Assembly (NCBI RefSeq): GCF_947495715.1
Contig: NZ_CANLZU010000006.1
Span: 62,001 to 126,000 of the forward strand
Direction of reading: 5' to 3'
Origin: an uncultured Oceanisphaera sp.
GTDB lineage: Bacteria > Pseudomonadota > Gammaproteobacteria > Enterobacterales > Aeromonadaceae
Length of the DNA stretch: 64,000 nucleotides
Shown: piece by piece, positions 1 to 64,000 of the stretch
Layout of the letters: every line of letters starts with the position of its first letter
How positions within the stretch are numbered: the first letter of the stretch is position 1
Position numbers and translations under genes: made by a program
Notes under the pieces: model-generated
What the model was told of the DNA's origin: nothing
The model's database searches: none
What the model saw: only the letters and a program-made list of their open reading frames with translations

Positions 1-363
1 CGCCGGGTGGCGGAAGTATCGAAGCTGATGGTCGACGCCGGCCTGCTGGTACTCACTGCCTTTATCTCACCGTTCCGCGCCGAGCGCCGCCTGGCCCGGG
101 AAATGCTGGATGACGGTGAATTCATTGAAGTGCACGTGGATACCCCGCTCAATGTGGCGGAAGAGCGCGATGTGAAAGGGCTGTATAAAAAAGCCCGCCG
201 CGGCGAGCTGAAGAACTTCACCGGCATCGACTCTGCCTATGAGCAGCCCGAAAACCCGGAAATTCGCCTCGACACCACCAGTCTGAGTGCCGATGAGGCC
301 GCCGACGCGGTGATCAATTTACTGAGAGAAAAGGGGATTTTGTCGGGCTTTGTTGCTGAATGA
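1..363 (+). CDS. cysC: adenylylsulfate kinase CysC, 5' end outside window
   Basis: This is the C-terminal part of APS kinase, which phosphorylates adenosine 5'-phosphosulfate to PAPS in cytoplasmic sulfate assimilation. The frame is open from base 1 and reads [14 protein letters not shown], then [13 protein letters not shown], a CysC hallmark, followed by the [22 protein letters not shown] block. Only about 120 residues are present of a usual 200 or so; the P-loop lies upstream of the window. The GTG at position 7 is an internal valine codon, not a start. The stop overlaps the ATG of the next gene (ATGA), so the two are translationally coupled. The upstream neighbours are probably cysD and cysN, which I cannot see. 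Confidence 0.93.
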
Positions 364-2084
364 ATGCAGCTGTTGTTGCCTGTGTGCTGACCGGCCTGAT
401 TGGTACGCTGGTGTTTACCCGCATCAGGCCGCTGTATGCCTTTGGCGGTGCCGTGCTGATTTTTTACTTCGGTGGTCTGCTCAGCAAAGAGCAGCTGTTG
501 CTGAACTTTGTGAATGAATCACTGGCCAGCCTCTTTCTGCTGTTGATCGCTTCACTGGCACTGGAGAAAACCAGTCTGGTGCATGGCCTGGCCGGCTGGC
601 TGCTGAAGGGCAGTGAACGCACTGTGCTGCTAAAGCTGATGAGCGGGGCTGGGCTGTTGTCTTCCGTTACCAACAACACGGCCGTGGTGGCTACCCTGAT
701 GGGGCCGATAAAGCGTAACAAGGCAATAGCACCCAGCCGCTTGTTGATCCCGCTGTCTTATGCCGCCATTCTGGGCGGTGTGCTGACACTGGTGGGCACC
801 TCAACCAACCTGATTATTGATGGCCTGGCCAGAAATGCCGGCCTGCCGGGATTTTCGTTTTTTGATTTTACTCTGGTGGGTGCTCCGGTATTTGTGGCCG
901 GCCTGCTGGCGGTGCTGCTGTGCTACAAGCTGCTGCCTGAAAATGGTGTATCGGAGCACAGCAGCAAGGCGCATTACTTTACCGAGTTCAGACTGTGCGC
1001 CGGCGCACCCGTGGCAGGAAAAACCGTGGCCGAGGCCGGGCTAAGACAACTTGAAGACTTGTTTCTGGTTGAACTGGTGCGAAACGGAAGCCTGATCTCA
1101 CCCGTAAAGCCCACCGAAATATTGCAGGCGGAAGACCGACTGGTGTTTTCCGGCAATATGGCCGAAGTGCATAAACTGCTGGCACTACCCGGCCTTGAAC
1201 TTGCTCATACTCCATCCCGCTTGCTGCAGCGTAATCTGGTAGAAGTGGTGTTAAGCCCGTCTTCAACTCTGGTTAACGGCACCATTCGGGATGCGGCCTT
1301 TCGCAGCCAGTTCGACGCCGCCGTGGTGGCGGTGCGCCGGGGCAGCCAACGGCTGGCAGGAGGGTTGGGCAATCTGGCATTACGCCCGGGGGATGTATTG
1401 GTGCTGGCGGTTGGAGACGACTTTAATGCCAGGCCCAATATTGCCCGCAACTTTGTTATGGTCAGTGGTGTGGCAGATAACAAGCAGAGCAATGGATGGC
1501 GTGGTGCTTGTACAGTAGCGGGGTTCTTTTCAGCACTGTTGCTGGCTGCTGCCAATGTACTCAGCCTCTTGGACGCCATGTTGCTGCTGTTGTTGGCCTA
1601 TCTTGCATTTGGCGTATTATCTGCATCGGAAATTCGCCGGCGAGCACCGGTAGAGCTTGCGCTCATCATTGGCTGTGCCCTAGGTGTCGCTCAGGCCATG
1701 CTGAACTCCGGGCTGGCAAACAGCATGGCCACATATATTGTGGCGCTGTTTGAACAATGGGGAGTATGGGGTGCTCTGGTAGGGCTGTATTTCACCACCT
1801 GGCTGCTGACTGAGCTGATTACCAATAATGCCGCCGCTGCACTGGCATTCCCCATCGGCATAGCCATAGCCGAGCAATATCAGGTAGATGCCAAACCCCT
1901 GCTGCTGGCCACTGCGTTTGCCGCCAGTGCATCATTTCTGACTCCTTACGGCTACCAGACCAACCTGATGGTATACAGCGCCGGTAATTACCGTTATATG
2001 GACTATATGCGCACCGGGTTACCACTGGCGCTGGTTTATGGGATCGTGGTGTGCGGGCTGATCCCGTGGATGTATTTTGATTGA
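360..2084 (+). CDS. SLC13-family permease with RCK_C domains (probable sulfate transporter)
   Basis: A 574-residue inner-membrane protein with a divided membrane region: hydrophobic helices over about residues 5-195, a soluble part at about 205-370 resembling two TrkA-C (RCK_C) domains (for example [12 protein letters not shown] and [13 protein letters not shown]), then further helices to the C-terminus. The paired motifs [15 protein letters not shown] and [15 protein letters not shown] match the duplicated SNN/TNN-type signatures of the SLC13/DASS fold. It overlaps cysC by four bases, and SLC13 proteins of this type often sit in cysDNC operons, so sulfate is the likely substrate (inference). 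Length is normal. The stop codon is followed directly by insertion-sequence remnant DNA, so any native downstream sequence has been replaced. Confidence 0.85.
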
Positions 2085-2788
2085 AACAGAATACTAATGA
2101 GATCACCGCCAATCCTGGATTGCTGGAGCTGTTGAGCATTCGGGGTTGTCTGATCACCATCGATACCATGGGCTGTCAGCGAGCGATAGCTAAAAAGGTG
2201 CTCGACAAGGGTGCTGACTACATGCTTGTCGTGAAAGGTAATCAGCCCAGCCTGGAAGCCGCCTTCAACGATTACTTCCGGCTGGAAATGTTCCAGCAGG
2301 AAGACACCAACGGCTATAGCATCCAGGAAGTTGGCCATGGTCGGAAGGAAACCCGGCTGAGCTTGGTGGTGGAAGATCTTTCTATCCTGGGGGCCTATGA
2401 GTGGCCGGAGCTGAAAACCTTGGGGATTGTGGCTGCGATCCGGGAAGAGCGTAACCAACCAGTGAAAGAACTGGATATGAAAGTGCGTTACTACATCAGC
2501 TCAGCATAGCTGTCTCCCAAGGAAATGCTGGAAGCCACCCACTCGTACTGGTCAATCGAGTCTAAGTTGCACTGGCTGCTGGACGTAGGCATGCGGGAAG
2601 ATGATTGCCGTATTCGCCGTGAACAGGCCGGTGAAAACATGGTAGCGATACTTCACATGGCGTTCAACACCCTGAACAGTGATACCAGCTTCAAGGCTGG
2701 CATTAAGCGTAAACAGAAACGGGCGAGTCGTAATACCGACTACCTGTCACAAGTCCTGTCAGGACTGGGGGCGTGTAATCTTGCCCTG
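2085..2788 (+). pseudogene. ISAs1-family transposase remnant (5' truncated, nonsense mutation)
   Basis: This stretch matches the 3' two-thirds of the intact transposase at 7473-8609 in the same orientation, but lacks roughly the first 148 residues. Three lesions are visible: the 5' deletion, an in-frame 6-bp loss (GAYEWPELK against GDLEYEWPALK), and an amber TAG at 2507-2509 where the intact copy has CAG. A 1-bp loss near 2772 also shifts the natural stop. The right terminal sequence taatcttgccctg (2776-2788) is still present and matches the intact copy. It cannot make a working transposase. It marks the left border of the AT-rich O-antigen segment. Confidence 0.9.
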
Positions 2789-2883
2789 GTCGATGTAGCA
2801 GAATTAGAAGTAGCTATTTAGGTAGAGATATATGAAAAATAAGAAAATACATAATATATTTGACGGGAAATTAACTTTTAAAG

Positions 2884-4392
2884 TTGGTAGTTAAAGTGTC
2901 CTCAGTAAAAAAAAATATAATATTCAATTATATCGGCCAGTTATATACAAGTCTTATCGGCATTCTCATTCTTCCCTTTTACCTTCAGCACATGGGGGCA
3001 GAGGCTTATGGATTAGTCGGTTTCTTCACGTTGATTCAGGCCTGGATGAGCTTACTGGATCTTGGGATGACTCCAACGCTGTCTAGGGAAATTGCACGGC
3101 TTAAAGGTGAGCCATCAGAAGGTGCTCGGCTAGTAACCGTGGTTAATAGCCTTGAAGTTACCTTTATTTTCATGGCGTTACTGGTCGGGGCAGGACTTTT
3201 TATGTCACGAGAATGGGTAGCTTCTGACTGGTTGACGTTTGAAGTACTTGAAGCTTCTATGGTTTCAACGGCTATTGGTATTATAGCCGTGATTGTTAGT
3301 GTCCGCTGGGTGTCATCAATAAACCGTAGTGGAATAAACGCCTACGAGATGCAGGTTTGGATGAGCCTGGTAGATGTTTTTATTAATACCCTGCGTTTCC
3401 CGGGTTCTTTGTTACTGATGATCTGGACAAAAGGCGACATCCTGATCTTTTTCTACTTTCAACTCTCTGTAGTGCTTATTGAGGTTTTTCTCATCCGTAG
3501 AAAGCTTCGGCGGTTAATGCCTTGCGGCGTATTAAATAGTGCACGGTTTTCTTGGAAGGAGCTGAAAAGAATTGCCCCGTTTGCACTAAGTATCGGCTAC
3601 ACTGGTGTTATCTGGGTGCTGCTTTCCCAGTTGGATAAGCTTCTGCTCTCCAAGGTGCTGACGTTAGGGGAATACGGCTATTTCACGCTTATAGCGACTA
3701 TCTCATCGGGAGTAATACTACTTGCTGGCCCTGTAAGTAAAGCCATATTACCAAGAATGACTGCGTTGCTGGCTGATGGAAAGGATGAGGTCATGCTCGA
3801 GCTATACAGGGGATCAACCCGTTTTGTTATATCGGTTATTGCGCCAGTGACACTGGTGATCGCCATGCTGCCCAAGACAGTCGTGTATGTCTGGACCGGA
3901 GATATGGAGGCTGCCAAATGGACGGCACCTATCTTACCTCTGTTTGTTATTGGTAGTGGTCTGCTGACGATTATTTCCTTTCAGTATTACCTCCAATACG
4001 CCTACGGTTTACTTAAGTACCATGTGGCCTATAACACGGCGTCTATTATTATTAACATTCCCCTTATTTTTTATGCGGCCTTTGAATATGGTGCGATCGG
4101 CGTAGCGTGGATCTGGATGGGCTTCAGAATATTATCATTAGTAGCATGGGTACCTTTCATTCACCACAGATTTGCACCAGGGCTTCATTTTAAATGGCTG
4201 ATACAGGATGTGTTACCTGGGGTTATCTTCGCAGCGGTAGCCGTCTGGGCTTTAACCAGTTTCAATTTTCCAGCAGCCGATAGTTCACGATTTGTTCAGT
4301 TTGCATGGCTTGTAGGAACAACCTTGATGGCCGTAAGCTTAGCGATGGGCGTATCCATGCGCGATGTTATTAGGAGGAAAGTCCTTGTTTAA
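2884..4392 (+). CDS. wzx: Wzx-type oligosaccharide flippase
   Basis: A roughly 500-residue polytopic membrane protein of the polysaccharide transporter (MOP/PST) family. It should flip undecaprenyl-diphosphate-linked O-units across the inner membrane. The N-terminus (NYIGQLYTSLIGILILPFYL, then GAEAYGLVGFFTLIQAW) is typical of Wzx/RfbX, and 12 or more hydrophobic segments can be followed. The start is uncertain: TTG 2884 and GTG 2896 are both in frame and neither has a good ribosome binding site. A 20-codon ORF with its own ATG (2832-2895) ends exactly here and could couple translation. Base composition is clearly more AT-rich than in cysC or the later sugar genes. Family assignment is strong; the O-unit specificity cannot be read from sequence. 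Confidence 0.88.
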   Translation: MVVKVSSVKKNIIFNYIGQLYTSLIGILILPFYLQHMGAEAYGLVGFFTLIQAWMSLLDLGMTPTLSREIARLKGEPSEGARLVTVVNSLEVTFIFMALLVGAGLFMSREWVASDWLTFEVLEASMVSTAIGIIAVIVSVRWVSSINRSGINAYEMQVWMSLVDVFINTLRFPGSLLLMIWTKGDILIFFYFQLSVVLIEVFLIRRKLRRLMPCGVLNSARFSWKELKRIAPFALSIGYTGVIWVLLSQLDKLLLSKVLTLGEYGYFTLIATISSGVILLAGPVSKAILPRMTALLADGKDEVMLELYRGSTRFVISVIAPVTLVIAMLPKTVVYVWTGDMEAAKWTAPILPLFVIGSGLLTIISFQYYLQYAYGLLKYHVAYNTASIIINIPLIFYAAFEYGAIGVAWIWMGFRILSLVAWVPFIHHRFAPGLHFKWLIQDVLPGVIFAAVAVWALTSFNFPAADSSRFVQFAWLVGTTLMAVSLAMGVSMRDVIRRKVLV

Positions 4393-5377
4393 CAATGCTC
4401 AGCTTTATTTAGAGGGGGCTCATTTGTGTTCCTCGCCAACCGAAGATGAAATAATTTCTAACTGGAAAGGTGATATAAATAAGCCTATAGTTAGTATTTG
4501 CTGCATTACTTACAACCATAAAGATTATGTAGGTCAAGCAATTAGTAGTTTCCTAATGCAAAAAACTGAATTTCCATTTGAGGTGTTAATACATGATGAT
4601 GCCTCAATTGATGGTGCAATTGATGTGATAAGGATGTATGCGGAAAAATATCCGAAGATAATTAGATTGATAGTTCAAGAGGAAAATCAATATTCTAAAG
4701 GAGTTCGACTTATAGCGCCTAGGTTTCTTTTTCCTATATCAAAAGGTAAATATATAGCATTGTGTGAAGGCGATGACTTCTGGACTGATTGCAATAAACT
4801 GCAGAAGCAATATTCTTTTTTAGAAAATAATCTGGAATATCAGATGCACACACATTTGGTAGATATTCTTGATTCAACATGTAATAAAAAAGCTAAATCT
4901 AAATATAGTAAAGTGAGATTTGGGACTCATGATTTTAAAAGTGTTCTGAAGAATCAATTTATACCTACACTAAGTATATTTTGCAGAAATGAATTTGTTG
5001 ATTTTTTAGACTATTTTGATGGTCCAATTAGAAGTGGTGATAAAGCTATAGCGTTATTTAATGCTAGCAAAGGGTTGTGTTTTTTTTCAGATGAGGCTAT
5101 GGGGGTTTATAGAGAGCATGATGGAGGTGTTACCAAGACAAGGCTTTGTTTTGAAAGTTATCTTCGTAATACCTATGCTCTTTATAAAGGGGTTAACTTG
5201 TTAACGGCTTGTAAATTCAAAAAGGAAGTAGATAGTAAACTGGCCGAGGATGAACTTTTAATGGCAAAGCAGGCTTTGATAAATAATAAGATGGTCAGAT
5301 TTTTTGAGTTGTTATTTTCTTCATTAAAAAATAATCCTTTTGTGATATTTAATATCATCATGCATAAGTTGGGTTGA
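4385..5377 (+). CDS. family 2 glycosyltransferase
   Basis: A cytoplasmic GT-A glycosyltransferase of about 330 residues. The N-terminal fold is clear: PIVSICCITYNHKDYVGQAI, then FEVLIHDDASIDG (first acidic motif) and YIALCEGDDFWTD (the ED/DxD-like metal site and acceptor region). I prefer TTG 4385 as start because the strong Shine-Dalgarno sequence TAGGAGG lies at 4371-4377, seven bases upstream; the in-frame ATG at 4364 lies before that site. The start overlaps the end of the flippase gene (stop 4390-4392). The composition is very AT-rich, like the next two genes. Donor and acceptor sugars are unknown. Confidence 0.85.
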   Translation: MFNNAQLYLEGAHLCSSPTEDEIISNWKGDINKPIVSICCITYNHKDYVGQAISSFLMQKTEFPFEVLIHDDASIDGAIDVIRMYAEKYPKIIRLIVQEENQYSKGVRLIAPRFLFPISKGKYIALCEGDDFWTDCNKLQKQYSFLENNLEYQMHTHLVDILDSTCNKKAKSKYSKVRFGTHDFKSVLKNQFIPTLSIFCRNEFVDFLDYFDGPIRSGDKAIALFNASKGLCFFSDEAMGVYREHDGGVTKTRLCFESYLRNTYALYKGVNLLTACKFKKEVDSKLAEDELLMAKQALINNKMVRFFELLFSSLKNNPFVIFNIIMHKLG

Positions 5378-5385
5378 TTTAATAT

Positions 5386-6687
5386 ATGGCATATTGGATC
5401 TTTGGAGTCCTATTTCTCTTTGTTATAGCTTTTTATATTTATAAAAGAGTTGCTCTTAGGAAGAAGCTTCTTCTGTACGAACATATGTTACTTAAGCTTT
5501 CTTTTGTTTATGTGTTTGTGCCGTTATATATTGAAACCAATCATTTAGGTATTTCTAGCGCCTTCAGTTATGAACTTTTGGGAACTTTTTATTTTGAGAG
5601 TTTCCTGATTTTTTTTGTTTTTTTTGTTTCTTTTATTTCTGGCTATAAGTTTACCACATCGTCATCTATTTATTTTTCTTTTTATCGTAATGCTGAAGTA
5701 AAATATTATGTCGGTTTGACTTTTATTATGTTGGTTTGTTTTTTCATATTTATTGCTATGTATGGTGGGATTCAATTTGTTTTAGAGAACAGTTCAAGAA
5801 TAAGAAGTGGTTATGTAGAGAATAAAAGTTATCTCGCTTCGTTCATTAACATGTTTTCATATTATAGTCTTATTGTTTTAGCTGCTCTTTATGCTTTAAT
5901 TAATATGGGCAAGGGGCGGGGTAAAAAAATATTTTTTGTTAAAGTTTGTTTTTTTATTTTATTGGTTTTTACCCTCTTCAAATTGTTTGTTGATGGTGGC
6001 AGAGGGGGGCTTATAATGTTTTTAATGTTGTTTCTTTTTTCCTATAACTTGGTGAATGATAAATTTCCAGTTAAGATTTCGATAGTTGTTTTTTTTGTTT
6101 CTATTTTTATAGGCTTGTTTGGTAAGGTTTTTTTGTTTCAAATTTTTAATGATAATGGCCTTAGTTTTTCTGAAGCTTTAGGTAAGATTAGTTTTCTTGA
6201 TGGAATTGTTAAAGAGTACTCGCACCAGTATATGAGTGTGAAAGTAATTCTTGATAGTAATGCTATAGGAAGCCGTTATTTTTCCGACTTGTTATTATGG
6301 ATTTTAAAACCTTTTAAACTTATTGGTATGGATGGTGTTGATTCCATCTCTTATTATAATACATATTTAATAAGAGGGGTTTGGGATAGTGAGGTGCCAC
6401 CAGGGGTTATCGCTTTTTCTTTGTATCAGGGCGGGGTTTTATTTCTGTTGGTTTATGGTTTTTTTCTCGGGTTTTTAGTTAAATTTATAGACTCCACGAT
6501 AACAAACACAATGTCTTATTCTAAGTCACCATTTACAATAGCTATTAGTGTTGTTTTTTTATTATATATGCCATTTTTATTTTTAAACAGTGATCCGGCT
6601 TTGTTTGTTCAATGGAGTCTTGTTTATATAATTCTTTTCTTATTTATGGTGTTTTCTGGCCGATTGAAATTTTATAAGGTTTGTTAG
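5386..6687 (+). CDS. wzy: O-antigen polymerase Wzy (oligosaccharide repeat unit polymerase)
   Basis: A 433-residue, extremely hydrophobic protein with about 11-12 predicted membrane spans and one larger periplasmic loop around residues 290-340, the usual Wzy layout. Wzy joins lipid-linked O-units in the periplasm. Sequence conservation in this family is low, so the call rests on topology, length and position between a flippase, a GT2 enzyme and an acyltransferase. DNA here is dominated by T-rich codons and is the most AT-rich coding stretch of the window, which is normal for wzy genes and suggests foreign origin. It begins nine bases after the GT2 stop. Confidence 0.8.
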   Translation: MAYWIFGVLFLFVIAFYIYKRVALRKKLLLYEHMLLKLSFVYVFVPLYIETNHLGISSAFSYELLGTFYFESFLIFFVFFVSFISGYKFTTSSSIYFSFYRNAEVKYYVGLTFIMLVCFFIFIAMYGGIQFVLENSSRIRSGYVENKSYLASFINMFSYYSLIVLAALYALINMGKGRGKKIFFVKVCFFILLVFTLFKLFVDGGRGGLIMFLMLFLFSYNLVNDKFPVKISIVVFFVSIFIGLFGKVFLFQIFNDNGLSFSEALGKISFLDGIVKEYSHQYMSVKVILDSNAIGSRYFSDLLLWILKPFKLIGMDGVDSISYYNTYLIRGVWDSEVPPGVIAFSLYQGGVLFLLVYGFFLGFLVKFIDSTITNTMSYSKSPFTIAISVVFLLYMPFLFLNSDPALFVQWSLVYIILFLFMVFSGRLKFYKVC

Positions 6688-6696
6688 TATTTCTAT

Positions 6697-7236
6697 ATGG
6701 TGCGTCTGATGATATTGTTTAGATATATGGCTTTATTTTTTTATTATGGCGTTGCAAATAAATTGCCATCTGCTTCGTTTACAAAGCTTGGTGTTTCATT
6801 AAGGCGGTTTTGCTGTGGGTATATATTTAGAAGTCAAGGTTGTAATGTAAATATAGCAAAAGGTGTTCACTTCGGTCGTGGTGCTAATGTAAGCATAGGG
6901 AAAAACTCAGGACTGGGGGAGGGTACATATATTACAACACTTGGTGAGGTGATAATCGGTGATGATGTTATGATTGGTCCCCAAGTTATGATACTAACGG
7001 GAGGGCATGAATATAAAGATCCAAATGTTTTACTGAGAGAGCAAAATCAAAGTGTAAAAAGTGTTTTTATTGGTGATGATGTATGGATTGGAGCTAGAGC
7101 TGTTATATTGCCAGGAGTTTCAATTGGCAATAGAGCAATAGTAGCTGCGGGTGCTGTTGTGACTAAAGATGTTGAAAATAATATGATTGTCGCTGGTAAT
7201 CCAGCAAAGATTATAGGCCGAGTCCCAATGGGATGA
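6697..7236 (+). CDS. hexapeptide-repeat acyltransferase (LbH fold)
   Basis: A 179-residue protein of the left-handed beta-helix acyltransferase family (WbbJ/CysE/maa-like). The imperfect hexapeptide repeats run from about residue 55: [73 protein letters not shown], ending with the typical AGNPAKIIG. The histidine of TGGHEY is the likely catalytic base. It probably O- or N-acetylates a sugar of the O-unit using acetyl-CoA. A short N-terminal hydrophobic stretch ([13 protein letters not shown]) may attach it to the membrane. It is last in the AT-rich wzx-GT2-wzy group. Confidence 0.85.
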
Positions 7237-7387
7237 TTATTATGCATCTGTTCACTCAGAATGGCTTGATACGAGCGTTGTTGATCCAGGGGAAGACCAT
7301 GAAAAATTCTTGCGTGGCAAGGCTCTCGGATGGGTAAAAATTAGAATACTAGCTACCACTTTGTACACTGGAACGCACGTTTTTTGA
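7216..7387 (+). other. orphan coding-like fragment before the insertion sequence
   Basis: In the frame that begins inside the acyltransferase end (7216) and runs to a TGA at 7385-7387 there is a protein-like peptide including [19 protein letters not shown] and KFLRGKALGWVKI. It has no start codon or ribosome binding site and its composition differs from random AT-rich sequence. It may be the 3' remnant of a gene lost during assembly of this island. I do not recognise the family, and chance cannot be excluded. Confidence 0.3.
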
Positions 7388-8619
7388 AGAAAAATGTCGA
7401 TTTTCAAGGATCGCTTTGACGATCCGATCTCCCTGTGATCATATGCTGTCTTTTCAACAGCAGATCATCGCCATGAATGAACTCAGCCTTTTGGACCACC
7501 TTTCCATCATCAGAGACCCACGTCAGCAGTGGAAAATCGAGCACAAGCTCGCGGATATCCTGTTTCTGACTGTCGCGGCGGTTATCGGCGGCGCAGAAGG
7601 TTGGGAAGACATCGAGGATTTCGGGCATGATCATCTCGACTGGCTGCGCCAGTATGGTGATTTTGAGAACGGTGTGCCGGTGCATGACACCATTGCCCGA
7701 GTGATGGGCATGCTGTCGGCCAAGCAGTTGCAGAAGAGCTTTGCGTCCTGGATGCAGGCTTGCTACGACGTGACCGAGGGCGAAGTGATTGCCATCGATG
7801 GCAAAACCCTGCGGCGCAGCTATGACAAGGGCAAACGTAAAGGGGCCATTCACATGGTGTCTGCCTTCAGTGCAGCCAATCAGGTGGTGCTGGGGCAGGT
7901 GAAAACCAGTGAGAAGTCCAATGAGATCACCGCGATTCCTGAGTTACTGGGGCTGCTGAGCATTCGTGGCTGCCTGGTCACCATCGATGCCATGGGCTGT
8001 CAGCGTGCGATAGCCAAAAAGATCCTCGACAAGGGGGCTGACTACCTGCTGGCCGTGAAAGGTAATCAACCCAGCTTGGAAGCTGCCTTCAACGATTACT
8101 TCCGTATGGACATGTTCCAGCAGGAAGACGCCAACGGTTACAGCATTCAGGAAGTCGGCCATGGTCGGAAGGAAACCCGGCTGAGCCTGGTGGTGGAAGA
8201 TTTGTCCATCCTGGGTGATCTCGAATATGAGTGGCCAGCACTGAAAACGCTGGGAATAGTAGGGACAATCCGGGAAGAGCGTGGCCAGCCGTTGAAAGAG
8301 CTGGATATTACGGTGCGCTACTACATTAGCTCGGCGCAGCTGTCGCCGAAGGAAATGCTGGAGGCTACTCGCTCACACTGGTCAATCGAGTCGCAGTTGC
8401 ACTGGCGGCTGGACGTGGGCATGCGGGAAGATGACTGCCGCATTCGCCGAGAGCAGGCAGGTGAAAACATGGCAGCCATTCGTCACATGGCATTCAACGC
8501 CCTGAACAGTGATACCAGCTTCAAGGCTGGCATCAAACGCAAACAGAAGCGGGCCAGTCGCAATACCGATTACCTGTCGCAAGTCCTGTCAGGGCTGGGG
8601 CTTTCGTAATCTTGCCCTG
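7287..8619 (+). mobile_element. ISAs1-family insertion sequence, apparently intact transposase
   Basis: The element carries one transposase gene and a right terminal sequence cgtaatcttgccctg (8605-8619). A left end with partial inverted complementarity (caggggaagaccatgaaa, 7287-7304, about 14 of 18 matches) is my best candidate, but no target duplication could be matched on either side, so the left border is uncertain. It lies in the same orientation as the decayed copy at 2085-2788, and the two bracket the AT-rich O-antigen genes. Confidence 0.6.
7473..8609 (+). CDS. ISAs1-family DDE transposase
   Basis: A 378-residue transposase of the ISAs1 family (DDE type). Recognisable blocks are LLDHLSIIRDPRQQWKIEHK near the N-terminus, the N-terminal family block ILFLTVAAVIGGAEGWEDIE, the first catalytic Asp in VIAIDGKTLRRSYD, the middle region LVTIDAMGCQRAIAKKILDK with KGNQP, and the C-terminal region ATRSHWSIESQLHWRLDVG that holds the last acidic residue. 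The reading frame extends upstream to a TTG at 7416, but ATG 7473 gives the family's usual length and N-terminus; ATG 7443 is an alternative. No frameshift or internal stop is visible, so the enzyme may be active and could recombine with the left remnant. Confidence 0.92.
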   Translation: MNELSLLDHLSIIRDPRQQWKIEHKLADILFLTVAAVIGGAEGWEDIEDFGHDHLDWLRQYGDFENGVPVHDTIARVMGMLSAKQLQKSFASWMQACYDVTEGEVIAIDGKTLRRSYDKGKRKGAIHMVSAFSAANQVVLGQVKTSEKSNEITAIPELLGLLSIRGCLVTIDAMGCQRAIAKKILDKGADYLLAVKGNQPSLEAAFNDYFRMDMFQQEDANGYSIQEVGHGRKETRLSLVVEDLSILGDLEYEWPALKTLGIVGTIREERGQPLKELDITVRYYISSAQLSPKEMLEATRSHWSIESQLHWRLDVGMREDDCRIRREQAGENMAAIRHMAFNALNSDTSFKAGIKRKQKRASRNTDYLSQVLSGLGLS

Positions 8620-8669
8620 CTAGGGAGTGTGGTGTTTTGAACTCTATTAAAAGCTTAAAGGTTAATTAG

Positions 8670-10562
8670 ATGTGTGGTTTTTCTGGTTATTTTTTGTTAT
8701 CTAAGAAAGAAAATTATCCACACAAAACAAGTCTTATACTTGATAGGATGGAATCTTCATTAAATCACCGTGGTCCTAATGAACGAGGCGACTGGTCGGA
8801 TGAAGTTCGGGGGGTTGGTCTTACACACACACGACTTGCCATAGTCGATCTATCCCGCGCTGGACATCAGCCCATGGCATCAGTTTGTGACCGTTTTGTC
8901 ATAGCGTTCAACGGTGAAATCTACAATCACCTTGAATTGCGTGCTCAGCTTGAGGCGCAAGGCTTCGTACCAAGTTGGCGTGGTCATTCCGATACTGAAA
9001 CGCTTCTGGCTTGCTTCAGTACCTGGGGTATCGAGCAAACACTGCAGGCGACGGTGGGTATGTTCGCCCTGGCGCTTTGGGATAAGCAAGAACAGCAACT
9101 GACGCTGGCGCGCGATCGCTTAGGGGAAAAACCGCTGTACTGGGGCTGGTGTGGTGATACTTTACTGTTTGGTTCTGAACTAAAAGCACTCAAAGCGCAT
9201 CCTGATTTTAATGCGGACATTGATCGTGGTGCTTTGTCGCTGTTGTTGCGTCATAACTATATTCCTGCGCCTTATACAATTTATCAGGGTATTGAGAAAT
9301 TACCTGCTGGCCAGTATGTGCAAATCAAAAAAGGGCAGCTGCGTGCGAACGTTCAACCCAAGGAATATTGGCGGCTGAATCAGGTTGTTGAGAATGGGTT
9401 GGCTAATTCGTTCAGCGGTACAGATGCACAAGCAACGGATCTGTTAGAGCAAGCAATTAGCCAAGCGGTAAGCGGGCAGATGCTGGCCGATGTGCCTTTG
9501 GGCGCGTTCCTCAGTGGGGGAGTGGATAGCAGTACCGTCGTGTCACTGATGCAGCAGCAATCCAGGCAGCCTGTTCGCACCTTTGCGATTGGCTTTGATG
9601 AGCCGGGTTACAATGAAGCAGACTACGCCAAAGAAGTGGCGCGGCATTTGGGAACAGATCACTCCGAGCTGTATGTCAGTGCGCAGGATGCCCTGGATTT
9701 GGTCCCGCGTTTGCCTGATATCTATTGCGAGCCTTTTGCTGATAGCTCTCAGTTGCCGACTTTTCTGGTCAGCCGTATGGCAAAGCAGCATGTCACGGTT
9801 GCGCTCAGTGGCGATGGTGGCGATGAACTCTTTGGCGGCTACAACCCCTATCAATTTGCGCCGCGTGTATGGAGAAAATTAAAGGTTCTGCCTTTTCCGC
9901 TCAGGCAAATTGCATTTCGCTTGCTATCCGGGTTACCGCTACCGGATAAGCTCGCCAAGCTTTTGCGCGTTTTGCCTGCTAAAGACAAAGAGCAGTTTTA
10001 TCACGTTCTAATGAGTCACTGGGATAACCCTGATCAATTGGTTATCGGTGGACAAGCACACCCGACACGGATCAGTAGCCCCGAGCAATGGCCGCAAACC
10101 GATAGCTTCGAACACTGGATGATGGCAATGGATGCCGGCCAGTACATGACCGATGACATTCTGGTAAAAGTTGACCGTGCAGCCATGGCCAACAGCCTGG
10201 AGACTCGTGTTCCTTTGTTGGATCACCGTGTTGTGGAATTGGCCTGGCAAATACCTCAACATATGAAAATACGTGATGGCGTGGGTAAATGGATACTGCG
10301 CGAAGTGCTGTATCGCCACGTGCCGCGTGAAATGATTGAACGCCCCAAAAAAGGCTTTTCAGTCCCGCTGGGGCAGTGGTTACGTGGTCCATTAAGGGAT
10401 TGGGCTGAAGCACTGCTGAGTGAACAGCGTTTGGTACAGGAAGGCTACTTCGCCCCTAGTGTTGTACGACGTGTTTGGTCAGAGCACCTACAGGGTAAAC
10501 GCGATCATGCGCGTAAGCTATGGAGTATCTTGATGTTTCAGGCGTGGCTGGAAAAGCAGTGA
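8670..10562 (+). CDS. asnB: glutamine-hydrolysing asparagine synthetase (AsnB)
   Basis: A 630-residue class II glutamine amidotransferase of the AsnB family. Cys2 of MCGFSGYF is the N-terminal nucleophile, NHRGPNERGDW and FNGEIYNHLELR belong to the glutaminase domain, and GAFLSGGVDSSTVVSL is the ATP pyrophosphatase loop of the synthetase domain at about residue 275. VALSGDGGDELFGGY and ETRVPLLDHRVVE follow. Members in polysaccharide loci often amidate uronic acids (for example GalNAcA to GalNAcAN) instead of making free asparagine. The TviB/TviC genes just downstream, which should make a UDP-HexNAcA, favour that role here (inference). Its stop overlaps the start of the next gene. Confidence 0.9.
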   Translation: MCGFSGYFLLSKKENYPHKTSLILDRMESSLNHRGPNERGDWSDEVRGVGLTHTRLAIVDLSRAGHQPMASVCDRFVIAFNGEIYNHLELRAQLEAQGFVPSWRGHSDTETLLACFSTWGIEQTLQATVGMFALALWDKQEQQLTLARDRLGEKPLYWGWCGDTLLFGSELKALKAHPDFNADIDRGALSLLLRHNYIPAPYTIYQGIEKLPAGQYVQIKKGQLRANVQPKEYWRLNQVVENGLANSFSGTDAQATDLLEQAISQAVSGQMLADVPLGAFLSGGVDSSTVVSLMQQQSRQPVRTFAIGFDEPGYNEADYAKEVARHLGTDHSELYVSAQDALDLVPRLPDIYCEPFADSSQLPTFLVSRMAKQHVTVALSGDGGDELFGGYNPYQFAPRVWRKLKVLPFPLRQIAFRLLSGLPLPDKLAKLLRVLPAKDKEQFYHVLMSHWDNPDQLVIGGQAHPTRISSPEQWPQTDSFEHWMMAMDAGQYMTDDILVKVDRAAMANSLETRVPLLDHRVVELAWQIPQHMKIRDGVGKWILREVLYRHVPREMIERPKKGFSVPLGQWLRGPLRDWAEALLSEQRLVQEGYFAPSVVRRVWSEHLQGKRDHARKLWSILMFQAWLEKQ

Positions 10563-11692
10563 AAGTTGTTCACGTTATCATAGGCTTGAATGTCGGCGGC
10601 GCTGAGTTGATGCTCAAGCGCTTGGTCGAGTCGCACCGTGAACAGCCGGGCATCGAGCATAGTGTAATTTCGCTGACCGACAAAGGAGTGTTGGGAGATC
10701 AGTTGGCCAAGCAGGGTGTAGCGGTTCATTGCTTGGGTATGTCCTCGATTAGTAAAGGCCCTGCAACTTTTTTCAAATTGCGCAAATTGCTGCAGACGCT
10801 GCGGCCCGATGTTGTGCATACCTGGATGTATCATGCCGATTTGTTGGGTGGCCTTGCGGCCCGCAGCATTGGCATTCGTAATCTTGTTTGGTGTATCCGC
10901 AGTACCGATATTCGTAAAGGCGGCAGTAAGGTCACTTTGCTGATCCGTAAACTCTGTGCCTGGCTGTCGGGGCGATTGCCGCGTGTGATTGTGTGTGCGG
11001 CAGATGCATCCCGCAAGGTGCATGAAACCGTTGGCTATGCACCGAATAAAATGCAGGTGATACCCAACGGGTTCGAGCTTGATAAATTGTTGCCCATAGG
11101 CAGTAACGGTTCCCGCATTCGGGGTGAGCTGGGTATAAGCAACGATTGCACGCTGATGGTATCCGTTGGTCGGTATAACCCGGTCAAAGACCATAAAACG
11201 TTTATTGAGGCGGCAGGCAAGGTCGCGGCACAGCACAATGATGTCAGGTTTATGCTGGTGGGGCGTGACCTTGAGCACTCTAACCCGCAGCTGATGGCCT
11301 TGATCGATGCAACCGGGCAAGCAAATGCGTTTTATCTGCTGGGTGAGCGCAATGATGTGCCCGCTTGCCTGCAAGCCAGTGATATTTTTTGCCTGCATTC
11401 CGTTACCGAAGGCTTCCCCAACGTACTGGGCGAGGCCATGGCTGTGGGTTTGCCCTGTATCACCACAGATGTGGGCGATGCCGCCTATCTGTTGGACAGC
11501 CCTGAATGGGTGGTGCCTGCTGCATCCCCTGACAAATTCGCTGATAAGCTTGATGCCATGGTATCCCTGCCTGCTGCAGAAAGAGAGGCACTAGGGCAGA
11601 CTGCAGCCAGCCGTATTCGTGAACATTTCACCATGGATGTGATCAGTCGCCGTTATTACGCTCTGTATGTTTCGCTGATTGACGCCAAATAA
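10559..11692 (+). CDS. family 4 glycosyltransferase
   Basis: A GT-B retaining glycosyltransferase of 377 residues. The N-terminal motif VVHVIIGLNVGGAELMLKRL is the GGAE loop common in GT4. The C-terminal Rossmann half has SVGRYNPVKDHKTFIEAA and the EX7E-like nucleotide-sugar site around HSVTEGFPNVLGEAMAVGLP. I choose GTG 10559, which overlaps the asnB stop (GTGA), since the longer in-frame ATG at 10520 lies well inside asnB and adds residues outside the fold. It should add one sugar to the lipid-linked O-unit at the cytoplasmic face; the sugar is unknown. Confidence 0.85.
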   Translation: MKVVHVIIGLNVGGAELMLKRLVESHREQPGIEHSVISLTDKGVLGDQLAKQGVAVHCLGMSSISKGPATFFKLRKLLQTLRPDVVHTWMYHADLLGGLAARSIGIRNLVWCIRSTDIRKGGSKVTLLIRKLCAWLSGRLPRVIVCAADASRKVHETVGYAPNKMQVIPNGFELDKLLPIGSNGSRIRGELGISNDCTLMVSVGRYNPVKDHKTFIEAAGKVAAQHNDVRFMLVGRDLEHSNPQLMALIDATGQANAFYLLGERNDVPACLQASDIFCLHSVTEGFPNVLGEAMAVGLPCITTDVGDAAYLLDSPEWVVPAASPDKFADKLDAMVSLPAAEREALGQTAASRIREHFTMDVISRRYYALYVSLIDAK

Positions 11693-11734
11693 CTCTTCAA
11701 CTCAGATTCATTCTCGCGCTTGGATTTAAAATTT

Positions 11735-13003
11735 ATGCAAAACACACACATCGCCATCATCGGTCTAGGCTACGTAGGCCTCCCCCTTGCTGTAGAATTC
11801 GGCAAGCAATACCCCACCTTGGGCTTTGATATCAATACCGCCCGCCTGGCTGAGCTCCAACAGGGCCACGACAGCACGCTGGAAGTGGACGATCAGGAGC
11901 TGGCAGAGGCCAAGCACCTGTCCTATAGTAGCTCGCTGGATGACCTCAAAGCCTGCAACGTGTTTATCGTGACCGTTCCCACGCCCATCAATGAGCACAA
12001 GCAACCCGATCTCACCCCGCTGATCAAGGCCAGTGAAACCATCGGCAAAGTGCTCAAGCAGGGCGATATCGTGATTTACGAATCCACCGTTTATCCGGGG
12101 GCCACCGAGGAAGACTGTGTGCCGGTGCTTGAAGCGGTTTCTGGCCTCAAGTTCAATCGCGATTTTTTCTGTGGTTACAGCCCTGAGCGCATTAACCCGG
12201 GTGATAAAGAGCACAGAGTGACCACTATTCTTAAGGTAACGTCTGGCTCTACGCCGGAAGTCGCTGAAACGGTTGATAAACTTTACAGCTCCATCATCAC
12301 CGCCGGCACCTACAAGGCCAGCTCCATCAGAGTGGCAGAAGCGGCCAAGGTGATCGAGAACACCCAACGCGATGTGAACATCGGTCTTATCAACGAACTG
12401 GCACTGATCTTCAACAAGCTGGGTATTGACACTGAAGAAGTGCTCAAGGCCGCCGGCACCAAGTGGAACTTCCTGCCGTTTCGCCCAGGCCTGGTGGGTG
12501 GCCACTGCATTGGAGTGGATCCTTACTACCTTACACACAAGGCGCAATCTGTGGGCTATCATCCTGAGATCATTCTGGCGGGTCGCCGCCTGAACGATGG
12601 CATGGGGGCCTATGTGGCCAGCCAGCTGGTGAAGGCCATGCTTAAAAAGCGTATTCATGTGGAAGGTGCCCGCGTGTTGGTAATGGGTTTAACCTTCAAG
12701 GAAAACTGCCCGGATCTGCGCAATACCAAGGTGGTAGACATTATCGCTGAGCTGCAGGACTATGGTGTACAGGTGGACTGCTACGATCCCTGGATCAACC
12801 CGCAGGAAGCCGAGCACGAATATGGCATTAAGCCCATTACTGAGCCCAAGGCGGCGGAGTACGATGCCGTGATTATGGCGGTTGCGCATAAGCAGTTTGC
12901 CGAAATGGGTGTGGGGCAGCTCCGCGACCTGTGCAAGCCCACACATGTAATTTATGATCTGAAGTATATTTTGCCTGCTGATGCCAGCGATTTGCGCCTG
13001 TAA
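11735..13003 (+). CDS. tviB: UDP-N-acetylhexosamine C6 dehydrogenase (TviB/WbpO type)
   Basis: A 422-residue NAD-dependent nucleotide-sugar dehydrogenase. The N-terminal Rossmann motif is [19 protein letters not shown]. The catalytic cysteine lies in [16 protein letters not shown], and [13 protein letters not shown] marks the C-terminal UDP-binding domain. Two successive oxidations convert the C6 hydroxyl of UDP-GlcNAc or UDP-GalNAc to a carboxylate. Similarity to TviB/WbpO is much stronger than to UDP-glucose dehydrogenase. ATG 11735 is used; the frame continues to a TTG at 11720 with no added motif. The 4-epimerase gene follows, as in the Vi antigen locus and the Pseudomonas aeruginosa O6 locus. 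Confidence 0.92.
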
Positions 13004-13063
13004 CTATCTCTTCTGTAAACCTGATAAGGACGCCCGATTTCCAACAAAAAAGCGGGCGCATGA

Positions 13064-14089
13064 ATGATGACTGCCTATTCACAACTGCTTGAAACTCTCC
13101 CTGCCAGCCCCAAAACCTGGTTGATTACCGGTGTTGCCGGTTTTATTGGCTCCAACCTGCTTGAACACCTGCTCAAGCTTAATCAGCGGGTCGTGGGGCT
13201 TGACAACTTCGCCACCGGTCACCAACACAACTTGGATGAAGTGCAGCAGCTGGTTACCCCGGAGCAGTGGGCTGGTTTTAGCTTTATTGAGGGAGATATC
13301 CGTAACCTGGATGATTGCCACCAGGCCTGTGCCGGGGTGGATTATGTGCTGCATCAGGCCGCGCTCGGCTCGGTGCCGCGCTCCATCAATGATCCCATCA
13401 CTACCAATGGCACTAACATCAGCGGTTTTCTCAACATGCTGGTGGCTGCACGCGATGCGAAAGTTAAGAGTTTTACCTACGCCGCCAGCAGCTCAACTTA
13501 TGGTGATCATCCGGCACTGCCCAAGGTGGAAGAGAACATCGGCAAGCCGTTGTCTCCCTATGCGGTCACTAAATACGTGAATGAGCTGTATGCGGATGTG
13601 TTCGCCAAAACCTATGGTTTCAATACCATTGGTCTGCGTTATTTCAATGTGTTTGGCAAACGGCAAGATCCCAACGGTGCCTATGCTGCGGTTATCCCCA
13701 AGTGGACTGCCAGCATGATCCAAGGGGAAGAGGTATTCATCAACGGCGATGGTGAAACCAGCCGTGATTTTTGCTTTATTGAAAACACGGTACAGATGAA
13801 CCTGCTGGCAGCCACTGCCCCGAGTGACGCTAAAAACGAAGTGTATAATGTGGCCGTAGGCGACCGCACCACACTGAATGATTTGTTTCACGCACTGCAG
13901 TCTGCCCTGGCTGAAAATGGCAAGCCTTATGAAGCCAGGGCGGTATACCGGGACTTTCGTGCCGGTGATGTGCGCCATTCGCAGGCGGATATCGGCAAGG
14001 CCGTCAGCAAGCTAGGCTATGCGCCGCAATACCGCATTATGGACGGCATCGCCAAAGCCATGCCCTGGTATATTGAGAATGTGGGGTAA
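13064..14089 (+). CDS. wbpP: UDP-N-acetylglucosamine(-uronate) 4-epimerase (TviC/WbpP)
   Basis: A 341-residue SDR enzyme close to WbpP of P. aeruginosa O6 and TviC of Salmonella Vi along its entire length. The NAD site is [19 protein letters not shown], the serine is in [12 protein letters not shown] and the catalytic pair is [13 protein letters not shown] (YxxxK). It epimerises C4 of UDP-GlcNAc or UDP-GlcNAcA, giving the galacto form. Two adjacent ATGs (13064, 13067) are possible starts. With the preceding dehydrogenase it should supply UDP-GalNAcA for the O-unit. Confidence 0.93.
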
Positions 14090-15248
14090 ATGCCTCTTGA
14101 TTGAAAAAACAGATATTATACTTTTTATAGTTAATGCCCCTGAGTACTTTGTGTCGCATCGATTTCATATTGCTAAAAAGGCTTGTGACGCTGGTTTTAA
14201 AATTCATGTTGCGTCTTCAATAACAACTGAGGTAGATCAAGAAGCTGTTTCTATAATAAAAGAATGTGGCTTTGAATATCATGAGTTACCAATCAAAAGA
14301 GGTGGTGAAAACCCTATACATGAAGCCTACAGTATAGTCTGTTGTTATAGGTTAATTAAAGTATTGTCACCCGTTCTAATACACTTGGTAACTATAAAGC
14401 CTGCCTTATATGGCTCTATTGCTGCAAGAGTGGCAGGTAAAAATAATATTGTTGCAGCAATAGCTGGGTTAGGAACCATTTTTTTAGCACAGTCTTTTTT
14501 TGCTAAGATCAGAAAGGCGCTCGTAGTGCGCATGCTTAAATTTGGTCTTTCAGGTAAACATTCGTTAGTTATATTTCAGAATCCAGATGATAAAGATTTT
14601 CTGAGTGAAATTGGTGTGTTAACGCCACAACAAGCACGCCTAATCCGCGGATCTGGCGTTATTCTAGATAAGTACCCGGTTGTGCCTGAACCTAAAGGTA
14701 ATCCTACTGTAGTTATGGCCGCGAGGTTGCTCAAGGATAAAGGCGTGCTTGAATTTGTTAATGCAGCAAGACTATTGAAACAGCGTGGCCTGTCGGTTGA
14801 AATGCGCCTCATTGGTTCGCCTGATCCGGGTAATCCAACCAGTGTGACCCAGCAGGAATTAGACCAGTGGGCGGCTGAGGGGGCGGTCGAACTGTTGGGA
14901 TATCGTAAGGATATTGCAGCGCAATATGCAGCGGCCAATATTATTTGCCTTCCATCCTATCGTGAAGGGTTGCCCAAGAGTTTGGTTGAAGCCGCCGCCT
15001 GTGGCCGTGCTGTGGTCACCACTGATGTACCAGGTTGCCGAGATGCGATCACGCCAGACGTAACCGGTTTGCTTGTACCTGTAAAAGATGCTGTAGCGTT
15101 GGCCGATGCTATTCAGGCATTAATTGAAGATCCTGAGCTTCGCAATAAAATGGGACTCGCTGGCAGAGTGCTGGCGGTGGAAGCCTTTGCAATTGAAAAA
15201 ATCGTGGAGCAGCATATGGATATCTATCAGGAGCTACTTGAACCATGA
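14079..15248 (+). CDS. family 4 glycosyltransferase
   Basis: A GT4 enzyme of about 389 residues. The beginning [22 protein letters not shown] resembles PglA/WbpT-type transferases ('N-x-P-x-F-x-x-S-H-R'). The C-terminal domain has [20 protein letters not shown] and [20 protein letters not shown] with the EX7E pair, followed by [11 protein letters not shown]. Start choice is open: ATG 14079 lies before the wbpP stop, and TTG 14097 just after it would give a shorter N-terminus beginning nearer the fold. The first 400 bases are more AT-rich than the rest, as if the gene were a recombination product. The end overlaps the next gene by four bases. Confidence 0.84.
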
Positions 15249-16195
15249 CAGTACAAACAAATATTTTGGTGACAGGGGCAACGGGATTTGTGGGGCAAGC
15301 ATTGTTGGGACAGTTGCTTGAGAATGGGGAGTACAAAGTTACTGCGGCATTACGGGCTGCCAGTGGTTTTGATCGTTGCGCGGCAAATGTAGTGGGTGAT
15401 ATTACCAACGCTACTGACTGGTCAACCGCCTTGACCAATCAACAAGTTGTCATCCATGTTGCTGCTCGTGCCCATATCGTGAAAGACGAAGTGGCTAACC
15501 CGCTGGCGGAATACCGCCGTGTCAATGTGGACGGTACGCTCAACCTTGCGAGTCAGGCAGCTGCTTCAAGCGTGAAGCGCTTTATATTTATCAGCTCTAT
15601 TGGTGTAAATGGAAACCTTAATACACGCCCTTTCACCGAGAATGATGAGTCTAATCCGGCAGACCCTTATGCTCAGTCCAAGTGGGAGGCAGAGCAGGGG
15701 TTGTGGGAGATTCAGCGTGAAACGGAGATAGAAATTATCATTATCCGCCCGCCATTGGTCTATGGCCCCAATGCACCAGGTAATTTTGGCAGTTTAATGC
15801 GCTGGGTTGAAAAGGGCTTGCCTTTGCCTCTGGGTGCCATTCACAACCGGCGTTCGCTGGTGGCGCTAGATAATCTGGTTGACCTCATTATCTCCTGCAT
15901 TGATCATCCTGCAGCGGCCAATCAGGTGTTTCTGGCCGGCGACGGGGAAGATGTGTCTACCAGCGAGCTGTTGCGTGGCGTTGCCCAGGCGGCTGGCAAA
16001 CCGTGCCGGTTGTTGCCGGTGCCGGCTGGTTTGCTGCAGTTGGGGGCTACCATGCTGGGTAAAAAAGCCATGGCTCAGCGTTTGCTGGGTTCGCTGCAGG
16101 TTGATATTTCAAAGGCTCGTAATGTATTGGGCTGGACGCCACCGCTGTCGGTGGAGCAAGGATTAAAGAGGTGTTTTGATGATTCGGTTGTTTGA
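15245..16195 (+). CDS. NAD-dependent SDR, UDP-4-keto sugar reductase/epimerase (WbpV-like)
   Basis: A 316-residue extended SDR protein. The nucleotide site is ILVTGATGFVGQALLGQLL, the serine lies in IFISSIGVNGN and the catalytic pair is DPYAQSKWEAEQGL (YxxxK). Related proteins next to WbpM and the initiating transferase (WbpV, WbjF and similar) reduce the 4-keto group of UDP-4-keto-6-deoxy-GlcNAc to make UDP-QuiNAc or UDP-FucNAc, the first sugar of the O-unit. Its position here, overlapping the GT4 gene by ATGA and directly before a phosphosugar transferase, supports that role. The product stereochemistry cannot be told from sequence. Confidence 0.82.
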   Translation: MTVQTNILVTGATGFVGQALLGQLLENGEYKVTAALRAASGFDRCAANVVGDITNATDWSTALTNQQVVIHVAARAHIVKDEVANPLAEYRRVNVDGTLNLASQAAASSVKRFIFISSIGVNGNLNTRPFTENDESNPADPYAQSKWEAEQGLWEIQRETEIEIIIIRPPLVYGPNAPGNFGSLMRWVEKGLPLPLGAIHNRRSLVALDNLVDLIISCIDHPAAANQVFLAGDGEDVSTSELLRGVAQAAGKPCRLLPVPAGLLQLGATMLGKKAMAQRLLGSLQVDISKARNVLGWTPPLSVEQGLKRCFDDSVV

Positions 16196-16730
16196 TATTG
16201 TGTTTTCATTGCTGGGGTTGGTATGCGGCTTTCCGGTGCTGGTGTTGCTAACCCTTATCGGCCTGTTTGATACTGGTTCCCCCATTTTTCGTCAGGTGCG
16301 GGTAGGGCGGCACCAAAAGCCGTTTACTTTGGTTAAGTTTCGCACCATGAAAGTAGACACCGCTTCTGTGGCGTCTCACCTGGCAAGTGCATCATCCATC
16401 ACGCCCTTTGGTCATTTTTTGCGTCGTACCAAGCTGGATGAACTGCCTCAGCTGTGGAATGTGCTGAAAGGCGAAATGAGTCTGGTGGGGCCACGGCCTG
16501 GCCTGTTTAATCAGGAAGAGCTGACGAGAGCCCGAGCTGCTCACGGTGTGTATGATGTGCGCCCCGGCATTACCGGCCTGGCACAGGTGAATGAAATTGA
16601 CATGTCCACCCCCGAGCTGCTGGCCGAGACGGATCAAAAAATGATCCAGTCGCTGTCGGTTAAGGATTATTTTCGTTACATACTGCTTACCGTGTCCGGC
16701 AAGGGCAGTGGCGATCGGGTTCGGCGGTGA
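16179..16730 (+). CDS. PglC-type initiating phosphosugar transferase
   Basis: A 183-residue monotopic phosphoglycosyltransferase (bacterial sugar transferase family). One N-terminal hydrophobic segment (FDIVFSLLGLVCGFPVLVLL) is the re-entrant membrane helix. The catalytic Asp-Glu dyad is in RRTKLDELPQLWNVLKGE, and SLVGPRPGL is the family signature. It transfers a phospho-sugar from a UDP-sugar to undecaprenyl phosphate and starts O-unit assembly. ATG 16179 is preceded by AGAGG. It is only the small catalytic core, as in PglC, without the large N-terminal membrane domain of WbaP. In P. aeruginosa O6-like loci this step is done by an unrelated polytopic enzyme, WbpL, so the enzyme class differs here. 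Confidence 0.9.
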   Translation: MIRLFDIVFSLLGLVCGFPVLVLLTLIGLFDTGSPIFRQVRVGRHQKPFTLVKFRTMKVDTASVASHLASASSITPFGHFLRRTKLDELPQLWNVLKGEMSLVGPRPGLFNQEELTRARAAHGVYDVRPGITGLAQVNEIDMSTPELLAETDQKMIQSLSVKDYFRYILLTVSGKGSGDRVRR

Positions 16731-16853
16731 GTGTTGAATTTTTAATGTTGAGTGTTGAGTTATATTAGTGTTGAGTTTTTAGTTGTGAATATTGAGTGAA
16801 AAATAAACACTCATCACTCATCACTCATCACTCAACATTCATAACTCAAACTC
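16731..16853. repeat. inverted heptamer repeats, left side of four-helix-bundle cassette
   Basis: The left half holds TGAGTGT-like heptamers (16731-16798) and the right half the complementary type in tandem, ACTCATC three times then ACTCAAC (16809-16836). The two halves can fold back on each other. Similar heptamers stand on the other side of the next gene. Confidence 0.8.
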
Positions 16854-16863
16854 GGGGGGTGGT

Positions 16864-17235
16864 GTGAACAATGTGCTTGATAAATCGTTTGTTTTTGCTG
16901 TTCGCATCGTTAAGTTGTATCAGCATTTATCGAAAGAACAGAGAGAGTATGTACTTTCCAAGCAGTTGTTGCGCTCTGGCACCTCTATTGGTGCTAATGT
17001 GAACGAGGCTCAGGCTGGGCAGTCCAGGGCTGATTTTGTTGCCAAAATGAGCATTGCCAGCAAAGAAGCCAGAGAAACAAAATATTGGCTGAACTTGCTT
17101 TGTGAAACAGGTTATTTAGATAAAAGCCAACCACATGTTGTGAGTTTGCTTGAGCAGAGTGAAGAGCTTATCAAGATGCTTACTGCCATAGTAAAAAACA
17201 CTCAAATGAACTTAAGATCGAGCTCTAAGAAATGA
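16864..17235 (+). CDS. four-helix-bundle protein (S23/Avd-like family)
   Basis: A 123-residue, almost wholly helical protein of the TIGR02436 family, first seen in intervening sequences of 23S rRNA and related in fold to the Avd accessory protein of diversity-generating retroelements. Typical blocks are the N-terminal helix VLDKSFVFAVRIVKLYQHL, SKQLLRSGTSIGANVNEAQ, KMSIASKEARETKYWLNLL and the last helix SEELIKMLTAIVKNTQ. GTG 16864 starts it after GGGGGGTGG. The biochemical role is unknown; the fold forms pentameric rings and may bind nucleic acid. It is enclosed by heptamer repeats and inserted between the initiating transferase and wbpM, like a mobile or passenger cassette. No reverse transcriptase or template repeat is nearby. 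Confidence 0.88.
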   Translation: MNNVLDKSFVFAVRIVKLYQHLSKEQREYVLSKQLLRSGTSIGANVNEAQAGQSRADFVAKMSIASKEARETKYWLNLLCETGYLDKSQPHVVSLLEQSEELIKMLTAIVKNTQMNLRSSSKK

Positions 17236-17239
17236 GCTT

Positions 17240-17279
17240 ACTCAACACTAAAAACTCAGCACTCAGCACTCAACACTAA
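17240..17279. repeat. heptamer repeats, right side of four-helix-bundle cassette
   Basis: Tandem seven-base units ACTCAAC, ACTAAAA, ACTCAGC, ACTCAGC, ACTCAAC, ACTAAC, in the same register as the units left of the gene. Confidence 0.8.
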
Positions 17280-17294
17280 CGAGGTTCGAGTTAT

Positions 17295-19268
17295 ATGAAT
17301 AACGCCATTCACTGGTTGTTTCAACAGCCTCGCTCGGTAAAGCGCATTATCAGCTTGTTGCTGGATACGCTGTTTATTTCACTGGCGTTTTGGGCGGCTT
17401 ACCTGCTGCGGCTGGACAGCTCCAGCCTGCTGGGCTCGTTCCGGCACTGGCTGGTGCTGGCAACCATGGTGCCGGTTACGCTGTTGTGTTTTGTGCGCTT
17501 TGGTCTTTACCGGGCGGTGCTGCGCTACCTGGGGCATCACGCTACTGTGGTGATGATGGGCGGGGTGGCGGTGTCGGCCGTTACCATGGTGCTGGCGGCT
17601 TATTACTTCAACGCCTTTTTGCCCCGCTCTGTGCCGGTTATTTATGCCTCTCTGGCATTGCTGCTGTGTGGCGGTGCCCGCACCACGGCCCGGGCGCTCT
17701 ATAACCAGAGCACCAAAAAGCAGAAAACCCCCGTCATTATTTACGGTGCCGGCGCTTCCGGCCGGCAGCTGAATACTTCGCTTAGCCATGGCAGCGAATA
17801 TCGCGCCGTGGCCTTTGTGGACGACAACCCCGGCCTGCAAAAGGCCCTGTTGCAGGGGTTAACGGTTTATTCCCCGGCCGAACTGCCCTGGCTGGTGGAG
17901 CGCTTTGGTGCTCACAAGCTGTTGTTGGCCATGCCAAGCATCAGCCGCCAGCGCCGCCGCGAAATTGTAGACAGCCTTGAATCCCTGCCAGTGGATATGC
18001 TCACCATTCCCGGCATGGCCGATCTGGTCAGTGGCAAGGCCAAGCTGAGTGAGCTGCACGAAGTGAATGTGGAAGACTTGCTCGGGCGGGACCCGGTGGA
18101 GCCTTTTCCCGAGTTGATTGGCGCCAACATTCGCAGCAAGGTGATAATGGTTACCGGCGCGGGTGGTTCCATTGGCTCCGAGCTGTGCCGGCAAATAGTG
18201 CAACAGGGCCCAGCCACCCTGGTGCTGTTTGAAATGTCGGAATATGCCCTGTATCAAATTGATCAGGAGCTGAACGGTATGTGCCGAGATGCTGGTTATG
18301 ATGTGCGCATTGTGCCCATTATGGCCTCGGTGCAGCGACAAAACCGGCTGGAGGCGGTAATGCAGGCCTTTGGCGTACACACCGTGTATCACGCTGCCGC
18401 CTGCAAGCATGTGCCGCTGGTGGAATACAACGTGGTGGAAGGGGTGCGCAACAATGTGTTCGGCACCTGGCGGGCGGCGGAAGCGGCCATTAACTGCGGG
18501 GTGGAAACCTTTGTGCTTATCTCCACCGACAAGGCCGTGCGCCCCACCAATGTCATGGGCACCAGCAAGCGTCTGGCCGAGCTGGTGTTGCAGGGGCTGG
18601 CGTTGCGCCAGAGTAACACCCGCTTTTGCATGGTGCGCTTTGGCAATGTGCTGGGATCTTCTGGCTCTGTGGTACCACTGTTTAAGCGGCAGATCCGCGC
18701 CGGCGGGCCTATTACCCTTACTCATGAAGACATTACCCGCTATTTCATGACCATTCCCGAGGCGGCCCAGCTGGTGATCCAGGCCGGCGCCATGGGCAGG
18801 GGCGGCGATGTGTTTGTGCTGGATATGGGCGAGCCGGTGCGCATTATCGAGCTGGCTCGCAAGATGATCCGGTTGATGGGGTTCGATGTAAAAGACGAGC
18901 TGCACCCGGATGGCGATATAGAAATACAGGTTACCGGCCTGCGCCCCGGCGAGAAACTGTATGAAGAGCTGCTGATCGGCGGTAATGAGCAGCCCACGAC
19001 GCACCCGCGTATTCGTACTGCCAACGAGGTACATTTACCTTGGGATGAAATGGCCATTTTGCTGAAAGATTTGGATGCTGCCTGCGAAGACTACAACCAG
19101 GCTCGAATTCGTCAGTTGCTGCTGAATGCGCCCACGGCGTTTAATCCGCAAGACGGTATTTGCGATTTGGTGTGGCAGGAGAGCCAGACGAGTTTTTCGG
19201 CTGCTTCTTCGGTACCGATAGCGGCTGAAGCCGATAACGTTAAACCGGTAGTGGCCTTGGTGCGGTAA
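17295..19268 (+). CDS. wbpM: UDP-GlcNAc 4,6-dehydratase (WbpM/CapD/PglF family)
   Basis: A 657-residue membrane-anchored nucleotide-sugar dehydratase. Four or five hydrophobic segments occupy residues 1-125 (for example LLDTLFISLAFWAAYLLRL). A first Rossmann-like CoA-binding domain follows (VIIYGAGASGRQLN), and the catalytic SDR domain begins at about residue 280 with VMVTGAGGSIGSELCRQI. The active site reads STDKAVRPTNVMGTSKR, with Met in place of the usual Tyr in YxxxK, as described for WbpM. It makes UDP-4-keto-6-deoxy-GlcNAc, the substrate of the WbpV-like reductase at 15245-16195. The gene starts 59 bases after the four-helix-bundle gene and ends the biosynthetic operon. Confidence 0.94.
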   Translation: MNNAIHWLFQQPRSVKRIISLLLDTLFISLAFWAAYLLRLDSSSLLGSFRHWLVLATMVPVTLLCFVRFGLYRAVLRYLGHHATVVMMGGVAVSAVTMVLAAYYFNAFLPRSVPVIYASLALLLCGGARTTARALYNQSTKKQKTPVIIYGAGASGRQLNTSLSHGSEYRAVAFVDDNPGLQKALLQGLTVYSPAELPWLVERFGAHKLLLAMPSISRQRRREIVDSLESLPVDMLTIPGMADLVSGKAKLSELHEVNVEDLLGRDPVEPFPELIGANIRSKVIMVTGAGGSIGSELCRQIVQQGPATLVLFEMSEYALYQIDQELNGMCRDAGYDVRIVPIMASVQRQNRLEAVMQAFGVHTVYHAAACKHVPLVEYNVVEGVRNNVFGTWRAAEAAINCGVETFVLISTDKAVRPTNVMGTSKRLAELVLQGLALRQSNTRFCMVRFGNVLGSSGSVVPLFKRQIRAGGPITLTHEDITRYFMTIPEAAQLVIQAGAMGRGGDVFVLDMGEPVRIIELARKMIRLMGFDVKDELHPDGDIEIQVTGLRPGEKLYEELLIGGNEQPTTHPRIRTANEVHLPWDEMAILLKDLDAACEDYNQARIRQLLLNAPTAFNPQDGICDLVWQESQTSFSAASSVPIAAEADNVKPVVALVR

Positions 19269-19342
19269 CCCCTCCCTAACCCTCCCCTTGCGTTGCACTC
19301 CGCTGTTATTCTGCTGGCGCGAGGTAAAGGGGAGGAGACTGG
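19269..19342 (+). repeat. CCCCTCCC/GGGGAGG intergenic repeat, copy 1
   Basis: A C-rich left arm (cccctccctaaccctcccc) and G-rich right arm (aaaggggagga) flank a spacer containing ttgcactccgctgtt. The same design occurs three more times at 38.55-38.83 kb, once inverted. It follows the wbpM stop directly. Confidence 0.7.
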
Positions 19343-19399
19343 TATGGTGCCGGGTGTAAGCATGGTGCGGAGCTGTAATTTAGTTCACTCATATACCTG

Positions 19400-19435
19400 A
19401 TGCCCGTTGTTGTGAACCAGCTGCGGGCATTTTTG
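19400..19435 (+). terminator. Rho-independent terminator after wbpM
   Basis: Arms atgcccg (19400-19406) and cgggcat (19424-19430) followed by TTTTTG. It probably ends the O-antigen operon. Confidence 0.65.
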
Positions 19436-19477
19436 TATTTGGCGGGCCAGGGTTCTAAAAACGTGAGGTGACATTTT

Positions 19478-19546
19478 GTAGGGTCGAATTTATTCGACCG
19501 ATAGTGCGGTATGCCGCTACAGTTGGTCCAATAAATTGGACCCTAC
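19478..19546. repeat. GTAGGGTC palindromic element, copy 1
   Basis: Two perfect palindromes, ggtcgaatttattcgacc (19482-19499) and ggtccaataaattggacc (19525-19542), lie in an outer inverted pair GTAGGGTC...GACCCTAC. Related elements occur at 20971-21032, 22745-22767 and 37822-37842. Confidence 0.75.
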
Positions 19547-19584
19547 TGGTGCGTGGAACAAGTTCAGGGTAAAGGAGTGATTTG

Positions 19585-20961
19585 ATGAGCGAGCAAGGGA
19601 TTGAGCTGTTGCATCACGGAGCGGTAAATAGTGTCACCGGCTCTTGCCACGAGCTGCGGGTGAATGGTGCCGGTATTCTTATCGACTGCGGTCTTTTTCA
19701 GGGCACCGAACGGCGGGATGATTTGGCCATCGACTTTGATATTGACCATATAAAGGCGCTGGTGGTTACTCATGTGCATATCGATCACGTAGGCCGCTTG
19801 CCCTATTTGCTGGGGGCGGGGTTCAAGGGGCCCATATATTGCTCGCAGCCTTCGGCGCTGCTGCTGCCGGCCATGCTGGAAGATGCGCTTAAAATCGGTT
19901 TTACCCGTAATGAGCAGCTTGTTAACCGGGTGCTCAAGCTGCTGGCTTCAAAGCTGCGGCCTTTGCCCTACGACCAGTGGCAGCAAGTGGAAGGCAGTAA
20001 CATTGCTATTCGGCTGCAGCGGGCCGGGCATATTCTGGGCTCGGCCTATGTGGAGTGCGAGGTGGCTGGGCAGCAGGTGGTGTTCAGCGGCGACTTGGGC
20101 GCGCCTCATTCGCCGCTGCTGGTGCCACCGGCACCGCCACAAGCCTGCGATGTTCTGGTACTGGAAAGCACCTATGGTGATAAAAACCACGAAAGCCGGA
20201 TTGATCGCCGCCTGCGACTGAAGGCGGCGGTGGAGCACGCTTTAGAAGACGGCGGCACCTTGCTTATTCCTGCCTTTAGCCTGGGGCGCACGCAAGACCT
20301 GCTTTATGAGCTGGAAAGCCTGATTGCCGAATTCGGTGGCGAGCAGGCGGCGCCGGGGCTGCCCTGGAACGAGCTGGAGGTGGTGGTAGACTCGCCCCTG
20401 GCGGCCAATTTTACCCAGCTTTACCGCGAGCTTAAGCCGTTCTGGAATGAAGAGGCCCGGGAGCGGGTAAGCGAGGGGCGGCATCCGCTGTCGTTTGAGC
20501 AGTTAACCGTGGTGAATTCCCATAACGATCATCTTAATGCCGTGGGTTACCTGGCCCGCTCCCACAGGCCCTGCGTTGTGCTGGCGGGCTCCGGCATGTG
20601 CGCCGGCGGCCGGGTGGTGAATTATCTGAAAGCGTTGCTTAATGATCCGCGCAACGATGTGCTGTTTGTGGGTTACCAGGCCGAGGGCACGCCGGGGCGG
20701 GACATTCTGGAATACGGGCCGAAAGAAGGCTGGGTGGAGCTTGACGGCGAACGTTTCACCATTCGCGCGCAAGTGCACCAGGTGAGTGGTTATTCGGCCC
20801 ACGCCGGCCAGCAGGATTTGATAAACTTCGCCACCGGTATTGTGCCAGCGCCGAAACAGATAAGGTTGATCCATGGTGAGGCCGGTGCCAAGGCGGCGTT
20901 GCAGGCCAGGTTGAGTGAATTGCTGCCGGGGACGGAGGTGGTGATAGCGAGTGAGAGGTGA
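19585..20961 (+). CDS. beta-CASP metallo-beta-lactamase-fold RNase-like protein
   Basis: A 458-residue MBL-fold protein with the beta-CASP and RNA-specificity (RMMBL) domains. THVHIDHVGRLPYLLG is the HxHxDH metal motif near residue 60, FSGDLG supplies the later Asp, LESTYGDKNHESR leads into the beta-CASP domain, and VLAGSGMCAGGRVVNYL plus QVSGYSAHAGQQDL are the RMMBL motifs. Such proteins (YSH1/CPSF73-like) cut or trim RNA; the cellular target of bacterial members of this branch is generally unknown. ATG 19585 follows AAAGGAGTG. It stands alone between wbpM and pgi, each gap filled with palindromes, so a separate transcription unit is likely. Confidence 0.87.
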   Translation: MSEQGIELLHHGAVNSVTGSCHELRVNGAGILIDCGLFQGTERRDDLAIDFDIDHIKALVVTHVHIDHVGRLPYLLGAGFKGPIYCSQPSALLLPAMLEDALKIGFTRNEQLVNRVLKLLASKLRPLPYDQWQQVEGSNIAIRLQRAGHILGSAYVECEVAGQQVVFSGDLGAPHSPLLVPPAPPQACDVLVLESTYGDKNHESRIDRRLRLKAAVEHALEDGGTLLIPAFSLGRTQDLLYELESLIAEFGGEQAAPGLPWNELEVVVDSPLAANFTQLYRELKPFWNEEARERVSEGRHPLSFEQLTVVNSHNDHLNAVGYLARSHRPCVVLAGSGMCAGGRVVNYLKALLNDPRNDVLFVGYQAEGTPGRDILEYGPKEGWVELDGERFTIRAQVHQVSGYSAHAGQQDLINFATGIVPAPKQIRLIHGEAGAKAALQARLSELLPGTEVVIASER

Positions 20962-21045
20962 GGCTTGGCGTAAGGTCCAATTTATTGGACCAACCTAATT
21001 GCCACATTGCTGGTCGAATGAGTTCGACCCTACGCCAAGCCTCAC
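20958..21045. repeat. long hairpin with GGTCC/GGTCG palindromes, copy 2
   Basis: Outer arms gtgaggcttggcgtaaggtc (20958-20977) and gaccctacgccaagcctcac (21026-21045) pair with one mismatch. Inside are ggtccaatttattggacc and ggtcgaatgagttcgacc. The right arm runs into degenerate CCTCACG/CCTCACT heptamers up to 21060. It may also terminate transcription of the MBL gene. Confidence 0.75.
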
Positions 21046-21092
21046 GCCTCACTCCTCACAATGAAAATTTAATAATAAATAACGGGATTGGG

Positions 21093-22736
21093 ATGACGTC
21101 TTTAATTCGGCAGCCACGGTTTATGGCGCTACAGGAGCTTAAACAGCAGGAGCAGGCGATAAGCCTGGCGCAGCGCTTTGACGAGGATCCTGCACGGTTT
21201 TCGCGTTTTTGTTTCGCCTTTGGCGAACACATGAGGGTGGACTTGTCTCGCCAGCACTGGTCGAGCGAGGTGCAGGCTCTGTTGTGCGAGCTGGCGCGAG
21301 ACATGAAGCTGGAGTCGGCCATAGCGGCTTTGTTTGGCGACAACCTGTTCAACCATACCGAAGGGCGGGCGGCACTGCACACGGCGTTGCGTATGCCAGA
21401 GGGTGCCAGTGCGATTCTGGACGGAGAGAACGTGGTGCCCCAGGTGCATGCGGAGCAGGCCCGGTTACGGGCTTTTTGCGAGCGGGTGCATACGGGCGAG
21501 TGGCGCGGCTTTGGTGACCAGCCCATTACGGATGTGGTAAACATTGGCATTGGCGGCTCCGATCTTGGCCCTGCTATGGTCACGGAGGCGCTGGCGCCTT
21601 ATCAGGGTTTGGCCCTTCGCGCGCACTTTGTATCGAATATGGACGGCGCCCAGCTGGGTAGTGTGCTGGCTGATCTTGACCCGACCACTACCTTGTTTGT
21701 GATCTCATCCAAAACCTTTACCACCGACGAAACCATGACCAATGCGCGCGCTGCACGGGCTTGGCTGCTGTCGGCCTGTGGCTGTGAGGCGCACATTGCC
21801 CGGCATTTTGTGGCGGTATCCACCAACACCGAGGCGGTTACGGCTTTTGGTATTGATGAAGCGAACATGTTCCGTTTCTGGGACTGGGTGGGTGGCCGCT
21901 TTTCATTGTGGTCCGCCATTGGCCTTCCTATTGCACTGGCGGTGGGGTTTGAGCGTTTTCAGCAATTGTTGGCAGGCGCTCACGCCATGGATGAACACCT
22001 GCGCACCACGCCGTTTGAACACAACATTCCGGTGCAGCTGGCACTGCTCAGCATCTGGAACATCAATGTGCTGGGGCTGCAGAGCGAAGGGGTATTCCCT
22101 TACAGCCAGCAGTTAAAGCGTTTTCCTGCCTTTTTGCAGCAGCTGAACATGGAGTCGAACGGCAAGGGCGTAACCAACGCCGGCTCGCCGGTTGATCATG
22201 CCTCAGGCCCGGTAGTGTGGGGCGAGGTGGGCACCAATGGCCAGCATGCGTTTTTTCAGTTGCTGCACCAGGGCAGTGTAGTGGTGCCGGCAGAGTTTAT
22301 TGGCTTTGCCCGCTCTGCCTACCCGTACCCCGAGCACCAGCGCAAGCTGCTGGCCAATATGCTGGCCCAGGCTCAGGCCATGGCCTTTGGCAAGTCTCGT
22401 GAGCAGGTAGAAGCTGAATTGGCTGTGGAAGGGCACAGCGCCGAGGCTATTGCTCACTTGGCGCCGTACAAGGTAATGCCCGGCAACCGCCCCAGCACGG
22501 TGATTTTGTGCGACGAGCTGACCCCCTATAATCTGGGCGCATTAATTGCCATGTATGAGCACAAAACCTTTGTGCAGGGCGTGCTCTGGAACATTAACAG
22601 CTTCGATCAGTGGGGCGTGGAGCTGGGCAAAAAACTGGCCGCCCGTTTGATAACCGACTTGTCCTCTGATGAGGTAACGACCACGCATGATGGTGCTACC
22701 AATGGGCTGTTGGCACAGATTAAAGCGTGGCGGTAA
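21093..22736 (+). CDS. pgi: glucose-6-phosphate isomerase
   Basis: A 547-residue cytosolic glycolytic enzyme, close to the 549 residues of Escherichia coli Pgi. It interconverts glucose 6-phosphate and fructose 6-phosphate. The signatures NIGIGGSDLGPAM, VISSKTFTTDETMTN, MESNGKG and the C-terminal LWNINSFDQWGVELGKKLA are all present. ATG 21093 (start of MTSLIRQPRFMAL) fits the family N-terminus; the frame stays open upstream into repeat DNA, which I do not count. Pgi feeds fructose 6-phosphate to UDP-GlcNAc synthesis, and it is often found at the edge of surface-polysaccharide loci. Confidence 0.96.
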   Translation: MTSLIRQPRFMALQELKQQEQAISLAQRFDEDPARFSRFCFAFGEHMRVDLSRQHWSSEVQALLCELARDMKLESAIAALFGDNLFNHTEGRAALHTALRMPEGASAILDGENVVPQVHAEQARLRAFCERVHTGEWRGFGDQPITDVVNIGIGGSDLGPAMVTEALAPYQGLALRAHFVSNMDGAQLGSVLADLDPTTTLFVISSKTFTTDETMTNARAARAWLLSACGCEAHIARHFVAVSTNTEAVTAFGIDEANMFRFWDWVGGRFSLWSAIGLPIALAVGFERFQQLLAGAHAMDEHLRTTPFEHNIPVQLALLSIWNINVLGLQSEGVFPYSQQLKRFPAFLQQLNMESNGKGVTNAGSPVDHASGPVVWGEVGTNGQHAFFQLLHQGSVVVPAEFIGFARSAYPYPEHQRKLLANMLAQAQAMAFGKSREQVEAELAVEGHSAEAIAHLAPYKVMPGNRPSTVILCDELTPYNLGALIAMYEHKTFVQGVLWNINSFDQWGVELGKKLAARLITDLSSDEVTTTHDGATNGLLAQIKAWR

Positions 22737-22770
22737 GGGCACTATGGTCGAAAGGATGCGACCCTATAAT

Positions 22771-22821
22771 ACACCTCACACCTCACACCTCACACCTCAC
22801 ACCTCACACCTCACACCTCAC
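22771..22821. repeat. ACACCTC heptamer tandem array (7.3 units)
   Basis: A near-perfect tandem array of the seven-base unit ACACCTC, directly after a decayed ggtcg...cgacc palindrome (22745-22767). The last codons and stop of waaL on the minus strand lie inside it, so changes in copy number would change that protein's C-terminus. Confidence 0.9.
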
Positions 22822-24039
22822 ATTGTTTTTACGTGCTGTTAGCAATATTACTCCCATCAGCATGCTGTAGAAGTAAATGATGTGGGTGTGATGAAAGGGT
22901 ACGTCGGTGAGGCCGGCAATCAACACTATGGCGGTGCTGGCCAGGGCCCAGTTTCTTAAGCCGCCGTGCCCTTGTTTATGTAACAGCCAGGCTGGCAGTA
23001 GCATCCAAGCCAGCAGAGCAAGTAGACCAAGGGCACCGGTGCGCACCAGGGTGTCGATATACTGGTTATGGAAATGAGCATTTGCCTGATATGCCGCAGA
23101 CGGAGTGATAAGGCCGGCGTTTTTGTCCTGTCCTATTTTATGAAGGTAACCGGCAGTACCGGTGCCCAGCAGTGGAGACTGTGTGATGTAGCTCCAGCCT
23201 CGTTGCCATAACTGCAGTCGAATGCCGATGGAGGTATTCATATTATTGTTGGCGATGTTGGTAAATTCGGCACTGGTTTGCTGGTATCGTCTTTCCAGCT
23301 TGTCCCCCAATGCGTAAATACTTCCGCTGGCCAGTAAACTGCTGGCTATCAGGGTGGCGAGTAATGTCTTTGGTGTGGCCCTGCGGGCCAAGGGCAGGGC
23401 CAGCATCAGCAAGGTAACAAGTACCGCCAGCCAGGCGCCACGAGTACCGCTGAAAACAATGGCGGTGGTGGCACCTGCAACACCTGCAATATATAGGGTG
23501 CTAAGGCGTTTACCGTTATTAAGGGTGAACAAGAAAAACAGGCAACTAATCAGCAATACAGAAGCAAATGTTGCATAGGGAATAGGGTTGGATGCCAAGG
23601 CTCCGGCTCTACCTATGTTCAATACCATTACTTCATATGCCGATCCCGCGCCGGTTAACATGGCGCCCAGAGCTACAATAGCTGTTATGTGGCTCATAGC
23701 GATGTTACGCCAGGGCAGCACAGTTAAGTAAAGCTGAACCAACAGCAGGGTTCGGGCAAAACTGAACTCTTCTCCGCCCAGCAGATGCTGCAGGCTGAAC
23801 AATACAAACAAGGCGATATTGGCCAGGCTGAACACTTTGAAGCCGGGGATGGCGACGTTTTTACGCCACTCGCCTTTGAAGCGAAACAGACAATATATTG
23901 CAACTAGAGGTATAAGCCGGCTGAGTACCGACTTACCATCTGGCACATTGAACAATCCGAACATCGTCCAGATTAAGGGGCTCAGCAAAAAGAGAGTTTC
24001 CAGCCAGGTAAACAATGTGCTTTTGTTAAAATTAAACAT
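22804..24039 (-). CDS. waaL: O-antigen ligase (WaaL family)
   Basis: A 411-residue inner-membrane protein with 10-12 hydrophobic segments and a large periplasmic loop around residues 235-330 that contains RLQLWQRGWSYITQSPLLGTG and AHFHNQYIDTLVRTGALG, the Wzy_C/WaaL signature region. It ligates undecaprenyl-diphosphate-linked O-polysaccharide to lipid A-core in the periplasm. ATG at 24037-24039. The end is odd: the last four residues (RCEV) and the TGA come from the ACACCTC heptamer array. It is convergent with pgi and lies four bases downstream of the GT25 gene, with which it is probably co-transcribed. Confidence 0.87.
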   Translation of the reverse strand: MFNFNKSTLFTWLETLFLLSPLIWTMFGLFNVPDGKSVLSRLIPLVAIYCLFRFKGEWRKNVAIPGFKVFSLANIALFVLFSLQHLLGGEEFSFARTLLLVQLYLTVLPWRNIAMSHITAIVALGAMLTGAGSAYEVMVLNIGRAGALASNPIPYATFASVLLISCLFFLFTLNNGKRLSTLYIAGVAGATTAIVFSGTRGAWLAVLVTLLMLALPLARRATPKTLLATLIASSLLASGSIYALGDKLERRYQQTSAEFTNIANNNMNTSIGIRLQLWQRGWSYITQSPLLGTGTAGYLHKIGQDKNAGLITPSAAYQANAHFHNQYIDTLVRTGALGLLALLAWMLLPAWLLHKQGHGGLRNWALASTAIVLIAGLTDVPFHHTHIIYFYSMLMGVILLTARKNNVRCEV

Positions 24040-24043
24040 GCAA

Positions 24044-24793
24044 TCAGCCCGTGCGGTTAAGGTTTTTTTTGAATTTTTTATTGTGTAAGTAAAGCCTTAG
24101 CTTTCGATAGGCGGAATAAAATTCTCGACTGGGTTTACGATAAAACGGTACTTTATCCTCGTCATAAAACTGGATAGTTGTTTCGAACGGACGGGTATCT
24201 TCGGCAAAATCCGGATGCAGGTGGTAGGACTCCATGCCGTGAAAATAAGGGGCACCCAAGTAGTTGTCTACCGGTAGCGACCAGCTCTTTGAGCCATTCA
24301 GCAGTTTTTTTGCCGCCCAAGGTGCAAGGGCATAGGCGCGTAGACCACCGAAGTTGTCACTCATCCAGCTGATGCGGTAATGATCGGCTTCCTCCATGGG
24401 GATGGTTTCGCCTCTGATCACGGTTTCTAGCCGTAAGCAACCATACTGTTCAATTTTTTCGGCCACCCTCTTCAGAGTTTGTTCTGCGTTGGGGCAGATT
24501 TTTGCGTCATCTTCCACCACCACCAGCGGCTGATTCATGTCTACACATTTTTGCCACAGCGAGTAATGACTGGCGTAACAACCTATTTCACCATTGGTGG
24601 GCATTTTGCCGCTGGTCAGCCACAAGCGTTTGGCGTAATTGTAACGCTTCAGCAGCGGGTTGCTTTTGTCACTGCCATCCACTGCATCGAAAAAAGAAAA
24701 GTCGATACCCTGCTGCTGTAACTGGGTAGCAATGTAGTCTCTGCGATCCTGGCTTCTTTTCAGGCTGATAACAAAAACGGGCATGACTGGCAT
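24044..24793 (-). CDS. family 25 glycosyltransferase (LPS core type)
   Basis: A GT25 protein of about 249 residues. PVFVISLKRSQDRRDYIATQ is the N-terminal signature; FFDAVDGSDK, the conserved NGEIGCYASHYSLWQKCVD and LVVVEDDAKI (the acidic metal-binding motif) follow. Family members add galactose or related sugars to LPS core or lipooligosaccharide. I use ATG 24793, preceded by GCAGGTTT on the minus strand; the frame extends to 24889 but the added residues do not fit the family, and ATG 24784 is an alternative. It lies just upstream of waaL, so core completion and O-antigen ligation are encoded together. Confidence 0.85.
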   Translation of the reverse strand: MPVMPVFVISLKRSQDRRDYIATQLQQQGIDFSFFDAVDGSDKSNPLLKRYNYAKRLWLTSGKMPTNGEIGCYASHYSLWQKCVDMNQPLVVVEDDAKICPNAEQTLKRVAEKIEQYGCLRLETVIRGETIPMEEADHYRISWMSDNFGGLRAYALAPWAAKKLLNGSKSWSLPVDNYLGAPYFHGMESYHLHPDFAEDTRPFETTIQFYDEDKVPFYRKPSREFYSAYRKLRLYLHNKKFKKNLNRTG

Positions 24794-24934
24794 AGGGTAA
24801 ACCTGCAATACAAAAAATTGCGCGGATAATACCATGATTTGAGTGAAAACCTTAACGGAGGTATGGGTGATTTTCAGACGGGCTGGCAAGGTAAAATCTG
24901 GCGGTCTTTAACGATCGCTATACGGTCAGAATAT

Positions 24935-24960
24935 AAAAAAACCCGCCGAAGCGGGTTTTT
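24935..24960 (-). terminator. Rho-independent terminator after arcA
   Basis: Stem acccgc/gcgggt with cgaa loop (24941-24956), flanked by A-runs on the left and T-runs on the right, so it works on the minus strand after arcA and may also block plus-strand transcripts. Confidence 0.85.
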
Positions 24961-24963
24961 ATA

Positions 24964-25680
24964 TCAGCCTTCCAGGTCGCCGCAGAAGCGGTAGCCTTCG
25001 CCGTGGATGGTGGCGATGATTTCCGGGGTGTCGGGAATGGACTCGAAGTGCTTGCGAATGCGACGAATGGTTACGTCCACGGTGCGATCGTGGGGCTTGA
25101 GCTCGCGGCCGGTCATTTTTTTCAACAGCTCGGCGCGGCTCTGGATCTGACCCGGGTTTTCGCAGAAGTGCACCATGGCGCGGAATTCGCTGCGCGGCAG
25201 CTTGAACATTTCACCGTTGGGGCTGACCAGGGCGCGGCTGTTGATGTCCAGGGTCCAGCCGTTGAAGCGGTAGGCTTCTACCTGCTTTTCTTCTTCCTGT
25301 GCTTCCGGAGTCTGCATGGTACGGCTCAGCAGATTGCGGGCTCGAATGGTCAGTTCGCGCGGGTTGAACGGCTTGGTGATGTAGTCGTCGGCGCCGATTT
25401 CCAGGCCCAGGATCTTGTCGACTTCGTTGTCGCGGCCGGTCAGAAACATCAACGCCAGGTTGTGTTGTTCACGCAGTTCGCGCGCCAGCAGCAGGCCGTT
25501 TTTGCCGGGCAGGTTGATGTCCATGATCACCAGATTGATCTTGTTACCTGACAGCGCCTTGTGCATTTCTTCGCCGTCGGTGGCTTCCAGTACGGCGTAG
25601 CCTTCGGCCTCGAAAATGCCTTTCAGGGTATTGCGGGTAACCAATTCGTCTTCGACGATCAGAATGTGAGGAGTCTGCAT
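24964..25680 (-). CDS. arcA: aerobic respiration control response regulator ArcA
   Basis: A 238-residue OmpR-type response regulator. The receiver domain has the acidic pocket IVEDE, the phospho-acceptor Asp54 in [12 protein letters not shown] and the lysine in [11 protein letters not shown]. The winged-helix domain ends in [15 protein letters not shown] and [14 protein letters not shown]. Sequence and length match ArcA of Enterobacterales and Aeromonadales rather than other OmpR-type proteins. Phosphorylated by ArcB, it represses aerobic respiration genes under low oxygen. That fits a genome with an FNR-boxed nirK operon. It is monocistronic, with a clear terminator. Confidence 0.97.
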
Positions 25681-26184
25681 GAGCCTACCTGTTTTTTAGA
25701 TGTAAATAGAATTCAGTTTCAACAGTTACCGGCGTTGGAAGGGAGGTGTCGCTTGTTCACGCTACCGCATCATTTCCTTGCCTTGCGCTACCGTCTTAGG
25801 GAGGTAAGACAAAGGCCCGGTGGCCCTGTTTCTTTGAGCCGTTTTTATTTGCATCCCATGCAGTTACTGCTTCACGCCCAAAAAATAGACAGACGGGACG
25901 AACAGAGGTCCATTACCTAACGTTGCCTTATTTTAACAGTTAACAGGGGCATAACAACAGCTTGCAGTCGATAATGTTAAATAGTTTTAGGGGGCTGTCT
26001 GATCCAGGTCAAGCAAAGTTTTAACAAATACCGCCAAATGTTATAAAGAAGGCTGATAACGCGACTGTCTTTCGGCTGGCGCGAGGGTGAGCTAGTCTGA
26101 GGCAAAGTCCCGGCTTTGCACTTGTCTAGGATGTGGGGCAAAACGGGAGCGAATGGGCGATATTACAACGTTAAGGAGCGCAAG
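25681..26184. other. 504-bp intergenic region between arcA and rraA
   Basis: Divergent promoter region for arcA (minus) and rraA (plus). I saw no convincing ORF, RNA gene or repeat. The length suggests a long arcA leader with several promoters, as is known for arcA in enteric bacteria, but I could not assign individual elements. Confidence 0.5.
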
Positions 26185-26676
26185 ATGTTGGATTTATTAC
26201 CGGATTTATGTGACGAACACGGCGACAAGGTAAAGATACTGGACCTCTTGTTCAGAGATTATGGTGCCGAGGATGTGTTCTGGGGTCAGGTGGTCACGGT
26301 GCGTTGCTACGAGGATAACTCCCGAGTGCGGGAGCTGGTGGCCACGCCGGGTACCGGCAAGGTATTGGTGGTGGATGGCGGCGGCATGCAGCGCCGGGCG
26401 TTGATGGGTGACCAGTTGGCCGAGCTGGCGGTAGAAAATGGCTGGGAAGGGGTGGTAATTAACGGTGCGATTCGCGATGCCGGTGCCATCGGCAGCATGG
26501 CCCTGGGCGTCAAGGCGCTGGGTACCTGCCCGATGAAGACCGAAAAGCGCGGCCTGGGGGATGTGGATGTGCCGGTCACCTTTGCCGGCGTTACTATCTA
26601 TCCCGGTGATTACCTCTATGCCGATATCAACGGCATCCTGGTAGCCCGCGAGGCTCTGAGTCACCCGCAATTATAA
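26185..26676 (+). CDS. rraA: regulator of ribonuclease E activity RraA
   Basis: A 163-residue protein of the RraA family, which binds RNase E and the degradosome and inhibits RNA decay. Clear blocks are LLPDLCDEHGDKVKILD, TPGTGKVLVVDGGGMQRRAL, VVINGAIRDAGAIGSM and GDVDVPVTFAGVTIYPGDY. ATG 26185 follows TTAAGGAG at a good distance; the frame extends further upstream without coding character. Length matches the E. coli protein (161). It is usually near menA or hslUV in enterics; here it is alone, facing aceK. Confidence 0.94.
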   Translation: MLDLLPDLCDEHGDKVKILDLLFRDYGAEDVFWGQVVTVRCYEDNSRVRELVATPGTGKVLVVDGGGMQRRALMGDQLAELAVENGWEGVVINGAIRDAGAIGSMALGVKALGTCPMKTEKRGLGDVDVPVTFAGVTIYPGDYLYADINGILVAREALSHPQL

Positions 26677-26738
26677 AGACTGGGACAGGGGATTAAGGAA
26701 TAGGGAATGGTGATATGCCGCCATTCCCTCACTGACGT

Positions 26739-26841
26739 GGGACACCCATCTTTCAGAGCCCTGACGTAGAGCCCTGACGTAGGACACCCATCTTTCAGCT
26801 TAGACAGGACACCCATCTTTCAAAGATGGGTGTCCTTTTTC
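26739..26841. repeat. AGATGGGTGTCC repeat cluster and hairpin between rraA and aceK
   Basis: Three copies of GGACACCCATCTTTCA (26739-26755, 26782-26797, 26807-26822) are separated by a 13-bp tandem duplication (gagccctgacgta twice). The third forms a perfect palindrome with its inverse (arms 26806-26820 and 26822-26836) followed by TTTTT, so it also looks like a terminator for rraA. Confidence 0.85.
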
Positions 26842-26843
26842 AT

Positions 26844-28568
26844 TTATGAGTACAAATACCGGAAGCGACGCTTGCGCCGGTAGGGGAAAACGTCGCCGAA
26901 TATTCCGTCGCTGATGTTCTGTTGTAGCTGGCGCCAGTAGCCGGCGGTAAACAGATCGTTGTGCTGCTGCTTGAAGGCCTCGCGAATGCGCGGGCTGCTG
27001 AGCAGAAAAGTGGCGAACTCTTCGGGAAAAATGTCGTTGGGGGCCACCGAATACCAGGGCTCGGCGCTGAACTCGTCTTCCGGGTAGCGGGCCTCGGGAA
27101 TGTCGCGAAAGTTGCACTCGGTCATGTAGGCAATTTCGTCGTAGTCGTAAAAAATCACCCGGCCGTGACGGGTCACGCCGAAGTTCTTGAACAGCATGTC
27201 GCCGGGAAAGATATTGGCGGTCGCCAGCTGCTTGATGGCGTTGGCGTATTCATCGATGGCATCAACCACCTGTTGATCGGTGGCATGCTCCAGATAAATG
27301 TTGAGTGGGGTCATGCGCCGCTCGGTGTAAAGATGACGGATTATCAGGGTATCGTCCTTGATGGTGAGCAAGGAGGGCGCGACCTGCTGCAGCTCGGCCA
27401 GCAATTCGGGGCTGATGCGATGCAACGGCAGCTCGAAGTTGGTGAATTCCATGGTGTCGGCCATGCGGCCCACCCGATCGTGCTGTTTTACCAGCCGGTA
27501 TTTGGCGCGCACCGTGTCGTGGCTGACATCTTTGGGCGGCGTGAACTTGTCCTTGATGATTTTGAACACCACATCATAAGAGGGCAGGGTGAACACATGC
27601 ATCACCATGCCTTTTATTCCCGGCGCCGCCACAAACTGATCGCGCGAGTGGTGCAGCTGCTGCAGAAAACTCCGGTAAAACTCGGTTTTGCCGTGCTTCT
27701 GACAGCCGATGGCGTTGTAGATTTCGTAATCGGCCTTGTTGGGCAACAGCGGCCGCAAAAAATGCACCAGTAGCGCCGGTACCGGGCACCACACCATAAA
27801 GTAGGCGCGGGCGAAGCCGAACAGAATGGAAGCGTCGTCGTTAGAGAGGATTAGCGTGTCGAGATAAAGGCCGCCTTCTTCATGATGCAGTATGGGCAGA
27901 ATAAAGGGCAGGCAGCTGTTGCCGCATTCCAGCCGGCCGATGAGGTAGGCGCCCTTGTTGCGAAAAAACAGGTGCTTGATAAAAGTCAAGCTGGCGTTGC
28001 CGTGACTTAACTCGGCCGGACCAAACTGCTGCAGATAGCGGTCGAGGTACTGTAAGTCCTGCTCCAGATCCCGAAACGGAACGTCGAGCTGCAGTGCCTG
28101 CAGCACCTGGCGCAAGGTCTTGTTCACATCCCCCGCTTTGATGGGGTAGGTACTACAACAAGGGCTGAGATCCGGCGAAGGCGAACGATGAACAAAGCCG
28201 TGCACATACAGGTTTTCTGCCCGAATGTTCTGATGGCGAAAGGAGCGGCGATATACCGAGTTGTAAAAAGACTCGGCAATTTCCGGATTGGCATGTTCGG
28301 TCAGCAGATCATTAAATGCCTGTTTGATGGCTTTTAGCTGGTGCTGGCTCAAGGGGCCACCGCCGTTATGATGGCGAATGGCCTGCACAGCCTCATTCAC
28401 ATGCTGGTCGTACAGACGAATACGCTGTCGCCCGGCCTGCTGAACGCCTGGCCAGTCTTTGCGCTCGAATCTGGCCTGGGCTCCCTGAGTGATATCGAGA
28501 AAGCAGCGATAAAAGTCATTAAACCGAATCATGATGATTCGGGCCATGTCCCTGGCATTGTTGCTCAT
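26844..28568 (-). CDS. aceK: isocitrate dehydrogenase kinase/phosphatase AceK
   Basis: A 574-residue bifunctional kinase/phosphatase (E. coli AceK 578 residues). It phosphorylates isocitrate dehydrogenase to divert isocitrate to the glyoxylate shunt, and reverses this. The conserved [20 protein letters not shown] region, the ATP-binding [13 protein letters not shown], and the later [25 protein letters not shown] active-site segment are all visible. ATG 28568 starts [12 protein letters not shown]. Unlike in enterics it is not next to aceBA, and it is bounded by repeat clusters on both sides. Confidence 0.95.
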
Positions 28569-28961
28569 GCGTACTCCTGTATTGTGAGAAGAGTGAAAAG
28601 GACAAAGTGAAGAAGGACAGCCACTTCAAACGTTACAACAAGTAGCCCGGTGAGTCGTTGAGGATGACTGGATTTTGAGCGGTGGGTGCTGCTTTCAAAT
28701 TAATCAGCAATGAAAAAGTGAAAAAGGACACCCATCTCTGAAAAGTGGCTGTCCTTTTGTGGCCCTTTGTTGCTCTTGTTGGCTCACTTTTGACGGTCTG
28801 GATCGACCGTCTGCTGGAAACAGCGGTTCTGTACCGTCAATCCCGAAATTTAGTCGGATAAATGGCGAATGATGGGAGGGCGAAGGGCTGGATAGGAAGC
28901 AGAGATGGTACAGGTCGCAAGGCTGTACTTGGTTGTCATCACCGAACAGTAACCTGGTAAC
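28569..28961. repeat. aceK-RAYT intergenic region with REP-like copies
   Basis: A variant copy ggacagccactt (28615-28626) and a copy ggacacccatct (28726-28737) paired with agtggctgtcct (28744-28755) are present. A smaller hairpin gacggtc...gaccgtc lies at 28792-28811. No gene is seen. Confidence 0.6.
28721..28758 (-). terminator. terminator-like hairpin downstream of RAYT
   Basis: An imperfect stem made of two REP-like half copies is flanked by AAAAA and TTTT, so it has a T-run on either strand; on the minus strand it lies 204 bases after the RAYT stop. Confidence 0.5.
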
Positions 28962-29969
28962 TCAGGTGGAAATAACGGGACCGATAACACATCGTCGATG
29001 ATGCAGTTGTGCGTAGGCGATTCTGGCCGAGGCATGGCCGATAACGGTGCCATGTGACAGTTGATGTGGTTTCACTGCGGTCAGAAACCTGTCGGCATCA
29101 AGCCCCATTCTGTCCAGTAGGGGAGGTACATCGGAGTGAATGTAGCCTTGTTGTTCCTCGCATTGAACCCGGCCTACCCAATCAATCATGGCCAGGTAAT
29201 CGCCGAGAGCGAAGGGAATCCCCTTGCGTTTGTCCTCTTTAAGGTCGCGGACAAATGGGAGTAAATGAGGTTGTGAAGTCGCCTTTTGGGGAGCCGATGT
29301 CGAAGCACTGTTTGCTTTGTATTGCTGTAGCCGCTGGTGTAAAGAGACATCGGCGGACGCCTCAGGCTGTTTGACGATACCGGCGCGTAACGGGTTGAGG
29401 TCGACATAGGTCATGCAGGTCAGCAAGCCGGCGTCATCCAGAATCGCCTGCGAATGAAAGCGGCCTTCCCAGAACCGCCCTGTGCATTCGTCTTCGAGGT
29501 TGGCCTTGCGGGCAATGTGCTCGTTCAGGCATCGCATATACCAGGATAAATCGGCCAGGCGTTCACGCCACAGCGCGATAATACCTTTTGCCGCCTCTTG
29601 TTCCGCGTTCGAACCCTTCGAGCCCGCTACATAGCGTTCAACCAATACCGGCAGACGAAATAATTTGCGCCACCTGCTTACGACCGCAGTCTCATCCAGT
29701 GCCAGAGCCGCCTGGGTATCTACATGAACAACCAGATGATAGTGATTGGCCATTACCGCATAAGCACACAGATCGATGGTGAACACGGACTGCAGCTGGC
29801 GCAGGCGATCCAGTACCCATTGTTTGCGATGGCTGTAATTCTGGCCGGTCTGCTGGTCTTCACCGAACAGGTAGGCGCGTCGTACGCAGCGGCAGATACA
29901 GTGGTAATAAGGTGTTTCATCGGGTGATACCAGCTCGGATCGTGGGCGGGTCATAATGCGATTATCCAT
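28962..29969 (-). CDS. REP-associated tyrosine transposase (RAYT, Y1/HUH family)
   Basis: A 335-residue Y1-type HUH nuclease of the TnpA_REP (RAYT) branch. TPYYHCICRCVRRAYLFGED and DLCAYAVMANHYHLVVHVD hold the N-terminal strand and the HYH metal motif, and the hallmark FWEGRFHSQAILDD...MTYVDLNPLRAGI contains the candidate catalytic Tyr. RAYTs are thought to mobilise REP hairpins rather than their own gene. ATG 29969 gives MDNRIMTRPRSEL; ATG 29954 is an alternative. The frame stays open to 30068, but that part is translated from REP-like copies and is not counted. Copies of AGATGGGTGTCCC lie on both sides, which makes this the probable source of that repeat family. Confidence 0.88.
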   Translation of the reverse strand: MDNRIMTRPRSELVSPDETPYYHCICRCVRRAYLFGEDQQTGQNYSHRKQWVLDRLRQLQSVFTIDLCAYAVMANHYHLVVHVDTQAALALDETAVVSRWRKLFRLPVLVERYVAGSKGSNAEQEAAKGIIALWRERLADLSWYMRCLNEHIARKANLEDECTGRFWEGRFHSQAILDDAGLLTCMTYVDLNPLRAGIVKQPEASADVSLHQRLQQYKANSASTSAPQKATSQPHLLPFVRDLKEDKRKGIPFALGDYLAMIDWVGRVQCEEQQGYIHSDVPPLLDRMGLDADRFLTAVKPHQLSHGTVIGHASARIAYAQLHHRRCVIGPVIST

Positions 29970-30020
29970 TTCGAGAGCAGAACTTAAATATAGATTTAGA
30001 TTAAAAAACGAGCAATTTAA

Positions 30021-30107
30021 GGTGGGTGTCCCATGGCGGGGGCGCAGCGTTCGAAGTGGGTGTCCCATGGTGGGAGCGGGTTTCGGGTCTGAAAGATGGG
30101 TGTCCCA
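30021..30107. repeat. three REP-like GGGTGTCCC copies upstream of RAYT and yjtD
   Basis: Copies at 30021-30032 (ggtgggtgtccc), 30057-30066 (tgggtgtccc) and 30092-30107 (aaagatgggtgtccca), all in one orientation, in the divergent promoter region of RAYT and yjtD. Confidence 0.85.
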
Positions 30108-30157
30108 CCCTGGGGGGATTTGTGGGACAATATGCTCCGTTTTGTTGGGAGATGGGC

Positions 30158-30856
30158 ATGCAGCTTTATTTTGTACTTAAATCGCCGGCGCGAGCCGAAA
30201 ACGTCGGGGCCGCGGCGCGGGCGATGAAGACCATGGGCTTTGGCCGAATGCGGCTGGTCAACAGCCGGGTGCATGAGCAGGACAAGGCGCACTGGGTTGC
30301 GCATGGGGCGCAGGAGGTGTTGGAGCAGGCCGAATATTTCGACGAGCTGGCACCGGCGCTGGCCGACATGGATCTGGTCATTGCCACCACGGCCCGAAAT
30401 CGGGGACGGTATCGCTACTACCTGACGCCCAAGCAGGCCATCGCCCAGGTAAACAGTAAAAGCGTACAAAAAGTGGCGCTGCTGTTCGGCTGCGAGGAAT
30501 CCGGCTTAAGTAACGAGGATCTGGCATTGGCCGATATCATCAGCTATCTGCCGCTGAAAGTGAGTTATCCTTCGCTGAATCTGGGCCAGGCCATCATGCT
30601 TTATGCCTATGAATTCAGTCAGGGCCTGAGTGAACAAAACGAAGAAAAATCCGACCTTCAGACCGAAAACACTCAGTTAAGGGTGTTGCAGCAAAAAACA
30701 GAACAATTATTTGAAAATATCGGTGTTTCTCAGCAGGAAAAACTGGCTGAGTGGGTGGGTGACCGGCTGCCTATGCTGGAACAGCGGGACCTCAATCTGT
30801 TGCATCTGCTTTATAAAGACCTGGAACGGGCCTTGTCTGCCAAAGATGAAAGTTGA
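30158..30856 (+). CDS. yjtD: SpoU-type tRNA/rRNA methyltransferase YjtD (LasT)
   Basis: A 232-residue SPOUT methyltransferase, related to TrmJ, which 2'-O-methylates tRNA. The knot motifs are FVLKSPARAENVGAAARAMK, VALLFGCEESGLSNEDLALA and LPLKVSYPSLNLGQAIMLYA. A helical extension follows. ATG 30158 is chosen over 30152 because GGGAG (30147-30151) is then six bases away. In E. coli yjtD lies just upstream of thrL, and the same order holds here. The stop (30854-30856) overlaps a TTGACA box that may serve the thr operon. The true substrate of this TrmJ paralogue is not established. Confidence 0.88.
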   Translation: MQLYFVLKSPARAENVGAAARAMKTMGFGRMRLVNSRVHEQDKAHWVAHGAQEVLEQAEYFDELAPALADMDLVIATTARNRGRYRYYLTPKQAIAQVNSKSVQKVALLFGCEESGLSNEDLALADIISYLPLKVSYPSLNLGQAIMLYAYEFSQGLSEQNEEKSDLQTENTQLRVLQQKTEQLFENIGVSQQEKLAEWVGDRLPMLEQRDLNLLHLLYKDLERALSAKDES

Positions 30857-30881
30857 CAAGCCAGGGCGCGCGCGGTATTGC
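30853..30881 (+). promoter_or_regulatory. candidate thr operon promoter
   Basis: TTGACA (30853-30858) and TATTGC (30876-30881) are 17 bases apart, overlap the yjtD stop and lie 31 bases before the leader peptide ATG. Confidence 0.55.
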
Positions 30882-30911
30882 TATGCCATTCGCTTTTAGA
30901 GGTTGTTCGTC

Positions 30912-30986
30912 ATGTTGCCGAGTGCAAGCCGCATTACCACCATTATTATTACCGGTACCACCACTGGTGGCACTGGGGCGGGCTGA
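30912..30986 (+). CDS. thrL: thr operon leader peptide ThrL
   Basis: A 24-codon ORF with AGAGG nine bases before its ATG. Seven of its residues are threonine and four isoleucine, concentrated in ITTIIIT and GTTTGGTGAG. The GTGAG ending recalls the GNGAG end of E. coli ThrL. Ribosome stalling at these codons when threonyl- or isoleucyl-tRNA is scarce should prevent formation of the attenuator at 31016-31050 and so turn on thrABC. The call depends on codon content, position and the following terminator rather than on alignment. Confidence 0.9.
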   Translation: MLPSASRITTIIITGTTTGGTGAG

Positions 30987-31015
30987 TGCGCTGACGATAA
31001 ATCGATTAGAATCAT

Positions 31016-31050
31016 AAAGCCCGCGTCCCCATCCGATGCGGGCTTTTTCG
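31016..31050 (+). terminator. thr attenuator
   Basis: Arms aaagcccgc (31016-31024) and gcgggcttt (31038-31046), followed by TTTTT, 30 bases after the leader stop and about 40 before thrA. This is the Rho-independent attenuator expected with thrL. Confidence 0.9.
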
Positions 31051-31085
31051 TTTTACGCTTTTTAGTTTTACACAGGGAGTAATGA

Positions 31086-33545
31086 ATGCGTGTCTTGAAG
31101 TTTGGCGGCACCTCTTTGGCCAACAGCGAGCGATTTACCAACGTCGCCGATATCGTGGTCAACAACCAGCAGCAGTCGCAGGTGGCACTGGTTCTGTCGG
31201 CTCCGGCCAAGGTAACCAATCATCTGGTGGCGGTCGTAGAGCAGACCATTCGCGGTCTGGATCCGGCGCCGGTACTGCAGGAAATCGAACAGATTTTTCA
31301 TGCCATTATCGACGGTCTCAAGGCACGCTTTGCGTCACTGGACGATCAGGAACTCAAGGCCCGGGTCGATCGCGAGCTGGGTCAGCTGGCGCGCCTGCTG
31401 CAGGGCGTCAGCCTGTTGCAGCAATGCCCGGACAATACTCAGGCGCACATTCTGAGCCGGGGCGAGGCACTGTCCATTGCCACCATGGCCGAGCTGCTCA
31501 AGGCGCGCGGCGAGCAGGTGGAAGTGATTACGCCCCAGACCATGCTGCTGGGCGAGGGCAGCTTCCTCGAAGCCCACGTCAATATCGAAGTCTCCCGCCG
31601 GCGTTTTGCCGACCAGGGCCTGCGTGACGATTGCGTCTACCTGATGCCGGGCTTCACCGCCGGTAACGATAAGGGCGAAACCGTCATTCTGGGCCGTAAC
31701 GGCTCCGACTACTCCGCCGCCGTGCTGGCCGCCTGTGTGGATGCCGAATGCTGCGAAATCTGGACCGACGTAGACGGCGTCTACAACTGCGACCCGCGTC
31801 TGGTGCCGGATGCCAAGTTGCTCAAGCAACTGTCTTACAAAGAAGCGATGGAGCTGTCCTACTTCGGCGCCAAGGTGCTGCATCCCAAGACCATAGCGCC
31901 CATCGCCCAGTTTCATATTCCCTGTCTGATCAAGAACACCGGTAACCCCCAGGGCGAAGGCTCGCTGATTGGCCCCGAGTGCAGTGACGACGATCAGCAG
32001 GTCAAGGGCATCTCCGATCTGGTCGGCATGACCATGATCAACATCTCGGGCCCGGGCATGAAGGGCATGGTCGGCATGGCCGGTCGTTTGTTCTCTTGCG
32101 TGTCCCGCGCCGGGGTCAGCATAGTGCTGATCACCCAGAGCTCGTCGGAATACAGCGTCAGCTTATGTATTCACAGTTTCGATCAGCTGAAGGCGCAAAA
32201 AGCCATCGCCGACGAATTTGCGCTCGAGTTCAAGAACAAGTTACTGGAGCCGCTGGACATCATCGAAGAGCTGGCGATTATCTCTTTGGTGGGCGATCGC
32301 ATGCGCACCGTCAAGGGCGTGTCGGCGCGCTTCTTCAATGCACTGGCCGAAGCTTCCATCAACATAGTGGCCATCGCCCAGGGGTCCAGCGAGCGCTCCA
32401 TCTCGGCGGTCATCCACAAAAACAAGACCACCGAAGCCATCAAGGCCTGTCATCAGAACTTCTTCTCCAGCCGTCGCTTTATCGATGTGTTCCTGGTGGG
32501 CTGTGGCGGTGTGGGTGCGGCGCTTTTGGAGCAAATCCGTCGCCAGCAGCCGGTGCTGGAAGCGCAGGATATCGGCATTCGGGTGGTCGGTATCGCCAAC
32601 TCCCGCAAGATGGCGCTGAACCGCGATGGCCTCAACCTGAACGAGTGGCGCGATAGCCTGGAGCAGGCCACCGAGACCTTTAACCTGCCGCGTCTGCAGC
32701 GCATGGTGGAAGACAGCCACCTGATCAACCCGGTGCTGGTGGACTGTACCTCCAGCGACGGCGTGGCCGATCAGTACGCCGATTTTCTGGCGGCCGGTTT
32801 CCACGTGGTCACTCCCAATAAGAAAGCCAACACCGCCAGCCTGGATTACTACCGCCAGCTGCGCCGGGCCGCCCAGCGTACCCATCGCAAGTTTCTGTAC
32901 GAAACCAACGTGGGTGCCGGCCTGCCGGTGATCGAAAATCTGCAAAACCTGATCCGCGCCGGCGATCAGCTCAAGGCGTTTGGTGGCATTCTGTCCGGCT
33001 CCATGTCGTACATCTTCGGCAAGCTGGACGAAGGCATGAGCTTTGCCGATGCCACTCGCGTTGCCCGTGAAAACGGCTTTACCGAGCCGGATCCGCGAGA
33101 CGATCTCAGCGGCATGGATGTGGCGCGCAAGCTGCTGATCCTGGCCCGCGAGGCCGGTATGAACCTGAGTCTGGAAGACATCGAAGTGGAAGCCTCGCTG
33201 CCGCCGGAATTTGATGCCAGCGGCGATATCGAACAGTTCATGGCTCGTTTGCCCGAAGCCAACGGTTACTTCGAGGCGCGGGTGGCCCAGGCCGCCGCCG
33301 ACGGCAAGGTGCTGCGTTATGTGGGTGAAATAGACAATGGCCGGTGCAAGGTGGTCATCAAGGCGGTGGACGGGGATGATCCCCTGTTCAAGGTAAAAGA
33401 CGGTGAAAATGCGCTGGCGTTCTACACCCAGTATTATCAGCCGATTCCGCTGGTACTGCGTGGCTACGGCGCCGGTGCCGATGTCACCGCCGCCGGCGTG
33501 TTTGCCGACCTGTTACGCACCCATAACTGGAAGCAGGAGATTTAA
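31086..33545 (+). CDS. thrA: bifunctional aspartokinase I / homoserine dehydrogenase I
   Basis: An 819-residue fusion enzyme (E. coli ThrA 820). The kinase domain begins [17 protein letters not shown] and contains [20 protein letters not shown]. Two ACT regulatory domains lie around residues 315-460 (for example [20 protein letters not shown]). The dehydrogenase half begins with [17 protein letters not shown] and includes [20 protein letters not shown] and [20 protein letters not shown]. It catalyses the first and third steps from aspartate to threonine and should be inhibited by threonine. ATG 31086 follows CAGGGAG. First gene of thrABC, controlled by the leader and attenuator upstream. Confidence 0.98.
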
Positions 33546-34502
33546 ATGAGTGTTGTTGCGTTTGCCCCTGCCTCTACCGCCAATGTGAGCGTGGGTTTTG
33601 ATATATTGGGGGCCGCCATGGCCCCGCTGGACGGCACCCTGCTGGGTGACCGGGTACTGGTGGCCGACACCGAGGGCGACTTTGCGCTGAACAATATTGG
33701 CGCCTTTGCCCACAAGCTGCCGGACGATTTCAAACAGAATATCGTCTACGACTGCTATCTGGCCTATGAAAAAGCGCTGGCGCAGAAGGGCGTCAGCCCC
33801 AAGCCGCTGGTGATGACGCTGGAAAAAAACATGCCGGTAGGCTCGGGCCTCGGCTCCAGTGCCACCAGCATAGTGGCGGCCTTCGTGGCCCTGAACGCCT
33901 TTTACGATGAGGCGCTGAGCGAGCATGAACTGATGCTGCTGATGGGCGAGCTGGAAGGGCAGATCTCCGGATCCATTCATTACGACAACGTGGCCCCCTG
34001 CCACTTTGGCGGCATGCAGCTGGTGCTGGACGATGCCGGCGTGGTCAGCCAGACCCTGCCCAGCTTCGACGACTGGTACTGGGTGCTGTGCTACCCGGGC
34101 ATCAGCGTGTCTACCTCGGCGGCGCGCAGCATACTGCCGACGCAATATCGCCGCCAGGACTGCCTGACCTACGGTCGTCGGCTGGCGGGCTTTGTGCATG
34201 CCAGCCACACCGGCCAGGAGCCGGTGGCCGCCGCCATGCTCAAGGACGTGATTGCCGAACCCTATCGGGCTCAGCTCATCCCCGGCTTTGATGCGGTACG
34301 CGAGCAGGCCGCGTCCATGGGCGCGCTGGCCACCGGTATCTCCGGCAGCGGCCCCACCGTGTTCTGCGTGCTCAAGGACTTGAGCCAGGCCGAAAAACTG
34401 AAAGGCTGGCTGGCCGAACACTTTATTCAGAATCAGGATGGCTTCTGCCATATTTGTAAAATCGATGCCGAAGGCGCTCGGGTAACAGGAACAGAATTAT
34501 GA
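33546..34502 (+). CDS. thrB: homoserine kinase
   Basis: A 318-residue GHMP kinase that phosphorylates homoserine to O-phosphohomoserine. [20 protein letters not shown] is the N-terminal motif, [20 protein letters not shown] the ATP-binding GHMP loop, and [15 protein letters not shown] the C-terminal motif. The ATG follows the thrA stop with no gap, and the gene's end overlaps thrC by four bases (ATGA), so translation of the three genes is coupled. Confidence 0.97.
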
Positions 34503-35776
34503 AGTTGTACAACATCAAGGATAACGCGGAAACCATCGATTTTGCCGGTGCGGTAAAGCAGGGGCTGGGTCGTGGTCAGGGATTGTTTTTTCCGGAAAAC
34601 CTGACCCCCATCGCCAACATCGACGCCCTGCTGGAGCTGCCACTGGTGCCGCGATCGGTGGCCGTGTTGCAGCATCTGATCGGCGATGAAATTCCCGAGT
34701 CCACCCTCACCGCCATGGTGGAGCACGCCTTTACCTTCCCGGCGCCGCTGGTCAAGGTAGACGACCACACCTACGCCCTGGAACTGTTCCATGGCCCCAC
34801 CCTGGCGTTCAAGGACTTCGGCGGTCGCTTCATGGCCCAGTGCCTGGCGACCCTGAGCAAAGACGGCAAGAAGATCACCATTCTGACCGCCACCTCCGGC
34901 GACACCGGTGCCGCCGTGGCCCATGCCTTCTATGGTCTGCCCAACATAGAAGTGGTGATCCTGTATCCCGAGGGCAAGATCAGCCCGCTGCAGGAAAAAC
35001 TGTTCACCACCCTGGGTGACAACATCAGCACCTATGCGGTGCAGGGCGACTTCGATGACTGTCAGGCGCTGGTGAAGCAGGCGTTTGACGACGAAGAGCT
35101 GAAAGCCGCCGTCGGCCTCAACTCCGCCAACTCCATCAACATCAGCCGCCTGGTGGCCCAGGTCTGCTACTACTTCGAAGCGGTGGCGCAGTTGCCCGCC
35201 GAGCAGCGTCACAAGGCGGTGATTGCCGTGCCGTCCGGTAACTTCGGCAACCTGACCGCGGGTCTGATTGCCAAGGCGCTGGGCCTGCCGGTCAAACGCT
35301 TCATGGCCGCTACCAACGCCAACGACACGGTGCCGCGTTACCTCGAAAGCGGCAGCTGGGATCCGAAAAACACCGTGGCGACCCTGTCCAATGCCATGGA
35401 CGTGAGCCGTCCCAACAACTGGCCGCGAGTGGAAGAGCTGTGCCGGGTCAAGGGCTGGAATCTGGCCGACATCGCCTCCGGTGCGCTTAACGACGAGCAG
35501 ACCAAAGACGCCCTCAAGCGCCTGTTCGAACAGGGTTATCTGTGCGAGCCCCACGGTGCCATCGGCTGGGATCTGCTGAACAAGGAACGCGGCAAGGACG
35601 AAGTGGGTATCTTCCTCTGTACCGCCCATCCGGCCAAGTTCAAGGAAAACGTCGACGAGATCCTGGGGCAGGACATTCCGCTGCCGGGTCCGCTGGCCAA
35701 GCACCTGGCCATGGAGCCCCTCAACGGTACCATCCCCGCCGACTTCGCCGCCCTCAAGGCGAAGATGATGAAGTAA
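34499..35776 (+). CDS. thrC: threonine synthase
   Basis: A 425-residue PLP enzyme (E. coli ThrC 428) that converts O-phosphohomoserine to threonine. The PLP lysine lies in [53 protein letters not shown] and [13 protein letters not shown] are characteristic. It is last in thrABC and is followed by a good terminator. Confidence 0.98.
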
Positions 35777-35811
35777 AGCGTCACTCGGTACTCTCTCAGT
35801 ACTCTGTATGT

Positions 35812-35842
35812 CATGCCGGGCTTGTCCCGGCATGTTTCATTT
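35812..35842 (+). terminator. Rho-independent terminator after thrC
   Basis: Stem catgccggg (35812-35820) with cccggcatg (35826-35834), loop cttgt, then TTTCATTTT. Confidence 0.8.
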
Positions 35843-35863
35843 TGGACGACTGAAAACCGAAAA

Positions 35864-35959
35864 GGGACACCCACCTCAAATTCACCCGCAGCAGCCAAAT
35901 GAAAAAGGACACCCATCCCAAATCTGGTTGTGACAGCGAGTTGAAAGATGGGTGTCCCA
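35864..35959. repeat. REP-like AGATGGGTGTCCC copies after thrC
   Basis: Copies at 35864-35880 (gggacacccacctcaaa), 35907-35926 (ggacacccatcccaaatctg) and, inverted, 35943-35959 (gaaagatgggtgtccca). The last two can pair through ggacacccatc and gatgggtgtcc, a hairpin of about 50 nt. Confidence 0.85.
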
Positions 35960-36101
35960 CCAAGCTCTCTAGGCTCTCTTTTGCCGTCATTCCCGAGCAG
36001 GCGGTAATCCGGATTGGTGTCATCGGTACAGTAAACCGAGTGGCCGGTGCGACTAGACGCGATCCCCTTGTTACGGCCGAAACGCCATTTCCCCTACATC
36101 T

Positions 36102-36119
36102 TGTAAGAGATCTCTCAAT
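36102..36119 (+). promoter_or_regulatory. UvrY/GacA-type box upstream of csrB
   Basis: TGTAAGAGATCTCTCAAT. The left half is the exact TGTAAG of the published TGTAAG-N6-CTTACA consensus and the centre AGAGATCTCT is a perfect palindrome; the right half matches at three of six positions. It is centred about 167 bases before the predicted csrB start, comparable with the far-upstream UvrY site of enterobacterial csrB. Confidence 0.7.
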
Positions 36120-36242
36120 CAGCGCTAGGATAAGGCGGTTTGTGTTACCGGCTTCGGCTCATGATTAAATGCAAGATATTGATAGAAATGAATTTTTATT
36201 TTTTGTTTGTTTTGTGTGCAGTGGAAGTTACTGCCGGGCGCA

Positions 36243-36270
36243 TTGAGCCTGGCGGCGGATCTCGTATTAT
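36243..36270 (+). promoter_or_regulatory. candidate csrB promoter
   Basis: TTGAGC (36243-36248) and TATTAT (36265-36270), spacer 16 bases. Predicted transcription start near 36277. Confidence 0.6.
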
Positions 36271-36276
36271 GTTTAT

Positions 36277-36662
36277 CAACAGCAAGGCAGCTGGCACACA
36301 GGAAGTGGACTGGCAGGAAGCCTTCAGGGATCACCGGCAAGAAGCCGGAACAGGGAGCAGGGACGTTGCGGTTACAGGAGTAACGCGGCAAAGGATGGCG
36401 AGGAACGCCAGACAGCCAGGATGGCACCAGGACCCGGCCCGGATGGCCAAGAGGACAACCGCAGGATGCGGCAGGGAATACCTCCCGGAAGGAGGCGCTG
36501 GTAGCAGGATGCCACCATATCAGGATGATGCAGGAACAGCCCGATGGAACGGGAAGGGGAAGACACGGGAAGCGTCAGGTCAGGGAATGCAGGGAGCAAT
36601 CAGGTTTAAGGAGCAAACCGACGACACCTTGAAGGGCAGCCAATCATTGGCTGCCCTTTTTT
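36277..36662 (+). ncRNA. csrB: CsrB-type regulatory RNA (CsrA-sequestering)
   Basis: The roughly 385-nt stretch has about 28 GGA triplets, most as CAGGA, CAGGGA or AAGGATG, many in small hairpin loops (for example ccgcaggatgcgg, gccaggatggc). This is the design of CsrB/RsmZ RNAs, which bind many CsrA dimers and relieve CsrA control of carbon storage, motility and virulence mRNAs. Length is near the 369 nt of E. coli CsrB. The 3' end is a perfect Rho-independent terminator, gggcagccaat/attggctgccc, then TTTTTT (36634-36662). A promoter and a UvrY/GacA box lie upstream. The open reading frames crossing it have no coding features. The 5' end is approximate. Confidence 0.93.
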
Positions 36663-36767
36663 CTTGTTACTTTTCTTCACCAGCCGTACGTGTAGTCGAG
36701 GCCGCTACCCTGGTATTATCTGCCTGTGCTAACGTATAAGCCCCGTAGAATTAACAGGTTACAGACC

Positions 36768-37634
36768 ATGAGTCAGGCACTGGATAATTTATTGACGCTG
36801 CTGGCGCTGGAGCCGCTGGACGATGGCCTCTATCGTGGCCAGAGCATGGATCTGGGCTTTGGTGCCGTGTTTGGCGGTCAGGTGATGGGCCAGGCGTTGG
36901 CGGCGGCCAAATATACCCTGGAGCCGGAGCGGCCGGTGCACTCGTTTCACTCCTACTTCTTGCGCCCGGGCGACGTCAACAAGCCGATTATCTACGACGT
37001 GGAAAATATCCGCGACGGCAAAACCACCTCTACCCGCCGGGTGCAGGCGCTGCAATACGGCAAGCCTATTTTCTACATGACCGCCTCGTTTCAGCAACCG
37101 GTGGCCGGTTTCGAGCATCAGGCCGCCATGCCCGACGTGGCCGGGCCCGAGGGGCTGACACCCGAGAGTGAACGCATCCAGGCCCTGTCCCGTTTTATTC
37201 CGGATCGACTCAAAGACAAGCTGTTGGCCGAAAAGCCGATAGAGATGCGGCAAGTTAATTACGTCAATCCGATGCAGCCGGAAAAAACCGAGCCGGTGCG
37301 CCATATCTGGCTCAAGGCCAACGGCCGCTTGCCGGACGATCCCCGCATTCACAAATACCTGCTGGCCTATGCCTCGGACTTCAACTTTCTGCCCACGGCG
37401 CTCATGCCCCATGGCCACTCGTTCTGGGAACGCGAACTGCAGGTGGCCACCATCGATCACTCCATGTGGTTTCATCAGGACTTTCGCTTCGATGACTGGG
37501 TGCTTTATGTTATGGAAAGCCCGCGCGCCATTGCCGGCCGCGGCCTGGTGCAGGGGCATTTTTACACCCGGGACGGTACCCTGGTCGCCACGGCGATGCA
37601 GGAAGGGCTTATTCGGCCGCGCATTGAAGTGTGA
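36768..37634 (+). CDS. tesB: acyl-CoA thioesterase II
   Basis: A 288-residue double-hotdog thioesterase (E. coli TesB 286) that hydrolyses medium- and long-chain acyl-Co[18 protein letters not shown] and [13 protein letters not shown] belong to the first hotdog. The second has [14 protein letters not shown] (with the catalytic Asp) and [18 protein letters not shown]. The ATG at 36768 gives [19 protein letters not shown]; upstream in-frame residues overlap csrB and are not counted. Single gene with its own promoter, following csrB. Confidence 0.95.
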
Positions 37635-37647
37635 GGGGGGGTGAAAA

Positions 37648-37777
37648 GGGACACCCATCTCAAATCTGGATGGCGAAACGAGACACCCATCCCAAATTTG
37701 GATAATTTGAGGCTCAATTGATTCCGTCGAGAGATGGGTGTCCCAGCTCGATTATTCCGTCGAGAGATGGGTGTCCC
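37648..37777. repeat. REP-like AGATGGGTGTCCC cluster between tesB and ung
   Basis: Four copies: gggacacccatct (from 37648), gagacacccatccca (from 37680), and two inverted copies gagatgggtgtccc at 37731 and 37763. The last two are part of a 32-bp tandem duplication (attccgtcgagagatgggtg...). The first two also share caaat(c/t)tgga downstream. Confidence 0.85.
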
Positions 37778-37821
37778 GGCTCGATTTGAATCGACCAGCC
37801 CCGGCTTGCTTCTGCCGCTGG

Positions 37822-37842
37822 GGTCGAATAAATTCGGCCTTA
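37822..37842. repeat. GGTCGAATAAATTCGGCC palindrome, copy 4
   Basis: A one-palindrome form of the GTAGGGTC element family, ending in TTAC, 26 bases before the ung start. Confidence 0.55.
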
Positions 37843-37867
37843 CAAATTTGTCGTTAACGGAATTCCC

Positions 37868-38551
37868 ATGCCCCAGACCTGGAACCAGCTCATCGATCAT
37901 GAGCAACAGCAGCCTTATTTTCAGCAGGCGATGTCTTTTGTCGAGCAGGAACGAGCCGCCGGCAAGGCTGTCTATCCGTCGCAGCAGCATATTTTTCACG
38001 CCTTTCACTATACCGAACCGGGCAGCGTCAAGGTGGTGATGCTGGGGCAGGATCCCTACCACGGACCCAATCAGGCTCATGGTCTGTGCTTCTCGGTACT
38101 GCCCGGCGTGCGGGTGCCGCCGTCGTTGCGCAACATGTATAAAGAGCTGGCCAGCGACATTCCCGGCTTTCAGGCGCCCGAACACGGTTACCTGGAGTCC
38201 TGGGCCGAGCAGGGGGTGTTGATGCTCAATACGGTGCTGACGGTGGAGGAGGGCAAGGCCCACTCCCATGCCAAACTGGGTTGGGAAACCTTTACCGACA
38301 AGGTGATCAAAGCGGTCAACGATGAGGGGGAAGGGGTGGTGTTTCTGCTGTGGGGCAGCCACGCCCAGAAAAAAGGCGCCATGATTGACCGTAGCCGCCA
38401 TCATGTACTGACCGCCGCTCACCCCAGCCCGCTGTCTGCCTATCGGGGCTTTTTCGGTTGCCGGCATTTTTCCCGTACCAATGAACTGTTGCGAGAACAG
38501 GGCAAATCACCCATCGACTGGTGCCTGCCCGCAACGGTCGAACAGCCGTAA
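37868..38551 (+). CDS. ung: uracil-DNA glycosylase
   Basis: A 227-residue family 1 uracil-DNA glycosylase. [19 protein letters not shown] holds the catalytic Asp, [11 protein letters not shown] the uracil-binding region and [17 protein letters not shown] the DNA-intercalation loop with the catalytic His. It removes uracil from DNA to begin base-excision repair. ATG 37868; a Shine-Dalgarno-like GGAAT is close. Length is the same as enteric Ung (229). Confidence 0.97.
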
Positions 38552-38555
38552 CCAA

Positions 38556-38828
38556 CACCCCCTCCCAATCTCCCCCTGGCGAAGATCCGCTGTTGTGCCT
38601 GTATCTCCGCAGTCAGGGGGAGGGGCAGAGCGGCGCCGAACTTGAAAGCCGGCGCCGCTTTGCTTCCTCCCCTTAGCCTCGAATTTGGCAGAGCCACTGT
38701 GGGGTGCAAGGCAAGGGGAGGGCAGGGAGGGGTTTCTGCAGAATCTCGGCATGACACCCCCTCCCAACCTCCCCCTGGCGAAGATCCGCTGTTGTGCCTG
38801 TATCTCTGCTGTCAAGGGGGAGGGGCAA
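38556..38828. repeat. CCCCTCCC/GGGGAGG repeats, copies 2-4
   Basis: Two direct copies of about 73 bp (38556-38628 and 38754-38828; a few substitutions and one indel apart) begin acaccccctcccaa(t/c)ctccccctgg and end with a G-rich arm ggggaggggca. Between them an inverted, more diverged copy (38664-38732) resembles the copy after wbpM. Each can fold with its C-rich arm on its G-rich arm. These fill the 380-bp space between ung and the DUF3545 gene. Confidence 0.8.
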
Positions 38829-38883
38829 AAGCAGGCTCGGTGCAGGTTTGTTGCAGAATATTTCAGGGGGGCCAAACGCAAAA

Positions 38884-38901
38884 AGGCGCCCGAGGGCGCC
38901 T
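38884..38901 (-). terminator. terminator after the DUF3545 gene
   Basis: Stem aggcgccc/gggcgcct, followed on the minus strand by TTTTT. Confidence 0.75.
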
Positions 38902-38931
38902 GACGAATCATTATGACTTATTTACCGTGTT

Positions 38932-39120
38932 CTACAGTTCAAGCTCTGCCGCCATGTCTTCGAATTCGAAGGTACAGTCGAGTTGCTGAAGTTCTTGTTG
39001 TAAGCGCTTTTGGTCCTGTAATGCTTCTATTTCCCGCCACTTGCGCTTTTTGGCAGGCTCACGTGATTTACGTGAGGACCGTTCAACCACAAATTCCTGA
39101 TCGAAGCTGCTCCTTTCCAT
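38932..39120 (-). CDS. DUF3545 family small protein
   Basis: A 62-residue charged protein. The central KKRKWREIEALQDQKRLQQE is the conserved DUF3545 block, found in small proteins of Vibrio, Shewanella and Aeromonas; function unknown. The C-terminus is acidic (FEFEDMAAELEL) and most of the chain should be helical. The ATG is preceded by AGGAGGG on the minus strand, a very strong ribosome binding site that supports it as a real gene despite its size. It has its own terminator. Confidence 0.82.
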   Translation of the reverse strand: MERSSFDQEFVVERSSRKSREPAKKRKWREIEALQDQKRLQQELQQLDCTFEFEDMAAELEL

Positions 39121-39217
39121 GGGGCTCCCTCCTGTTGGCTATCAGTTGTAGTCACATTCGGATATATCACATGCAGTTATAAAATAGAATCCTGTTGTTA
39201 CACTGCGATTACAAAAA

Positions 39218-39247
39218 AGAGACCGGCGTCAATTAACGCCGGTCTCT
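39218..39247 (-). terminator. Rho-independent terminator after talB
   Basis: Stem agagaccggcgt/acgccggtctct, loop caatta, followed on the minus strand by TTTTTT. Confidence 0.88.
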
Positions 39248-39321
39248 TGCTGTTCAGCTCATGGTTGTCGGTGCGAACTACGCAGCCGAGCCCTGTTTTA
39301 ACGCATGTTTTAGCTCATGCC

Positions 39322-40275
39322 TTACAGCATGGCCTTGAGCATGGTCTCGAGTTTGCCCTGGTCGATGGCGAAGTTGCGGATGCCTTCGGCCAGTTTTTCG
39401 GTGGCCATGGCGTCCTGGTTCTGTTCCCAGCGGAATTCGGCTTCGGTCATGGGTGTGGGGCGGGGCTGAGTGGCGCCCTTGTCCTGCAGCTTGGCAACCA
39501 CTTCACCTTCTGCCTGGCTCAGTTCTTCCAGCAGGTTGGGGCCTATGGTCAGGCGGTCGCAGCCGGCCAGTTCCAGGATTTCGTCGATGTTGCGGAAGCT
39601 GGCGCCCATTACCACGGTGCTGTAGCCGTGCGCCTTGTAATAGTCATAGATTTGGGTCACCGACAGCACGCCCGGATCCTGCTCGGCAGTGTATTCTTTC
39701 TGAGCGGTGTTCTGCTTGTACCAGTCGAGGATGCGGCCCACGAACGGCGAGATCAGATAGGCGCCGGCTTCGGCACAGGCGCGGGCCTGGGCAAAGCTGA
39801 ACAGCAGGGTCAGGTTACAGTTGATGCCTTCCTTTTCCAGCACTTCGGCGGCACGAATGCCTTCCCAGGTGGACGCCAGCTTGATCAGGATGCGCTCGCG
39901 ACCCACACCGGCCTGTTGGTACAGCTCAATCAGGTGGCGGGCTTTCTGAATGCTGGCCTCGGTATCAAACGACAGCCGAGCATCCACTTCGGTAGACATG
40001 CGGCCGGGGATCAGCTTGAGAATCTCGCAACCGATGTTTACCGCCAGCTTGTCGGAGGCATCAAGCAGCTGTTGTTCGGCATCCCGGCTCTGGGACTTGG
40101 CCCAGGCGACGGCTTCGGTCAGCAGCGGCTGATATTCCTGGATCTGGGCGGCCTTCAGGATCAGTGAAGGATTGGTGGTGGCATCCTGGGGCTGGTACTT
40201 GCGGATGGCTTCGATGTCGCCGGTGTCGGCAACCACGGTAGTCAAGGCTCTCAGTTGAGTCAGTTTATCGGCCAT
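39322..40275 (-). CDS. talB: transaldolase
   Basis: A 317-residue class I transaldolase (E. coli TalB 317). It transfers a dihydroxyacetone unit from sedoheptulose 7-phosphate to glyceraldehyde 3-phosphate in the pentose phosphate pathway. The Schiff-base lysine lies in [17 protein letters not shown]; the N-terminal [13 protein letters not shown]-type motif (here [17 protein letters not shown]), [18 protein letters not shown] and [13 protein letters not shown] are present. The minus-strand start is 40273-40275. Single gene with its own terminator; its upstream region is shared with the symporter. Confidence 0.97.
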
Positions 40276-40689
40276 GGGAAAGGATCCTTTGTCTGGTCGG
40301 CTTGTAGAAAGAGTGCCACAGTATCCCTTATTCGGGGCACCAAAATAAAGCAGGGGATCAAGCCGGCAGAACGGATGCCTTACTCTTCAAGTCGGCAACC
40401 GCGATCGGCACCAAGAACGGGGTTTGTATGAATCTTGTTTTTGTGTTCATTTTTATAGTAGGTTTATGTTTTAAAAAACAACTTAATGTTGGTTTTTTGT
40501 TTTATTAACTTCGTTTTTATGTGTATTTATTGCTGTTTTAATCGCTTTTTTGCCCTCGGTAATGTTTTGGTGTGATCGGGATCACATGGCTATTTTTCCT
40601 GCCTGTGCTAGATTCCGTGCGCTGCGGATCCGGGGCCCGGACTAACGGTCGGGCGGGGTTCATCATTTGAAGCAAGCAGAGACATATTA
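40276..40689. other. divergent intergenic region, talB and AGCS symporter
   Basis: 414 bases without a gene. The middle (about 40430-40560) is very T-rich and may be bent or bound by H-NS-like proteins (inference). A perfect CRP-type palindrome lies at 40571-40586. No other repeat or RNA was recognised. Confidence 0.5.
40571..40586. promoter_or_regulatory. CRP-binding site
   Basis: TGTGATCGGGATCACA has both halves of the CRP consensus TGTGA-N6-TCACA. It lies 104 bases before the symporter ATG, which would suit class I activation. Confidence 0.75.
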
Positions 40690-42114
40690 ATGGACGCAAT
40701 TATCGGTTTTATCAACGACCTGCTCTGGGGCACCATACTGATTTACCTGCTGTTGGGGGCGGGAATCTTCTTTACCCTGCGGCTGGGCTTTATTCAGTTT
40801 CGCCATTTCGGTCACATGTTTTCCGTGCTCAAGCACAGCCGCAAATCCGATGCGGCGGGTATTTCCTCCTTTCAGGCACTCTGTACCAGTCTGGCGGCCC
40901 GAGTCGGCACCGGTAACCTGGCCGGGGTAGCCGTTGCCCTGTATCTGGGCGGTCCGGGCGCGATTTTCTGGATGTGGCTGATTGCGCTGATCGGCATGTC
41001 CACCGCCTTTGCGGAAAGTGCCCTGGCCCAGCTGTACAAGGTCAAGGATGAAGACGGCAACTATCGCGGCGGCCCTGCCTATTACATGGAAAAAGGCCTG
41101 GGGATGCGCTGGATGGGCGTGCTGTTCGCCATCTTCCTGATCATCGCCTTCGGTCTGGTATTCAATGCGGTACAGGCCAACTCCATCAGTGCCGCCATGG
41201 ACGTGGCGTTCGGTATTCCCGACTGGGCTACCGGGGTCGCGCTGGTGTTGATGGCCGGGGTGATCATCTTCGGGGGGCTGCGCTCCATCGCTCGCTTTGC
41301 CGAGCTGGTGGTGCCGGTCATGGCACTGGCTTATCTGCTGATTGCCCTGGTGGTGGTGGCGATGAATATCACCGAGCTGCCGGGCGTGTTCAGCCTTATC
41401 GTCAAGTCGGCCTTCGGTCTGGATCAGGCTGGTGGCGGCGCCATCGGTTATGCCATTTCCCAGGCGATGATGAACGGCATCAAGCGCGGTCTGTTCTCGA
41501 ACGAAGCCGGTATGGGCTCTGCGCCCAACGCCGCGGCCTCGGCCACGCCGTATCCGCCGCACCCGGCGTCTCAGGGTTATGTGCAGATGCTGGGGGTCTT
41601 TACCGATACCATCGTTATCTGTACCTGTACCGCTTCGATCATTCTGCTGTCCGGCCAGTTCGAGCCCGGCTCCGGCATTACCGGTATCGAGCTGACCCAG
41701 CGGGCGCTGTCCCACGAGGTGGGTGACTGGGGTAATACCTTTATCGCCATCGCGATTCTGTTTTTCGCCTTCACCAGCATCGTAGCCAACTACGCCTATG
41801 CGGAAAACAACCTGATCTTCCTGGAGCACAGTCACAAGGGCGGCCTGCTGATTTTCCGCCTGTTCGTGCTGGGCATGGTAATGTTCGGTGCCATGGGCGA
41901 ACTGCCCACCATCTGGGCCATGGCCGATGCCTCCATGGGCCTGATGGCACTGACCAACCTGGCGGCGATTCTGTTGCTGTCGGGGGTGGTGGTGAAGCTG
42001 GCGCGGGATTATAACGACCAGCGCAAGCTGGGCAAGGTGCCCTCTTTCGATGCCAGCAAGTATCCCGAGCTGCATCGCCAGCTGGAAGAAGGGATTTGGG
42101 ACAAAAAAGCGTAA
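40690..42114 (+). CDS. sodium:alanine symporter (AGCS family)
   Basis: A 474-residue inner-membrane transporter with about 11 spans. The N-terminal LLGAGIFFTLRLGFIQFRHF, the family signature GTGNLAGVAVALYLGGPGA, YRGGPAYYMEKGLG and KRGLFSNEAGMGSAPNAAA are all AGCS marks. It imports alanine or glycine with Na+. The perfect CRP box upstream predicts control by catabolite status. It is the only gene of its unit. The exact amino-acid range cannot be read from sequence. Confidence 0.92.
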   Translation: MDAIIGFINDLLWGTILIYLLLGAGIFFTLRLGFIQFRHFGHMFSVLKHSRKSDAAGISSFQALCTSLAARVGTGNLAGVAVALYLGGPGAIFWMWLIALIGMSTAFAESALAQLYKVKDEDGNYRGGPAYYMEKGLGMRWMGVLFAIFLIIAFGLVFNAVQANSISAAMDVAFGIPDWATGVALVLMAGVIIFGGLRSIARFAELVVPVMALAYLLIALVVVAMNITELPGVFSLIVKSAFGLDQAGGGAIGYAISQAMMNGIKRGLFSNEAGMGSAPNAAASATPYPPHPASQGYVQMLGVFTDTIVICTCTASIILLSGQFEPGSGITGIELTQRALSHEVGDWGNTFIAIAILFFAFTSIVANYAYAENNLIFLEHSHKGGLLIFRLFVLGMVMFGAMGELPTIWAMADASMGLMALTNLAAILLLSGVVVKLARDYNDQRKLGKVPSFDASKYPELHRQLEEGIWDKKA

Positions 42115-42120
42115 AGCGTT

Positions 42121-42180
42121 AGGAGTGAGGGGTGAGGAGGAAAGTGTATGACTCCTCACGCCTTACGTCTCACCCCTCAC
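42121..42180. repeat. inverted heptamer repeats between symporter and hydrolase genes
   Basis: GTGAGGG/GTGAGGA units on the left (42125-42140) face ACTCCTC, ACGCCTT, ACGTCTC, ACCCCTC on the right (42151-42178), in seven-base register. Same family as the arrays at 16.7, 17.2, 21.0 and 22.8 kb. Confidence 0.75.
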
Positions 42181-42186
42181 AATAAG

Positions 42187-42738
42187 TTAAGGCTGCTCGC
42201 CGCGCAGAAACTGTTTACTGACCGTTTTGAACGCCTCGGTGCCGGCCTGGTGCATCAGCTCGAAAATTACCATTTCCCGGCTGACGATTTGGGCGCCGGC
42301 ATCGCGCATGCGTTGCAGCCCCAGTTGGCGGTTTTCTTCGCTGCGGCTGCCCACGGCGTCGGCCACCACAAACACTTCCTTGCCTTCCTTCAGCAGTTCC
42401 AGCACGGTTTGCAGCACGCAGACATGGGTTTCCATGCCGCACACAATCACCTGCTGATACTGCTGCCAGTGCGCGGGCCGACAGTTGGCGGCCACCACCG
42501 AAAAGTGCATTTTCTCCACCACTTCGGGCTGCTCCACCAGTGCGGTGAGGGCGGGCAGGGTGTGGCCCAGACCGCGCGGATACTGCTCGGTAAACAGTAT
42601 CGGGGTATTCAGGGTATGACAGGCCGAGATCAGCCATTCAATACGGGCGCCGAGGCGTTCGCTTTCATCAATGGCCGGCAGCAGTTTTTCCTGCACATCC
42701 ACCACCATCAGCGCCGCTTTACCAGACTCCATTAACAT
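42187..42738 (-). CDS. isochorismatase-family cysteine hydrolase
   Basis: A 183-residue hydrolase of the isochorismatase/nicotinamidase fold. The catalytic triad is visible: Asp14 in ALMVVDVQEKL, Lys in VVEKMHFSVV, and Cys in CGMETHVCVLQTVLELL. LFTEQYPRGLG is the usual second-strand region. It resembles the YcaC/ISOC1-type branch, whose substrates are unknown; it is not clearly a nicotinamidase. ATG 42738 follows GAGGAGC. It is downstream of the chemoreceptor gene on the same strand but separated by a terminator. Confidence 0.88.
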   Translation of the reverse strand: MLMESGKAALMVVDVQEKLLPAIDESERLGARIEWLISACHTLNTPILFTEQYPRGLGHTLPALTALVEQPEVVEKMHFSVVAANCRPAHWQQYQQVIVCGMETHVCVLQTVLELLKEGKEVFVVADAVGSRSEENRQLGLQRMRDAGAQIVSREMVIFELMHQAGTEAFKTVSKQFLRGEQP

Positions 42739-42797
42739 TTCATGCTCCTCGATGATTAGGCTTGCGCCCAGTATGCCGTTTTTGCCGGGGAAAGAAA

Positions 42798-42817
42798 AAG
42801 GCGCCCGCAGGCGCCTT
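42798..42817 (-). terminator. terminator after the chemoreceptor gene
   Basis: Stem aaggcgcc/ggcgcctt with loop cgca, and TTTTTC on the minus strand. Confidence 0.75.
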
Positions 42818-42842
42818 TATAACCGGTGGATAGCAGGTGGGA

Positions 42843-44726
42843 TCAGACCTTGAACTCGCCCAGCAGGTTATTCTGCTTTTGCATCTGTTCAAGCATGCCC
42901 TGGCAGTGTTTTACCTGCGCCACGGCACCAGTGGCCACGTGCTGGCTGATGTCGCGGATGTTGGTGGTGTTCTGGTTGATCTCTTCGCTGGTGGCGCTTT
43001 GTTCTTCTGCCGCGGTGGCGATTTGCAGATTCATGTCGTTGATGCGGCCGATGGCGTCGCGAATGCGGGCCAGCACCTCGTTGGCTTCGGCGGCATCCAC
43101 CGAGGTCTGTGCCGCCAGCGTCTGGCTCTGCTTCATCTTGTTTTCCGCCAGCCGCACCCCGTTCTGCAGTTGCTCTATCATGTTGCCGATTTCCTGGGTG
43201 GACTGCTGGGTGCGTGACGCGAGCGAGCGCACTTCATCCGCTACCACCGCAAAGCCGCGGCCCGACTCGCCGGCCCGGGCCGCTTCAATGGCGGCATTCA
43301 GTGCCAGCAGATTGGTTTGCTCGGCAATGCCGGAGATCACTGACAGAATGGACTCGATATTACGGCTCAATTGAGCCAGCTCGTTCACCGAGGCCATGGT
43401 GTCTTCCATGTCGGCGGCCAGCCTATCTACCGCCTGGGTGGAGCGAGACACCACCAGGGCGCCCTGCTCGGTTTCCTGATTGGCGGCATTGGCGGCTTCG
43501 GCCGCGTGCTGGGCATGCTGCGCCACTTCGGTGGCGGTGGCGGCCATTTCATGCATGGCGGTGGCCAATTGATCCAGCTCCTGCAGTTGCACCTGCAACT
43601 GGTTTTCGGCCTGTTCCGACTGGCCCGAGGTGTCGTTGATGCTGGCTTTCAGCTTGTGCGAGCTGTCCATCACCTCACCGATCAGCTTCTGCAAGTGCGC
43701 CAGAAAACCGTTGAATTCGCCGGCCACCAGACCAAAGTCATCACGATGCATAATGGGAAGACGCTTGGTCAGATCGCCCTGGCCGCCGTTGATGTCTTTC
43801 AGCGACTGGTGCAGGCCATTGAGCGGCTTGAGCAGCTTGGTCATCAGCAGGATCAGCAGCACCAGGCTTATCAGCACGCCCAGTACCGAAATCAGCAGTG
43901 CCTGCCATTGCAGGCTGTCGGCCTTGGCCATCACCGTGGCTTCATCCAGCACCACACCTATGTACCAATTGGCACCCTGCAAGTGGGTCAGCGGGGTAAA
44001 AGACACCCAGTGCGGCTCGCCGTTCAGTGAATAGTTGCTGATGGAAGGGGTAAAGGCCGGGCGCTGTCCTTCAAACAATGTTTCGAGTGACTGACCGTTC
44101 AGCTCGGCATCGGGATGAGAAATGATGTGGCCGTTGTCGGCCACCAGAAAGGCATAGCCGGCACCGTTGAAGTCGATGACATTAATGGCATCGGCCACCG
44201 ATTGCAGGCTGAGATCGCCGCCAAAGGCGCCGCGGGGCCGGCCGTTGGCGCTGATTCTGGATACCGCCGAGATCAGAATCTCGCCGGTAGCGGCATCGGC
44301 ATAGGGTTCGGTCAGCACGGCCCGTTCGGCCTGCATGGCCACCGAATACCAGGGGCGCTGGCGCGCATCCCAACCGGTAGGGTTCCAGCCAGGGTCGTTG
44401 GTGATACGGCGGCCGTTCTCGCTTTCCAGACCACCGAATATCAGCAGAAATTCATCCTTCAACAGCGGGGTGTCGAATACCTGTTGTACCTGCTCGGGGC
44501 TGAACTGGCCGTCGATATTCTGGGCCATCATGTCGATGAGCTTGAGTTTGGCGTTGAGCCAGTTTTCTATCTGGCTGGCGAGGGTGGAGCTGGTTTCATT
44601 GATGGAAGCGGCGGTCTGGCTACGCAGGGCGTCACGCACCTGCGAAAGCTGCATCCATGACAGTATGCTGACGGTCAGCAGCAGCACGGCGGCGGCGGCA
44701 AAGCCGACCTTGTGGGCGATTTTCAT
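42843..44726 (-). CDS. methyl-accepting chemotaxis protein, dCache sensor
   Basis: A 627-residue chemoreceptor. One N-terminal membrane helix ([21 protein letters not shown]), a periplasmic double-Cache domain (about residues 35-275, with [18 protein letters not shown] and [20 protein letters not shown], typical for amino-acid-type dCache_1), a second membrane helix near 280-300, HAMP, then the signalling domain with the hairpin tip [20 protein letters not shown]. There is no C-terminal CheR-binding pentapeptide. ATG 44726 is set by AGGGACC upstream; a frame open further to 44963 is not coding. The dCache motif suggests amino acids, possibly alanine, as ligands (inference). Confidence 0.93.
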
Positions 44727-44980
44727 ACAACTAGGTCCCTTAGTGATGATCTTGTCTGAAACGGCGTCTACTTTAGTCTTATCGCCTGGGGCAACGTACT
44801 GAGTAGCCTGATTTTTTTTCAGAATCTGCGCTGGTGCACAGTTTTCCGGTTTTTCTGGCCGGGCTAATCGGTCCTCCCACCAGCACTGGTATCGCAACTC
44901 ATCGAGGCCCGTGCCTCGGTAGTCGTTGGTGTTTCGGGGTTTGTCCGGTAGTCTGGAAAGCAAAACAAAGGAGTCTGTAC

Positions 44981-45616
44981 ATGGAACAGCTTTCGCTTCT
45001 GGAACAACGGGTTATCGGCTGTCTGATCGAAAAACAGGTATCCACGCCCGAAGTGTATCCTCTGACCCTGAATTCACTGGTCAACGCCTGCAACCAGAAA
45101 AGCAACCGCGATCCGGTGCTGAGCCTCAACGAAGAAGAGGTACAGTCGGTACTCAATACCCTGATTGCCCGGCGGCTGGTCAACAATACCGCCGGCTTCA
45201 ATGCCCGCGCCGCCAAATATCAGCACCGCTTCTGTAATACCGAGTTTGGGGATCTGCACTTCGGCCCCGGCGAGCTGGCCATCGTCAGCGAACTGCTGCT
45301 GCGCGGACCCCAGACGCCGGGCGAGCTGCGCAGTCGTACCCCGCGCCTGCATCAGTTCAAGGATGTGTCGCAGGTGGACGACTGCCTGCAAAGCCTGATC
45401 GAGAAGGGACCCTTCGTGATCAAGCTGCCACGCCAGCCCGGCAAGCGCGACTCGCGTTACGGTCATCTGTTTGGCGATACCGACTATTCACTGGAAGCCG
45501 CCGTACCGGCCGGTGCCGGTTCACATCAGCCGAAGGCAGAGCTGCAGGCGCGGATCACCGAGCTGGAAGCGGAAGTGGCCCGGCTACAGGCGCGCATTGC
45601 CGAGCTGGAAGGCTAA
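44981..45616 (+). CDS. yceH: YceH family protein (DUF480)
   Basis: A 211-residue protein of the YceH family. [20 protein letters not shown] starts two winged-helix-like domains, followed by [20 protein letters not shown] and [20 protein letters not shown]. The C-terminal 30 residues form a coiled coil ([20 protein letters not shown]). Cellular function is unknown. ATG 44981 follows AAAGGAG. It is divergent from the chemoreceptor gene. Confidence 0.93.
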
Positions 45617-46099
45617 AAGCAAGCTTGTGGCCTGCCTCTTGGTCACAAGTCTGTCAGTCCATAAAATATGCTCAGAGGCAACTGGGTAGCCTCTTCCGAC
45701 ACGCTAAACCGCATCCCTGCGACGCTCAGCACATGACGTCCGACCGCCAAGGATGGCGGGAGTGTCAGCATTGCAGGAGCCGTTGTTGACCTGTCATGTG
45801 ATGGTCGGCTGAGTCTATCCCAGCCGCCTCTTTTTAGGCTCGGAGTCGTCGGTGAGCACCACTGACAACCCCCTCCGTGTTGAGCATCGGGTTGGCTGTC
45901 AGTATTCGACAGACTGCACCTCAGCTTCACGAAGCAGCAGCGGGGATTGCCGAAGCCGACCGCCAAATGTTAGGGATGACATTTGCCGAGCGTCCCATGG
46001 ATGGGCTTGAAGCGTGTCGGCGGAGTGCAACCGCGCTGCTGCTTCGCATGGCGGTCATTCTCAACGATTTGTGACCAAGAGACAGGCTTACCGCTTTGT
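45617..46099. other. yceH-sco intergenic region
   Basis: The 480 bases contain no believable gene; nearly all is occupied by the repeat element described at 45630-46087. Reading frames across it are by-products of its inverted sequences. Confidence 0.6.
45630..46087. repeat. GGA-hairpin element A with terminal inverted repeats
   Basis: Ends gcctgcctcttggtcacaag (45630-45649) and tttgtgaccaagagacaggc (46068-46087) are inverted repeats matching at 18 of 20 positions. Inside are an 87-bp block (45722-45808) shared with element B at 83 of 87 positions and three hairpins with GGA in the loop: ccgccaaggatggcgg (45744-45759), CAAATGT-tagggatg-ACATTTG (45964-45985) and cccatggatggg (45994-46005). 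The last two sit inside a larger stem, cgaagcagcagcg with cgctgctgcttcg (45930-45942 and 46034-46046). The build recalls CsrA-binding hairpins; whether it is transcribed is unknown. Confidence 0.75.
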
Positions 46100-46672
46100 T
46101 TAAAGCCCCAGTTTATCGATAAGCGCTTCGGGCCCGCCGGGCAGGCCGGTTTGCTGAAGTTGCACCCGGCCCTGTTCGTCCAGCACGGTAATAGCGTTGG
46201 AATGAGCGACTTCACCGTCGGCCAGCCCCATGTAGCGAATGTTCAGCGCCATGGCCAGGGTGCGTACCTGTTCATCGTTGCCGCTGAGCAGGGTCCAGTG
46301 CTCATCCAGTTTTCTCTTTTTGGCGAAATGACGCATGATTTTGGGCGTGTCCTTTGCCGGGGTCAGCGACACCAGTACAAAGCCCAGCCCTTGTTGCTGC
46401 TCGGTGCCGAGGGCGGCCTGTATCGACTTGAGATCGGACACGATCACCGGGCAGGCGGTGATGCAGTCGGTATAGATCATCGCCACTATCCGCTTCTTGC
46501 CCGCCAGTTGCCGAATGTTCAGGCTGTTTCCCTGGCGGTTTTGCCAATCGCTGTTGAGCTGGTAAATAGAGTCGCCGGGCAGGGCGGCCTGAACATTAAA
46601 GGCGGTCAGCAACAGCGTCGTTATTAACGTCAACTTCAATTTCAATTTCAACGACAGCATCGGTGCTCTCAT
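46100..46672 (-). CDS. SCO1/SenC-type copper chaperone protein
   Basis: A 190-residue secreted or membrane-tethered thioredoxin-fold protein. It begins with a signal-like sequence (LKLKLTLITTLLLTAFNVQA), then the copper site CxxxC in MIYTDCITACPVIVSDL and the distal His in GEVAHSNAI. Sco proteins deliver copper, most often to cytochrome oxidase; here the neighbour is a copper nitrite reductase, so loading NirK is a reasonable role (inference). Start ATG 46672 is set by AGGAGA seven bases upstream, which means the gene overlaps the end of nirV by 77 bases in another frame. Confidence 0.87.
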   Translation of the reverse strand: MRAPMLSLKLKLKLTLITTLLLTAFNVQAALPGDSIYQLNSDWQNRQGNSLNIRQLAGKKRIVAMIYTDCITACPVIVSDLKSIQAALGTEQQQGLGFVLVSLTPAKDTPKIMRHFAKKRKLDEHWTLLSGNDEQVRTLAMALNIRYMGLADGEVAHSNAITVLDEQGRVQLQQTGLPGGPEALIDKLGL

Positions 46673-47450
46673 CGGGTCTCTCCTGTGCACAACGAAAACC
46701 CAGGTTGCCCAGGGTGTAAGGCGCCTTCAGGCTGGAGCTAAAGCCGAAGCGCATGAAGGCGGCATAGTCGGACGGATCGGCGCTGCCGGCGGCAGCCGAG
46801 CCGCAGAACAGTCCCTGGTCCAGGGCGCTGTCACCGCGGGACTCGCCGGTAACCAGGCCGGAGTTGAAGTCCCGAGTCCATTCCCACACCAGACCGTGCA
46901 AGTCCTGTATGTGCCAGTGGTTGGCCGGGCTTTGCCCCACCTTCGGCAGGGTCGCCGTGGCCGGGCGGGCATACCAGGACAGAATGCGCCGGGTGTAGCC
47001 CGGCTCACGGCTGCCGTTGGCGGCCCGCTGTGAGGCCTGAGCGGCAAACTCCCACTCTGCCACCGTCGGTAATCGCTTGCCCCGGGCCTGGCAATAGGCG
47101 CCGGCCGCATACCAGGACACATGGGTCACCGGTTGTTCGAATTGCTCGGGCCGAGGGCCGTCCGGCCCCCAGTGACTCAGGTATTGTGGCTCTACAAACA
47201 GCGCCACTGCTCGATTGCGCTGCCAGCGCGGATGCCTGCGTACAAAGTCGGCAAACTGGCGATTGGTGACCGGGGTGGTGTCCAGCCAAAATGGCGCCAC
47301 CGGAGTGAGCGGGCTGTCTTTGGTAAGGTACAGCGGCCGAACCAGCCCGCCGGGCAGTTCGACCATCTGTGGCGCCGTTACCGGACTGGCGGCCATCGAC
47401 AAACCCGTTATCGATACCGCCGCCAGACTCAACAGCCGCACCGGGCTCAT
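46596..47450 (-). CDS. nirV: NirV, formylglycine-generating-enzyme-like protein
   Basis: A 284-residue protein of the FGE-sulfatase (SUMF1) fold with a cleavable signal peptide (SLAAVSITGLSMAASP). VELPGGLVRPLYLT, FWLDTTPVTNRQFADFVR, VTHVSWYAAGAYCQARGKRL and LPTVAEWEFAAQA are family motifs; HDLHGLVWEWTRDF-like sequence (here QDLHGLVWEWTRDF) and FRCAQ near the end complete it. NirV is found with nirK in denitrifiers; its exact role in nitrite reductase maturation is not settled. Its ATG shares one base with the nirK stop (TGATG). The final 30 residues are acidic and repetitive (EIEIEVDV) and overlap the sco gene. Confidence 0.87.
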   Translation of the reverse strand: MSPVRLLSLAAVSITGLSMAASPVTAPQMVELPGGLVRPLYLTKDSPLTPVAPFWLDTTPVTNRQFADFVRRHPRWQRNRAVALFVEPQYLSHWGPDGPRPEQFEQPVTHVSWYAAGAYCQARGKRLPTVAEWEFAAQASQRAANGSREPGYTRRILSWYARPATATLPKVGQSPANHWHIQDLHGLVWEWTRDFNSGLVTGESRGDSALDQGLFCGSAAAGSADPSDYAAFMRFGFSSSLKAPYTLGNLGFRCAQERPDESTDAVVEIEIEVDVNNDAVADRL

Positions 47451-48871
47451 CAGTGGGCGCTCCCGTCCATGATGATGGCCTTGCCTTCGTCGCGGCGTTT
47501 GGCCACCTCATCCGGCGTGACGACGCCGCCATTGTTGTCCCAGCTGTTCAGCACATAGGTCAGCACGTTGGCGGTATCTTCATCGGAGAGACGCATGGCC
47601 GGCATTATGCTGTCGAAGGCCTGGCCGTTGACCTTGATCGGACCTTTCAGGCCGTGCAGCACCACGTCGATGGCGCGGGTGGGATCGGCGTTGAGAAAAT
47701 CGGAGCCTGCCAGCGGAGGAAAGGCGCCGGGAATACCCTGGCCTTCGGCCTGGTGACAGGCCTGACAGTTGGCCTCATACACGCGCTTGCCGTACAGCAA
47801 CTGGTCGTCCTTGTTGTTGGCAACCAGTTTGGGATGCCCGTTGGGAATGCTCTGCACCGCCGAGCCTTCGGGCAGGTAGACGTTTTCAGCCACCTTGCCG
47901 GAGTAGACGATTTTATCTTCGGGGCCGTCTACCGCCATCATACCGAGCGCGCCCTTGTTGAAAGCCCGAAAGATGGAGTGATCCACCAGAATGAAGTTGC
48001 CGGGCACCTCCAGCTTGAATTCGGCCATGGCGGCGCCACCGGCAGGCACCAGGGTGGTCTGCACGTTTTCGTTCTGCAGATTGCCGCCTTCCACGCTTAC
48101 CTTGTCGAAAATCTCGCCGATGACATGGAAAGACGACACCAGGTTAGGCCCGCCGTTGCCTACAAAAAGGCGCACGGTTTCGCCCACGTTGGCGGTGAGT
48201 GCCTTGTCACCATTCAGCGCACCCACGGCGCCGTTGAACACCACATAGTCCGGCTGCTCCTTGATGACCTTGTCCATGTCAAACGACTGCAGGCCCTGTT
48301 CGCCATAGGCGCCCTTGGTATAGAAGTCGCCCTGCATCACATAATATTCCCTGTCTACCGGCGGCAATCCTTCCTTCGGCTCCACCAGGATCAGGCCATA
48401 CATGCCGTTGGCGATGTGCATGCCCACCGGCGCGGTGGCGCAGTGATACACATAGAGCCCGGGGTTGAGCGCCTTGAAGTTGAATACCGAGGTATGGCCG
48501 GGGGCGGTAAAGGACGAGGCGGCGCCACCACCCGGGCCGGTGACCGCGTGCAGGTCGATATTGTGAGGCATCTTGGAGCTGGGGTGGTTGGACAGGTGAA
48601 ACTCTACTTCATCGCCCTCGCGCACCCGCAGAAACTGACCCGGCACCGAGCCGCCGAAGGTCCAGAACATGTATTCCACCCCGTCGGCAATCTCCATCAC
48701 CTTTTCCACGGTTTCCATCTTCACCACCAGTTTGGCGGCGTGATCCCGCTGAATGGGCGGCGGCACCATGGGCGGAGAGGTCATGACGGCGTCTATTACC
48801 GGCAGGCTGGCGGCCTGGGCGGAAAGGGCGAAAGTAAAACCCAAGGCGGTAACGATATTGCTCAGTTTCAT
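47450..48871 (-). CDS. nirK: copper nitrite reductase NirK with C-terminal cytochrome c domain
   Basis: A 473-residue periplasmic enzyme that reduces nitrite to nitric oxide. A signal peptide ([15 protein letters not shown]) leads into two cupredoxin domains. Type 1 and type 2 copper ligands are visible in [33 protein letters not shown]-like sequence, [10 protein letters not shown] and [14 protein letters not shown]-terminal class I cytochrome c domain follows (CQACH, with a candidate Met ligand in [10 protein letters not shown]), making it the three-domain AniA/heme-c form. Start ATG 48871 follows AGGGAG. It is the first gene of nirK-nirV-sco, and an FNR/DNR-type box is about 95 bases upstream. 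Confidence 0.95.
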
Positions 48872-48965
48872 AGAATGCTCCCTGCGCGAGGCGCTGTGTA
48901 TGATGACCGTAGAAATCAAAAGCTGTATTTCATATATAAGTTTATAAGCCGGTTCATATTGAGAC

Positions 48966-48979
48966 CTGATACAGATCAA
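48966..48979. promoter_or_regulatory. FNR/DNR-type box upstream of nirK
   Basis: CTGATACAGATCAA differs at one position from the FNR consensus TTGAT-N4-ATCAA. Its place upstream of a nitrite reductase predicts anaerobic or NO-responsive activation. Confidence 0.75.
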
Positions 48980-49176
48980 TAAAGCGGCGTTATTCGAGCA
49001 GGGGAGGTCAAAAATGAGTCGAGTCAGGATCGCCAGGCGAAAAATGTAACATGGATCTCACTTTTTAATATTGCCAAAAATGGCGATGTTTGAGTTTATT
49101 ACCAATAAAATCAGTTTCTTGTGTGTTTTTATGGTCTGGGGAGGCAGGATGCAGAAGGAAGGGTTGTTAATTTTAT

Positions 49177-49196
49177 GTATATATAATTATGTATCC
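49177..49196. promoter_or_regulatory. candidate GntR operator 1 (TRAP operon 1)
   Basis: GTATATATAATTATGTATCC matches the perfect palindrome at 54527-54546 at 17 of 20 positions and contains the shared core ATATATAATTAT (49179-49190). It lies about 50 bases before the dctP ATG. Confidence 0.6.
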
Positions 49197-49243
49197 ATAA
49201 TAATATCTAGCCGTACCCACACTAACAGCCAAGGGAGTAAGCC

Positions 49244-50254
49244 ATGGATAGCAATATACAACCTTTTGGAAAGCGTTTTCAGAAAAGCCTGCTGGGGATC
49301 ATGCTGGGCACGGCACTGGCCAGCGGACCAGTGCTCGCCGACACCCTGAGGGTCGCCGGCAACTTCGCCACCGACCATTCCAGCAGCCTGGCGATGGAAG
49401 TGTTCAAGCAGGAGGTGGAGACCGCGACCGATAACGACATCAAGGTGCATCTGTTTCCGGCCATGCAGCTGGGCGGGGCCTCCGAAAATGTCGATCAGGT
49501 GCGCTCCGGCGTGCTGAGCATGACCTGGATTGGGGTGTCTTTCCTGTCGCGCACCGTGCCCGAGCTGGAAGCGGTCAGTTTGCCGTTTGTACTGAAAGAC
49601 CGGGAAACCGCCTTTCGCGTGATTGACGGCGAGGTCGGGGATCTGCTCAACGACAAACTGGCCGAAAAAGGCTTCGTCGCCCTCGGCTTCATGGAGCTGG
49701 GCGCGCGTCATATCACCAACAGCGTGCGGCCCATCGAGTCCATCGAAGACTTCGACGGCCTCAAGATCCGCCTGCAGCCGAATGAAACCCACCTGAAGAG
49801 CTTCCGTGCTCTGGGAGCCAGCCCGGTGTCCATGGGTATCAACGAGGTGTATTCGGCGCTGCAGCAGAAGGTGATCGACGGTCAGGAAAACCCCTTCAGC
49901 ATCATTCGCAAGAACAACTTCGGCGAAGTGCAGCAGTATCTCACCGATACCAACCACTTCTTCGACTTTATCGTGGTGGTGGCCAACAAGAGAAAGTTCG
50001 ACCGCATGTCGGACGACGAGCAACAGGTACTGCGCGATGCCATGACCAAGGCCGTGGCCTGGCAGCGTGAAAAGGCGGCCGAAGAAGACAGCCTGTCCCG
50101 GGACGAGCTGATTGCCGCCGGCATGAAGTTCAATGCGGTGACGCCCGAGCTGCATCAGGCCATGCAGGACAAGACCGCCGGTATCGTCGAAGAGCTGAAA
50201 GATCGTCTCGGCGCCGAGCTGGTTGACGCGGTACTGGATGGAGCCAAGTCATGA
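49244..50254 (+). CDS. TRAP transporter substrate-binding protein DctP (1)
   Basis: A 336-residue periplasmic binding protein of the DctP family with a long signal peptide (cleavage after LASGPVLA). Binding-fold marks are AGNFATDHSSSLAMEVFK, FPAMQLGGASENVDQVRSG and IESIEDFDGLKIRLQPNETH, where the arginine usually pairs with the substrate carboxylate. It feeds the DctQM pair encoded next (ATGA overlap). The ligand should be an organic acid; context suggests one that is an intermediate or relative of the hydantoinase-amidase route encoded downstream. Confidence 0.92.
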   Translation: MDSNIQPFGKRFQKSLLGIMLGTALASGPVLADTLRVAGNFATDHSSSLAMEVFKQEVETATDNDIKVHLFPAMQLGGASENVDQVRSGVLSMTWIGVSFLSRTVPELEAVSLPFVLKDRETAFRVIDGEVGDLLNDKLAEKGFVALGFMELGARHITNSVRPIESIEDFDGLKIRLQPNETHLKSFRALGASPVSMGINEVYSALQQKVIDGQENPFSIIRKNNFGEVQQYLTDTNHFFDFIVVVANKRKFDRMSDDEQQVLRDAMTKAVAWQREKAAEEDSLSRDELIAAGMKFNAVTPELHQAMQDKTAGIVEELKDRLGAELVDAVLDGAKS

Positions 50255-50817
50255 AAGCCGGCCACAGTGAGCATGCCGATATGCTTGCCGGGCCGGGAGC
50301 AAGCTCATCCCTGGCAGCGTCTGTACGGCGCTGTCTGCTGGGGGTGGACAGGGCCTCCATGCTGCTGATCCAGGCCACCATGGCGGTGATGGTGCTGCTG
50401 GTGTCGTCTCAGGTGTTCAGCCGTTATCTGCTGTCGGAGTCCATCGACTGGGCCGATGAAGGATCTCGTCTGGCCTTCGTCTGGGCCATCTTTCTGGCCA
50501 TTCCCCACGGTCTCAAGCAGGGGGTGCATGTGGGCATCGATGTGCTGACCAACCGGCTGCCGGCCCAATGGCAGGAGCGACTGGCGCGTCTCATGTTGTT
50601 GATCAGTGGCGTGCTGATGGTGGTGGTCTGCTACCAGGCGGTAATGGTCTCCATCGACACCTGGGAAGAGCTGATGCCAACGCTGCCGGTCACCGCCTCG
50701 GTGTTCTATTTCCCGGTGATGCTCAGCTGCGGCCATGCCTTGCTGCATCTGCTGTTCATGGCCTGGCAGGGTACCGACACCTGGCGCGAGCCGGATAACG
50801 AGGAGGAGGTCTCATGA
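50251..50817 (+). CDS. TRAP transporter small membrane subunit DctQ (1)
   Basis: A 188-residue protein with four hydrophobic segments after an approximately 30-residue hydrophilic start. SSQVFSRYLLSESIDWADEG is the DctQ signature (conserved ExR/E after helix 1) and AIFLAIPHGLKQGVHVGIDV the helix 2 region. It joins the DctM permease in the inner membrane. Overlaps of four bases with dctP before it and dctM after it indicate tight operon coupling. Confidence 0.9.
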   Translation: MKAGHSEHADMLAGPGASSSLAASVRRCLLGVDRASMLLIQATMAVMVLLVSSQVFSRYLLSESIDWADEGSRLAFVWAIFLAIPHGLKQGVHVGIDVLTNRLPAQWQERLARLMLLISGVLMVVVCYQAVMVSIDTWEELMPTLPVTASVFYFPVMLSCGHALLHLLFMAWQGTDTWREPDNEEEVS

Positions 50818-52094
50818 CTACATTGGCCATAGTGTTGTTTCTGATATTGGCCTTGCTCGGCATGCCGCTGGCGTTTTCGCTCGGTCTGGCGGCATTGGGT
50901 GGCCTGGCCTACAGCGGTATCGAGCTGTCGGTATTGCCGCAGCGAATGATGCACGCGGTCAACTCCTTTCCGCTGATGGCGATTCCGCTGTTCATGCTGG
51001 CGGGCGAGTTGATGGTGGGCGGTCAGGTGATGCAGCGCACCATCGACTTCGCCAACGCCGTGGTGGGGCGGGTCAAGGGCGGACTGGCCCATGTCACCCT
51101 GCTGTCCGGTCTGGGGCTGGCCTCGGTGACCGGGGCGGCCGTGGCGGGTGCCAGTGCGCTGGGCACCACCATGATGCCGTCGATGAAAAAGCATTACGAC
51201 GTGGGCTTTGGCTCGGCGGTGGTGGCCTCGGCCTCCAACCTGGGTCCCATTATTCCGCCCAGCGCGGCGATGATCGTCTACGCGCTGATGGCAGGATCTT
51301 CGGTGTCGGTCGGCGGCCTCTTCATGGCCGGTGTGGTGCCCGGAATTCTGCTGGTGGTCGGCATGATGGGCCTGGCCAGCTATATCGCGCACCGCAAGGG
51401 GTATGCGCCCACCGGTGAACCCTTCAGCTGGCAGAATCTGCTGATCCAGGGCAAGCGGGCAGGGGCCATCATTCTGATGCCGGTAGTGGTGATCGGCGGT
51501 ATCGTCGGGGGTGTCTTCACCGCCACGGAAGGGGCGGCCATCGCGGTGATCTATGCCTTTATCGTCGGCAAGTGGGTCACTCGCAAGCTGAGCTGGAGCG
51601 AGCTGCCGGGCTGTATGTTCCGCGCCGCGCTGACCTCGGCGGTCGTCGGTGCGCTGATCGCCTTTGCCACGCCACTGACCTTTCTGTTCACCATAGAGTT
51701 GTTGCCGCTGCGGTTGTCGGAGTTCATCCAGGGCTTTACCAGTAACCCCGAGGTGTTCCTCGCCATGGTGATGGTGATGCTGCTGATAGTGGGCATGTTT
51801 CTGGAGTCTAACGCCGCCTACATCATGCTGGTGCCGCTGTTTGCGCCCATCGCCCTGGCCTACGGCATAGACCCGCTCTACTTCGGCTTTCTGTTCGTGT
51901 TCAACCTGGTCATCGGCATGATGACGCCGCCGGTCGGGGTGCTGCTGTTCGTGATGTGTGGTATCGCCAAGATCCCCATGTCCCAACTGTTGCGCTATGT
52001 CTGGCCCTTTATTGCCCTGCAATACCTGGTGTTGATGTTGTGCTGGTTTTTCCCGGAAATCGTGACGGCCCTGCCGCATGCCCTGGGTTATTGA
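50814..52094 (+). CDS. TRAP transporter large permease DctM (1)
   Basis: A 426-residue permease with 11-12 membrane segments of the ion-transporter superfamily. ALLGMPLAFSLGLAALGG at the start, PLFMLAGELMVGG, SGLGLASVTGAAVAGASALG and GSAVVASASNLGPIIPPSAA are typical; the end GMMTPPVGVLLFVMCGIAKI is well conserved in DctM. It couples Na+ to uptake of the substrate delivered by DctP. The next gene begins 41 bases later and is probably in the same transcript. Confidence 0.94.
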   Translation: MTTLAIVLFLILALLGMPLAFSLGLAALGGLAYSGIELSVLPQRMMHAVNSFPLMAIPLFMLAGELMVGGQVMQRTIDFANAVVGRVKGGLAHVTLLSGLGLASVTGAAVAGASALGTTMMPSMKKHYDVGFGSAVVASASNLGPIIPPSAAMIVYALMAGSSVSVGGLFMAGVVPGILLVVGMMGLASYIAHRKGYAPTGEPFSWQNLLIQGKRAGAIILMPVVVIGGIVGGVFTATEGAAIAVIYAFIVGKWVTRKLSWSELPGCMFRAALTSAVVGALIAFATPLTFLFTIELLPLRLSEFIQGFTSNPEVFLAMVMVMLLIVGMFLESNAAYIMLVPLFAPIALAYGIDPLYFGFLFVFNLVIGMMTPPVGVLLFVMCGIAKIPMSQLLRYVWPFIALQYLVLMLCWFFPEIVTALPHALGY

Positions 52095-52135
52095 TTGTTA
52101 ACTGAAAAATCGAAAATTTTTCCAAGGAGAAAAAG

Positions 52136-52867
52136 ATGACTGATCGTACTTTGTTAGGTGTGCTGACCCCGTCTTCCAATACCAGTCTGGAGCCGGTGAC
52201 TGCCGATATTCTGCACGGTGTGGACAACACCAGCGCCCACTTCGGCCGCCTCAAGGTGACCGAGATTTCGCTGACCGAGCAGGCCCTGAGCCAGTTCGAC
52301 AACGAGCCTTTCCTGCAGGCGTCCCGGCTGCTGGCGGATGCCAAGGTGCAGTCCATCACCTGGAGCGGCACTTCCTCCGGCTGGCGCGGTTTTCAGGATG
52401 ACGAGATTCTGTGTGACGCCATCACCCGGGAAACCGGCATTCCGGCCACCACCTCGGTGCTGGCGCTGAACGAGCTGTTCGACCTGACCGGGGTTAAACG
52501 CTTCGGCCTCGTCACCCCTTACCTGCACGATGTGCAGAGCAAGGTGATTGCCACCTATGCCGCCGCCGGCTTCGAATGTGTGGCCGAGCGTCATCTCAAC
52601 GACAAGGGCAACTTCTCCTTCTCCGAGGTGAGCGAGGAAACGCTTGAGGAAATGGTACGTGCCGTGGCCGCCGAGCAGCAATGTGATGCCATCACCATTT
52701 TCTGCACCAACCTGCGCGGTGCCCGAGTGGCAGCCAGACTGGAAAAGGAACTGGGTATTCCCATCTACGACACTGTCTCTACCGGAGTGTGGAAGGGCAT
52801 GCTGCTGGCCGACGCCGACCCGAGCAAAATTAAAAACTGGGGCAGTATTTTTTCAATTAAGCCATAA
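52136..52867 (+). CDS. Asp/Glu racemase-superfamily enzyme, AMDase/maleate isomerase-like
   Basis: A 243-residue protein of the Asp/Glu racemase superfamily, closest in pattern to arylmalonate decarboxylase and maleate isomerase. The first active-site motif reads WSGTSSGWRG: Gly78 stands where racemases and maleate isomerase have the first catalytic Cys, exactly as in AMDase. The second Cys is kept (Cys190 in IFCTNLRG). TTSVLALNEL and FGLVTPYLHDVQSKV resemble AMDase as well. One cysteine in the second position points to a decarboxylase-type or one-base reaction rather than racemisation (inference). It follows dctM with AAGGAG, and a terminator-like hairpin comes after it. Confidence 0.82.
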   Translation: MTDRTLLGVLTPSSNTSLEPVTADILHGVDNTSAHFGRLKVTEISLTEQALSQFDNEPFLQASRLLADAKVQSITWSGTSSGWRGFQDDEILCDAITRETGIPATTSVLALNELFDLTGVKRFGLVTPYLHDVQSKVIATYAAAGFECVAERHLNDKGNFSFSEVSEETLEEMVRAVAAEQQCDAITIFCTNLRGARVAARLEKELGIPIYDTVSTGVWKGMLLADADPSKIKNWGSIFSIKP

Positions 52868-52875
52868 TTATATAT
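52864..52875. promoter_or_regulatory. candidate GntR operator 2 (before gntR)
   Basis: ATAATTATATAT is the exact inverse of the core ATATATAATTAT; the palindromic surroundings run from CATAATTA to TATTATG. It lies at the end of the enzyme gene and about 165 bases before the regulator's start. Confidence 0.5.
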
Positions 52876-52885
52876 TATGTAATTT

Positions 52886-52909
52886 AAAGCCCCGGTACAC
52901 CGGGGCTTT
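52886..52909 (+). terminator. terminator-like hairpin after the AMDase-like gene
   Basis: Arms aaagccccgg and ccggggcttt, loop taca. The T-run is only TTT. Confidence 0.6.
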
Positions 52910-53040
52910 GGTGCCTGAGGTCGTGGCGCGATCGGGATCACGCTGGCTACGGCCGAAGATGGCGCTTTTATGCAGCAGGTATTATGCTGCCCGGCTGACA
53001 AGTTGTAAGCCGCACACAAATTATAAAAAAGGCGGGCACT

Positions 53041-53733
53041 GTGGTTACACCTATTAATAGTTACGGTAGAAATTCTCTGCGTCGTCGCTCCCTTCATGAG
53101 GAAGTGGCCGATTGCGTACGCACCATGATCATCGAAGGCGAGCTGAAAGAAGGCCAGCGCATCAACGAGCCCGAGCTGTGTCAGCGGCTGGATATTTCTC
53201 GCACCCCCCTGCGCGAGGCGCTGAAGGTACTCCATTCCGAAGGCATGGTCACCATAGAGCCCAATCGGGGCGCCTGGGTGGCCACCATCACGGCCGAGGA
53301 AATTCGCGAGCATTTCGAGATCATCAGCACCCTGGAACGGCGAGCGGCCGAGCTGACCGCCATCAAGGCCAGCGAGAGTGACCTTACCCGGCTGAGCCAG
53401 TTGCAGGAAAAGCTGGAACACCACCATCAGGCCCAGGAGCGTCACGAGTATTTCGAGATCAATCAGCATATTCACCGCCTGATCATCGAGCTGGCGAACA
53501 ACGAGAGCCTGACCCAGCTGCACCATCAGCTGATGAACCGGGTCAGTCGCGGGCGCTATCTGGCCATCGGCATGCAACATCGTTGGGACGAATCCGTCGG
53601 TGAGCACAAAGCCCTGCTCGACGCCCTGCTGGCACGCGATGGCGACAGAGCCGGCCGCATTCTGGCCGAGCATGTGATGCATACCGGCGAAACCGTGGTC
53701 AAGGAGCTGGAGCAGCAACAAAAGGTCGGCTGA
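53041..53733 (+). CDS. GntR-family regulator, FadR/FCD subfamily
   Basis: A 230-residue transcription factor. The N-terminal winged helix has SLHEEVADCVRTMIIEGELK, EGQRINEPELCQRLDISRTP and LREALKVLHSEGMVTIEPNR, the GntR hallmark. The C-terminal FCD domain (about residues 85-220) keeps the metal-binding His/Asp pattern around EINQHIHRLIIEL and GEHKALLDALLARD...EHVMHTGE. GTG 53041 is the start, after AAAGGCGG. Lying between two catabolic operons, it likely controls both and responds to an organic acid. Three AT-rich palindromes around it are the probable operators. Confidence 0.9.
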   Translation: MVTPINSYGRNSLRRRSLHEEVADCVRTMIIEGELKEGQRINEPELCQRLDISRTPLREALKVLHSEGMVTIEPNRGAWVATITAEEIREHFEIISTLERRAAELTAIKASESDLTRLSQLQEKLEHHHQAQERHEYFEINQHIHRLIIELANNESLTQLHHQLMNRVSRGRYLAIGMQHRWDESVGEHKALLDALLARDGDRAGRILAEHVMHTGETVVKELEQQQKVG

Positions 53734-53840
53734 CCGGTCATTCGGCAAGCCAAAATTCCACCAGCAATCTGTCTTCCCCCATATCCCCGAATCACGGCGG
53801 GTCACCGCCGGTCTCGAACCCAGCCAATCCGTTTTCTTCT

Positions 53841-54348
53841 GTAATACCAATCTGAGAAAGTATCTGCTCTATTTGTCAGCTCTGTAAAGGCCGAACGAAG
53901 GGTCTATTCCACCGACACGCTGCAGATGAATGACACTCATAGTTTCAGCCAGCTGCGAGCATTCACTGGATACTCGGTCAGGCTGAAACGATTCGTCACG
54001 GCGAGGCAGGCTCGCCCCATGTACGCTCAGCACATGACATCCGACCGCCAAGGATGGCGGGAGTGTCAGCATTGCAGGATCCTTTGTTGACCTGTCATAT
54101 GATGGTCGGTGAAATAATAGATCCCTTCATCCGTCCCTAAGCTACCGAGTCGCCTGTGAGCGTGGCTTACAGACAACTCGCTGCTTAAGGAGAGGCAACA
54201 GAGATCGGCTTCCACGACCGTGACAATGCCAGGGATGGCATTTCCCGAGCCCCCAAGGATGGGTTTATGGCGAGTCGTGGGAGCCGACTCTGTTGCCTCG
54301 AGTATCCAGTTTCAAAATAGATCATATTTTTATTTAGATTGGTATTAC
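53841..54348. repeat. GGA-hairpin element B in a MITE-like frame
   Basis: Perfect 13-bp terminal inverted repeats gtaataccaatct (53841-53853) and agattggtattac (54336-54348) enclose about 508 bp. Inside are the 87-bp block shared with element A (54023-54109) and hairpins with GGA in the loop: ccgccaaggatggcgg (54045-54060), AATGCC-agggat-GGCATT (54225-54242) and cccaaggatggg (54252-54263). The last two lie within a long outer stem (54193-54218 with 54274-54297). The ends differ from those of element A, so the inner module, not the frame, is what is shared. Confidence 0.78.
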
Positions 54349-54462
54349 CACACTCTGCAGTATTGCCTCTGCTTTGTTGTCTGCTTCCCTCCCGAACATC
54401 TCCCTCCCCCCCATTTTGTTTTCAATAAAAACACCACTCGTTAACCATGAATTCACATTTAA

Positions 54463-54478
54463 AGTGATACAGATCACA
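54463..54478. promoter_or_regulatory. CRP-like site upstream of hydantoinase operon
   Basis: AGTGATACAGATCACA matches TGTGA-N6-TCACA at 9 of 10 positions, 49 bases before operator 3. Confidence 0.6.
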
Positions 54479-54526
54479 TATACCCCTGTTTTCGATTGAA
54501 TAACCACCCCGGCAATGTTTAATTAC

Positions 54527-54546
54527 GAATATATAATTATATATTC
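54527..54546. promoter_or_regulatory. candidate GntR operator 3 (hydantoinase operon)
   Basis: GAATATATAATTATATATTC is a perfect 20-bp palindrome containing the shared core in both orientations, 84 bases before the hydantoinase ATG. Confidence 0.65.
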
Positions 54547-54629
54547 AATTTCACCTGCTTCGGCAGTGGACAGAAAAATGGCAAACACTGGACCCCCGCC
54601 TTCGCGAGGGTGACGAAAGAGGAAGGGAT

Positions 54630-56051
54630 ATGTCTGAATTCGATCTGGTCATCCGCAATGGCCGCATCGCGACCGCCGCCGACATCACCGACTGTGATCT
54701 GGCCATCAAAGACGGTCGCATCGTCGCCATGGGTGAGAATATCGGCGCTGGCAAACGGGAAATCGATGCCAAGGGTCTGTGGCTGTTGCCGGGCGGGGTG
54801 GATGCCCACTGCCATCTGGATCAACCCATGCCGGAAGGGCTGCGCATGGCCGATGACTTTTATACCGGCACCCGCTCCGCCGCCTGCGGTGGTACCACCA
54901 CAGTCATGCCCTTCGCGGCCCAGGAAAAAGGCCAGTCGCTGAAGGCAGCGGTAGAGGATTATCACCGCCGTGCCGAGGGCAAGGCGGTGGTCGATTATGC
55001 CTTTCACCTGATTGTGACCGACCCCACCGAAACCGTACTCAAGGAAGAGCTGCCGGAACTGATCCGTCAGGGCTGCACCTCCTTCAAGATTTACATGACC
55101 TATGACGACCTCAAGCTCAACGACGGCCAGATCCTCGATGTGCTGGCCCTGGCCCGGGCCGAAGGCGCCATGGCGATGATTCATGCGGAAAACGCCGATT
55201 GCATCGGCTGGCTGACCAAACGCCTGCTCGATGCGGGTCACACTGCCCCCAAGTATCATGCGGCTTCCCGGCCCATGCTGGTGGAGCGGGAAGCGACCCA
55301 CAGGGCCATCGCTTTGTCGGAGCTGGTGGATGTGCCCATTCTGGTGGTGCATGTGTCCGGCGCCGAGGCGGTGGAGCAAATTCGCTGGGCACGCAGCAAG
55401 GGCATCAGCATCTATGCGGAAACCTGCCCCCAGTACCTGTTTCTTACCGCCGAAGATCTGGGCCTGGACGGCTACGAAGGTGCCAAGTGCGTATGCAGCC
55501 CGCCACCACGGGACGAGTCCAATCAGCAGGTGATCTGGGATGGCCTGGACGACGGTCTGTTCACCATTTTCTCTTCGGATCACGCACCGTTTCGTTATGA
55601 AGACCCGCAGGGCAAGAAGCCGAATGGCGAAGAAGTGGACTTCCCCTACATTCCCAACGGCATTCCCGGCCTCGAAACCCGGCTGCCGCTGCTGTTCTCG
55701 GAAGGGGTCAACAAGGGCCGTATCAGCCTCAACAAGTTTGTCGAGCTGACCGCCACCAACCCGGCCAAGCTCTACGGCCTGTATCCGCGCAAGGGCACCA
55801 TCGCCATCGGCGCCGATGCAGATATCGCGCTGTGGGATCCCAAGCGGGAAGTCACCATTCGCAACGAAATGCTGCACCACGACGTGGACTACACCCCCTA
55901 TGAAGGCCGCACCGTCACCGGCTGGCCGGTGATGACCCTGAGCCGCGGCGAGCTGGTCTGGAATGACGGCGATGTGCCGGGTCGGGCCGGGCAGGGGCGT
56001 TTTCTGCCCTGCGGCAAGCCGGACATGGCCAAGCCCAAGGTCAGAGGATAA
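54630..56051 (+). CDS. dihydropyrimidinase / D-hydantoinase family cyclic amidohydrolase
   Basis: A 473-residue TIM-barrel amidohydrolase. Metal ligands can be seen: GGVDAHCHLDQP (HxH), the lysine to be carboxylated in GCTSFKIYMTYDD, His in MIHAEN, His in VVHVSG, and the final Asp in IFSSDHAPFRY. It opens cyclic ureides or imides (dihydropyrimidines, hydantoins, perhaps allantoin-like rings) to N-carbamoyl acids. The HCHLDQP form differs from the HTHLE of common dihydropyrimidinases, so the substrate may differ. ATG 54630 follows GAGGAAGGG. First gene of a second operon, behind a CRP-like box and operator 3. Confidence 0.88.
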   Translation: MSEFDLVIRNGRIATAADITDCDLAIKDGRIVAMGENIGAGKREIDAKGLWLLPGGVDAHCHLDQPMPEGLRMADDFYTGTRSAACGGTTTVMPFAAQEKGQSLKAAVEDYHRRAEGKAVVDYAFHLIVTDPTETVLKEELPELIRQGCTSFKIYMTYDDLKLNDGQILDVLALARAEGAMAMIHAENADCIGWLTKRLLDAGHTAPKYHAASRPMLVEREATHRAIALSELVDVPILVVHVSGAEAVEQIRWARSKGISIYAETCPQYLFLTAEDLGLDGYEGAKCVCSPPPRDESNQQVIWDGLDDGLFTIFSSDHAPFRYEDPQGKKPNGEEVDFPYIPNGIPGLETRLPLLFSEGVNKGRISLNKFVELTATNPAKLYGLYPRKGTIAIGADADIALWDPKREVTIRNEMLHHDVDYTPYEGRTVTGWPVMTLSRGELVWNDGDVPGRAGQGRFLPCGKPDMAKPKVRG

Positions 56052-56055
56052 GCCG

Positions 56056-56751
56056 ATGCGATTGCTGCTCGTCAACGCCAACACCAGCCGAAGCATCACC
56101 GACACACTGGCAGCCGAAGCCCGGCTGTCGCTGCCGGCCGACTGGCAACTGAGTACCGCCACCGGCGCCTTTGGCGCGGCGGTGATTCAGACGCGCCGCG
56201 ATTGCGCCATCGCCGAGCATGCCTGTATCGAGGCGGTCGAAGCCAATCTGGCAGAACACGCAGAAGGCTGTGACGCCGTGGTAGTGGGGGTATCGCTGGA
56301 TACCGGCCTGTGGGCCCTGCGCGAGACATTGAAGGTGCCGGTGGTCGGCCTGCTGGAAGCGAGTCTGCTCACCGCCTGCATGGTTGGTGGTCGCTATGGC
56401 CTGGTGGTGGTGGGGCCGCAAACGGTGCCGTTGTACCGGGAATTGGTGGAGCGGCACGGCCTGGCAGCCCGCCTGGCCGGAATAGAAGCCATTGCCGCCG
56501 ACGCACCGGCGGTGCAGGCGGCACCGGAACAGTTTGAATTATCGCTTGTCGAGGCCTGCAACCGGCTGGTCGAGGGCGGCGCCGAGTGTGTGATTCTGGT
56601 CGGCGCCGTGGTCGCCGGTCTGCATCGCCGACTGCAGGCCAGAGTATCGGTGCCGTTGCTCGACGGCATGGCCTGCGCGGTTACCCAGGCCTGCGGCCTG
56701 GCCAGACTCCCATTATTCAGGGCCGAGGCAGACGGTGCCCGGCTGACGTAA
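56056..56751 (+). CDS. Asp/Glu/hydantoin racemase homologue lacking both catalytic cysteines
   Basis: A 231-residue member of the Asp/Glu/hydantoin racemase family (HyuE/HpxA type). LLLVNANTSRSITDTL is the N-terminal NPN-like motif, PVVGLLEASLLTACMVG and RYGLVVVGPQTVPLYREL follow. The usual first catalytic Cys (ACFGDPGL in hydantoin racemase) aligns with Val79 in GVSLDTGL, and the second (LGCAGM) with Ala184 in VGAVVAGL. The protein therefore cannot use the two-cysteine mechanism, though the fold seems complete. It may be a binding or accessory protein, or use another chemistry. ATG 56056 follows AGAGGATAAG, four bases after the hydantoinase stop. Confidence 0.85.
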   Translation: MRLLLVNANTSRSITDTLAAEARLSLPADWQLSTATGAFGAAVIQTRRDCAIAEHACIEAVEANLAEHAEGCDAVVVGVSLDTGLWALRETLKVPVVGLLEASLLTACMVGGRYGLVVVGPQTVPLYRELVERHGLAARLAGIEAIAADAPAVQAAPEQFELSLVEACNRLVEGGAECVILVGAVVAGLHRRLQARVSVPLLDGMACAVTQACGLARLPLFRAEADGARLT

Positions 56752-56833
56752 GCAAGGTTGAAGGTAGCAAGGCTTAAGTTATCAAGGAAAGGGGATTTCC
56801 CCCATTACAGCAATCCCATCAAAGGAGTGAGTC

Positions 56834-58006
56834 ATGTCATACAAAAGTGGTCGTCATTTTCTGCAAATCCCCGGCCCGTCACCGGTGCCGGACCGCATTC
56901 TGCGCGCCATGGATTATCCGACCATCGATCATAGAGGGCCGGAGTTTGCCGAGCTGGGCAAGGAAGTGCTGGCCGGCATCAAGCGGATGTTCAAGACCGA
57001 GAGCCCGGTGATCATTTACCCGGCCTCGGGCACCGGTGCCTGGGAGGCGGCGCTGGTTAATACCCTGAGCGCCGGCGACAAGGTGCTGATGTGCGAGACC
57101 GGTCAGTTTGCCACCCTGTGGCACGAACTGGCCACCAAGCTGGGACTGGAGGTGGAATTCATTCCCGGTGACTGGCGCCACGGTGCCGATCCGCAGGCCA
57201 TTGCCAGCCATCTGCAGGCGGATACCGACCACCGCATCAAGGCGGTGTGTGTGGTGCACAACGAAACCTCCACCGGGGTCACCAGCCGCATTGCCGAGGT
57301 GCGTAAGGCCATCGACGGCACTGGGCATCCGGCGCTGTTCATGGTCGACACCATCTCCGGGCTGGCTTCCGCCGATTACCGCCACGACGAATGGGGTGTG
57401 GACGTCACCGTGTCCGGCTCCCAGAAGGGCCTGATGCTGCCGCCGGGCATCAGCTTCAACGCCCTGAGCGACAAGGCGCTCAAGGCCGCCGAGCAGGCGA
57501 CCCTGCCCAAATCCTACTGGGACTGGCAGCCGATGCTGGCCAGCAATGCCACCGGTTATTTCCCCTATACCCCCGCCACCAACCTGCTGTACGGCCTGAA
57601 GGAAGCCATCGGCATGCTGGAAGAAGAAGGTCTGGAGCAGGTGTTTGCCCGCCACCAGCGTCACGCCGAGGCGACCCGCCGTGCGGTGCGCGCCTGGGGC
57701 CTGGAAGTGCTCTGCCTCAACGAGCAGGAACACAGCCCGGTGCTCACTACCGTGTTGCTGCCCGAGGGGCAGGATGCCGACCAGTTGCGCAAGGTGATTC
57801 TGGATCGCTTCGACATGTCGCTGGGCGCTGGGCTGGGCAAGCTCAAGGGCCGGGTGTTCCGCATCGGTCATCTGGGTGACATCAACGATTTGACCCTGCT
57901 CGGCACTCTGTCGGGTGTTGAAATGGGCCTGGCCTGTGCCGGGGTACCGCATCAGAGCGGGGGTGTACAGGCGGCCATGGCCTACCTGTCCGACACCGGC
58001 GCCTGA
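56834..58006 (+). CDS. class V aminotransferase (serine/alanine-glyoxylate type)
   Basis: A 390-residue PLP aminotransferase, fold type I, class V. GRHFLQIPGPSPVPDRILRA is the typical beginning of serine-glyoxylate aminotransferase; IIYPASGTGAWEAALVNTL, VVHNETSTGVTS and MVDTISGLAS build the PLP site and the PLP lysine is in VSGSQKGLMLPPGISF. Relatives use glyoxylate as acceptor and serine, alanine or, in PucG, ureidoglycine as donor. With a hydantoinase and an amidase around it, a ureido-amino acid donor is a possibility (inference). AAAGGAG precedes ATG 56834. Confidence 0.9.
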   Translation: MSYKSGRHFLQIPGPSPVPDRILRAMDYPTIDHRGPEFAELGKEVLAGIKRMFKTESPVIIYPASGTGAWEAALVNTLSAGDKVLMCETGQFATLWHELATKLGLEVEFIPGDWRHGADPQAIASHLQADTDHRIKAVCVVHNETSTGVTSRIAEVRKAIDGTGHPALFMVDTISGLASADYRHDEWGVDVTVSGSQKGLMLPPGISFNALSDKALKAAEQATLPKSYWDWQPMLASNATGYFPYTPATNLLYGLKEAIGMLEEEGLEQVFARHQRHAEATRRAVRAWGLEVLCLNEQEHSPVLTTVLLPEGQDADQLRKVILDRFDMSLGAGLGKLKGRVFRIGHLGDINDLTLLGTLSGVEMGLACAGVPHQSGGVQAAMAYLSDTGA

Positions 58007-58010
58007 TAAC

Positions 58011-58036
58011 GGCGTCGGTGGGACCCCGCCGACGCC
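58011..58036 (+). other. hairpin between aminotransferase and TRAP 2
   Basis: Arms ggcgtcgg and ccgacgcc without a T-run; possibly a transcript-stabilising structure. Confidence 0.45.
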
Positions 58037-58088
58037 ATGCTGCGCATGATGCGCACATTATGTTTGTGTTCAAGGAAGGAGTTCCAAG

Positions 58089-59126
58089 ATGAAAAAACTG
58101 CTGCTCTCTGCATTGGTCTGTGCCGCGGTATCGGCCAGCCCCGCCATGGCGGAAGACACCATCAAGCTGAAGGTGATTGGCCAGCCGCTGGCCACCGGGC
58201 TGATTCAGAAAAACAAGGAACAGCCGTTCTTCGAAACCCTGGCCGAGAAAACCGGCCTGCCACTCAAGGTGAACTACAAACCGCTGGATACCACCGGTAT
58301 CAAGGACGTGGAACAGCTGCGAGTGCTGAAGTCGGGCATGTTCGATCTGGTGTCGCTGCGCATGTCGCAGATCTCCCGCGACGAGCCGACCATTCTCGGT
58401 CTGGATCTGGTGGGTCTGAGCCCGGACTTCGCTCAGGGTCGCCAGGTGGCCGACGCCTACAAGGAAACGGTAGACGAACGGCTGCAGGAGCGTTTCAACA
58501 CCAAGCTGCTGGGTGTCTGGCCCTTCGGCCCGCAGGTGATGTTCTGTAACCACCCGATCGAGAGCCTGGAGGATGTCAAGGGTCTGAAGGTACGGGTCTA
58601 TGACCAGAACCTGGCCCAGTTTGTCGAATCGGTAGGTGGCATTCCGGTGCCCATCGGTTTCGGCGACGTGCATCAGAGTCTGGCATTGGGCGTAATCGAG
58701 TGTGCCATTACCGGCCCCAGCTCGGCCAACTCTGCCGGCTGGCCCGAGGTGACCACCCATGTGCTGCCGCTGGGCTTCCAGATGGCACTCAATGGCTACG
58801 GTATCAACCTCAAGGCCTGGAACAAGCTGACGCCGGATCAGCAGGTCACGCTGCAGAGCGCCTTCGATGGGCTGATTGATGAAATCTGGACCTACTCCGA
58901 GGAACTGTTCGAGGATGCCGGACGTTGTAACGTCGGCGGCGAGCCCTGCACCACCGGCACCAAGTTCGACCTGGTTGAAGTGCCGGTGACCGAGAAGGAC
59001 CTGAGTATTGTTGCCAATACGGTGAAAGAGGTGTCTTTCCCCACCTGGGCGGAAGTCTGTAACAAGACCAACCCCGAATGCGCCAGCGACTGGAAGCGCG
59101 ATGTCGGCGCCATTGCCGGCATGTAA
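58089..59126 (+). CDS. TRAP transporter substrate-binding protein DctP (2)
   Basis: A 345-residue periplasmic protein with a standard signal peptide (LLLSALVCAAVSASPAMA). VIGQPLATGLIQKNKEQPFF, GMFDLVSLRMSQISRDEPTI and IESLEDVKGLKVRVYDQNLA outline the DctP fold; the arginine in KVRVYD is the usual carboxylate-binding residue. Four cysteines near the C-terminus (CNVGGEPC, VCNKTNPEC) may form disulfides, unusual for the family and absent in the first DctP of this window. It is clearly not a recent duplicate of that one, so the two systems should carry different compounds. A stable hairpin separates it from dctQ. Confidence 0.9.
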   Translation: MKKLLLSALVCAAVSASPAMAEDTIKLKVIGQPLATGLIQKNKEQPFFETLAEKTGLPLKVNYKPLDTTGIKDVEQLRVLKSGMFDLVSLRMSQISRDEPTILGLDLVGLSPDFAQGRQVADAYKETVDERLQERFNTKLLGVWPFGPQVMFCNHPIESLEDVKGLKVRVYDQNLAQFVESVGGIPVPIGFGDVHQSLALGVIECAITGPSSANSAGWPEVTTHVLPLGFQMALNGYGINLKAWNKLTPDQQVTLQSAFDGLIDEIWTYSEELFEDAGRCNVGGEPCTTGTKFDLVEVPVTEKDLSIVANTVKEVSFPTWAEVCNKTNPECASDWKRDVGAIAGM

Positions 59127-59136
59127 TGCTGCATTC

Positions 59137-59161
59137 AAGCGGGGGCCGAGCCCCCGCTTTT
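59137..59161 (+). terminator. intra-operon hairpin between dctP2 and dctQ2
   Basis: Stem aagcgggggc/gcccccgctt, loop cga, then TTTT. It should reduce read-through or protect the dctP message, giving more binding protein than permease. Confidence 0.7.
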
Positions 59162-59185
59162 CATGCGGCGACAAGGAGGTATCTG

Positions 59186-59818
59186 ATGAAACGAATTGAG
59201 TATATGGCCAGCATGGTGTTTGGAGGAATCTTTCTCCTGTTGTCTGTGCTGGTGGTGACCGAAACCCTGTTGCGCAAGTTTTTCAACGTGTCGTTGCAGG
59301 GGGTGGATGAACTGGGCGGTTACGCCCTGGCGGCGGGAGCCACCCTGTCTTTTACCCTGGCGCTGTTGGGTCGTGCCCACATGCGTATCGATATCTTTCA
59401 CGAGAAATTCCCCCAGTCTTTGCAAACCCTGTTCAACTGGCTGTCGGCCACCCTGATGGCGTTGTTCGGTCTGTTCCTGTTCTGGGTCTGTCTGCAAATC
59501 GTGCTGGAAACCCTGGATTACGGCAGCACGGCACAAACTCCCTGGGCCACACCGCTCAAGTACCCTCAGGGTGTCTGGCTGGCTGGTTTGACCGTGTTTG
59601 CCTTTACCGCGGCCATTTACGGTCTGCGGGCAACCTGGTTGTTGTTCAGCGGCCGCAGTGAACAGCTGAACGAAGAGTTTCATCCCAAGGGCGTCAGCGA
59701 AGAGCTGAAAGAAGAACTGGAAGATTTTGAACACCGTCAGCAGGCAAGCGGCACCGTCGAAGAGGCATCGTTATCCGCTGGCATCTCCGCGCAGCCGGTC
59801 AGGGAGGGAACCCAATGA
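59186..59818 (+). CDS. TRAP transporter small membrane subunit DctQ (2)
   Basis: A 210-residue four-helix membrane protein. ETLLRKFFNVSLQGVDELGG is the DctQ signature and AHMRIDIFHEKFPQSLQTLF the loop after helix 2. The acidic C-terminal tail of about 45 residues (for example EELKEELEDFEHRQQ) is longer than in the first DctQ. ATG 59186 follows AAGGAGGT; upstream in-frame sequence lies in dctP and the hairpin and is not counted. Overlaps dctM2 by four bases. Confidence 0.88.
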   Translation: MKRIEYMASMVFGGIFLLLSVLVVTETLLRKFFNVSLQGVDELGGYALAAGATLSFTLALLGRAHMRIDIFHEKFPQSLQTLFNWLSATLMALFGLFLFWVCLQIVLETLDYGSTAQTPWATPLKYPQGVWLAGLTVFAFTAAIYGLRATWLLFSGRSEQLNEEFHPKGVSEELKEELEDFEHRQQASGTVEEASLSAGISAQPVREGTQ

Positions 59819-61107
59819 GCTTATCCGTAGTATTTGTCGGCTTTTTCGCCATGCTGGGACTCTTGCTGTTGGGCATGCCCATCGCCGTCAGCATGGCCTT
59901 GATAGGGGTGATTGGCGGGGTCATGGTGTTCGGCATGCCGTTTGTCGACTCCATCGGCTCCGTGGTCTGGAGCGTGCACAACGAAGCGATTCTGACTGCC
60001 ATTCCGCTGTTCATCATGCTGGGCGAACTGCTGCTGCGCAGCGGCATCGCCGACAAGATGTATCTGGCGATGGCTGCCTGGCTGGGGCGCCTGCCCGGTG
60101 GTCTGTTGCACACCAACATCGGCTCCTGTGCGTTGTTTGCCGCCACCTCCGGCTCTTCTGTTGCCACCGCCGCTACCATCGGCACCGTAGCGTTACCTTC
60201 ACTCAACGAACGTCAGTATTCCATGCGCCAGTCGCTGGGCAGCCTGGCGGCGGGCGGCACCCTGGGCATTTTGATCCCGCCCAGCGTCAACATGCTGATC
60301 TACGGCTCGCTGACCAGCAACTCCATCGGCAAGCTGTTCATGGCCGGCCTGATCCCGGGTATTCTGCTCAGCCTGTCGTTCATGGTGTATATCGGCATTT
60401 CCAACATGGGCAAGGGCGGCAAGCGCGAAGAGGTGATTACCCTGCGTGAAAAACTGCGCATGTCCCGCTTTTTGATCCCGCCTGCGGTGGTGTTCGGCAT
60501 CGTCATGGGCAGTATCTATATGGGTATTGCCACCGCCACCGAATCGGCGGCACTGGGGGTAATGACGGCGCTGTTCTTCTCCTGGCGTGCCGGTCGGCTG
60601 AACATGAAATTTCTGCAGGAAAGCTTCATTCAGACCGCCCGCATCACCGGCATGATACTGCTGATCATTACCGCCGCCTTCGTACTCAACCTGACCATCA
60701 GCCTTACCGGGGTGGTGGACGAGCTGACCGACTGGGTGACCTCGTTCGGGCTGAGCATCACCGGCCTGCTGCTGGTACTGATCCTGTTCTACCTGGCGCT
60801 GGGCATGTTTATGGACGTGCTGTCGATGCAGGTGCTGACCATTCCCATCACCTATCCGATTGTCACCGCCCTGGGCGTGGATCCCATCTGGTACGGCGTG
60901 TTCGTGGTACTGATGTGCGAGCTGGCGCTGATCACGCCGCCGGTAGGCATGAACCTGTTCGTGGTACAGAGCGTGCGTAAAGACGGCGGCAATATTCAGG
61001 ATGTCATGTGGGGCGTGCTGCCGTTCATGCTGATCATGATGTTGTTTACCCTGTCACTGATGGCCTTTCCGGAGATTGCCCTATGGCTGCCCAACATGAT
61101 GAGTTAA
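59815..61107 (+). CDS. TRAP transporter large permease DctM (2)
   Basis: A 430-residue permease. LLLLGMPIAVSMALIGVIGG, PLFIMLGELLLRSGIADKMY, CALFAATSGSSVATAATIG and GTLGILIPPSVNMLIYG are family motifs, and LALITPPVGMNLFVVQSVRK closes the protein. Twelve or so membrane segments. It completes the second DctPQM system. The stop overlaps the preferred amidase ATG by one base (TAATG). Confidence 0.94.
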   Translation: MSLSVVFVGFFAMLGLLLLGMPIAVSMALIGVIGGVMVFGMPFVDSIGSVVWSVHNEAILTAIPLFIMLGELLLRSGIADKMYLAMAAWLGRLPGGLLHTNIGSCALFAATSGSSVATAATIGTVALPSLNERQYSMRQSLGSLAAGGTLGILIPPSVNMLIYGSLTSNSIGKLFMAGLIPGILLSLSFMVYIGISNMGKGGKREEVITLREKLRMSRFLIPPAVVFGIVMGSIYMGIATATESAALGVMTALFFSWRAGRLNMKFLQESFIQTARITGMILLIITAAFVLNLTISLTGVVDELTDWVTSFGLSITGLLLVLILFYLALGMFMDVLSMQVLTIPITYPIVTALGVDPIWYGVFVVLMCELALITPPVGMNLFVVQSVRKDGGNIQDVMWGVLPFMLIMMLFTLSLMAFPEIALWLPNMMS

Positions 61108-62534
61108 TGAAGTCCGGCTGGCGCCTCGGCGCCACCGATCTGGCGGCGGCCTTTGCCGCCGGTACCCTGACCCCGCTGCAGGTCTGGCAGGACTGCGAGG
61201 CACGCATTAGTGCGCTCAATCCCGAGCTGAATGCGCTGATCGCCCTTAACCCCGAGGCCGAGGCGGCGGCCGAGGCCAGCACGCAACGCTGGCAACAAGG
61301 CCGCCCGCTGAGCCCGCTTGACGGCGTGCCGGTGACCATCAAGGACAACCTCAACGTGGCCGGGCTGGCCACGACCTGGGGCAACAAGGCGCTGGCCGAC
61401 CGACCGGCGGAGCAGGACGAGCTGTCGGTAACCCGCTGCCGCCGGGCCGGCATGGTGATTCTGGGCAAGACCAATGTGCCCGAGTTCACCCTTGAAGGGT
61501 ATACCGACAACCCGTTGTTCGGCGTGACCCGCAACCCCTGGAATACCGCCCTGACCCCGGGCGGCTCCACCGGCGGCGGCGTGGCCTCGGTAGCCGCCGG
61601 CTTCGCACCGCTGGCCATCGGTACCGACGGCGGTGGCTCCATTCGCCGACCGGCCTCGCACACCGGTCTGGTGGGTTTCAAACCGTCCATCGGCGCCGTG
61701 GCCCGGGTCAACAGCCTGCCTCAGGTGATGCTGGACTTCGAGGTCATCGGCCCTATCGGCCGCTCGGTGGTCGATACCGCCACCCTGTTCAATATCATGG
61801 CCGGGGAGGATGCCCGGGATCGCAAGTCGCTGCGGGTCAGCCAGGGCCGGGTGGACTTCAGCACACGGCCGGAGCGGTTGCGTATTCTTTACGTGCCGCG
61901 CTTCGGCGACCACCCGCTGGACCCGCAAATCGCCGCCAGCGTGGCCGGGGCCGCCGCCGTGCTGCGCGCCCAGGGACACGAGGTAACGGAAGGCGAGTTG
62001 CCGTTCAGCCTGGACTTTGTCGATGCCTTCTGGCCGATGCTGGGCGCGGTGGCGGTGGCGGCGTTGTTTGAGCGCTACCCCGAGGCCGAGCCGGTGGCGG
62101 CAGAAAAATTCCGCACCCAGGCGGCTCGGGGCCGGGACATGGGCGCGGCGAGTTATCTAAATGCCCTGGACGATATCGATGCCTTTCGCCGTCGGGTGAG
62201 TGCCGCCTTCGACCAGGTCGACGTGATCATGACCCCCTCGGCGGCGGCGCTGCCCTGGCCGGCGGAGCAGGGCTATCCCACCGAGATCGACGGCCAGGAA
62301 GTGGGTCCCCGCGGCCATGCCATTTATACCGGCTGGGTCAATGCCTGTGGCCACCCGGCCATTAATCTGCCGTCGGCGCAGGCACAGCAGGGGCTGCCCA
62401 TCGGCTTTCAGCTGGTGGGCAACTTCGGTGACGATGAACTGCTGTTCCGGCTGGCGGCCGAATATGAAGCCGCAGCTCACGCGGGCTGGCAATGGCCCGG
62501 TGAAACCACAAATAATTCTGATGCCAGGCAATAA
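61107..62534 (+). CDS. amidase-signature family hydrolase
   Basis: A 475-residue amidase of the GatA/AtzF type with the Ser-cis-Ser-Lys triad: Lys in GVPVTIKDNLNVAG, the glycine/serine-rich loop TPGGSTGGGVASVAAGF, and the nucleophile region AIGTDGGGSIRRPASHTG. It hydrolyses a C-N amide or ureido bond; the family is too broad to name the substrate, but relatives handle allophanate, mandelamide, oxalurate-like and nicotinamide-like compounds. ATG 61107 is coupled to the dctM stop; ATG 61083 in the same frame is possible. It might act on the N-carbamoyl or amide product of the hydantoinase reaction. Confidence 0.9.
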   Translation: MKSGWRLGATDLAAAFAAGTLTPLQVWQDCEARISALNPELNALIALNPEAEAAAEASTQRWQQGRPLSPLDGVPVTIKDNLNVAGLATTWGNKALADRPAEQDELSVTRCRRAGMVILGKTNVPEFTLEGYTDNPLFGVTRNPWNTALTPGGSTGGGVASVAAGFAPLAIGTDGGGSIRRPASHTGLVGFKPSIGAVARVNSLPQVMLDFEVIGPIGRSVVDTATLFNIMAGEDARDRKSLRVSQGRVDFSTRPERLRILYVPRFGDHPLDPQIAASVAGAAAVLRAQGHEVTEGELPFSLDFVDAFWPMLGAVAVAALFERYPEAEPVAAEKFRTQAARGRDMGAASYLNALDDIDAFRRRVSAAFDQVDVIMTPSAAALPWPAEQGYPTEIDGQEVGPRGHAIYTGWVNACGHPAINLPSAQAQQGLPIGFQLVGNFGDDELLFRLAAEYEAAAHAGWQWPGETTNNSDARQ

Positions 62535-62570
62535 CCGCATGGAAAGCAATCAACAGATGGAGAGCAATCA

Positions 62571-63353
62571 ATGACCTCAATAAATACCGGCGTGAGCGAC
62601 GCCATTACCCTGCTGCACGGGGCCTATCAGGCGGCGGGCCAGTTCGAGGCACTGCCGGCATCCTGCGCACCGCAGACGGTCGCAGAGGCCTATGCCATTC
62701 AGGACGGGCTGGCCCGCAAGCTCTGGCTCGATGAGGGGTTGCGTACCTCCAGCTGGAAAGTCGGCGCCCCCCGGCCCGGCGTGACGCCCTACAGCGCGCC
62801 CATTCCTCCCCAGCGGGTGCATGACAGCGGCGCCCGGGTCGACACCGACACCTTTCACATGATCGGCATCGAGGGCGAGCTGGCGTTTCGTCTTGGGCGC
62901 TCGCTGGCGCCCCGGGCCGAATTGTATTCACAAGCGGAAGTCAAAGCGGCCATCGGCGAGCTGTGCGTGACCATAGAGCTGGTGGATACCCGGTTGCAGG
63001 ACTGGCAGCAGGCCGGCGAGCTGTGGCGGCTGGCCGACAACCAGATCAACGGCGCCCTGGTGGTGGGCAACGGGGTGACCGACTGGCAGAACATAGAGCT
63101 TGGCAGGCAGCCGGTGATACTGCGCTTCAACGGCGAGGAGCAGGCCAACAAGGTCGGCGGTCATCCGCTGGGCGATCCCACCCTGATCCTGACGGAGGCG
63201 GTCAATCACCTGGTGGCGCGCAACGGCGGCCTGCAGGCGGGCGATTTGATCACCTCCGGTACCTGGACCGGCATGATCTTCGTTGAGCCGGGCACCGAGG
63301 TGGAAGTGGTCTTCCCCGGTATCGGCGAGGCTCGGGTGAGCCTGGGCGAATAA
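62571..63353 (+). CDS. 2-keto-4-pentenoate hydratase/FAH-family protein
   Basis: A 260-residue protein of the MhpD/HpaH branch of the fumarylacetoacetase superfamily. AYAIQDGLARKLW and SWKVGAPRPGVTPYSAPI at the start, then GIEGELAFRLGRSL (the ExE metal pair), IELVDTRLQDW and GGHPLGDPTLILTEAVNHL are typical, with LITSGTWTGMIFVEPG at the end. Members hydrate 2-oxo-4-enoates or decarboxylate/hydrolyse 2-oxo acids, usually late in a catabolic pathway. A GGAGAG box precedes ATG 62571. It probably processes the carbon skeleton left after amidase and aminotransferase steps (inference). Confidence 0.88.
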   Translation: MTSINTGVSDAITLLHGAYQAAGQFEALPASCAPQTVAEAYAIQDGLARKLWLDEGLRTSSWKVGAPRPGVTPYSAPIPPQRVHDSGARVDTDTFHMIGIEGELAFRLGRSLAPRAELYSQAEVKAAIGELCVTIELVDTRLQDWQQAGELWRLADNQINGALVVGNGVTDWQNIELGRQPVILRFNGEEQANKVGGHPLGDPTLILTEAVNHLVARNGGLQAGDLITSGTWTGMIFVEPGTEVEVVFPGIGEARVSLGE

Positions 63354-63365
63354 AGGAGCCGCATC

Positions 63366-64000
63366 ATCGTCTGGTTATTCCCGTTGGGGTTGTGTCTGGC
63401 GTTCGGCGCCGCCCTGTTGTTGCCGGCTCCCGGCATCTGGCTGAACCAGCTGGGGCTGCTGCCCTGGCTGGTGGCGCTGATCTTTCTGATGAACGGCCTG
63501 CAAACCTCGCTGCAGCAGTTGCGGCCGGAGCCGGGCTTTGGCCGTACCCTGTTGAGCGGCGCCCTGATAAGCCTGCTGCTGTCGCCGCTGCTCGGCTGGC
63601 TGGTGTATGCCTTCGGCGGGCTGGACGACAGCCTGCGGCTGGGGCTGCTGGTGATGTCGATGGTGCCGCCGACCCTGTCGTCCTGCGTGGTGCTGACCCG
63701 GATTACCGGAGGCAAGGCCAGCTGGTCGCTGTTCATGACCCTGGGGCTGAACTTCCTCGGTATCGCCACCATTCCCTTTATGCTCAGCCTGCTGGTGGGA
63801 GGCGAGCTGGCACTCTCGCCCTGGCCCATGCTGGTGACCCTGCTCAAGATAGTGTTGCTGCCCTTTATCGCCGGCCTGCTGTTGCGACAGTGGCGCCCGG
63901 CGCTGGGGGGGCTGTCCTGGCTGGGGCAGGTATCGACCCTGAGCGTGATTGTGACTTCCTGGGTGACTCTATCGGCCAGCGGGCAGGCGCTGTATCAGCT
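63366..64000 (+). CDS. BASS-type (bile acid:sodium symporter-like) transporter, 3' end outside window
   Basis: An open frame of about 211 residues running off the window. It is highly hydrophobic with seven or so membrane segments (VWLFPLGLCLAFGAALLLPA, LGLLPWLVALIFLMNGLQTS, LLVMSMVPPTLSSCVVLTR), matching the SBF-like/BASS fold of YfeH-type proteins. It has no ATG, GTG or good TTG near its beginning. AGGAG at 63354-63358 lies seven bases before ATC 63366, so an AUC start is likely; TTG 63381 would cut the first helix. It follows the hydratase gene by 12 bases and is probably the last or next member of the operon. Substrate unknown, likely an organic anion. Confidence 0.75.
   Translation, partial: MVWLFPLGLCLAFGAALLLPAPGIWLNQLGLLPWLVALIFLMNGLQTSLQQLRPEPGFGRTLLSGALISLLLSPLLGWLVYAFGGLDDSLRLGLLVMSMVPPTLSSCVVLTRITGGKASWSLFMTLGLNFLGIATIPFMLSLLVGGELALSPWPMLVTLLKIVLLPFIAGLLLRQWRPALGGLSWLGQVSTLSVIVTSWVTLSASGQALYQ

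Follow-up and report, generated by a model that had tools for sequence, protein, structure and literature searches.

Several described systems resemble the repeats considered here. In REP/RAYT and IS200-type systems, the transposition protein recognises a folded single strand of DNA. Quasi-palindromes in DNA can be corrected by the copying of one arm onto the other. The TwoAYGGAY RNA (RF01731) belongs to clan CL00106, which also includes CsrB, and was put forward in 2014 as a CsrA-binding RNA (PMC4333381). The SELEX consensus for E. coli CsrA is RUACARGGAUGU (PMC6692469). Here we describe two elements, A and B, in a window of 64,000 nucleotides from an uncultured Oceanisphaera sp. We suggest, with a probability of about 0.47, that they are MITE-like repeats of twin-hairpin modules which, if transcribed, would act as dispersed CsrA decoys.

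Element A extends from 45630 to 46087 and element B from 53841 to 54348, neither being assigned to a strand; both copies are intergenic. A is flanked by what we take to be yceH and a convergent SCO1-like gene, and B presumably by gntR-like and dihydropyrimidinase-like genes, the names being those of the earlier note and those suggested by the protein sequences. A is bounded by terminal inverted repeats of 22 nt (45630–45651 and 46066–46087, both listed as plus strand; 91% complementary) and B by repeats of 34 nt (53841–53874 and 54315–54348, plus strand; 79% complementary). The ends of the two elements are unlike, with CTG(T/C)CTCTTGGTCACAA in A, which we take to resemble IS50/Tn5 ends, and GTAATACCAATCT in B. 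Over its full length, each element folds much more stably than shuffled sequences do, with z = −7.4 for A and −10.1 for B.

There are two modules in each element, inverted to one another, one on either strand. The plus-strand module of A (45945–46028; R1 69 bits, E 1.2e-14) has the loops AGGGAT (45972–45977) and ATGGAT (45997–46002), and that of B (54203–54289; R1 88.7 bits, E 1.8e-19) has AGGGAT (54231–54236) and AAGGAT (54255–54260). The minus-strand modules are at 45685–45819 in A (R1 50.8 bits, E 3.4e-10) and 53901–54120 in B (R1 30.2 bits, E 3.7e-5). A nested unit breaks the first hairpin of the former, and the latter is enlarged by nested hairpin units; consequently, one ANGGAN loop (AGGGAT) remains in A's and none in the hairpins of B's, and these interrupted modules lack the paired ANGGA loops. 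Intact GGA modules are found in the window elements on the plus strand only. At locus L033, the hairpin that is interrupted in the window's minus-strand module is unbroken. The bulk of the 87-bp block common to A and B (45722–45808 and 54023–54109, plus strand; 95% identical), to which the earlier note had drawn attention, is an extra hairpin unit, reversed, inside the hairpin of the minus-strand module, and the block of A includes the nested hairpin CCGCCA-AGGA-TGGCGG at 45744–45759. This hairpin, those with AGGGAT and ATGGAT or AAGGAT loops, and two unlike outer stems are all present as claimed, and the observation itself is confirmed.

The family is, however, larger than first reported. The two elements are real, yet they are only two of many copies of a class-wide repeat family. 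The 87-bp block has 31 matches in the same genome, and the module is matched in 49 of 274 sampled gammaproteobacterial genomes. Per-genome copy numbers in the genome surveys are lower bounds; a separate count gave 109 matches in one genome, and genome G335 has 47 BLAST matches. Among 37 named genomes searched, all 11 of the nearest relatives, on the Oceanisphaera/Oceanimonas/Zobellella side, have a match, and none of 6 Aeromonas genomes does.

Besides terminal inverted repeats and many copies, A shows the empty site expected of a MITE. At the matching site in O. psychrotolerans (L040), the sequence is continuous across the position of A, with neither the element nor an R1 match, and in Oceanisphaera arctica (L038), element A and any R1 match are likewise missing, with about 200 nt of other sequence instead. 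Since A is absent from the matching site in two relatives, we consider it a MITE-like insertion. The flanks of A, compared for a target-site duplication, read GCTTGTGGC and GCTTACCGC, 6 of 9 positions being identical; at L048, an exact 16-bp direct repeat stands on either side of a related element. Y1_Tnp has two matches in the genome of the window, and at least one in 40 of 49 module genomes vs. 146 of 225 others (p = 0.028). This association is weak and Y1_Tnp is a doubtful helper; neither the module-rich G335 nor G298 has a Y1_Tnp match. The 96 placed modules of G345 show no replication-strand bias, with 42 leading and 54 lagging (p = 0.26), and the idea of replication-strand targeting was dropped.

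The module begins with one half of an outer palindromic stem, followed by hairpin 1 with an ANGGAN loop, a short linker ending in GAGC, hairpin 2 with a second ANGGAN loop, a TTYAYnGCGnGTC-like stretch, and the second half of the outer stem. All four plus-strand loops in the window fit A-N-GGA-N, the CsrA signature, and paired ANGGA hairpin loops are present in the plus-strand modules of A and B and in the class modules. Among six-base-loop hairpins with stems of at least 5 Watson–Crick pairs, counted on both strands of the window, ANGGAN occurs in 3 of 6 inside the elements vs. 1 of 224 outside. The distance from GGA to GGA is 22–24 nt in 122 of 123 class modules, which were found with a pattern that demanded GGA in both loops and permitted a spacing of 19–28 nt. 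In 100 of these 123, hairpin 2 reads ACANGGANGU, and in 24 it reads UACARGGAUGU.

The 51 copies from G335, a distant genome, were gathered by BLAST with the loop as part of the query but not demanded. In their hairpin 2, the fixed letters are nearly invariant (A 49, G 51, G 48, A 51), while both N positions vary (G37 A8 C3 T2 and G18 T16 C16 A1). The loop is broken in some copies, with the second G altered in 3 of 51, and loops are retained in most copies with diverged arms. The N positions of hairpin 1 are near-invariant in this genome (G50 A1 and T49 A1 G1). Large parts of the linker and of the 3′ side also match the loops in conservation, and the evidence for A-N-GGA-N in G335 therefore comes from hairpin 2. 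The earlier note's point that GGA loops are kept while stems change thus holds both in the window and in G335.

That note had also taken the covariation-like changes in the stems as the mark of an RNA selected for CsrA binding. Pairing is indeed above that of shuffles; in alignment A1, 94.7% of cells are paired vs. 79.2%, and 12 pairs are changed on both sides vs. 8.3. However, genomes G335 and G186 have many copies with near-perfect arms of about 25–43 bp that differ from copy to copy. Such arms are also expected from DNA-level palindrome correction, and we therefore do not accept covariation alone as proof of an RNA; by itself it is weak evidence. Because this correction may mimic covariation, we relied instead on the loops, their spacing, and the asymmetry between G-U and A-C flaws. 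The stems of 119 modules from 30 genomes, with weak-arm modules (score <12) excluded and hairpin 2 left out, contain 121 G-U and 21 A-C flaws on the GGA strand, counted as cells rather than events. By genome, 15 of the 30 have an excess of G-U and 2 an excess of A-C. G345 contributes 59 and 2 of these flaws, leaving 62 and 19. With a looser arm limit, the ratio drops, being 94:41 for the class set, 28:12 for the genome of the window, and 39:19 for the genus. The G-U excess is as expected if the GGA strand folds. A more general caution follows: when palindromes are long, covarying stems are insufficient on their own to prove an RNA.

If the elements are CsrA decoys, transcripts of the GGA strand would arise through read-through or start at an internal promoter, and in the RNA of an intact module a CsrA dimer would find a pair of sites separated by about 23 nt. 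The many copies would then form a scattered set of decoys in addition to the genuine CsrB RNAs. The unbroken head-to-head pairs of this genus, found at 9 of the 53 loci searched (L118, L122, L123, L124, L128, L132, L137, L138, and L160), would yield one GGA module from either direction of transcription. Such a role is plausible, although unproven. The loss of most GGA loops from the window's minus-strand modules makes it slightly less likely. The genome carries csrA, and CsrA is found in 45 of 49 module genomes vs. 190 of 225 others (p = 0.26), with no CsrA match in the module-bearing G292 (98% complete). As most genomes have CsrA, its presence is uninformative as a test of the decoy reading.

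The orientation of the modules counts against the decoy reading, and against the earlier proposal that they place sense CsrA sites in the 3′ ends of neighbouring mRNAs, which is a poor fit. The orientation counts use neighbour directions guessed from the longest ORF or codon score rather than annotation. Where both neighbours run the same way, the GGA strand is antisense to them at 32 sites and the opposite at 11; the corresponding numbers are 14 vs. 6 in the genus and 8 vs. 4 in G345. Sites between convergent genes are commoner than those between divergent genes (21 vs. 10 in the class set, 12 vs. 1 in the genus). This last preference, and the long, stable stems, would suit bidirectional terminators or stem–loops protecting 3′ ends between convergent genes. 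We give very little weight to that idea, as neither A nor B has a terminator-like site and it leaves two conserved ANGGAN loops at near-fixed spacing unexplained. The antisense bias could also mean that the product is the opposite strand, with UCC loops, forming an sRNA or the 3′ end of an mRNA in the manner of Yersinia Ysr224, which matches weakly on the UCC strand and whose annotated strand is a further point against decoys. This too is highly improbable; the best match, 32.3 bits, is far below the cut-off, like every other Ysr224 score, and the G-U excess falls on the GGA strand.

The hairpins do lie in mobile elements, which comes close to the explanation by transposon ends alone that the earlier note had named as fatal to its idea. 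They may be cis-acting mobility signals, the GGA loops being kept not for CsrA but for a transposition protein that reads the folded single DNA strand. This is rather unlikely in our judgment, although it accounts for the MITE anatomy, the empty site, the nested and inverted modules, the loop-like conservation over large parts of the linker and 3′ side, and the somewhat higher frequency of Y1_Tnp in module genomes. Folding of a single DNA strand could likewise make G-T commoner than A-C, with the same strand-specific excess as a result. Against it are the lack of Y1_Tnp in G335 and G298, the lack of a replication-strand bias in G345, and the persistence of loops in most arm-diverged copies; it also does not explain why the loop is the CsrA consensus. 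Alternatively, the repeats could be functionless selfish palindromes, with covariation arising from arm-onto-arm copying during replication and the loops simply inherited. The copy-specific arms of G335 and G186 would be hard to reach by stepwise compensation and speak for this, but it predicts neither the excess of G-U over A-C nor a hairpin 2 in which A and GGA are near-fixed while both N positions vary, and we think it improbable.

The CsrA interpretation of the earlier note is partly supported. Should the GGA strand be transcribed and CsrA bind to it, mobile repeats would both supply and tune a global RNA regulator, and close relatives would differ in Csr capacity according to their element content. 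It is possible, but doubtful, that the modules are class-wide transposable CsrA sponges in Gammaproteobacteria, with copy number determining how strongly the Csr system is buffered and supplementing the true CsrB RNAs. No published link of such repeats to CsrA appeared, whether the link itself or the loop sequences were searched for, in the titles and abstract openings of the top-ranked literature matches among non-subscription papers, or in the available parts of PMC9788540, PMC4383904, PMC2864571, PMC11701678, and PMC12889724.

How do the elements compare with known systems? Like bacterial MITEs and REP/REPIN repeats, they are short, multicopy, and palindromic, with inverted pairs and terminal repeats; unlike them, they enclose paired hairpins whose ANGGAN loops are conserved, and G335 has them without Y1_Tnp. 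The complement of the 3′ part of Ysr224 (RF02770) is an AGGGAT hairpin, a linker, and an ATGGAT hairpin, but the annotated strand is opposite to the GGA strand, and scores stay under the 70-bit cut-off among the loci scanned, with 29.5 bits the best of 13 loci in the genome of the window. CsrB/RsmB (RF00018), a clan-mate of TwoAYGGAY, likewise has repeated GGA hairpins to which CsrA would bind, but CsrB is encoded by a free-standing sRNA gene that ends in a terminator of its own, whereas A and B are mobile palindromic repeats. The window has no CsrB/RsmB match at gathering (71 bits), and the three CsrB matches in the genome are at other loci, so the elements are not CsrB copies.

TwoAYGGAY likewise has an adjacent pair of hairpins with ANGGAN-type loops and a long, variable outer stem, and occurs in several copies per genome, some in close inverted pairs (G254, G364). 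It differs from the present module in the linker (GAGC) and 3′ side (TTYAYnGCGnGTC), and the two have little shared presence, 3 of 17 TwoAYGGAY genomes being R1-positive. Only ATGGAT among the plus-strand window loops (AGGGAT, ATGGAT, AGGGAT, and AAGGAT) fits AYGGAY, whereas all fit ANGGAN. The window copies are not direct members, as TwoAYGGAY matches neither the window at gathering nor the genome at E 0.001. A few relatives of the module type exceed the 43-bit covariance-model cut-off, at 45.2 (L180), 55.0 (L275), and 44.6 bits (L279), and these, like the G-U excess on the GGA strand, support the CsrA interpretation. L180 is the only one of 17 class loci scanned to do so, and L275 and L279 are the two TwoAYGGAY matches that have the present module form. 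The many natural variants of the module make the 2014 proposal that TwoAYGGAY binds CsrA (PMC4333381) testable.

Both GGA-hairpin elements reported in the earlier note exist, and their hairpins match its description. Element A (45630..46087), between yceH and an SCO1-like gene, and element B (53841..54348), between a gntR-like and a dihydropyrimidinase-like gene, share an 87-bp block (45722-45808 and 54023-54109, 95% identity), and their folding is far beyond that of shuffled sequence (z = -7.4 for A and -10.1 for B). The block has at least 31 matches in its own genome (best 40 of 120 candidates scored), and the remaining 29 copies were extracted with their flanks for comparison. Aligned side by side, the copies show a module that runs from an outer stem through hairpin 1, a short GAGC-terminated linker and hairpin 2 to a 3' stretch resembling TTYAYnGCGnGTC, and is closed by the outer stem. 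A covariance model of this module, R1, was trained on 19 copies, 18 from the own genome and one from Oceanimonas smirnovii. In the window R1 detects four modules with E < 1e-4, two per element, arranged head to head; a fifth match, at E 0.2, was left out of the count. The intact GGA modules are the plus-strand ones, while the minus-strand modules have lost loops because of nested insertions, so that A retains one ANGGAN loop there and B none in its hairpins. Several copies carry a further hairpin unit, reversed, inside a hairpin. Much of the shared block consists of this unit, as a comparison of A and B with one related locus (L033), where the hairpin is uninterrupted, indicates. Both inverted modules are uninterrupted in nine other own-genus loci.

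A, B and their kin very probably belong to a TwoAYGGAY-like family of mobile twin-hairpin repeats, a conclusion that we regard as well supported. Both elements have terminal inverted repeats, which differ in sequence: CTG(T/C)CTCTTGGTCACAA for A, which we take to resemble the ends of IS50/Tn5, and GTAATACCAATCT for B. Between the same two genes, O. psychrotolerans has no element A, and the flanks are continuous save for about a dozen bases. O. arctica, whose yceH is 91% identical to that of the window genome, in keeping with a genome near Oceanisphaera, also lacks element A there; the roughly 200 nt of different sequence in its place give no R1 match. In Candidatus O. merdipullorum, a related element with A-type ends (1600-2000 of locus L048) occupies the same intergenic region, with an exact 16-bp direct repeat on each side; thus, this could be an insertion hotspot, or an older insertion. 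The candidate direct duplication flanking A itself has 6 of 9 bases alike. Modules are found in at least 36 of 61 relatives, with every one of the 23 own-genus-group genomes among the positives, and in at least 12 of 37 named genomes, which are Vibrio albus and the full set of 11, two being MAGs, from the Oceanisphaera/Oceanimonas/Zobellella side; none of six Aeromonas genomes is positive among the matches listed. Class-wide, at least 49 of 274 genomes are positive, and genome G345 has at least 109 R1 matches (150 candidates scored, in a search alongside one other genome).

What, then, is the function of the GGA strand, the strand with the ANGGAN loops? The best single reading of the sequences, with a probability of about 0.5, is that it would be a functional, putatively CsrA-binding RNA. 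Class-wide modules have C-ANGGAN-G in both loops. Since the regular expression that collected them required GGA, the loops were also checked in 51 copies from genome G335, collected by BLAST with a core query that contained the loops but did not require them. In hairpin 2 the successive loop bases A, G, G and A are kept in 49, 51, 48 and 51 copies, and the second and sixth bases are variable. In hairpin 1 the corresponding counts are 51, 48, 51 and 50, with the N positions near-invariant; conservation as strong as that of the loops extends over much of the linker and 3' side. A passage of PMC6692469 gives the E. coli CsrA SELEX consensus as RUACARGGAUGU, and the hairpin 2 pattern is, at the level of sequence, that of CsrA sites. 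Of the 123 class modules, 24 have UACARGGAUGU as hairpin 2 and 100 have ACANGGANGU. Among 48 own-genus modules, 21 have ACANGGANGU and the commonest form is CCCATGGATGGG, so the hairpin 2 flanks match the consensus less well there. The GGA-to-GGA distance is 22-24 nt in 122 of 123 class modules (regular expression window 19-28) and 22-26 nt in all 48 own-genus modules. In two G345 loci (L318, L319) the loop of hairpin 1 is shorter, AGGGA, with GGA retained.

The earlier note argued chiefly from stem covariation around kept GGA loops. Covariation counts among the copies are indeed strong, but alone they carry little weight. Many copies in G335 (L190-L201, L233-L249) and G186 (L202-L209) have near-perfect, copy-specific palindromic arms of about 25-43 bp around a nearly constant core, and quasi-palindrome correction during replication would match such arms without any RNA. 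G335 also holds a subfamily with common arms; L197, L200, L263 and others carry the same core and make up a homogeneous, MITE-like subfamily whose ends are close to GAGTCACATGGAAAGGATACCC. For one G335 copy, the same two flanks occur in sister genome G369, with no module detected between them. A strand that folds as RNA should have stem flaws of G-U rather than A-C, whereas mutation alone should give both alike. On the GGA strand we counted 121 G-U and 21 A-C in 119 distinct modules from 30 genomes outside the own genus, G345 contributing 59 and 2. By genome, G-U is in excess in 15, A-C in 2 and neither in 13; with looser stem limits the excess is smaller, but its sign holds in each of the three sets (class, genus and own genome). 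A single DNA strand that folds could produce a skew of the same sign. Y1_Tnp matches, tallied by eye from match lists like those of CsrA, occur in 40 of 49 module genomes vs 146 of 225 others (p 0.028), with none in module-rich G335. The G345 modules show no replication-strand bias (42 vs 54, with 13 near the origin or terminus excluded and both placed from GC skew at 20 samples). For CsrA the figures are 45 of 49 vs 190 of 225 (p 0.26), with no match in G105 (75% complete), G166 (88%), G197 (67%) or G292 (98%).

The earlier note also proposed that the putative CsrA-binding RNA could place CsrA sites in the 3' ends of neighbouring mRNAs. In its simple, sense form this is disfavoured by orientation, as the GGA strand is mostly antisense to codirectional neighbours. 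Among 75 class and family modules, both neighbours are antisense in 32 and sense in 11, with 21 convergent, 10 divergent and one without a call; the own-genus figures (36 modules) are 14, 6, 12, 1 and 3, and those for 40 G345 loci 8, 4, 6, 2 and 20. The bias might instead arise if sense insertions were weeded out because they are active. The genes flanking A converge; those flanking B are codirectional, and the intact module of B is in sense. A promoter-like site crosses the left end of A (45640-45667, +; shuffles 0.1 mean) and another lies on the minus strand in B (shuffles 1.1 mean), each a consensus match only, at 9 of 12 bases; neither element region contains a terminator-like site. The copies may also jointly titrate cellular CsrA, a putative role that we consider less likely than not.

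The own genome has csrA and two CsrB (RF00018) matches above the cut-off. A weaker third lies in the window at 36378-36668 (+; 57.8 bits, cut-off 71); it is GGA-rich, and a hairpin and T run at its 3' end resemble a terminator. At two of the three CsrB matches a twin-hairpin element lies within about 800 nt downstream of the CsrB 3' end (L282 697-1076, L283 1170-1419). No Rfam family matches the window at its cut-off, and a search of the own genome with TwoAYGGAY (RF01731), reportedly proposed by Gardner and Eldai to bind CsrA, gave no match. The TwoAYGGAY cut-off is passed by one of 17 class loci scanned (L180), and the family matches in 17 of 274 genomes, three of them also R1-positive. TwoAYGGAY shares clan CL00106 with CsrB, and part of PMC4333381 presents it as a proposed CsrA-binding RNA. 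Ysr224 (RF02770), which a review (PMC9029176) counts among the 20 most prevalent sRNAs and lists as responsive to temperature, weakly matches the complement of the module. Two TwoAYGGAY loci, L275 and L279, have the module form, and, like the window modules, TwoAYGGAY also occurs as close inverted pairs, at 97225 and 97450 of contig C2 in G254 and, on contig C1 of G364, at 460963 and 461240 and at 1853353 and 1853592.
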